From assembly GCA_913058495.1 (NCBI GenBank), contig CAJXQC010000033.1, positions 1 to 32,042 of the forward strand: a stretch of 32,042 nucleotides of DNA, read 5' to 3'. Made by a program: the position numbers and the translations under genes. A model generated the notes under the pieces. That model worked only from the letters and a program-made list of their open reading frames with translations, did not search any database and had not been told where the DNA came from. Positions 1 to 32,042 of this stretch are shown here, in pieces; within the stretch, counting starts at the first letter, position 1, and each line of letters opens with the position of its first letter. The DNA comes from an uncultured Balneola sp. (GTDB lineage: Bacteria; Bacteroidota; Rhodothermia; Balneolales; Balneolaceae).

Positions 1-62
1 GATGTTGGATGTTGGATGTTGGATGTTGGATGTTGGATGTTGGATGTTGGATGTTGGATGTT
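1..62. repeat. Heptanucleotide tandem repeat (GATGTTG)n, about 8.9 copies
   Basis: Perfect 7-bp period from the first base of the window to base 62, with no interruptions. It starts one base after the stop codon of the minus-strand RND permease gene and runs off the left edge, so its true copy number is unknown. The same GTTGGAT word occurs again in the inverted repeat near 9.43 kb. A short-read assembly would plausibly break at such a repeat. Confidence 0.95.
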
Positions 63-63
63 C

Positions 64-3000
64 TTATCCTTTCGCCTTCGCACCAATTCTTCCGGCCCAT
101 AGTTTAAAATCGTCCAGGATGATATAAATGGATGGAAGTACGATCAGCGTAACAACCGTTGAGAAGATCAATCCGCCAACAATAGCTCTTGCCATCGGGA
201 AGTAGGGAGGTCCGTCGCCACCAATTTGAGTAGTTCCGATACAAAGTGGGATCAATCCAAGAACCGTTGTTCCTGCAGTCATCAAGATTGGACGCATTCG
301 GTCTTTTCCACCTTGTACCACAGCTTCGGCACGACTCATTCCTTCTTCTCTCAAATGAATGATATGATCGATCAGAACGATACCATTGTTAACTACAATT
401 CCCATCAGAATAAGAATTCCGATCATGGCCATAAGATCAAAAGTGGTTCCGGTAAAAAAGAAGAACCAGAAAATCCCAACAATTCCGTACAGTATACAAG
501 CAAGAACGGCGGTAGGATACATTAATGATTCGAATAAGGAAGCCATCACCAGATAAATGAGAAAGAAAGCAATTCCGATATTGAACAACATCGTTCCCAT
601 GGCTTCATCGTCGTTACTGAAACTACGACCAAAACTCCATGCGTAACCGGTAGGATAAACAATCTGATCCATGATGCCTCTGAGTTTATCTCTTGCATCG
701 TCGGGAGTCATGCCATCTTCCAGATTGACAGCTATGCCTAAAGAGGTTTTACGATCCTGACGAAATATTCTGCCCGGCCCGGAAGCTTGTTCAAAACTGG
801 CTAGTGTAGAAAGTGAAGTGGTTCGGTCACCCTCTATAGATATCGGAAGATCTTTAAGATCGTCAATCGATTGTTTATCTACATTTTGAAGAGCTAGAAT
901 TACGTTAATTTCTGAATTAGCACTTCTTACCTTGCGTAGATTTTGTCCACGAACGGCATTTGATACTGATCTGGCCACAGCTTGTGAACTCAATCCAAAT
1001 GTTTTGGCTTTTTCAGAATCGATGGTTAACCGAACTTCATCTCTGCCACGTTCGGCATCCGATTTTACATCTGTGAACCCTTCAACCTGAGAAATTCTCC
1101 ATTCAACCTGGTCAGCTAACTCAGTAAGTACATCCATAGATTCTCCCTGAACATACACTCGAATAGATTCGCTGTTGTTTCTGCTTCTGAATTCAAAAGC
1201 AGGTTCTCCAATAGTGACAACTGGTAAATCTTTTTCGATCTCTTCTTTAATGAATTCAACGGATTTTTTTGCATCCTCTTCATCAATAAGGATTATTGTT
1301 GAAAGAGCGTATTCCGGTTGGTAGTAAGTATAAACTGATTCGATTTCGAATTTATCCTGATTTTCATACAGGTAATCTTCAATTTTATCTACCGTTTCTT
1401 TTACCCGATCCAAAGTATATGAACCATTTAAATTGTACCGAAGCTCCATTTCTCTTTCAGGATTGTTGGGAAACATATCAATGTTTAAGCCCAGCGCAAT
1501 TGGAACTCCTATACTGAGGAATAAGAGAATAATACTGATCGTGGAAACCCATCTGCGATCGATAAACCAAGCTAAAAAAGTGTAATACTTTTCAGAGAGC
1601 TTATCTACAATAGTTCGTTTTATCTTTTTTGATCTTGGTTTTATTTTTGATGTGAGAAGAGGTATCACGGTTAATGATATCAGAAGAGATGCGATCAAAG
1701 AAATAATGATCGGCATTCCGATGTAATACATATACGGAGCGATAAAACTTTCATTCACAATATTTGGAAGAAAAACCACAACAGAAGTAAATGTACCTGC
1801 AGTTACGGCGATACCAACTTCTTTAGCGCCTAGAACAGCAGCTTTTGCAGGTTCTACACCATTTCTTCGGTGTCGGTGGATATTTTCAGTAACCACTACG
1901 GCATTATCAACCAGCATACCTATGGCAAGAATCAAACCGGTCATCGACAAAATATTGATGGAGATATTTAAGAAATAGAAAAAGCCTAAAGTTACTACCA
2001 GAGAAAATGGAACGGCTGTAGCAACGATCAAAGTAGTTCCAAACTGACGAAGAAAAAAGAACAGCATAATAACAGAAAGTCCGGCACCGAGAATGCCTGC
2101 ATTCATTAATTCCTCTAAAGAACTCAGGATTCCCTCAGCTTGATTATTCATTTCATAAATTTGAATTCCCTGCATTTCCGGAAGTTCATTGATCTCTTCG
2201 ATTTCTTTGAGAACACGATCAGCTGTTGCAACGGTATTGGCAGATGATTCTTTAACTATATCTAAGCCAATAGCATATTTTCTGTCTAAATGCCTTGCGT
2301 AATTCCGAACAGGAGAGGTGTAAGCGACAGTTGCAATATCTTTTAATCGAAGATTGTTATCTCCGATGACAAGATTTTCAAAATCTTCGATCTCGGTTAA
2401 TTCACCCATTGGACGAACATTATATCGCAATCCCGAGTCATTGATCTTTCCTGCTGAGATCGAGAAGTTGGATCTGCTCAAACGTTGATTCAGATCATTC
2501 AGGTCGATGTTATAATTCTGGAGCCTGTTTGCCAGTAATTCAATACGAATCTCTTTTTTCTCAACACCATAAAGGGTAACCTGACCAACTCCTTCAATAC
2601 GCTCAATACGTTGTTTCAGGTTTCGGTCTAAAAGATCATATGCATTTGAAAGGTCCCGTTGACTGGAGATACGTAACTGAAGCATATTTCCGCCGCCATC
2701 TTCAAATTTGTGTACCTGATAGTACTCAAAGTCGTCCGGCAGCTGGTTTCGGACACTTTCTATCTTTTCTTTGATCTCTATAGCCTTCAGATCAATGTCA
2801 CTGTCTTGAGTGAATTGTATGTTTACGCCACCTTCATTTTCTCCGGCATTGGAATTGATCTGTTTAACTCCACTAATGGTAGCTAAAACTTCTTCAATAG
2901 GTCGGATAACCTGTTCTTCAATTTCGTTTGGAGAGGAGTTAGGGTATGGAATCTGAACAAAAGCGCCCGGAAAAGAAATGTCAGGGAAATATTCCAGTGG

Positions 3001-3096
3001 AACTAATCTGGTAGCAATAAATCCCACAACCACGAGGCTCACAAAAACCATCATGGTTGTTACGGGGCGTTTTATGGAGATCTCAGTCATACTCAT
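64..3096 (-). CDS. RND-superfamily efflux permease (second permease of the operon)
   Basis: Inner-membrane proton-driven efflux pump subunit of 1010 residues, full length for the AcrB/SwrC-like RND family. It starts with the typical cytoplasmic amphipathic segment (EISIKRPVTTMM) and first membrane helix. It has the two large periplasmic porter halves and the TM4 motif GMLVDNAVVVTENI with the proton-relay Asp at residue 397. The TM10 motif GIVVNNGIVLIDHI has Asn-Asn where AcrB has its Lys-Asn pair, as in many SwrC-like pumps. The gene starts one base after the stop of the upstream permease gene, so translation is probably coupled. Two non-identical permeases with one adaptor resemble the MdtABC arrangement, in which two RND proteins form a mixed trimer. 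Substrate cannot be read from sequence. Confidence 0.93.
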   Translation of the reverse strand: MSMTEISIKRPVTTMMVFVSLVVVGFIATRLVPLEYFPDISFPGAFVQIPYPNSSPNEIEEQVIRPIEEVLATISGVKQINSNAGENEGGVNIQFTQDSDIDLKAIEIKEKIESVRNQLPDDFEYYQVHKFEDGGGNMLQLRISSQRDLSNAYDLLDRNLKQRIERIEGVGQVTLYGVEKKEIRIELLANRLQNYNIDLNDLNQRLSRSNFSISAGKINDSGLRYNVRPMGELTEIEDFENLVIGDNNLRLKDIATVAYTSPVRNYARHLDRKYAIGLDIVKESSANTVATADRVLKEIEEINELPEMQGIQIYEMNNQAEGILSSLEELMNAGILGAGLSVIMLFFFLRQFGTTLIVATAVPFSLVVTLGFFYFLNISINILSMTGLILAIGMLVDNAVVVTENIHRHRRNGVEPAKAAVLGAKEVGIAVTAGTFTSVVVFLPNIVNESFIAPYMYYIGMPIIISLIASLLISLTVIPLLTSKIKPRSKKIKRTIVDKLSEKYYTFLAWFIDRRWVSTISIILLFLSIGVPIALGLNIDMFPNNPEREMELRYNLNGSYTLDRVKETVDKIEDYLYENQDKFEIESVYTYYQPEYALSTIILIDEEDAKKSVEFIKEEIEKDLPVVTIGEPAFEFRSRNNSESIRVYVQGESMDVLTELADQVEWRISQVEGFTDVKSDAERGRDEVRLTIDSEKAKTFGLSSQAVARSVSNAVRGQNLRKVRSANSEINVILALQNVDKQSIDDLKDLPISIEGDRTTSLSTLASFEQASGPGRIFRQDRKTSLGIAVNLEDGMTPDDARDKLRGIMDQIVYPTGYAWSFGRSFSNDDEAMGTMLFNIGIAFFLIYLVMASLFESLMYPTAVLACILYGIVGIFWFFFFTGTTFDLMAMIGILILMGIVVNNGIVLIDHIIHLREEGMSRAEAVVQGGKDRMRPILMTAGTTVLGLIPLCIGTTQIGGDGPPYFPMARAIVGGLIFSTVVTLIVLPSIYIILDDFKLWAGRIGAKAKG

Positions 3097-3097
3097 C

Positions 3098-6000
3098 TCA
3101 GTTCTCCGTTACAACTTCGGTTGTAGTATCGTATTTTTTTCTGTCCATGATGGAATACATCACCGGAATTACAACAAGCGTAAGTAGCGTTGAAACCAGA
3201 AGTCCACCGATTACGGTAATACCCATCGGTGCTCTTAGTTCAGCTCCGTCTCCAAATCCGATAGCAAGAGGTAGAAGTCCCAAAGTAGTTGTTAATGTAG
3301 TCATCAAAATCGGGCGTAATCTGGATTTACCACCTTCAATAATAGCTTCGTATTTATCCATGCCCCGTTCTCTCAGTTGATTGATCAGATCGATCAATAC
3401 TATGGCGTTGTTTACTACAATTCCGGCAAGGAGGATCAAACCAATGAATACAACAACACTTATAGTTGTACCTGTAATAAAGAGAGCCAGAACAGCTCCA
3501 ACCAAAGCAAGTGGGATGGTAAAGAGGATGATAAAAGGGTGAAGCAGAGATTCGAACTGAGAAGCCATCACCAGATAAACGAGAAATATGGCCAATGCAA
3601 GTGCGAATAAAAGAGATTTGAAAGATTCTCCCATTTCTTCGTTTTGCCCCGCAATTCTTGCAAATATACCGCTTGGCATGGTAGTTTCGTCAATGATTTG
3701 TTGAACATCAATTGCAGCTTCTCCAAGATCTCCGTAATTCAGGTTTGCAGTTACAACAGCAACTCTTTGTTGGGAAGCTCTGCGTATTTCTCCGGGACCG
3801 TTTGCAATCTTAACTTCAGCAATAGCGCTTAAAGGAATTGATCGTTCACTGTTTGGATTGATAACCAGATTCTTGATTTCGTCAATAGAAGAACGGTCTT
3901 CCTCCTGAGCTCGTACCAACACATCAATTTTACGATCTCTCCATGAATATCTGGTTGCAACATCACCGCGAACATTACTCACCACACGATCTGCAACTTC
4001 GTGCACTTGCAGTCCTAAAGCTGCTGCTCGATCTCTGTCAAACAGAATTTGAATTTCCGGGCTTCCGATCTGCATGGAGTTTTTAACATCAGCAAAACGA
4101 GAGTTTATATCCATTTTCTGAACAATTAGGTCACTAACTTCTTTAAGCTGCTCCAGATCAAATCCACTTATTTCAATTTCAACCGGTGTCGAAAAAGAAA
4201 ACAGAGACGGACGGGAAAATTTATACTGTAATCCGGGCACTACTTGAAGGGAGTTTCTCATTGAACTCATTACCGAACTTTCAGTTTCAGAAGAAGCTCC
4301 TGATGCCAGCAGAACATTTAGCTCGCCCCAGTTTTCTCCACCTTGATCAGGATTAGCATCCATTCTGTTACCGGTTCCGGCAACTGCAAAAGTAGATTGA
4401 ACATTCTGAGCATTTTTTGTGGCTTCCTGTACAGCTTTTAGAGCAGAATCGGTTTGTTCGATCGGTGTTCCCGGAGGAAGTTTGAATTCAACTTTAAATT
4501 CACCTTGAGATAATTGTGGTATAAGTTCAATTCCGATTTTTTGTACTAAAGCCAAAGAACCTGCGAAAGAAAGGATAGCTATAACGATCACAACAAGTCT
4601 GTTGTTTAAAGACGTCTTCAGAAGTCCTAAATATACCCGTTCAGAAGCTTGGTAGAATTTATCGAAAGCCCACACAAAAGGGGAAAAGATGAATTTTAAA
4701 ACTTTGGCAAAGAAGTTCACAACAGCTCGAATGCCTTTAGTTACTGCTGTTGGTATCGTATAGAATAAGAATAATCTTGTCGATCTTAAGAATCTTCCAA
4801 ATGAAGTCTTTGGCTCTTTTAATTCAAGTGGTACGATTTCTTTTTTTCTGCCACTTAAGGATGACATCATCGGGATCAACGTAACAGCAACTACAAGAGA
4901 AGCGATCAATGAAAAAGTAACGGTAAGTGCTTGGTCTCTGAATAACTGACCGGCAATTCCATCCACAAAAACCAATGGGAAGAACACAGCTACAGTAGTA
5001 AGTGTGGAAGCGATTACTGCAGTGCCAACTTCACTTGCTCCGTCTTTAGCTGCTTGCAGCGTATTTTTACCCATATCTTTGTGCCGGGCAATATTCTCAA
5101 GTACTACAATGGAATTATCAACTAACATACCAATACCAAGCGCGATTCCACCCAAAGACATAATATTAAGGGTAATATCATTCCCGTACATTAGGTTGAA
5201 AGTGGCGATAATTGAAACCGGAATGGAAACTGATATAATTACGGTGCTCCAGAAGTTTCTTAAGAAAAAGTAAAGAACCAGTACGGCTAAAATACCACCA
5301 ATTATACCGGCTGTTTTAACCTCATTAACAGCAGAAGAAATAAAAACTGATTGGTCATACACTTTTTCCAGTTTCATTCCTGAAGGGAGTGTTTTCCGAA
5401 TTTCGTTTACGCGTTCTATGGCTGATTCAGCTACGGCAACTGTATTTGCATCACCTTCTTTATAGATAGCGATTTCAACCGCTTCCATGGCATTTAATCG
5501 GGTAATAGCCTCTCTTTCTTTGTAACCCTGACGGATATCAGCCACGTCTTTCAAATACACGGCATTTCCATTTAAAACGGTAAGTACAGTATTTCTGATC
5601 TGATCTACATCTTTAAACTCGTTAAGAGTTCGAACGAGATATTGTTGTGTTCCTTCTTCTAAACGTCCACCGGAAAGGTTGATATTCTCCGCACTTAAAG
5701 TGGATGTAATGGTCTCGATCGGAATATTCAGATAAGCAAGTCGTTCCTGATCGATGTTTACCTGAATTTGTTCTTCCAGTCCACCACTGATCTTTACGGA
5801 TGCTACACCATCAGACGATTCAAGATTCTTTTTAAGAATTTCATCGGAAATAATTCGGAGTTGTTTTAATCGTGCAATTGCAGCCGGATCATTAAGATCT
5901 TCTTCCGGTTCAGAATAAGAAGCCAGATCAACTTTTCTGCTACCAGTACTTTCCTGATTTTCTTTTTCGCCGTTATCATAATACAATGCATATCTGATGA

Positions 6001-6406
6001 TAGGATCCAAAGTGGGATCAAAGCGTAGCGTTACCGGTTTCTTGGCTTGCAGAGGAAGTTGAATAGCATCAAGTTTGGCTATTACATCCAAATTAGCAAT
6101 ATCCATGTTGGTTCCCCATGCAAACTCGAGAACAACATCTGATTGTCCTGCTCTGGAAATTGAACGAACCAACTTAACTCCTTTAACAACCCCAACAGCT
6201 TCTTCAATCGGTTTGGAGATTAGGTTTTCAACCTCAATAGGAGCAGCGCCTTCAAACTCTGTACGCACGGTCAATGTCGGGTAGCTGAGATCAGGAAGCA
6301 GATTTACATTTAATCGAGAAAGTGAAACAATTCCGAATAACAGAATCGCCACTGTAAACATCGAAATGGTTACTTTTCGTTTTACGGAGAAATCTATGAG
6401 TTTCAT
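3098..6406 (-). CDS. RND-superfamily efflux permease (first permease of the operon)
   Basis: Inner-membrane RND pump subunit of 1102 residues, about 90 longer than its downstream partner. It begins with the family signature IDFSVKRKVTISMF, has the TM4 motif GMLVDNSIVVLENI with the relay Asp at residue 430, and the TM10 motif GIVVNNAIVLIDLI. The extra length lies mainly in an acidic periplasmic insertion following YALYYDNG and in a long basic/aromatic cytoplasmic loop between the two halves, after LSGRKKEIVPLEL. It lies 13 bp after the adaptor gene with a GAGGA ribosome site, and 1 bp before the second permease. It is clearly of the HAE/SwrC-like branch rather than a heavy-metal CzcA: no Met-rich or His-rich metal motifs were seen. 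Substrate unknown. Confidence 0.93.
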   Translation of the reverse strand: MKLIDFSVKRKVTISMFTVAILLFGIVSLSRLNVNLLPDLSYPTLTVRTEFEGAAPIEVENLISKPIEEAVGVVKGVKLVRSISRAGQSDVVLEFAWGTNMDIANLDVIAKLDAIQLPLQAKKPVTLRFDPTLDPIIRYALYYDNGEKENQESTGSRKVDLASYSEPEEDLNDPAAIARLKQLRIISDEILKKNLESSDGVASVKISGGLEEQIQVNIDQERLAYLNIPIETITSTLSAENINLSGGRLEEGTQQYLVRTLNEFKDVDQIRNTVLTVLNGNAVYLKDVADIRQGYKEREAITRLNAMEAVEIAIYKEGDANTVAVAESAIERVNEIRKTLPSGMKLEKVYDQSVFISSAVNEVKTAGIIGGILAVLVLYFFLRNFWSTVIISVSIPVSIIATFNLMYGNDITLNIMSLGGIALGIGMLVDNSIVVLENIARHKDMGKNTLQAAKDGASEVGTAVIASTLTTVAVFFPLVFVDGIAGQLFRDQALTVTFSLIASLVVAVTLIPMMSSLSGRKKEIVPLELKEPKTSFGRFLRSTRLFLFYTIPTAVTKGIRAVVNFFAKVLKFIFSPFVWAFDKFYQASERVYLGLLKTSLNNRLVVIVIAILSFAGSLALVQKIGIELIPQLSQGEFKVEFKLPPGTPIEQTDSALKAVQEATKNAQNVQSTFAVAGTGNRMDANPDQGGENWGELNVLLASGASSETESSVMSSMRNSLQVVPGLQYKFSRPSLFSFSTPVEIEISGFDLEQLKEVSDLIVQKMDINSRFADVKNSMQIGSPEIQILFDRDRAAALGLQVHEVADRVVSNVRGDVATRYSWRDRKIDVLVRAQEEDRSSIDEIKNLVINPNSERSIPLSAIAEVKIANGPGEIRRASQQRVAVVTANLNYGDLGEAAIDVQQIIDETTMPSGIFARIAGQNEEMGESFKSLLFALALAIFLVYLVMASQFESLLHPFIILFTIPLALVGAVLALFITGTTISVVVFIGLILLAGIVVNNAIVLIDLINQLRERGMDKYEAIIEGGKSRLRPILMTTLTTTLGLLPLAIGFGDGAELRAPMGITVIGGLLVSTLLTLVVIPVMYSIMDRKKYDTTTEVVTEN

Positions 6407-6419
6407 ATCGGAGTTCCTC

Positions 6420-7469
6420 TTAGCTGCGAACTACATTAACTTTGGCGCTGTCTTTCAGGCTTCCCTGTCCGGTAGTTACAACGATTTCTCCGTCTTCAAG
6501 TCCTTCCAGGATCTCAATATTGCTTCCGTTTACATATCCCGTTTTGATGATCTTTTTGTAAGCAAGAGAGTCTCTGACCACGAACACCGTTTGTGTTTCA
6601 TCTTCTGACATCACCGCAACTTTCGGGATCATTTTTGTGCTGAGTCTTGTGTCATAAACGATTTTGACTCTGCCAAACATACCGGGCTTTAGTTTTTCGC
6701 TTTTTTCATCAATGATCACGGTCACTTTAAAAGTTCCTGTTGTTGGATCGACGATCGGGCTTATTCTCTCAACATGAGCTTTAAAAGACTGTCCGGGTAG
6801 AGCATCTACTTTAATTTCAGCAGGCTGGTTTTTATTAATTTTTGCCATTTCGTGCTCAGGTACATATAGAATAGCTTGTAAAGGATCGAAGTCTGTAACT
6901 CTGTACACATTTTGATCGGTGCCGATCATATTTCCTTTTTTGATCAGCCTTTCAGAAATAACCCCACTAATTGGTGACTTGATGGAAGTATATTCCTGAT
7001 TTAGTTTTGCAAGTTCATAAGCCGATTTCTGAGCTTCATACTCAAATTGTTTGTTTTGATATTCTTCGACAGAAATGGCTTGTTTGTCGTACAACTCCTT
7101 ACTTCTTTTGAAGTCGTTGTGCAGACGGTCCATATTAGATTTGGCTCTTTCAGCTTCAATTCTATACTGTTCGTCTTCAATCTTAGCAATTACTTGTCCG
7201 GCTTTAACTCTGTCGCCTTCTTCAACTAAAACCTGATTTATAATTCCTCTGACTTTTGCAACGACTAAAGCTTCTTGCTCGGCTTCTAAAGTTGCTGTAT
7301 TAGAGTAGTAAGCAGAAATATCACCACGGGATACGGTAGTTGCTTCTACGGGGATAACCACGATTTCTTCGTCGTCACCATTTTCATCATTATTGTTTCC
7401 TTCGTTTCCGCAAGCTGAAAGTGTCAGGAGTAATGCTGCGGATAAATAGCCAAGTTGTTTAATTTTCAT
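6420..7469 (-). CDS. RND efflux periplasmic adaptor (membrane fusion lipoprotein)
   Basis: 349-residue HlyD/AcrA-type adaptor that bridges the inner-membrane RND pump to an outer-membrane channel. The N-terminus is a lipoprotein signal with lipobox TLSAC (Cys20), followed by a low-complexity Asn/Asp/Glu linker. The barrel-sandwich (lipoyl-like) halves are visible around ALVVAKVRGIINQVLVEEGD and IKSPISGVISERLIKKGN, with a coiled-coil hairpin between them, then the beta-barrel and a membrane-proximal domain. It is the first gene of the operon. No outer-membrane TolC-like gene is present in the window, so that part must be encoded elsewhere or beyond the left edge. Upstream lie an ECF-like promoter and an inverted repeat. 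Confidence 0.93.
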   Translation of the reverse strand: MKIKQLGYLSAALLLTLSACGNEGNNNDENGDDEEIVVIPVEATTVSRGDISAYYSNTATLEAEQEALVVAKVRGIINQVLVEEGDRVKAGQVIAKIEDEQYRIEAERAKSNMDRLHNDFKRSKELYDKQAISVEEYQNKQFEYEAQKSAYELAKLNQEYTSIKSPISGVISERLIKKGNMIGTDQNVYRVTDFDPLQAILYVPEHEMAKINKNQPAEIKVDALPGQSFKAHVERISPIVDPTTGTFKVTVIIDEKSEKLKPGMFGRVKIVYDTRLSTKMIPKVAVMSEDETQTVFVVRDSLAYKKIIKTGYVNGSNIEILEGLEDGEIVVTTGQGSLKDSAKVNVVRS

Positions 7470-7476
7470 AATAAAA

Positions 7477-7503
7477 AAGCGTTTGAATTGATTACAAACG
7501 CTT
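7477..7503. promoter_or_regulatory. Operator-like inverted repeat before the efflux operon
   Basis: Perfect 9-bp arms AAGCGTTTG (7477-7485) and CAAACGCTT (7495-7503) separated by 9 bp. It ends 7 bp before the adaptor start codon and touches the putative -10 element. On the minus strand it is followed by a T-run, so it could also be read as a terminator. A terminator between promoter and first gene makes less sense than a repressor-binding site or attenuator. No regulator gene is adjacent. Confidence 0.55.
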
Positions 7504-7530
7504 AGACGACACAGAAAAGAAGATGTTACA
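7503..7530 (-). promoter_or_regulatory. ECF-sigma-like promoter of the efflux operon
   Basis: Reading the minus strand, TGTAAC (7530-7525) is followed after 16 bp by CGTCTA (7508-7503), which fits the general ECF layout of an AAC-containing -35 and a CGTC-type -10. A very similar pair stands before the ECF sigma gene at 27.5 kb. It lies about 35 bp upstream of the adaptor start. Motif-based only. Confidence 0.45.
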
Positions 7531-7566
7531 AGGCAAATAAAAAAGGGTGAATCCTAACATGTTCCA

Positions 7567-7705
7567 CAGAACCTGAAGGGTCTGCAAGTTTAAGTTGTCT
7601 TGATCCAAATCGAAGAGCTTTAGCCAGGAGGGCGTTCACGCTCGTGTTGGGGTTTTATAACAACCTGGAACTCTGCACCGAATCCGCAGAACCTGAAGGA
7701 TCTGC
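7567..7705. repeat. REP-like palindromic repeat pair
   Basis: Two near-identical palindromes, CAGAACCTGAAGGGTCTGC (7567-7585) and GCAGAACCTGAAGGATCTGC (7686-7705), form hairpins with 8-9 bp arms and one mismatch each. The stretch between them has further pairing segments (CCAGG 7624-7628 with CCTGG 7664-7668; GCGT/ACGC 7632-7641). The second copy abuts the stop codon of the DUF3047 lipoprotein gene. No T-run follows, so these look like dispersed REP-type elements rather than terminators. Confidence 0.5.
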
Positions 7706-8431
7706 TTATTTCTCTTCAGAATCTTTCTTAGAAGCTTTTTTAAAAACAATGTTACCATAATAAGCAGTAGCCGAACCTTTTGAATTATCAGAATCCGTCA
7801 TGATAGCAACACCGGTAATTTTTCTTGGTTCTTCTTCGAAAGCAGTTTTATAGGTATCATAAACATTTTCCTGGACGGTTCCTGTATCAGCTACATTTGC
7901 CCAAACATAATTCATAGATCGTAATGGGATATCAAAGTCAGTGAAAGTCTTCATGCTACCATATTTAATACGTTCCCCAAGAGGCAGGTCTTTTCGATCG
8001 TATTCATAAGTGATGTAAATTCTGGCAGCGTAGTCATCTCCGTCTTTTTCGGTCATATCACCTTCTTCAAGAACACCATCAATTTTCCATCTCCATTCTA
8101 TAATCGGATATTCTTTCGGATCGATATCCACTTTATACTTCCAGCCGGAGGCGGAATTTTTACTCACTGCTTTAATGTGGGGTTCGTCACTATCAGATAC
8201 TAAAGTATATTCGGTATTATCCTTTTTTGGAAGGGTTAGTTTTTCCCACTTGTTGTTATCCGAGTCTTTGTCGTATTCCTCGGGGTTAAATTCTGAGACA
8301 GGAATCACAATGGTAGATTCAGAATCCGGCTCTGTATCAGTTTCATTTTTAGAATCATTGTTATTGCATGCGAAAGAAAAAAGAAGCGTAGTTAAAAATA
8401 AGTACCCGAATATTGATTTGATCGATTTCAT
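7706..8431 (-). CDS. DUF3047 family probable lipoprotein, internally deleted paralogue
   Basis: 241-residue secreted protein. The signal peptide ends in SFAC (Cys22), a non-canonical lipobox, followed by an Asn/Asp/Glu tether. The body matches what I recall of the DUF3047 family: an EWRWKIDGVLEEGD block, then KDGDDYAARIYITYEY, then TGVAIMTDSDNSKGSATAYYG near the C-terminus. Function is unknown for the family; these proteins are exported. It is very similar to the next gene upstream (8493-9227) but lacks 27 residues that the paralogue has between its QENVF and ANVYD segments. The DNA shows a clean 81-bp deletion joined at AAACATT (7861-7867). It may still fold, but part of the core of the family is missing. 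Confidence 0.85.
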   Translation of the reverse strand: MKSIKSIFGYLFLTTLLFSFACNNNDSKNETDTEPDSESTIVIPVSEFNPEEYDKDSDNNKWEKLTLPKKDNTEYTLVSDSDEPHIKAVSKNSASGWKYKVDIDPKEYPIIEWRWKIDGVLEEGDMTEKDGDDYAARIYITYEYDRKDLPLGERIKYGSMKTFTDFDIPLRSMNYVWANVADTGTVQENVYDTYKTAFEEEPRKITGVAIMTDSDNSKGSATAYYGNIVFKKASKKDSEEK

Positions 8432-8492
8432 AATAATAAATTATTAGTATTTATTACTTTAAGCCGATCGGGATCCAAAATGTTCCGGATTG

Positions 8493-9227
8493 CTATTTCT
8501 TCTTTTTGAAAACGATGTTGCCGTAATATGCTGTAGCCGAACCTTTTGAGTTGTCAGAGTCAGTCATTATAGCAACGCCGGTTATATTTTTAGGCTCTTC
8601 TTCAAAGGCTTCTTTATAAGAATCATAAACATTAGCTGTAGAAGTAATCCAGGTGCCTGCTTTATCATTACCTGATTCCGTAGCAACCATATGTACCCAG
8701 TTCGTAAAAACATTTTCCTGAATTCGTCCAACTTTGGCTTTATTAGCCCAAACATAGTTCATAGAACGAAGAGGTATATCAAAACTGGTGAACGTTTTCA
8801 TTGTTCCGTATTTGATTCTTTCGCCGAATGGAAGATCTTTTCTGCTGTATTCATAGGTGATATAAATCCGAGCCGGGTAGTCATCACCGTCTTTATCTGT
8901 CATATCTCCGTTTTCTAATACGCCATCAATTTTCCATTGCCATTCGATGATAGGATATTCTTTGGGATCAATATCGATCAAATATTTCCATCCGGAAGCA
9001 GAATTATTACTTACTGCTTTAATGTGAGGAGTATCACCGTCTGTCACTAAGGTATATTCGGTCCAATCTTTTTTTGGGAGAGTAAGTCGCTGCCACTTGT
9101 TACCATCTGCATCATCATCAAATTCAGCAGGATTGAAACTTGTGATCGGAATTACCAGTGAATCTTGAGCAACACTAAATGAGCTTAAAAAAGCTACAAG
9201 GAAAAAAGTTACTATAAATGATCTCAT
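8493..9227 (-). CDS. DUF3047 family secreted protein
   Basis: 244-residue protein with a cleavable Sec signal peptide (cleavage likely after SVA, before QDS) and no lipobox, so probably periplasmic or secreted. It carries the full DUF3047-like body: the EWQWKIDGVLENGD block, KDGDDYPARIYITYEY, a segment NWVHMVATESGNDKAGTWIT that is absent from its downstream paralogue, and TGVAIMTDSDNSKGSATAYYG. It lies 61 bp upstream of that paralogue on the same strand, so this is a tandem duplication, possibly co-transcribed. A small palindrome TATCAG-TTTT-CTGATA (9284-9299) lies in its upstream region. The biochemical role is unknown. Confidence 0.88.
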   Translation of the reverse strand: MRSFIVTFFLVAFLSSFSVAQDSLVIPITSFNPAEFDDDADGNKWQRLTLPKKDWTEYTLVTDGDTPHIKAVSNNSASGWKYLIDIDPKEYPIIEWQWKIDGVLENGDMTDKDGDDYPARIYITYEYSRKDLPFGERIKYGTMKTFTSFDIPLRSMNYVWANKAKVGRIQENVFTNWVHMVATESGNDKAGTWITSTANVYDSYKEAFEEEPKNITGVAIMTDSDNSKGSATAYYGNIVFKKKK

Positions 9228-9360
9228 TAGATCTGTAATTAGTTAAAATTTCTTATCTGTTAATGAATACGAACTAAACATCTTATCAGTTTTCTGATAT
9301 TGTAAACGCAAGGTAGACAAGGAATGTTCACTCATCATCACAAATGTTTAAAAAGAGACG
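9228..9360. other. Upstream region of the DUF3047 pair
   Basis: Non-coding. It holds a 16-bp palindrome at 9284-9299 and, on the minus strand, TGTGAT (9342-9337) and TGTCTA (9319-9314) spaced 17 bp, a weak match to the ECF-like promoter pair seen elsewhere in the window. Neither is strong enough to call a promoter. Confidence 0.3.
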
Positions 9361-9368
9361 TTCAAAAC

Positions 9369-9440
9369 CCAACAACGAACACCCAACACTCAATATCCAA
9401 CAACCAATAACAAAGTTGGAAACTGAGTGTTGGATGTTGG
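9369..9440. repeat. CCAACA/TGTTGG inverted repeat with dispersed heptamers
   Basis: The left half holds several CCAACA-like words (CCAACACTCA at 9383-9392); the right half holds the complement TGAGTGTTGG (9424-9433) followed by ATGTTGG. The 10-bp core arms are perfect with a 31-bp gap. GTTGGAT at 9429-9435 is the same unit as the tandem array at the left end of the window. It lies between the divergent DUF3047 and btuB transcription units. Confidence 0.6.
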
Positions 9441-9501
9441 TTATTCCATATTCCTTATTCAAGGGGGTTGTTTGTGATTTGTTCTGTTTGTAATTTAAAA
9501 G

Positions 9502-9700
9502 TCAACGGTGTTGGTTTTGGAAACATGTTCGTTTCTGAATTAAAAGGGAATTCCGTGAATCTGAATCTTCAGCAAAATCGGAAGCTGTTCCCGCAACTGT
9601 AATCCTTTTCGGCAATAGCCGAAACCGCAGCCTCACCTTTGCCACTGATCAAAAAGGATCGGGAAGGCGCTGCACAAGGAAAGCCAGGAGACCTGCCAAT
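9502..9700 (+). promoter_or_regulatory. Cobalamin (B12) riboswitch
   Basis: Clear match to the AdoCbl-type aptamer upstream of btuB. Conserved blocks in order: TTAAAAGGGAATTC (9540-9553), CCCGCAACTGTAA (9590-9602), GCCACTG (9641-9647) and the B12 box AAGCCAGGAGACCTGCC (9681-9697). Peripheral helices are visible: ATCCTTTT (9602-9609) pairs with AAAAGGAT (9652-9659), and TTCGGC-AATA-GCCGAA (9608-9623) forms a hairpin. Ligand binding normally switches the downstream uptake genes off. The boundaries are approximate. Confidence 0.95.
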
Positions 9701-9718
9701 ACGTAAATTTTTCATAGC

Positions 9719-9737
9719 ATCTTTCGGGAAAAAAGAT
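9719..9737 (+). promoter_or_regulatory. Small hairpin in the riboswitch expression platform
   Basis: ATCTTT (9719-9724) and AAAGAT (9732-9737) pair around a CGGG-containing loop between the B12 box and the btuB start. No U-tract follows, so this is not an intrinsic terminator. Control at translation or through an RNA-stability effect is more likely. No clear Shine-Dalgarno precedes the ATG at 9752. Confidence 0.45.
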
Positions 9738-9751
9738 CTAAGAATTATTAC

Positions 9752-11650
9752 ATGAGGTTTATAACCCTTTTTATAGCTGTTTCACTTTGGCTTTCTGCGA
9801 ATGTACCGGCACAGGTTGTTTCTGATACTCTGAAAATGAAAGAGATCACGGTTACGTCCACCCGATACAGAATTCCTGTTATTAAGCAACCAAGTCACAC
9901 TGTATTGATTGATTCAGTACAATTAGCAAATACAAATGGACAATCATTAGGTGAAGCGTTAAGCCGATATTCTTCTATTTTTGTGCGCTCTAATGCTCCG
10001 GGAGCTGTTTCTTTGGCTTCATTCAGAGGTTTTGGAGGAGAACAAACCCGCGTTCTTTGGGAAGGCATGCCGATCAATCATTCTATGCTGGGGGTGCTCG
10101 ATCTTTCATTGATCAGGTCAGGAGCTTTTTCTTCAGTTGAAGTCAGTTCAGGTTCAGGAAGTTCAATCTATGGCAGTGGTATCAGTGGATCAGTATCATT
10201 GGCTTCTTCAATAAATTCCGGGGAATTCTCTGCAGGGCAATCAATAGGTTCCAACTCCAATTATATCACATTTGGGAATATCGGATTTGAAACCGGGAAC
10301 TGGACGCTGGGTTTAGGTGGGTCAATTCAGGAAAATGAGAACGACTACAGATATTACGACAGAAATACGGAGGAGGAAGAAAATCGAAGGCACGCAACTT
10401 TTGATAACGATCAGTTTCAACTGCAAGCCGGATGGAACAAAGAAGGAAAGAGGTTTCAGTCAAAATTCTGGTATCTGAAATCAGATCATGAAATTCCCGA
10501 AAATGTATTCGTCGGATCCGGAACTTCCAGACAATATGATTCGGCATATCGTTGGGTAAATTCATTTCACTTCAGACAGGGAAATGTGCAACACGGAATA
10601 AAATCCTATCTGGCACAAACCGAACTCGACTATTTTGACCCGAACAGGAATATTGAGAGTATAAGTACGGGAAGAGAGTGGAATAATGAGTGGGCAGCAA
10701 CTGTTTACGTTTCGTCTGCGGTATCATTCACTAATATTACATCAGCATACTTTACAGAAGTAAAGACCAATAACTACACTGAGAAGAAATACAGAAACCT
10801 TTTAAGTGAGCAGTTGATGGCTGAAATATCACCAACTAAGGCTCTGGGAATTTTTCCCACTATTAGAGTAGATCATTATTCTGATTTTGGAGCAGCGGTG
10901 AGTCCTTCGCTTGGAATCAACTATCAGATCATCGAAGATGAAGTATACCTTCATTCACTGGTTTCAAGGAATTTCAGGGCTCCGACTTTTAACGATCTAT
11001 ACTGGCCACAAGGTGGTAATGAAGACTTGAACCCGGAAATTGCAATTTTAACGGAAGCCGGGATTGGAATAACGGATGAGTGGAAAAATGCAGGAGATCA
11101 CAATCTTACTTTTTTCAGAGCAGATATTTCGAATGGGATAAAATGGAATCCGGGAGGTGGAACTTTCTTCAGAGCTCAGAATTATCTGTCTCTGTTAAGT
11201 TATGGAGTAGAATGGACCGCTTTCAAAGAATTTGAAGTGGGAACTTATAAACTCAGCTATTCTCAATCTTCCAGTTACACAAGATCTACAATTGATGAAG
11301 CCAGATTTGATGGAGACGCGGCTGTCGGTGATCAACTTCCATATGTGCCGAAATGGAAATATTCAGGATCGTTTTCAGTGAGCAGAGGAGAATTGAGAAC
11401 ATCATTATACGGCAACTGGGTTTCAGAAAGATACTCTACGGAACAAAACGATATTCGAGATCCTGAGTCATCTTACTTCGTGCTGGATGCATCGATCAAT
11501 TACTCAAAAGTCATTAGTAAAACAGAAATCAATTTAAGTGTGCAGGTGAATAATATTTTGGATGAGCAATATGAAGTAGTGCGCCTGTATCCACAACCCC
11601 TCAGAAATTTTTTAATAACACTAACTATAAAACATAAAAACGGTAACTAA
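9752..11650 (+). CDS. btuB: TonB-dependent outer-membrane cobalamin receptor, BtuB-like
   Basis: 632-residue outer-membrane beta-barrel receptor for uptake of B12 or related corrinoids, energised by TonB. A signal peptide (cleavage near VPA, residue 20) is followed by the TonB-box-like KEITVTSTR (residues 30-38). Next comes the plug domain, with SLGEALSRYSSIFVRS and the FRGFGGEQTRVLWEGMPI region, then a beta-barrel with the typical receptor motif RNFRAPTFNDLYWP. The end is NNILDEQYEVVRLYPQP... and an amphipathic terminal strand. The length suits BtuB-type receptors (about 600-650). Direct placement behind a cobalamin riboswitch and the one-base overlap with a BtuG-like gene make the substrate assignment strong. 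Confidence 0.93.
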   Translation: MRFITLFIAVSLWLSANVPAQVVSDTLKMKEITVTSTRYRIPVIKQPSHTVLIDSVQLANTNGQSLGEALSRYSSIFVRSNAPGAVSLASFRGFGGEQTRVLWEGMPINHSMLGVLDLSLIRSGAFSSVEVSSGSGSSIYGSGISGSVSLASSINSGEFSAGQSIGSNSNYITFGNIGFETGNWTLGLGGSIQENENDYRYYDRNTEEEENRRHATFDNDQFQLQAGWNKEGKRFQSKFWYLKSDHEIPENVFVGSGTSRQYDSAYRWVNSFHFRQGNVQHGIKSYLAQTELDYFDPNRNIESISTGREWNNEWAATVYVSSAVSFTNITSAYFTEVKTNNYTEKKYRNLLSEQLMAEISPTKALGIFPTIRVDHYSDFGAAVSPSLGINYQIIEDEVYLHSLVSRNFRAPTFNDLYWPQGGNEDLNPEIAILTEAGIGITDEWKNAGDHNLTFFRADISNGIKWNPGGGTFFRAQNYLSLLSYGVEWTAFKEFEVGTYKLSYSQSSSYTRSTIDEARFDGDAAVGDQLPYVPKWKYSGSFSVSRGELRTSLYGNWVSERYSTEQNDIRDPESSYFVLDASINYSKVISKTEINLSVQVNNILDEQYEVVRLYPQPLRNFLITLTIKHKNGN

Positions 11651-12696
11651 TGAAAAGACCACTGCTAATTGCGTCTGCAATATTAATATCCCTAACCACG
11701 GCTTGTGATAAAAGTGATTCTGACTCAGGAACAACTTTGAACGGAGTATTTGTTCTGAATGAAGGAAATTTTGGACAAGCCAATGCAAGTATCACCGCTT
11801 ATGATCCTGTGACAGGCGAAGTGTCTCAAAACCAATATGAAAATGAAAATGGTTCACCAATCGGAGATATACTTTACAGTGCTACGGCAATAGGAGACCG
11901 TTTATATCTGGTTGTCAATAATTCAAGTAAAATTGAAGTGGTGGATAAGGAAACATTGACAAAGATAGCAACCATCAGAATTGCGAATGAAGCTAGTCCA
12001 AGAGAACTGGTCCAGGTCAGCGAAACCAAAGCGTATGTAACAAATCTTTATGGAAATTCAGTTTCTGTGATCGATCTGCAAACCAATGAAGAGGCTTCTA
12101 TCATTGCTGTGGGATCAAACCCTGAAGGAATTGTCGTTGTTGGCGAGCGTGCTTATGTGGCAAATAGTGGATTCGGAAATGGCAATACCCTCAGTGTAAT
12201 AAACACAGCTACAGATGAAGTTACAGGAACCATTACTGTAGGTGACAATCCTGTAAGTATTTTGAAGCAAGACAACGATCAATTATGGGTAGTTTGTGCA
12301 GGAGCTTACGGCGACTTCAGCGACCCTAACGATGACACTCCCGGAATGATCTATGTGGTCAATGGTACGACTGCTGAAGTAGTAACGAGTTTTGAAGTTG
12401 GTGGACATCCCGGAGATTTGGTAATCAATGATCTGGATGATATTGCTTACCTGATGAACGGGAATGTCATGAGTATAGATATGAATACTTTTGAAGTTAT
12501 AGACTCAGCATTTATAGAAAACAATTTTTATTCATTAGGGTTTTCCACATCGGATGAAGGTCAATTTATTTGGGGGGCTGATGCCAAGAATTTTGCCCAA
12601 TCCGGGTTAGCAATTCAATACAATCTTAACGGTGTAAAGGTGGATAGTTTTCCTACAGGAATTATTCCCGGCGCATTTTATTTTTCAGCGGAATAA
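11650..12696 (+). CDS. btuG: BtuG-like surface lipoprotein, YVTN-type beta-propeller
   Basis: 348-residue lipoprotein with lipobox LTTAC (Cys19) and an acidic Ser/Asp tether. The rest is a seven-blade-style propeller of repeated units such as KIEVVDKETL, NSVSVIDLQTNEE and LSVINTATDEVTGTITVG, the YVTN/YncE-like pattern. In Bacteroides, BtuG is a surface lipoprotein that binds cobalamin very tightly and hands it to BtuB. The same order (riboswitch, btuB, propeller lipoprotein) is seen here. The start codon overlaps the btuB stop (TAATG), indicating translational coupling. The symbol rests on context and fold rather than a conserved binding residue, so 'BtuG-like' is the safe reading. Confidence 0.82.
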   Translation: MKRPLLIASAILISLTTACDKSDSDSGTTLNGVFVLNEGNFGQANASITAYDPVTGEVSQNQYENENGSPIGDILYSATAIGDRLYLVVNNSSKIEVVDKETLTKIATIRIANEASPRELVQVSETKAYVTNLYGNSVSVIDLQTNEEASIIAVGSNPEGIVVVGERAYVANSGFGNGNTLSVINTATDEVTGTITVGDNPVSILKQDNDQLWVVCAGAYGDFSDPNDDTPGMIYVVNGTTAEVVTSFEVGGHPGDLVINDLDDIAYLMNGNVMSIDMNTFEVIDSAFIENNFYSLGFSTSDEGQFIWGADAKNFAQSGLAIQYNLNGVKVDSFPTGIIPGAFYFSAE

Positions 12697-12710
12697 GTAG
12701 TTCAAGTTAA

Positions 12711-12850
12711 GCTATTGTAAAAAAATTCAGATTAAATTATTCTTTAATTTATTCAAATAATTCTACTAAATATTCTATATTAAAATATTATAAATATTGA
12801 ATAATTAAATAATATTAAAATATATAAATATGGTTTATTTATAATATAAA
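12711..12850. other. Extremely AT-rich island
   Basis: Counting by eye gives 13 G/C in these 140 bases, about 91% A+T, far above the surroundings. There is no coding potential. It directly precedes three DnaA-box-like 9-mers, so it has the layout of a DNA-unwinding element, though AT-rich promoter DNA is an equally simple reading. Confidence 0.7.
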
Positions 12851-12859
12851 TGTGGATAA
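12851..12859 (-). promoter_or_regulatory. DnaA-box-like 9-mer
   Basis: TGTGGATAA on the plus strand is the exact complement of the consensus DnaA box TTATCCACA. It directly adjoins the AT-rich island. Confidence 0.55.
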
Positions 12860-12877
12860 CTTTTAATTAGTAATTTT

Positions 12878-12919
12878 ATAAAAAGCTTTCTTTAAGAGTG
12901 TTTAAGGAAAGCTTTTTAT
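12878..12919. terminator. Long symmetric hairpin, bidirectional-terminator-like
   Basis: Arms 12878-12896 and 12901-12919 pair over 19 positions (two of them G-T) around a 4-base loop. The core is AAAAAGCTTTC with GAAAGCTTTTT. Both strands end in a T-rich arm, as in bidirectional intrinsic terminators. It is about 180 bp past btuG, so it could end btuBG transcription, or it could be structural DNA inside the DnaA-box region. Confidence 0.5.
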
Positions 12920-13010
12920 ATTTGTTTGCTGAATTCCTTTTTGTGTTTTCCAAAAATAAAATCATTAATAACGTCCCTTTTTTTGATAGGATTGATCTGG
13001 CAATTGTTAA

Positions 13011-13019
13011 TGTGGATAA
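13011..13019 (-). promoter_or_regulatory. DnaA-box-like 9-mer
   Basis: Second exact TGTGGATAA (complement of TTATCCACA), in the same orientation as the one at 12851. Confidence 0.55.
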
Positions 13020-13030
13020 GTGTTTCTTTT

Positions 13031-13039
13031 TGTGGAAAA
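13031..13039 (-). promoter_or_regulatory. Relaxed DnaA-box-like 9-mer
   Basis: TGTGGAAAA (complement TTTTCCACA) is one base off the consensus DnaA box, in the same orientation and exactly 20 bp from the previous box, about two helical turns. Confidence 0.4.
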
Positions 13040-13099
13040 GTAATTCAGATTTAACTTGCTCACTCCAAGCCTCACATCTATATTAAATCTCACTTCTAA

Positions 13100-13145
13100 A
13101 GGAGAATAGGCTCCTGGCTTAAAGGTTTTACCTGCTCTATCAGCC
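13100..13145 (+). promoter_or_regulatory. Structured leader of nrdJ
   Basis: Two adjoining stem-loops: AGGAG (13100-13104) with CTCCT (13111-13115), and GGCT (13116-13119) with AGCC (13142-13145) enclosing AGGT-TTT-ACCT (13123-13133). It matches no riboswitch class I recognise and has no B12 box. It may be regulatory or chance pairing. Confidence 0.3.
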
Positions 13146-13170
13146 CGAAGACAAGAAGAAGATTTTAGCA

Positions 13171-13194
13171 ATGAAAAAACGGAGAAATAAATGA
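13171..13194 (+). CDS. Possible 7-codon leader ORF overlapping the nrdJ start
   Basis: ATG at 13171 opens a frame encoding MKKRRNK whose TGA (13192-13194) overlaps the nrdJ ATG as ATGA. The GGAG that would serve as nrdJ's ribosome site (13181-13184) lies inside it. The overlap would permit translational coupling, but so short a frame may be fortuitous. Confidence 0.25.
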
Positions 13195-16100
13195 AATTTA
13201 CGCGCTTCTATACTCAAGCGGATTGGAAGACCCCATACGACTCAATGAAATTTGAATCCCGAACTTCGGAAATCAAGAACCCGGATGGTTCACAGGTTTT
13301 CCATATGTCTGACGTTCAAGTTCCTGACAGTTGGTCTCAGGTTGCAACAGATATTATAGCGCAAAAATATTTCCGTAAAGCAGGAGTGCCGGCCAAGCTT
13401 AAAAAAGTTTCTGAGAAAGGAGTGCCAAAATGGTTACAAAGATCAGAAGCCGATTCAAAAGCTTTGAAAGAATTGGACGAAAAAGACAGATTTTCTCATG
13501 AAGTGGATAGTCGTCAGGTTTTCAGCAGACTGGCGGGTTGTTGGACGTATTGGGGTTGGAAGCACGATTATTTTGACTCAGAGGAAGACGCGAAAGTGTT
13601 TTATGATGAATTGTGCTATATGCTTGCTAACCAAATGGCGGCACCGAATTCTCCTCAATGGTTTAATACAGGGTTGAACTGGGCTTATGGAATTAACGGA
13701 CCGGCTCAGGGACACTACTATGTTGATGCAAAGACAGGTAAGCTTACAAAATCAAAAGATTCCTACACGCATCCGCAGCCACACGCTTGCTTCATCCAGA
13801 GTGTAGATGATGACTTGGTAAATGAAGGAGGGATCATGGATCTGTGGGTTCGTGAAGCTCGTCTTTTCAAATATGGATCCGGAACAGGAAGTAATTTCTC
13901 CAATATCCGTGGAGCTAATGAGCCGTTAAGTGGTGGTGGTAAATCATCAGGATTGATGAGCTTCCTGAAAATTGGTGACAGAGCAGCGGGAGCGATCAAG
14001 TCCGGTGGAACAACTCGTCGTGCTGCTAAAATGGTTACTCTTGATCTGGATCACCCGGATATTGAAGAGTACATCAACTGGAAAGTTCAGGAAGAGCAAA
14101 AAGTTGCAGCCTTGGTTTCCGGTTCAAAGATCACACAAAAGCATTTAAAAGATATTATCAAGTTGTGTCATACTCCTGTTGAGATCGAAGGCAGAACTTT
14201 TAACGGCGCAATGAGTCGCGATCCGCTGAAGAATAAAGAGCTTGGAAAAGTAATTCGTCAGGCAAAACGTGATCAGGTTCCATTGAACTATATTGAACGT
14301 GTAATTCAGTTGGCAGCTCAGGGCGTTACAGACATTAAATTTGATACGTACGATACTGATTGGAATTCAGAAGCGTATGCAACTGTAGCCGGACAAAATT
14401 CCAATAACTCAGTTCGTGTTCCGAATGCGTTTATGCAGGCGGTTAAAGACGACGGACAGTGGAATCTTATCTGGAGAGTTGAAAAAGCAAAAGCGAAGAA
14501 AGAAAATCGCGAGCCGGAACCAATGAAAGTGATTGAGGCAAATGATCTTTGGGATCAGATAGCCTACGCAGCTTGGGCTTCAGCAGATCCGGGAACGCAA
14601 TATCATGATACCATCAACGAATGGCACACTTGCCCGGAAGATGGCGAGATCAAAGCAAGTAATCCTTGCTCTGAGTACATGTTTTTGGATAACACAGCAT
14701 GTAATTTGGCTTCTCTGAATCTGATGAAATATTTCAAAGATGAAGATTGCACTACATTTGATGTTGAGTCAATTAGCTATGCTTCAAGGATCTGGACAAC
14801 CGTGCTCGAGATCTCAGTATTGATGGCTCAGTTCCCATCTAAAGAAATTGCAGATCTGTCTTACGTATTCAGAACGTTAGGTCTTGGTTATGCAAATATC
14901 GGAGCCGCTTTAATGGTTCAAGGAATTCCTTATGACAGTGATGAAGGAATAGCGACAGCCGGTGCCATCACTTCGATAATGCATATGAAAGCGTATGAAA
15001 CCAGTGCTGAAATGGCCGGTGAATTAGGAGCTTTTAAAGGTTACGAAAGAAACAAAGAGCATATGCTTCGCGTGATGAGAAATCACAGAAGAGCGGCTTA
15101 CAATGCTGATCCTAAAGAGTATGAAGGATTAACGGTTAAACCGATGGGAATCGATGCAACAATTTGTCCTGATTACCTGCTAAAGGCAGCTAAAGAAAAT
15201 TCAGATCGTGCTGTGGCACTTGGTGAGAAAAACGGATACAGAAATGCTCAGGTAACTGTACTTGCACCAACCGGGACTATTGGTCTGGTTATGGATTGTG
15301 ATACTACCGGAGTTGAGCCTGATTTCGCATTGGTGAAATTCAAGAAACTTGCAGGCGGTGGTTATTTTAAGATCATCAACCAAAGTGTACCGAAAGCTTT
15401 AAAGACGCTCGGCTATTCTGCTAAAGAATCCAAAGCGATCATTGACCATGCGAAAGGAGCTGCTAGTTTAGAAGGTTGCCCACATGTGAATCCTGAATCG
15501 CTTAAAGAAAAAGGTTTTACTGATGAAAAACTGGAAGCTGTTGAAGCAGCACTGCCAAGTAGTTTTGATATCAAGTTTGCTTTCAATCAGTGGACTCTAG
15601 GCGAAGATTTTTGCAAAGATGTTCTGGGAATTACAGAAGAGCAACTCAGTGATGTGACTTTTGATATGCTGCGTCACTTAGGATTCAGTCGCGAGCAGAT
15701 CACTGAAGCAAACGATTATGTTTGTGGTACTATGACTGTGGAAGGAGCTCCTCATTTAAAGGAAGAGCATCTGGCTGTGTTTGATTGCGCAAATAAATGT
15801 GGTAGAACAGGAACTAGATTTATTTCAGCTCGTGGTCACATCAGAATGATGGCTGCAGCTCAACCGTTCTTGTCAGGAGCAATTTCAAAAACCATCAACC
15901 TTCCTAACGAAGCTACCATCGAAGACATGAAAGACGCATATATGCTTTCATGGGAAATGATGTTGAAAGCGAATGCGCTTTATCGTGACGGTTCAAAATT
16001 AAGTCAGCCGCTGAACAGTTTGGCTGATGTATTTGAAGAATTAGAAGATGAAGAAGAGGATACCGTAGATGGATCAACAACAGCAGAACAAGACAAAGTT

Positions 16101-16796
16101 GTTGAAGTTGCAGAACGTATTATTCATAAATATTTAGCTCGTCGCCAGAGACTTCCATTCCGAAGAGAAGGATATACTCAGAAAGTGAAGATCGGTGGAC
16201 AAAGTGTTTATCTGAGAACCGGTGAGTACGAAAACGGTCAGCTTGGTGAGATCTTTATTGATATGCACCGTGAAGGAGCTGCATTCAGAAGTTTACTGAA
16301 CTGTTTTGCAATTTCGATCTCTCTTGGTTTACAACACGGAGTTCCGTTAGAAGAATTTGTGGATGCTTTTGTATTCACCAAGTTCGAGCCAAGCGGAATG
16401 GTTACCGGAAATCCTCATGTGAAAATGAGTACTTCTGTAATCGATTATATCTTCCGTGAATTAGCGGTTGCTTACTTAGGTCGTGAAGACTTAGCTCATG
16501 TTCCTGCTGATGAGATCTCAACCAGAGATCTGCGTCCAACGCCCGGCGGAGAAGTAGTGGAAACAACCAAAACTGTTGCAAAAGCTCCGGTTGCAGAACC
16601 GCAGAAGCAAACAGTGGATGCCGTTGCTCCACAGGCTAAAGCGAAAGCAGCTTCCAGTTACGAAACAGATTACGAAAAGGCTAAGCAGTTGGGGTATACC
16701 GGTGATGCTTGTCCGGAATGCGGTAGCATGACGATGGTTCGTAATGGTACTTGTATGAAATGTATTACCTGCGGTTCAACTTCAGGTTGTAGTTAA
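13191..16796 (+). CDS. nrdJ: Adenosylcobalamin-dependent (class II) ribonucleoside-diphosphate reductase
   Basis: 1201-residue enzyme that reduces ribonucleotides to deoxyribonucleotides using adenosylcobalamin to make its radical. The redox Cys of the active site is in HACFIQSV (Cys200). The catalytic finger loop NPCSE is at 491-495, with Asn491, Cys493 and Glu495 as the radical-chemistry residues. The C-terminal barrel has [17 protein letters not shown] and [13 protein letters not shown]. The C-terminus carries a zinc-ribbon-like set of cysteines (1174, 1177, 1191, 1194, with Cys1188 between) and Cys1200, typical of the large NrdJ type. The start has a GGAG site 6 bp upstream. Position just after riboswitch-btuB-btuG fits a need for B12. 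DnaA-like boxes lie upstream. A terminator follows at 16856. Confidence 0.97.
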
Positions 16797-16804
16797 AAGT
16801 TGGG

Positions 16805-16820
16805 GCGGATGGCAATCCGC
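16805..16820 (+). other. Short hairpin after nrdJ
   Basis: GCGGAT-GGCA-ATCCGC, perfect 6-bp arms 8 bp after the nrdJ stop. It lies upstream of the main terminator and might protect the mRNA 3' end. Confidence 0.35.
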
Positions 16821-16855
16821 ACTTGCTAAGAATTTCTTTCATGGAGAACAGGATA

Positions 16856-16890
16856 AACCCTGACCTGCGGAATGTGGGTCGGGGTTTTTT
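16856..16890 (+). terminator. Rho-independent terminator of nrdJ
   Basis: AACCCTGACC (16856-16865) pairs with GGTCGGGGTT (16877-16886), with one G-T pair, and is followed by a run of T to 16890. It stands 60 bp after nrdJ and separates it from the convergent minus-strand operon. Confidence 0.85.
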
Positions 16891-16925
16891 ATGGGATAAA
16901 ACCGAGTCATTCTGAGTTGTAAAGT

Positions 16926-17135
16926 TTAGGGTAAAACTTCACATTCAAATCCTTTGTTGTGAACGGTATCCATTATATCGGAGGTTGTGGCTTGTTTTGT
17001 TTCAACTCTCAATACTTTATCGCAATCTTCCAGGTCCACGGTAATTCTTCCTTTTGGATGTAATTGCAGTAATTGATCAATGATTAATCTGGCTTTTTTA
17101 GGGGTATCAATATCTGTCTTAAATACCTTTACCAT
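16926..17135 (-). CDS. Small HMA-like (ferredoxin-fold) protein without CxxC
   Basis: 69 residues with an alternating beta-alpha-beta pattern: KVFKTDID, then helix PKKARLIIDQLLQLHP, strand RITVDLEDCDKVLRVE, helix TTSDIMDTVHNKG, strand FECEVLP. This resembles the heavy-metal-associated fold, and the phrase VDLEDCDKVLRVE recalls small proteins common in Bacteroidota. It lacks the CxxC metal-binding motif, so metal transport should not be assumed. It is the last gene of the six-gene minus-strand operon, 16 bp after the DinB gene. Function unknown. Confidence 0.75.
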   Translation of the reverse strand: MVKVFKTDIDTPKKARLIIDQLLQLHPKGRITVDLEDCDKVLRVETKQATTSDIMDTVHNKGFECEVLP

Positions 17136-17151
17136 TTATTTACTGATAGTT

Positions 17152-17655
17152 TTAGCTTTCTATTTCCTGAATGATATTTTTCAATTGATGTACATGACGT
17201 TGTGTATGTACCGTATTGAACCCGATCCATTCCAGACGAGTAAACGGACCATATTCCGGAATTTCAAAATCCCTGCAAATTTTAGACAGGTCTTTAGTTA
17301 GAATAATATCCCTTTGTGAAGCAATGCGTTCTTCTAAACCATCAATTAAGATATCTTTCTTAATAGGTTTGGTTGAAGGAAGGATCTCTTTAGGGGAATC
17401 CATTTTGATGGAGAAATCCAGGAAGAGTTTTTCAATTTCGGGTAGTTTCTCATCAGGTGCACGATCAGCATCTTCAACAGTACCGGTAAGTATTTGCATT
17501 ACACTGTAAGATCGATATAAATGATCTCCAATTTGACCGGCCGACCAGCTATTTTCGAAAGGAGGGATGTTCAGTTGTTCTTCAGTTAGAGAGGAAAGCA
17601 ATTCGAGTAGCTCACCTGTAGTTTTATCAAATTTATTTAAGACTTCTGTATTCAT
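17152..17655 (-). CDS. DinB-family protein
   Basis: 167-residue four-helix-bundle protein of the DinB/YfiT type, a family of putative metal-dependent transferases or thiol-linked enzymes. The expected metal ligands are visible: His45 in GQIGDHLYR, and His150 and His154 in HTQRHVHQL. The frame is open upstream to 17706, but a start there would overlap the SRPBCC gene by about 50 bp. The ATG at 17655, 2 bp after the SRPBCC stop, gives the usual DinB N-terminus (MNTEVLNKFDKTTGELLELL), so I choose it. It is the fifth gene of the operon. The substrate is unknown. Confidence 0.85.
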   Translation of the reverse strand: MNTEVLNKFDKTTGELLELLSSLTEEQLNIPPFENSWSAGQIGDHLYRSYSVMQILTGTVEDADRAPDEKLPEIEKLFLDFSIKMDSPKEILPSTKPIKKDILIDGLEERIASQRDIILTKDLSKICRDFEIPEYGPFTRLEWIGFNTVHTQRHVHQLKNIIQEIES

Positions 17656-17657
17656 AT

Positions 17658-18098
17658 CTAAACGTTTTCCGAAAGGATTTTTAATTTCTTTAAGGCATTT
17701 TTCCACATTTCAGTGAACATTTCTTCAAACTCATCTAAAATGTCCATATCGATTGAAAGCTTGGTTTTTCCATTGTCCTCTTCAAAAGTATAGTTCTCAA
17801 AAGCCGGAGCCCATTTTTTTGCATCCTCACTTTCAGTGTCTTCTATTCCATCTTGTATGATACCTATATGTTCTAGTGAGATGAACTCATAAAGCCGTAA
17901 TTCTGCAATAACGGAGACCATTCCCGTTCCTTCAGGGTCGAGAAACAGTATTTTTTCTCCCTGTTTCCAACTGCCTTCGTAATGTGATCCTTCTGCAAAA
18001 GCGCTCGTCCATTTCCTGTACGTATTATCATCAAGCATGACGTTCCATACGGTTTCAGGAGAAGCATTTATAGTGATTTCTGAGTGAATTTTCTTCAT
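17658..18098 (-). CDS. SRPBCC (START/AHSA1-like) domain protein
   Basis: 146-residue hydrophobic-cavity protein. It opens with the family pattern KKIHSEITINASPETVWNVMLD and has the KWTSAFAEGSHYEGSW region and a C-terminal helix FTEMWKNALKKLKILSENV. The frame extends 16 codons further upstream. ATG at 18098 places the start 10 bp after the VOC gene and right at the first beta strand, so it is preferred. Family members bind lipids, polyketides or other hydrophobic small molecules; this one's ligand is not evident. Fourth gene of the operon. Confidence 0.87.
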   Translation of the reverse strand: MKKIHSEITINASPETVWNVMLDDNTYRKWTSAFAEGSHYEGSWKQGEKILFLDPEGTGMVSVIAELRLYEFISLEHIGIIQDGIEDTESEDAKKWAPAFENYTFEEDNGKTKLSIDMDILDEFEEMFTEMWKNALKKLKILSENV

Positions 18099-18108
18099 GG
18101 ATTTTGAT

Positions 18109-18510
18109 TTATTTACCGTTGTAAAACACGTTGAATTTGTGTCCATCTAAATCAGCAAAACCACATCCGTACCATTTTTCCATAATTGTTTGTGGCTCGC
18201 TGAAAACAGTTCCGCCGGCTTTTCTAACTTCTTTTGCCCACTCATCTACTTCTGTCACACTATCTGCTGAAAGAGTGAACATTACCTCATTTCCTTTAGA
18301 TAAGTCGGCAAGTTCTCCTTCAAGGCTCCATTTAAGGCGTTCCTTTTTAAAGAAGTGAATAACAAAATCGTCTTCACCCACTAGAAAACTGGTTAATTCT
18401 TCAGTAGTGTGATTAGGACCGTTTGGTTTAAATCCAAGTTTCAGATAAAAATCTCGAGTTCTTTCGATATCCTCAACAGCTAAATTAGCCCAGATTTTCT
18501 TAGTATTCAT
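18109..18510 (-). CDS. VOC-superfamily (glyoxalase/bleomycin-resistance-like) protein
   Basis: 133 residues with the paired beta-alpha-beta-beta-beta modules of the vicinal oxygen chelate fold: KIWANLAVEDIERTRDFYLKLGF at the start, a middle strand set FVIHFFKKE, and the closing FADLDGHKFNVFY. Such proteins include glyoxalase-type enzymes and antibiotic-binding proteins; the substrate is not predictable. Third gene of the operon, 40 bp after the PhnB-like gene. Confidence 0.88.
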   Translation of the reverse strand: MNTKKIWANLAVEDIERTRDFYLKLGFKPNGPNHTTEELTSFLVGEDDFVIHFFKKERLKWSLEGELADLSKGNEVMFTLSADSVTEVDEWAKEVRKAGGTVFSEPQTIMEKWYGCGFADLDGHKFNVFYNGK

Positions 18511-18550
18511 TGTGTGTGAATTTAGATTCTGATTATTATTCTTTTAAGAT

Positions 18551-18970
18551 CTACTTTCCTTCATAGTTTACCATCCAGCGGATACCAAATTTGTCGGTAC
18601 ACATTCCAAAACTTTCTGCCCATTCGGTTTTTTGGAGCGGCATATCTACTTGGCCACCTTCTGAGATATTATCAAAAAGTTGTTTTGCTTCTTCCAGATT
18701 GTCAGGTTCTAAATTGATATAGAAGTCATTTCCTCGTTGAAATGATTCTCCCCATGAACCGAAGACATCAGATCCTAACAGAACGGTTCCACCACCAATT
18801 GGTAGTGTTGCATTGGCAACTTTATTGAGATCATCACCAGTTGCTCCCATATCATCGTCCATATCTTTAAAACGTACAATAGATAATTCTCCACCGAATA
18901 CACTTTGGTAAAAGTTGAAAGCTTCTTCCGCGTTGCCATTAAAATTGATGTAAGGATTTACAGATTTCAT
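18551..18970 (-). CDS. VOC-family PhnB/YjdN-like protein
   Basis: 139 residues with the PhnB-like pattern SVNPYINFNGNAEEAFNFYQSVFGGEL, a central segment with LLGSDVFGSWGESFQRGNDF, and the C-terminal end WAESFGMCTDKFGIRWMVNYE. This subgroup (often labelled 3-demethylubiquinone methyltransferase-like) has the VOC fold but no firmly assigned reaction. It is not evidence of phosphonate use. Second gene of the operon. Confidence 0.88.
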   Translation of the reverse strand: MKSVNPYINFNGNAEEAFNFYQSVFGGELSIVRFKDMDDDMGATGDDLNKVANATLPIGGGTVLLGSDVFGSWGESFQRGNDFYINLEPDNLEEAKQLFDNISEGGQVDMPLQKTEWAESFGMCTDKFGIRWMVNYEGK

Positions 18971-19001
18971 AATAATTGAGTTTAATGATTTGTTTTATTG
19001 C

Positions 19002-19571
19002 CTACATACCTACTTCATAATTCAGTTCAGTAACGCCACAATTAAATTGTCGGGTAGACATTAGTTTTAGATTAGTTTTCTGTTTGATATCTACAAATAA
19101 TGGAATGCCTTTTCCAAGAATTATCGGATTAACAAATAGCCAATAGCCGTCAACTAAGTTCTGTTGAATAAGTGAATGTGTTGCTGTGGGGCTACCAAAA
19201 AGTAAGATTTCATTATCGGACTCTTTTTTTATTTGATTTATTTTGTCCGATAGGTTGTCGCTAATGATTGTTGTATTAGGCAAGTCCGCACCTTCCATTG
19301 TTTTTGATAAAACAATTTTTTGTACTTGTTTATACCACTTTGAATGTTCAATGTCGTGCTTAGTTGCGTTCGGCTTGTCTGCAGCAGTTGGCCAGTAACT
19401 TTCCATCATCTCATAAGTTACTCGTCCATATAATGCAGTATCACCTTCACTTATCCGTTTACCAACATGGTCAAATATTTCCTGATCAACTTTGATCCAG
19501 TCCATTTCTCCGTTTGGTCCCGCCACAAAACCGTCAAGCGAAATATGCATGAATGAAATTATTCGTCTCAT
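19002..19571 (-). CDS. Dihydrofolate reductase family (RibD C-terminal-like) protein
   Basis: 189 residues. N-terminal RIISFMHISLDGFVAGPNGEMDWI is the hallmark of the YyaP/YwjB-type DHFR-like reductases. It continues with ALYGRVTYEMMESYWP, the segment KIVLSKTMEG and EILLFGSPTATHSLIQQNLVDGYWLFVNPIILG. These are probable NAD(P)H-dependent reductases with unknown substrates, distinct from housekeeping FolA. It is the first gene of the six-gene operon and is divergent from the GlxA-type regulator, 158 bp away. Confidence 0.9.
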   Translation of the reverse strand: MRRIISFMHISLDGFVAGPNGEMDWIKVDQEIFDHVGKRISEGDTALYGRVTYEMMESYWPTAADKPNATKHDIEHSKWYKQVQKIVLSKTMEGADLPNTTIISDNLSDKINQIKKESDNEILLFGSPTATHSLIQQNLVDGYWLFVNPIILGKGIPLFVDIKQKTNLKLMSTRQFNCGVTELNYEVGM

Positions 19572-19729
19572 ATGATTCTATTTACTTAATTGTTCGTTAC
19601 TGAAAGTATTGAACTATTATACCATCAAAAAATGCATTGTGTAAGGTGTAAATACGCCAATCTTGAGGGTTGATTGCGACAGAGAGCTTGTATAGATTTA
19701 TAAAAATCCTTTAAAACTATCAGTTGAAG

Positions 19730-20713
19730 ATGAGACACGTATCTATACTTATACCCCGCGGGCACACCAGTTTAGTAAATATAGCCGGAGCGCATCAGAT
19801 CTTTTCTCAGGTAAATGGAATTGCTCAGCAAATGGGTAAAGGTCCTGTCTTTGATGTTCATCTGGTGGGGCTGGAAAAAGAGATTCCACAATCAAGCGGT
19901 TTCTTTACTTCAAGCCCTGATCTTTTGGTAAGTGAAGTTGATAAAACAGATCTGATCATAATTCCTGCTATTCATGATGATACCGAAACCGGACTGAAGC
20001 AAAACAAAGAATTGGGTTCTTGGGTGATAGATCAATATAAGAATGGAGCGGAAGTAGCCAGTTTTTGTATCGGTGCTTTTTTACTGGCATCAACAGGATT
20101 ACTGGATGGAAAGCAATGCGCCACACATTGGCTGCATGCCGGTAAATTCAGAGAGATGTTTCCACAAGTAGATCTAGTGGATGACAAAATTATGACTTCA
20201 GAAGACGGAATCTATACAAGTGGCGGAGCATACTCTTTTCTGAATCTGATTCTCCATTTGATCGAAAAGTACGCCGGTAGGGAAATGGCGATATTCATTT
20301 CTAAAGCTTTTTCTATTGATATCGACAGAAACAGCCAGTCAGCATTTATGATATTCCAAGGACAAAAAGACCATGAGGATAAGGAAGTAATTGCGGTACA
20401 GGATTTCATCGAAAATAATTATGAAAATACCATCCGTGTTGATGAGCTGGCAGAAAAAGTGGCACTGAGTCGTCGCACTTTGGAACGTAGGTTTAAAAAA
20501 GCTACAAGTAACACTGTAAGTGAATATATCCAAAGGGTGAAAGTTGAAGCTGCAAAACGTGATCTTGAAACAAGCCGTAAAAATGTAAATGAAGTCATGT
20601 ACCAGGTCGGGTATTCTGATACCAAGTCATTTAGAAATACATTCAAAAAGATCACAGGACTTACTCCAATTGATTACAGAAATAAGTTTAATCATGAAGC
20701 GGCTGTTGCTTAA
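19730..20713 (+). CDS. GlxA/FtrA-type transcriptional regulator (DJ-1/PfpI domain plus AraC HTH)
   Basis: 327 residues. Residues 1 to about 190 form a DJ-1/PfpI (glutamine-amidotransferase-like) sensor domain with the nucleophile-elbow Cys113 in ASFCIGAFLLASTGLLDGK, followed by CATHWLHA. The C-terminal third is a double-HTH AraC domain (VDELAEKVALSRRTLERRF, then VNEVMYQVGYSDTKSFRNTFKKITGLTPIDYR). The frame also offers TTG two codons earlier, but the ATG at 19730 starts exactly at the first strand MRHVSILIPRG. It is divergent from the DHFR-led operon and the most likely regulator of it. The effector is unknown. Confidence 0.92.
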   Translation: MRHVSILIPRGHTSLVNIAGAHQIFSQVNGIAQQMGKGPVFDVHLVGLEKEIPQSSGFFTSSPDLLVSEVDKTDLIIIPAIHDDTETGLKQNKELGSWVIDQYKNGAEVASFCIGAFLLASTGLLDGKQCATHWLHAGKFREMFPQVDLVDDKIMTSEDGIYTSGGAYSFLNLILHLIEKYAGREMAIFISKAFSIDIDRNSQSAFMIFQGQKDHEDKEVIAVQDFIENNYENTIRVDELAEKVALSRRTLERRFKKATSNTVSEYIQRVKVEAAKRDLETSRKNVNEVMYQVGYSDTKSFRNTFKKITGLTPIDYRNKFNHEAAVA

Positions 20714-20913
20714 TTATAATTGTGTCTTTCTTAATAAAAGGGAGCTGTGAATTCTATTGTTGTTTAGTATCCGAATAATATCATCAGCCTTTATCTCAGA
20801 ATAAGTAATGATTTAGTAAATGTGTTTAGTTTAAATACAAACGATAATAATGACCATAATTTGCATCACTTCTATAAAACACGCATACTCACTGAAACTA
20901 ACTATCGGGAAGT

Positions 20914-21180
20914 ATGACACAAGAAAAAGATCTTAAGGGCTACTGGAAAAAAAATCTCCAGTACCTGAGCATATTATTAAGTATTTGGTTTACCGTTTCG
21001 TACGGATTCGGAATTTTACTCGCTCCCTGGCTCAATAACTTTAAGATGGGCGGTTTCAAACTAGGATTCTGGTTTGCTCAACAAGGATCTATCTATGTGT
21101 TTGTGGTGCTTATATTTATCTATGTGTACCTGATGAATCGTTTAGATAAAAAATTCGGTGTAAACGAGGAGGATGCATAA
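20914..21180 (+). CDS. DUF4212 small subunit of a sodium:solute symporter
   Basis: 88-residue membrane protein with two hydrophobic helices (YLSILLSIWFTVSYGFGILLA and the segment after FAQQGS), a conserved GYWKKN start, and the FWFAQQGSIYVFVVLIFIYVY block typical of DUF4212. The family is nearly always encoded directly before a VC_2705-type SSS symporter, as here. The stop codon overlaps the next start (TAATG). It probably assembles with or stabilises the large subunit. Confidence 0.92.
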   Translation: MTQEKDLKGYWKKNLQYLSILLSIWFTVSYGFGILLAPWLNNFKMGGFKLGFWFAQQGSIYVFVVLIFIYVYLMNRLDKKFGVNEEDA

Positions 21181-22943
21181 TGGATGTTCAAGTGTGGACT
21201 TATATTCTTGTTGGAGTCACTTTTACCCTTTACATCGGAATTGCTATCTGGTCGCGGGCCGGATCAACCAGTGAATTTTATATAGCTGAAGGAGCCGTTA
21301 ATCCTTTAACGAATGGAATGGCAACGGCAGCAGACTGGATGTCGGCTGCTTCATTTCTTTCTATGGCGGGGTTGATCTCATTTATGGGCTACGATGGAAC
21401 CGTTTATCTGATGGGATGGACAGGTGGTTATGTGTTGCTGGCTTTGCTATTAGCTCCTTATCTGAGAAAGTTCGGAAAGTTTACAGTTCCCGATTTTATT
21501 GGTGATCGTTACTATTCAAATACCGCAAGAACGGTTGCTGTAATTTGTGCTTTGATCGTTTCATTCACTTATGTAGCCGGACAAATGCGAGGCGTAGGAC
21601 TCGTATTTTCAAAATTCCTGGAAGTAGATATTTTCTGGGGAGTGATCATCGGAATGGCGATCGTTTTCTTTTATGCTGTGTTGGGTGGGATGAAAGGAAT
21701 TACCTACACGCAAGTTGCTCAGTATTGCGTGTTGATCTTTGCCTTTATGGTTCCTGCATTTTTCATTTCGATGCAATTAACCGGAAGTCCGATTCCTCAA
21801 ATTGGATTTGGCTCTACGGTTACGGATGGTTCAGGAATGTATTTACTGGACAAGTTGGATCAACTCCACACAGAATTAGGTTTTGCTGAGTACACTTCGG
21901 GTACAAAAAGTATGCAGGACGTATTTTTTATAACCGTTGCATTGATGGTAGGAACTGCCGGACTTCCACATGTGATCGTTCGATTTTTCACCGTTCCAAA
22001 AGTTAAAGATGCCAGAATATCGGTTGGATATGCGCTGATCTTTATAGCGATCCTGTACACAACTGCTCCGGCAATTGCCGTTTTTGCCAGAACAAATCTG
22101 ATCGAAACAGTAAGCGAACAACCGTATGAAGAAATGCCTCCATGGTTCAGCACTTGGGAAGAAACGGCGCTGTTAAATTGGGTAGATAAAAACGAGGATG
22201 GAATTATCAATTATGCACCGGGAGCTGCTATTGTCGGAGCACCGGATATTATTCGGGACGGATTGGATATCAGAAGAGGCTCCAATAATCAGGTGATGAT
22301 CTCTAATGAAGTGACAGCAAACCAAAATGAATTATATGTAGATCGGGATATCATGGTATTGGCTAATCCTGAGATCGCAGGTTTACCGGCTTGGGTCGCG
22401 GCGTTGGTTGCAGCCGGTGGATTGGCTGCTGCACTTTCCACTGCGGCTGGATTACTTTTGGTAATCTCGACGTCAGTTTCTCATGATCTCATCAAGAAGC
22501 AATTTAATAAAGACATTTCCGACAAAGCTGAATTGCGATATGCACGAATAGCGGCTGCTGTGGCGGTTGTTGTAGCAGGATATTTTGGAATTAATCCCCC
22601 GGGGTTTGTAGCCCAAGTTGTGGCTATTGCATTTGGATTAGCGGCAGCTTCATTTTTCCCGGCTATTATTCTGGGAATCTTCTACAAGAAGATGAACAAA
22701 CAAGGCGCACTTGCCGGAATGATTGCCGGGTTGATATTCACGCTGGCTTACATCATTTATTTCAAGATTGCTTTTCCTGAGTTAAATATTCCTGAAAACT
22801 GGTGGTTTGGTATTTCTCCGGAAGGAATCGGAACCTTCGGAATGTTAATCAACCTAGTCGTAGCGTTAAGCGTTAGATCATTTTATCCTGATCCACCGGA
22901 AGATGTCCAGGAAATGGTGGAGGGGATTAGGTATCCGAGGTGA
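21180..22943 (+). CDS. Sodium:solute symporter, VC_2705 subfamily (ActP-related)
   Basis: 587-residue SSS-family transporter, probably for acetate or another small carboxylate, with a LeuT-type fold. Recognisable parts are FYIAEGAVNPLTNGMATAADWMSAASFLSMAG near residue 35, TVPDFIGDRYY, GGMKGITYTQVAQYCVLI and LAAALSTAAGLLLVISTSVSHDL, with a terminal helix before RSFYPDPPEDV. A large hydrophilic insertion between helices (about residues 310-395) contains the EF-hand-like stretch DKNEDGIIN (Asp336, Asn338, Asp340). Co-translated with the DUF4212 subunit. The usual partner acs is not in the window, so the substrate is inferred only. Confidence 0.92.
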   Translation: MDVQVWTYILVGVTFTLYIGIAIWSRAGSTSEFYIAEGAVNPLTNGMATAADWMSAASFLSMAGLISFMGYDGTVYLMGWTGGYVLLALLLAPYLRKFGKFTVPDFIGDRYYSNTARTVAVICALIVSFTYVAGQMRGVGLVFSKFLEVDIFWGVIIGMAIVFFYAVLGGMKGITYTQVAQYCVLIFAFMVPAFFISMQLTGSPIPQIGFGSTVTDGSGMYLLDKLDQLHTELGFAEYTSGTKSMQDVFFITVALMVGTAGLPHVIVRFFTVPKVKDARISVGYALIFIAILYTTAPAIAVFARTNLIETVSEQPYEEMPPWFSTWEETALLNWVDKNEDGIINYAPGAAIVGAPDIIRDGLDIRRGSNNQVMISNEVTANQNELYVDRDIMVLANPEIAGLPAWVAALVAAGGLAAALSTAAGLLLVISTSVSHDLIKKQFNKDISDKAELRYARIAAAVAVVVAGYFGINPPGFVAQVVAIAFGLAAASFFPAIILGIFYKKMNKQGALAGMIAGLIFTLAYIIYFKIAFPELNIPENWWFGISPEGIGTFGMLINLVVALSVRSFYPDPPEDVQEMVEGIRYPR

Positions 22944-22950
22944 TTTAATT

Positions 22951-23496
22951 ATGAGTAATAATTTTAGAGAATTGGTGCTTAAATCATGTGAAAACAAAAG
23001 AGACTACTCTGGAAAATTCACATCTAAAATTCTCAAAATCAAAGAAGATGCTGAACGTGCATTTAATACCATAATATATCATGGTGATGATATGAATTAT
23101 GGTGCTTCGCAAGAATTAAGATTCTTTTTAGACAAAAAGGGAAATATCATCTCTCGGGATAATGGAAAAAGAATCGAGGAATTAGAAGTTAAAGCACGAT
23201 ATCTGATTCGAATACTCATAAGTTCACTTGGTGAATATTATTTATTCGAATTAAATAAAAGAAAAAAAATTCTATGGTTGGATGGGTACGATTATGTCAA
23301 AGAAACTCCTGAAAAACTGATCGAAGTCAAAAATAGAATTACAGATTATTTTGAAAAATTAGACTTTAAAAGTATTCCAGAAGATTTATTGAAGCAAGAA
23401 GTAGAAGGTAAGGTTAGAGCTTTGGACGATAAAACTGCCACAGTTTTAGATATAAATTTTAAGAAAATCGAAGTATATTTTTTAATCGAAATATAA
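22951..23496 (+). CDS. Hypothetical protein, AT-rich orphan
   Basis: 181 residues, not recognised. It is rich in Lys, Glu and Ile, predicted mixed alpha/beta, with no signal peptide or membrane helix. The frame is open further upstream into the symporter gene, but ATG at 22951, 7 bp past the symporter stop, gives a non-overlapping start. The base composition is visibly more AT-rich than the symporter before it. A perfect 20-bp palindrome begins 2 bp after its stop. It may be a recent insertion; no function is proposed. Confidence 0.7.
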   Translation: MSNNFRELVLKSCENKRDYSGKFTSKILKIKEDAERAFNTIIYHGDDMNYGASQELRFFLDKKGNIISRDNGKRIEELEVKARYLIRILISSLGEYYLFELNKRKKILWLDGYDYVKETPEKLIEVKNRITDYFEKLDFKSIPEDLLKQEVEGKVRALDDKTATVLDINFKKIEVYFLIEI

Positions 23497-23498
23497 CA

Positions 23499-23544
23499 GT
23501 CTCCCTTCGAAGGGAGACGATCAAGCCGACGGTTCTCGGCTTGA
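23499..23544. repeat. Two adjoining perfect palindromes
   Basis: GTCTCCCTTCGAAGGGAGAC (23499-23518) is a perfect 20-bp palindrome. It is followed after 2 bp by TCAAGCCGA-CGGTTC-TCGGCTTGA (23521-23544) with perfect 9-bp arms. Neither is followed by a T-run, so they read as REP-like units rather than terminators. Confidence 0.75.
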
Positions 23545-23591
23545 TCCGAGGGATGTCTTAAGGAACCTAAATTATTTTTTAATTCATAAAC

Positions 23592-23782
23592 TTACTTTTG
23601 GCTTGACCCAAAAGTAACAAAAGGTCAAGACTAAGAATTATTGACGGGTTCAAGTTGTGTTCGCTGAATAAATCCAAAGGTCTTCGTTCGTTAGAAACAT
23701 TTACTAAATCTTCACCTGAAGGATTTATTCATCCTGCGGATACGCTCACACATCTTTTCACTTTTCCGTCAATATTTCTAAG
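23592..23782. repeat. Nested palindromic repeat element
   Basis: TTACTTTTGG (23592-23601) and CCAAAAGTAA (23608-23617) form a perfect 10-bp hairpin. Then a larger structure begins: 23631-23647 pairs with 23766-23782 (15 of 17 positions). Inside it TGAATAAATCC (23665-23675) pairs perfectly with GGATTTATTCA (23721-23731). The whole 23499-23782 block looks like a composite dispersed non-coding repeat of the kind scattered through Bacteroidota-like genomes. No transposase frame is present. This explains most of the 341-bp gap between the two orphan genes. Confidence 0.65.
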
Positions 23783-23837
23783 GTCGTAAATGGGTGATAG
23801 TTTTTTGAATTTTACTTATAAAAAAGGAAATTAAATT

Positions 23838-24092
23838 ATGAACAGACAAGAAGCGTATAAAATCCTTTCAGCTGAACTTAAAACAATTTCCAAAAATGAT
23901 TTAGATACATTATTGGAATTTGATGGTCAAAAAATTGAAACAGAAGTTTTATCAGATTCTGCAATCTCATATTCATTAATGATTGAAATACAGTTTATGG
24001 GAAATAATAAGTTTGAGTTAAAAGGGAGCATCCATGATGGTAATTCGTATAACTTCGATCTTCTGGAAGAGAAAATTTTAGTAACTAAATAA
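23838..24092 (+). CDS. Hypothetical small protein
   Basis: 84 residues, acidic, soluble, not recognised. The N-terminal helix NRQEAYKILSAELKTISKNDLDTLLEF is followed by several likely beta strands (SYSLMIEIQFMG, KFELKGSIHDG, YNFDLLEEKI). A good AAGGA ribosome site stands before the ATG. It is isolated between the palindromic repeat and a terminator, so it is probably a single-gene unit. Its size and strand pattern are compatible with an immunity- or adaptor-type protein, but nothing in the sequence supports a specific call. Confidence 0.65.
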   Translation: MNRQEAYKILSAELKTISKNDLDTLLEFDGQKIETEVLSDSAISYSLMIEIQFMGNNKFELKGSIHDGNSYNFDLLEEKILVTK

Positions 24093-24138
24093 GAGCATTT
24101 TAAACCTAAAACAATTTACAACTCCCATCCAACTTTTT

Positions 24139-24160
24139 TGCCTACATTCGTAGGCATTTT
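24139..24160 (+). terminator. Rho-independent terminator
   Basis: TGCCTAC-ATTC-GTAGGCA hairpin (24139-24156), perfect 7-bp stem followed by TTTTCTTTT. It ends the small hypothetical gene and insulates the Tricorn gene that starts at 24186. Confidence 0.85.
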
Positions 24161-24185
24161 CTTTTACTAAACTAATACGGGATCA

Positions 24186-27100
24186 ATGAAATCAATTCTA
24201 TCTGTCTACCTTGCAGTATTATTCGCAGGAGTATCTTTTGCACAAACCAATCCACAGTGGATTCGCTATCAAACTATTTCACCGGATGGCTCAACCATCG
24301 TCTTTACATACAAAGGTGATTTGTATTCAGTAGCGTCAACCGGGGGAGATGCCACTCAACTTACTTTCCATGAAGCTCATGATTATATGCCGGTTTGGAG
24401 CAAAGATGGAAAATCCATTGCTTTTGCATCTGATCGTTATGGAAATTTTGATATCTATACGATGAGTGCTCAAGGCGGAGCAGCAAAAAGATTGACTTTT
24501 CATTCTAATGATGAAAAGCCATTCACATTTTCGGCGGATGGAAAGAATATTATTTTCGGCGCACTTCGAATGGATACCAAAGAACATCGTCAGTACCCAA
24601 CTGGATCTCAACCTGAGTTGTATTCTGTTCCTGTAATCGGTGGACGTGTTGATCAAATCTTTACCGTTCCTGCTGAATTTGTTCAGATAAATAAAGATGG
24701 TTCTCAAATGGTCTATCACGATAAAAAGGGAGGAGAGAACGAGTGGAGAAAGCATCACACTTCTTCCATCACACGTGATATCTGGACCTACGATACGAAG
24801 AGCAAAGCTCATAAAATGATCACCAGTTTTGAAGGAGAAGATCGTCAGCCGATCTACAGTGAAGATGAAAAGTCGCTGTATTACCTGAGTGAGGAAAGCG
24901 GCAGTTTTAATGTTCATAAGCTTTCATTAGCAAGTCCTTCCCAGAATACGCAGTTGACCAATTTTGATCTGCATCCGGTTCGTTTTCTTAGTATGGGAAA
25001 TGGAATGCTTTCTTTCGGGTATGATGGCGAATTGTATACCATGAAAGAAGGAGAGCAACCAAAGAAAGTGAACGTGAACATCAGAACTCAGGAAAAGAGC
25101 AATTCTGACAAATTCATCACTATCAACGGTGGTGTTCAGGAAATGGCTGTTCATCCCAATGGAAAAGAAATTGCATTCGTAGCCAGAGGAGAAGTATTTG
25201 TGACTTCTATCGATGGTTCGCTTACCAAAAGAATTACAAATACTCCTGAAACTGAGCGTTTTATCACTTTCACTCCGGATGGGAAAAGTTTAGTGTATTC
25301 CAGCGAAAGAAACGGAAAGTGGAGTATTTTCAAATCCGAAAAAGTCAGAGAAGAAGAACCGTTTTTCTTTGCCTCAACACTTTTGAAAGAAGAAGCAGTA
25401 GTTGAAACTAAAGAAGATAATTACCTGCCGGAATATTCCCCTGATGGAAAGAAGCTTGCTTTTATTGCAGGAAGAAGAACACTCAGGATTCAGGATGTGG
25501 AATCAGGAAATACGGTAGACCTGCTTACTCCGGAAGATCTGTTCCATATGCGGGATGGTGACAAATACTTTACCTGGAGTCCGGACAGCAAATGGTTACT
25601 GGTTGATTGGAATAAACTTTTGAACAACAGCGAAGTATTGCTTTTATCAGCAGATGGTAAAGAAAGAATCAACCTGACGGAAAGTGGTTATTACGATTAT
25701 TCTCCGAAATGGGTGAATGAAGGAAAGCAGATGATCTGGTTCAGTAACCGTGATGGATTGAAAAGCTATGCCACTAGCGGAAGTTCTCAATCAGATGTGT
25801 ATGCTATGTTTTTTGATCAGGATGCGTGGGATAAATTCAGCATGAGTAAAGAAGATTATGAGTTGATGCAGGAGATCGAAAAGGCAAATAAGAAAGAAGA
25901 AAAACCCGAAGACAAAAAAGAAGATGAAAAGAAGGACGAGAAAAAAGAGGAGGCAAAATCTCTTGAATTTGATTGGGATGGAATGAAGGACAGAAAAGCT
26001 AAGCTTACTATACATTCCAGTAATCTATCGGATGCTACATTGTCAAAAGATGGTGAGAAATTGTACTACTTATCCCGTTTTGAAGGAAGATACGATCTTT
26101 GGGAAACAGAGCTGAGAACTCGTGATACGAAGAAATTGATCAGTTTGAATACCGGTGGTGGAAGCTTGGTTTGGGATAAAAAAATGGAAAACCTATATCT
26201 GTTAAGCAGTGGTAGAATTTCAAAAGTGGATCTTTCCGGTGGCAGTACAAAAGGAATTTCGATTTCCGGAGAGATGGAATACGATGCCGATAAAGAACGC
26301 CAAAAAATGTTCGAGCATGTGTATATCAGAACTAAGAATATTTTCTATGAGCCAACTTTCCACGGAAACGATTGGGATATGCTGTATAAAGAATATCAGA
26401 AATACTTGCCACATACTTCCAATGGATACGAGTTTGCAGAAGTACTATCCGAAATGCTTGGAGAATTGAATGTTTCTCATGCCGGCGCAGGATATAGTAA
26501 CAATATCGAAAATGGTGATGCAACGGCTTCTCTGGGAATATTCTGGGATTATAATCATAAAGGAGATGGGATCAAGATCACGGAAGTTATAAATGGTGGT
26601 CCACTGGATAAAGAAGCACTAGAGATCGAAGCAGGAATGATCATCCAGAAAATTGACGGAGAAACAGTTTCAGCAAACAGAGATATGGCAAGTTATCTGA
26701 ACAGAAAATCTGATAAATTTACATTGCTTGAAGTCACGGACAGTAAAGGGAAAAATGCTAAACAAGTTACCGTCAAGCCAATTTCTTTAGGAGCAGAAAG
26801 AGGATTACTGTACGATCGATTTGTTAGAATGAATGAAGAAGAAGTTGCTGAAAAGAGTAATGGTCAGTTAGGTTATGTTCATATTCCGGGAATGGGAGAT
26901 GGTCCATATCGCGATATTTACGAAGATATGCTAGGCAAATATTTAGAAGCGAAAGGAATCATTGTGGATACGCGATTCAATGGTGGTGGCGACTTAGTTG
27001 CAGATCTCGCAATGTTCTTTACGGGTGAAGAATTCATCACTTATGCTACAGCTGCAAAAGTTGTTGGGGGAGAGCCGACATCCCGCTGGACAAAACCTAC

Positions 27101-27416
27101 GCTTACCATGTTCAACGAAAGTAATTACTCTGATGGACATTGCTATGCTCAGGGATATACTGATTTGAAGATCGGAATTACATTAGGAATGCCTGTTCCG
27201 GGAACCTGTAGTTTTGCAGGATGGGAAGGTTTGCCAAATGGCGGTTATTGGGGAGTTGTTCCGGTTAGTGCCAAAGACAAAGCAGGTCGCTGGATGGAAA
27301 ATTTGCAAACCGAACCGGATGTAAAAGTTAAGAATATGCCCGGAGTTATAAACTCTGGTCGTGATCAACAATTGGAAAGAGCGATTGAAGAATTAATGAA
27401 AGAAGTGAATGAGTAG
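24186..27416 (+). CDS. Tricorn-type S41 protease with N-terminal propeller and PDZ domain
   Basis: 1076-residue exported protease (signal peptide cleaved near SFA, residue 19), full length for Tricorn homologues. Residues about 25-560 are PD40/TolB-like propeller repeats (PDGSTIVFTYKGDLYS, KDGKSIAFASDRYGNFDIY and so on). A highly charged Lys/Glu/Asp linker follows near 565-595, then a second propeller. The C-terminal third has the core domain with Ser764-His765 (LNVSHAGAGY, matching Tricorn's Ser-His pair), a PDZ (ITEVINGGPLDKEALEIEAGM), and the S41 catalytic region DTRFNGGGDL and ESNYSDGH with the likely nucleophile Ser982. In archaea Tricorn trims proteasome products; the bacterial secreted versions probably degrade periplasmic peptides. 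Flanked by terminators on both sides. Confidence 0.93.
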   Translation: MKSILSVYLAVLFAGVSFAQTNPQWIRYQTISPDGSTIVFTYKGDLYSVASTGGDATQLTFHEAHDYMPVWSKDGKSIAFASDRYGNFDIYTMSAQGGAAKRLTFHSNDEKPFTFSADGKNIIFGALRMDTKEHRQYPTGSQPELYSVPVIGGRVDQIFTVPAEFVQINKDGSQMVYHDKKGGENEWRKHHTSSITRDIWTYDTKSKAHKMITSFEGEDRQPIYSEDEKSLYYLSEESGSFNVHKLSLASPSQNTQLTNFDLHPVRFLSMGNGMLSFGYDGELYTMKEGEQPKKVNVNIRTQEKSNSDKFITINGGVQEMAVHPNGKEIAFVARGEVFVTSIDGSLTKRITNTPETERFITFTPDGKSLVYSSERNGKWSIFKSEKVREEEPFFFASTLLKEEAVVETKEDNYLPEYSPDGKKLAFIAGRRTLRIQDVESGNTVDLLTPEDLFHMRDGDKYFTWSPDSKWLLVDWNKLLNNSEVLLLSADGKERINLTESGYYDYSPKWVNEGKQMIWFSNRDGLKSYATSGSSQSDVYAMFFDQDAWDKFSMSKEDYELMQEIEKANKKEEKPEDKKEDEKKDEKKEEAKSLEFDWDGMKDRKAKLTIHSSNLSDATLSKDGEKLYYLSRFEGRYDLWETELRTRDTKKLISLNTGGGSLVWDKKMENLYLLSSGRISKVDLSGGSTKGISISGEMEYDADKERQKMFEHVYIRTKNIFYEPTFHGNDWDMLYKEYQKYLPHTSNGYEFAEVLSEMLGELNVSHAGAGYSNNIENGDATASLGIFWDYNHKGDGIKITEVINGGPLDKEALEIEAGMIIQKIDGETVSANRDMASYLNRKSDKFTLLEVTDSKGKNAKQVTVKPISLGAERGLLYDRFVRMNEEEVAEKSNGQLGYVHIPGMGDGPYRDIYEDMLGKYLEAKGIIVDTRFNGGGDLVADLAMFFTGEEFITYATAAKVVGGEPTSRWTKPTLTMFNESNYSDGHCYAQGYTDLKIGITLGMPVPGTCSFAGWEGLPNGGYWGVVPVSAKDKAGRWMENLQTEPDVKVKNMPGVINSGRDQQLERAIEELMKEVNE

Positions 27417-27446
27417 GATTTAGCTTCTTATCAAAAAACTGAATGA

Positions 27447-27476
27447 GGAGGCTTTGAATAAAAGTCTCCTTTTTTT
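27447..27476 (+). terminator. Rho-independent terminator of the Tricorn gene
   Basis: GGAGGCTTT (27447-27455) pairs with AAAGTCTCC (27461-27469), with one G-T pair, followed by seven T. It stands 30 bp past the stop codon. Confidence 0.88.
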
Positions 27477-27483
27477 GTACTCA

Positions 27484-27516
27484 CTGTAATTCTTAGTATA
27501 TCTGCTTCGACTAACT
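27484..27516 (+). promoter_or_regulatory. ECF-like promoter of the sigma-factor operon
   Basis: CTGTAATTCT (27484-27493) and TGCTTCGACTAACT (27503-27516) recur almost identically at 29165-29196. TGTAAT and CGACTA, 17 bp apart, resemble ECF -35 and -10 elements. Position 31 bp before the sigma start suggests autoregulation. Confidence 0.6.
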
Positions 27517-27546
27517 TAGAAAAGTATTTTTAATTCAATCATACCA

Positions 27547-28047
27547 TTGCAGAAATCTGTAGTTGAACAAGAATTTGTTAAAAAGGTGACAGAATCCCAG
27601 GGGATTGTGCACAAGGTATGCGGAATATACTGTGACAATGAAGAAGATAAGAAAGATCTTTTTCAGGAAATATTGATTCAACTCTGGAAGTCATATCCAA
27701 GCTTCAGAGGGGATTCAAAATTCTCTTCATGGATGTACAGGGTTGGACTAAATGTGGCGATATCTAATCTGAGGAAGTCAAAAACGAAGAAAGAAGATTC
27801 TACCTTGCCTGATTCATTTGATTCCATTTCTAAAGAAAGTGACGAACAAAGTTTGAGTCTGGAAAAAGGATTACTGCGTGATGCAATTCAACAACTGAAT
27901 AAGATCGAAAAAGGAATCATGATGCTTTATTTGGAAGAAAAACCAAATGAGGAGATTGCAGAGATCATGGGTATAACCCAGAACAATGTTAGAGTAAAGA
28001 TGACTCGAATCAGAAACAAACTGAAAGAAACCCTTAATCCGAGTTGA
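27547..28047 (+). CDS. ECF-type RNA polymerase sigma factor
   Basis: 166-residue sigma-70 family member. Region 2 is visible in CDNEEDKKDLFQEILIQLWKSYPSFRGDSKFSSWMYRVGLNVAIS, and region 4 in QQLNKIEKGIMMLYLEEKPNEEIAEIMGITQNNVRVKMTRIRNKLK. The start is TTG at 27547: there is no ATG until residue 63, which would remove most of region 2. Only one base separates its stop from the next gene. Three downstream membrane proteins are candidates for its anti-sigma or signal input. A putative self-recognised promoter stands directly upstream and is repeated before 29235. Confidence 0.92.
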   Translation: MQKSVVEQEFVKKVTESQGIVHKVCGIYCDNEEDKKDLFQEILIQLWKSYPSFRGDSKFSSWMYRVGLNVAISNLRKSKTKKEDSTLPDSFDSISKESDEQSLSLEKGLLRDAIQQLNKIEKGIMMLYLEEKPNEEIAEIMGITQNNVRVKMTRIRNKLKETLNPS

Positions 28048-28048
28048 T

Positions 28049-28690
28049 ATGGAACTTGAAGAACTGAAAGTTTTATGGAAAGAAGAAACTGAGAAGGAAG
28101 TCTCATCTCATAGAGTAGATGTAGACGAAATAAGAGGGGTGATTAGTCGAAAATCTCAGAGTACAATAGCAGATATAAAAAGAACGCTGAAAATTAAAGT
28201 AGGTGTCGCAGGATTTGCAGGAGTAATGTGTCTTGCTACGGTCATTTTTAATCTGACAGAATCATTAAGCGAGGGTTTGATGAGTTTTATGGATTCTTCT
28301 CAAGTGGCAATAATTTATTCAATATTAGGAGTCTCATTACTTATAATTTCTGTATTTAACTTCTTTAATCATATTCGAATTACTGATTTTGAACGTTCTT
28401 CCTTATCCATCAAAGAAACTATAAATCATGTTATTAAGATCATTAAAGGCGCAATGAATCTCGGAACCTATTCTGATCTTATAGTCAGCCCGTTTGTCTT
28501 CGCCTTTGTCGGCTATGTTTTCTTTTACAGAGAAGATGTGTTTCAATTCGATATCAGAACAATTTATGTGCTTTTAGTCTATATAGCGGGGTTAACGTTC
28601 AGTTACTTCACTAATAAGTACGCCATGCAAAGACGATTTGGGAATGATCTTGATAAACTAAAAACGTATTTAAAGGATCTGGAAAATTGA
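28049..28690 (+). CDS. Four-helix membrane protein, putative anti-sigma partner
   Basis: 213 residues. A charged cytoplasmic N-terminus of about 48 residues (MELEELKVLWKEETEKEV..., with RKSQSTIADIKRTLKIK) precedes four hydrophobic helices near residues 50-68, 84-104, 143-161 and 171-189, and a charged tail. The 'LEELKxLWK' start followed by a Ser/Lys-rich segment is a pattern I associate with uncharacterised membrane proteins found after ECF sigma genes in Bacteroidota. Anti-sigma function is inferred from position only: no ZAS-type His/Cys motif is present. Starts one base after the sigma stop and overlaps the next start. Confidence 0.8.
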   Translation: MELEELKVLWKEETEKEVSSHRVDVDEIRGVISRKSQSTIADIKRTLKIKVGVAGFAGVMCLATVIFNLTESLSEGLMSFMDSSQVAIIYSILGVSLLIISVFNFFNHIRITDFERSSLSIKETINHVIKIIKGAMNLGTYSDLIVSPFVFAFVGYVFFYREDVFQFDIRTIYVLLVYIAGLTFSYFTNKYAMQRRFGNDLDKLKTYLKDLEN

Positions 28691-29154
28691 GCAACGCAGA
28701 ACAGAATTTACTTAGAGAAGAAGTCCGATTAAATGATTTAACTGTTCGGGGAATAACGTGGAATGTTTATTTAATAAATATGGGAATATTCTTTCTCTTA
28801 AAATTATGGTTTCGTCCTTGGATAAGAGAGCAGGAAGGATTGGCGTTGCTCAAAACTATTTCAAATTCCTTACCTAATTTTATAGAAGCATATGTAGGAG
28901 TTTTCTGTATTTCCGGATTATTTCTCTTAGCAAAGATCAAAAACTATTCATGGGCTGGAAACTTGTCTGATAGATGGATCTATGTTATCTCGACAATAGT
29001 AGGGGCGATTTTCGTAATTACTCAGGAAATGAAATTTCACAATCTTGGTGGTAGGAATATCTATGATCCTAATGATGTAGTTGCTTCAGTAAATGGATTG
29101 GTATTCGTTTTTGTGATGCTGAATGTGTACGGTATCGGGCTAAGGAAAAAATAA
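28687..29154 (+). CDS. Small multipass membrane protein, faintly VanZ-like
   Basis: 155 residues with about four membrane helices. The start is TTG at 28687, overlapping the previous stop as TTGA; the next in-frame Met lies inside the first helix, so TTG is favoured. The third-helix exit TQEMKFHNLGGRNIYDPNDVVASVNG has the order Glu, then Arg, then Asp-Pro-Asn-Asp, then Asn-Gly, reminiscent of the VanZ-family motif, but the similarity is weak. Third gene of the sigma operon. Function unknown. Confidence 0.72.
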   Translation: MSNAEQNLLREEVRLNDLTVRGITWNVYLINMGIFFLLKLWFRPWIREQEGLALLKTISNSLPNFIEAYVGVFCISGLFLLAKIKNYSWAGNLSDRWIYVISTIVGAIFVITQEMKFHNLGGRNIYDPNDVVASVNGLVFVFVMLNVYGIGLRKK

Positions 29155-29164
29155 TTTGGCTCTT

Positions 29165-29196
29165 CTGTAATTCTGAAGTTTTTGCTTCGACTAACT
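29165..29196 (+). promoter_or_regulatory. Second copy of the ECF-like promoter motif
   Basis: CTGTAATTCT (29165-29174) and TGCTTCGACTAACT (29183-29196) match the sequence before the sigma gene, with the spacer one base shorter. Located 38 bp before the ATG of the next small gene. Downstream AATxCAATCA is also shared between the two sites. Confidence 0.6.
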
Positions 29197-29234
29197 GACT
29201 AAACACCATAATCCTTAATACAATCAGTTTAGTC

Positions 29235-29456
29235 ATGGAAAAGATGATCAACTATAATTATGTAATTACTGGTGGTTTAGTATTAATAGTCCTGGGATTT
29301 GTAGGATTGAATTCTGACGCAGTAAGTCCGGAATGGGATATTGTGATTAAAATATTTCAATCAGTTGGATATTTTTCTTTTGGAATAGGTGTATTCAGAA
29401 AGAAGAAATTGGAAAAGGAATTAATGAAAATTGAACTACTCCAAAAGAGTTATTGA
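29235..29456 (+). CDS. Small two-helix membrane protein
   Basis: 73 residues: YVITGGLVLIVLGFVGL and a second helix around VGYFSFGIGVF, then a basic tail RKKKLEKELMKIELLQK. ATG at 29235 is used; a second ATG three codons on (29244) is possible. It lies behind the repeated ECF-like promoter and is probably in the regulon of the sigma factor encoded upstream. Not recognised. Confidence 0.62.
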   Translation: MEKMINYNYVITGGLVLIVLGFVGLNSDAVSPEWDIVIKIFQSVGYFSFGIGVFRKKKLEKELMKIELLQKSY

Positions 29457-29487
29457 AAATAGTGCTCTCAAAAGTCAAAGCAGATCT

Positions 29488-29673
29488 ATGAATAACGAAC
29501 TATCAGTTAAGAAAAGACAGAACAGTTTTAACAGATTAAAATGGATCGGTTTCATTTTAATGGCTTCTGGTTCGCTTTCGTTTAGTAATCATACTCTAGT
29601 TGGAGATATGATTGCTGTATTAGGAATTATACTTTTTTTGGGGACTTGTATTTATAGTCGTCTAAAACGATGA
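29488..29673 (+). CDS. Small two-helix membrane protein
   Basis: 61 residues from ATG 29488: a basic start (VKKRQNSFNRLK) and two helices (WIGFILMASGSLSF, DMIAVLGIILFLGTCIYS), ending RLKR. The frame is open back to a TTG at 29431, but that would overlap the previous gene by 26 bp and add a polar stretch, so the ATG is preferred. It shares size and topology with its neighbour, possibly an old duplication. Not recognised. Confidence 0.5.
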   Translation: MNNELSVKKRQNSFNRLKWIGFILMASGSLSFSNHTLVGDMIAVLGIILFLGTCIYSRLKR

Positions 29674-29734
29674 AATAAAAAACTCATCTGATTAAGTATT
29701 AAGGTTAGTTACAGTTCTATAATTACGTCGCCTT

Positions 29735-29762
29735 TGTATTGAAATCGCCGTAACTTTGTCTA
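29735..29762 (+). promoter_or_regulatory. Possible third ECF-like promoter
   Basis: TGTATT (29735-29740) and TGTCTA (29757-29762) spaced 16 bp, 22 bp before the GTG start of the sensor gene. A weaker match to the pair seen at 7.5 and 27.5 kb; it may be chance. Confidence 0.25.
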
Positions 29763-29784
29763 GTAACTCCTAAAACCTAAGTTC

Positions 29785-32000
29785 GTGCGATTTAGCTTCC
29801 CTGCTTTTTTAGCAACTTTTATTTTATTTCTGATACCAAGCTCGCTTTTAAGTCAGTTTTATCCTGCAGAAACGTATTCGACTTCTGACGGGATGCCCAC
29901 CAATTCTGTTTACTCTATCACTCAGGCAGAAAACAGAGTCATGTGGTTTATTACATCAAAAGGCGTGGTAACATACGATGCTAGTGAATGGTTTCTTTTT
30001 CCGGATTCACTAGCTCTTCCATTAACAAAACAATCTTACATTCAAAATGATGACTCAGACAGAATTTGGGTGGCAGGATATAATGAGAGTGGTTTCACAG
30101 TTCAAAATTACAAAGAGAAAGAATGGACAAAAGTAATAACTCCTGACTCATGGCCGAACAACAGAAAAGCATTTTCATTCAGAGCGGCAAAGAAGCAGAT
30201 ATTTCTGGGACTGGAGAATCAGCTTTTTATTTTGAATGAATCCCACTCAGAGTGGAGAGTAAAACAAATTCAGAGCGGTAGTAAAACTGTTACGATCAAT
30301 GACCTTGTTTATTTAGATGATAAGCTCTTTATCACCACAAATCAGGGAGTTTATGAGTTCCATGATGGTGAAATAATTGAAAGTGAGCTCAATAATTTCA
30401 ATTTGCGAAGCAGAAATATTCTCACCATAAATAAATTTCAGGACTCGTTTTATTTTCTGGGCTTGAATTGGATTGGCAAAGTTGAAGATAACAGGTACAG
30501 TCTAGTTTCAGATGAACTGGGTATTTTTTCAGAGTCAGATATTAAAAAATACAGTTTGGAAATTGATGACAGAGGACGAGTTTTTTACAGTAGTTACAGC
30601 AGAGCATCGGTTCTTAATGAAGAAACAGGGCGGTGGATTCCTCTTAAAATTCTGGGAAGACAACAAAACGTATTAAGTAATCAGATCTTTGTAGATCAGG
30701 AAAAGAATTATTGGGTTGGAGATAACAGGGGCTTATTTAAATTCAATTTACTACGATTTAAAAATTTAAACAGTAATACAGGCCTAATTGAGGATGAGGT
30801 AAGTAGTATTTATCAAACACTGGATGGGAAAGTACTGTTGGCAAATCCAAGAGGCATTAATTTCTATGATGAAGGAGAAATAAAATCTATAGATCTGAGA
30901 AACCGATACCCGGATTTTGTAACAAGAGTATTAGATATAGAACAAACTGCTGACGAAAGCATTTATGTAGCTCTTTCGCAAGGTGGTTTAATTAGTATAA
31001 AAAATGGGAGAATAAGAGATTACGATTCAAAAACCCTCAACAATTTAATAACTGCAATTAGTGTACATAATGGTGAGCTTTTAGTATCAAGTTCTAATGC
31101 AGTGTATATTTTTAAAGATCAGAAACTAGAGCTTTTTGGTGAATTTAATGGAATCCGAAATATTGTTAGTCTGGATAATGACAAACTCGCGATACTTTCT
31201 TATCAGGGACTATATATATCAGATGGTATTAACACCAGATTTTATTCAAGCACAAAAAATTCACTAAACAGTACGTTTGATATTGAGTACTGGAATGGAA
31301 ATTATGTGGTTGCTACACAAGCAGGCTTAGGAATATTGAAGAATGAAAAAATTGTAGGCTATGAAGATATTTCCGTTCCTGCAATTCCTTCTTACTCATT
31401 AATGAAAGATTCAGGGAATAACCTGTGGGTTGGTACTAACGATGGTATTTTTAGAGTGAATGAAGGTCAAACTATTCAGTACAATAAAAAAAACGGGTTA
31501 ATCGGTAATGAAATTAATCGTAATGCTTTAATTGAAGATACAGACGGAGATATATGGATCGGAACAGATGCAGGTGTTTCTGTTTTTGATCACAATGAAG
31601 ATATTGAAGCAGATTATATACCAATTATTGAACTAAAAGAACTTAAAACATTAAATGGCACGGATCTTACTGATAAAAGCCAAAAGCACATCAATTATAA
31701 TGAGAATAGCATCGAATTAAAGTTCAGAACTATTTCATTCTTTAATGAAGAAGCAATGAATTTCAGGTATAAACTTGAAGGATTTGATGAAGAATGGAAC
31801 AGCTCTTCAGATATTTCCAATAGTCCGATTCGGTATACAAATCTTAATCCGGGAAATTATACTCTTTTAGTGCAGGGACAAGTTGAAGCCGGACCCTGGA
31901 GTGCTCCTCATCAGGTAGGTTTTGTTGTTGAACATCCATTTTATCAAACACTGTGGTTCATAAGCTTGGTTCTATTGTCTATTACTGTGATCGCATATTC
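29785..32000 (+). CDS. Two-component-regulator-propeller / Y_Y_Y-domain sensor, C-terminally truncated
   Basis: 738 genuine residues of a periplasmic sensor. Start is GTG at 29785 with a signal peptide ending near SLLSQ. Residues about 25-610 are reg_prop-type propeller repeats (DGMPTNSVYSITQ, DSDRIWVAGYN, GNNLWVGTNDGIF, DGDIWIGTDAGVSVF). Next is a Y_Y_Y domain (ENSIELKFRTISFF, FRYKLEGFDEEW, YTNLNPGNYTLLVQG) and the beginning of a membrane helix (TLWFISLVLLSITVIAYS). In this architecture a cytoplasmic output domain (histidine kinase, GGDEF or HTH) normally follows, but the contig ends. The open frame continues to a TAG at 32037, yet its last 12 residues are translated adapter sequence and should be removed. 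Confidence 0.9.
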
Positions 32001-32042
32001 CTGTCTCTTATACACATCTGACGCTGCCGACGAATAGAGAGG
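32001..32042. other. Illumina Nextera adapter plus i5 index (contamination)
   Basis: Bases 32001-32019 are the 19-bp Tn5 mosaic end (CTGTCTCTTATACACATCT) and 32020-32033 the rest of the Nextera read-through adapter. Bases 32034-32041, ATAGAGAG, are the reverse complement of the Nextera i5 index CTCTCTAT, and the final G is the first base of the P5-side sequence. None of this is genomic. Confidence 0.97.

Follow-up and report, generated by a model that had tools for sequence, protein, structure and literature searches.

The last 42 bases of the window, i.e., of the entire 32,042-nucleotide contig analyzed here (contig C33 of an assembly of 47 contigs, 3,404,877 bases and 94 contig ends), are untrimmed Nextera adapter rather than bacterial DNA. 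This reading is held as practically certain because all 42 bases match a printed primer, because the sequence occupies contig ends only, because one index pair is carried throughout the assembly, and because the other half of the interrupted gene, found on contig C4, is itself capped by adapter. The composition of the tail and of the gene that runs into it is given in Table 1.

Table 1. Features at the adapter-bearing end of the window
Feature	Position	Strand	Basis
Authentic 5' portion of a gene for a two-component sensor histidine kinase, cut by the assembly end	29785..32000	+	ORF; Pfam Reg_prop and Y_Y_Y; four same-genus orthologues
Tn5 mosaic end (Nextera), reverse complement	32001..32019	+	Exact match, 19 bases, 0 mismatches
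Artefactual coding tail CLLYTSDAADE plus stop; TAG (32035-32037) lies within the index	32002..32037	+	Codon table
Rest of Nextera Read 1 adapter, reverse complement	32020..32033	+	Exact match to primer letters printed in excerpts of PMC8185305 and PMC10528933
i5 index S502 (CTCTCTAT), reverse complement ATAGAGAG	32034..32041	+	Index letters printed in excerpts of PMC10528933 and PMC7589761
First base of P5 segment (G)	32042..32042	+	Longer tails of the same assembly continue as GTGTAGAT

By exact letter comparison, positions 32001-32033 constitute the complete 33-base Read 1 adapter in reverse complement, and the full tail (42/42 bases), once reverse-complemented, is found letter for letter within the Nextera primer with Illumina index S502, whose letters stand in a printed excerpt of PMC10528933. 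The adapter core is likewise printed in an excerpt of PMC8185305, and the corresponding part of PMC7589761 gives the index letters as CTCTCTAT for S502 and CTCTCTAC for N707. The preliminary description of this DNA, which had attributed the last 42 bases to the Nextera adapter followed by the complement of an i5 index, was therefore exact, and the index can now be named as S502. No second match to the mosaic end is present anywhere in the window with up to three mismatches tolerated.

Extending the search to the whole assembly yielded 21 copies of the 19-base mosaic end, all of them at contig ends (21/94) and all starting within 49 bases of the end; tolerating three mismatches revealed no further copies, and a control search of the assembly with the mosaic-end pattern read backwards returned no matches. 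The mosaic end CTGTCTCTTATACACATCT is followed directly by the rest of the Read 1 or Read 2 adapter, and the standard indexes are uniform across the library: the 13 i5-side tails all carry ATAGAGAG (S502), and the eight i7-side tails carry CTCTCTAC (N707) in seven cases, the eighth stopping after two index letters. A single untrimmed dual-index Nextera library (S502 + N707) accounts for all 21 tails, and an exact search for the mosaic end in seven other genomes of the genus gave no match (0/7). The other 73 of the 94 contig ends have no mosaic end and, thus, adapter is not the sole cause of breaks in this assembly. Open frames of at least 100 codons (not all of which are demonstrated genes) run into the adapter at 7 of the 21 adapter ends, the one in the window included (L002, L009, L010, L013, L014, L017 and L019), and at one further adapter end (L012) a 194-codon frame begins at an ATG within the adapter.

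Two observations concern sequence at or near other contig ends. The end of contig C8 (L005) and the start of contig C17 (L008) have in common a hairpin-forming repeat, TCCCTCCCTAAAGTTAGGGAGGGA, located shortly before the adapter; a search of the window that tolerated up to three mismatches did not find this repeat. The opposite end of the window (positions 1-62) has no adapter and consists of 8.9 perfect tandem copies of GATGTTG, a repeat that may have ended the assembly there.

The frame that enters the adapter, ORF 29785-32037, has 750 codons in the program-made list, of which 738 (29785-31998) are wholly genomic. Codon 739 combines genomic TC with the first C of the adapter, encoding Ser whichever the third base, and residues 740-750 (CLLYTSDAADE) are encoded by the adapter, the stop codon TAG being formed by bases 2-4 of the index. 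The earlier claim that this peptide and its stop codon are artefactual stands. As a description of a peptide shared by contaminated assemblies, however, it has to be narrowed, since only CLLYTSDAAD is independent of the index, which determines both the residue that comes next and the stop; the exact CLLYTSDAADE followed by a stop requires an index such as S502. Within the genuine part, a Pfam scan detected Reg_prop propeller repeats and a Y_Y_Y domain, and a membrane helix is suggested by visual inspection. When the last 45 residues of the ORF were compared with protein families, PHROGs returned weak matches (E 0.031 and 0.16, the former covering residues 8-41 of the 45, with 7 adapter-coded residues among them) and NCBIfam returned one at E 0.048 (14.2 bits vs. 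a cut-off of 90), which we read as putative chance matches over the membrane helix.

Orthologues in four genomes of the genus (62-63% identity, aligned over 735-738 of 738 residues; open frames of 1028, 1059, 1051 and 1049 codons) all continue for 284 residues past the break point. Where the window's protein reads SCLLYTSDAADE, they read SIYR or FIYR and proceed into a kinase domain; this stretch contains AHEINNPLNY as its histidine motif and also an ATPase domain. A Pfam scan of one of these orthologues placed HATPase_c above the cut-off and HisKA below it (20.1 vs. 26.9 bits). The proposed truncation of the sensor gene at position 32000 is borne out by this continuation, and the remainder of the gene was found in the same assembly. 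A search of the assembly with the orthologue tail identified the end of contig C4 as the best match (E 2.4e-74 vs. 1.6e-26 for the next), with 76% identity to one orthologue over query residues 130-280. The C4 fragment (L172:8677-9135) starts directly after an i5-type adapter carrying S502 and encodes 153 C-terminal residues with an HATPase_c domain; a mechanical ORF call at this place takes a GTG of the adapter as the start and produces the artificial N-terminus MYKRQ. This fragment is the remainder of the window's kinase gene, and both halves are capped by adapter.

The two aligned ends are separated by 131 residues in all four orthologues, and two bases of the first codon in the gap are already present in C33, so that approximately 391 nucleotides are missing between the halves, an estimate that rests on orthologues of 62-63% identity, though the four agree on the spacing. 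The phospho-acceptor histidine region of the window's gene, represented by AHEINNPLNY in the four orthologues, falls in this gap. Gene order on either side of the break matches that in 4/4 relatives: the C4 fragment is followed by a gene for a 127-residue response regulator and then by three more ORFs, in the same order in all four, and on the C33 side the long ORF at 24171-27413, a protease as judged by eye, is 96-97% identical in 4/4 relatives where the fetched stretches cover it. With respect to known Reg_prop/Y_Y_Y sensor histidine kinases, the gene shares the propeller repeats and Y_Y_Y domain (in the window) and HATPase_c (in the C4 part and in the scanned orthologue), but differs in the sub-threshold HisKA score of that orthologue and in having the response regulator as a separate, unfused gene.

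Some further features of this neighborhood were observed. Approximately 2.4 kb of small genes (27417-29784) lie between the ORF at 24186-27416 and the kinase gene, including a 166-residue ORF that by eye looks like an ECF sigma factor, followed by small ORFs resembling membrane proteins; in the four relatives, the matches to this ORF and to the kinase are ~170-290 nucleotides apart, and no window ORF of at least 100 residues from this interval has a match in their 12-kb stretches. The identity of the kinase to its relatives (62-64% in the sensor part, 68-78% in the C4 part) is lower than that of the neighboring genes (79-97%), and the C4 part is nearest to one relative (L173), to which its four neighbors are not nearest. 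From these sequence comparisons, the lower identity of the kinase may reflect either fast evolution of the sensor or an exchange of alleles.

Several other origins of the tail were weighed. Chance is ruled out by shuffled controls of the window, which gave a mean of 0.01 matches to the mosaic end, and by the probability that a specified 33-mer occurs exactly in 3.4 Mb, both strands counted (approximately 1e-13, assuming equal base frequencies). A natural end of a Tn5/IS50-type transposon located within the gene would explain why the first 19 bases of the tail resemble a Tn5 end; nevertheless, these bases show three mismatches to the natural outside end and four to the inside end and do not qualify as either, the remaining 23 bases consist of adapter, index and P5 with no transposon sequence, and two adapter types are distributed over 21 contig ends. 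Megablast with the 42-mer, moreover, was negative across 5,426 complete Escherichia coli genomes (20,395 records), and a natural transposon end is considered extremely improbable. We assign the same very low standing to an engineered mosaic-end transposon carried by the strain (e.g., a mutagenesis insertion): such transposons bear the same 19-base mosaic end and would share it with the tail, but would not explain why some contig ends carry an i5 index and others an i7 index, and here no cargo follows the mosaic end, since the contig simply stops. The letters, the index and the contig-end position together rule out both kinds of transposon end.

The remaining alternative, that the protein truly ends here and that CLLYTSDAADE is a real tail, can draw on a frame that is open up to a stop codon. 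It is opposed by the continuation of the orthologues and by the location of the ATPase part on C4 beside a response regulator gene, as in the relatives, which together rule it out, and it is the least credible of all the explanations considered. Untrimmed Nextera adapter is, thus, the reading retained. Under this reading, tagmentation by Tn5 would have generated a fragment shorter than the read, and the second read would have passed through this short insert into the mosaic end, the Read 1 adapter, the i5 index and P5. With the adapter left untrimmed and coverage beside the site probably thin, the assembler may have extended the contig into the adapter and would then have halted once the sequence became common to many ends.

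Adapter carry-over is a routine problem with Nextera libraries, and public assemblies are known to suffer from adapter contamination and are screened for it. An exact scan of other public genomes for the 33-base adapter returned at least 126 sites in at least 120 stretches, the true number being higher, and the sites listed come from many unrelated taxa, in which the 33-mer lies close to contig ends. At 120 of the 126 sites listed it lies no more than 38 bases from the end of the stretch, and at the other six the distance is 69-466 bases, so that the artefact is not strictly terminal in other genomes. Among the listed sites with at least eight following bases, a Nextera i5 index from a list of 18 is present in 94/102 and absent in 8/102, and the other 24 sites are too short for this comparison. 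Frames of at least 100 codons enter the adapter at 21 of the 126 listed sites in each of the three reading frames, as expected if the position of the junction ignores genes. In the window's frame, the 21 listed sites yield CLLYTSDAADE (12), CLLYTSDAADD (8) or a sequence cut at CLLYTSDAAD (1), and a stop follows immediately in one of the 12; the two other frames yield LSLIHI followed by a stop and VSYTHLTLPT (21 listed sites each). On the reverse strand, a frame of at least 100 codons starts with the adapter's MCIRD at 36 of the 126 listed sites. The window's tail shares the mosaic end, adapter and index letters and the contig-end position with read-through contamination of draft assemblies generally and shows no difference of substance from it, except that here both adapter-capped halves of one gene can be paired.

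Such peptides, which had been expected to appear as a false conserved C-terminus in other contaminated assemblies, are carried by annotated phage proteins. Megablast with the 42-mer returned whole or partial matches in 30 of 50,697 phage records and 8 of 72,556 plasmid records. Phage vB_EcoM_WFK provides two examples, a long tail fibre protein (QBQ77263.1) whose CDS closes with LSLIHI and a stop, and the next annotated protein (QBQ77264.1, "hypothetical protein"), which contains CLLYTSDAADD; one protein of phage ev207 ends in VSYTHLTLPTICSV and a stop, one protein of phage ev017 begins with MCIRD, and in the P2-like phage P22H1 CLLYTSDAADD stands in frame inside the terminase gene. The respective place measures 336 bases in P22H1 vs. 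300 in 6/6 other records listed (of 90 matching, the RefSeq copy aside). The recommended database search for the tail took the form of a translated search against phage records with QBQ77264.1 and matched 13 other records (E below 1e-3 in two, 1e-3 in one and above it in 10). Eight of the 13 places were inspected, seven with adapter and one without; the adapter places show the mosaic end with 0-2 mismatches, except in phage TAC1, in which the adapter-coded peptide lies beside an exact adapter copy on the other strand. In total, 12 of the 13 matches are adapter, index and P5 (the seven inspected, four overlapping hits of the 42-mer and one RefSeq twin), which makes an artificial shared terminus a real risk.

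Among the adapter places in phage records, the one in the P2-like terminase gene corresponds to L179:1501-1533 (LR595870.1), with the same hit in the RefSeq copy NC_049386.1. In Paenibacillus phage Pd_22F (MZ092003.1, L180:601-634), a feature annotated as resembling a recombinase family protein overlaps the adapter, one frame of which reads CLLYTSDAADE, and in Pseudomonas phage vB_Pae_BR141d (MK511037.1, L190:101-151) the CDS of a tape-measure protein enters an adapter-like stretch that has the mosaic end with two mismatches.

For the four annotated adapter-bearing phage proteins, no family visibly resting on the adapter was found in PHROGs or NCBIfam. The three small proteins matched no family in either collection up to E = 1, and for the terminase piece PHROGs gave 13 families, most of them terminase, and NCBIfam gave none; across the adapter place, one of the PHROG alignments covers 79 protein residues vs. 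67 profile positions, the kind of excess that an inserted stretch would produce. Public protein sets may contain CLLYTSDAAD, LSLIHI, VSYTHLTLPT, MCIRD and MYKRQ so often that unrelated proteins falsely look homologous; this is a tentative proposal, which we lean slightly against. Within the PMC literature searched, no paper with the adapter peptide words was found, and no title on adapter-coded peptides appeared among the matches listed there for adapter contamination of assemblies.

Overall, the tail is no real biological feature and holds no biological novelty; it is an ordinary but instructive assembly error, the significance of which lies in data hygiene. One kinase gene now appears as two pieces, the sensor ending in a false tail and the ATPase fragment opening with a false start, six further contig ends of the same assembly have long frames that enter the adapter and one has a frame that starts there, and the same fake peptides are present in annotated public phage proteins, a terminase included.
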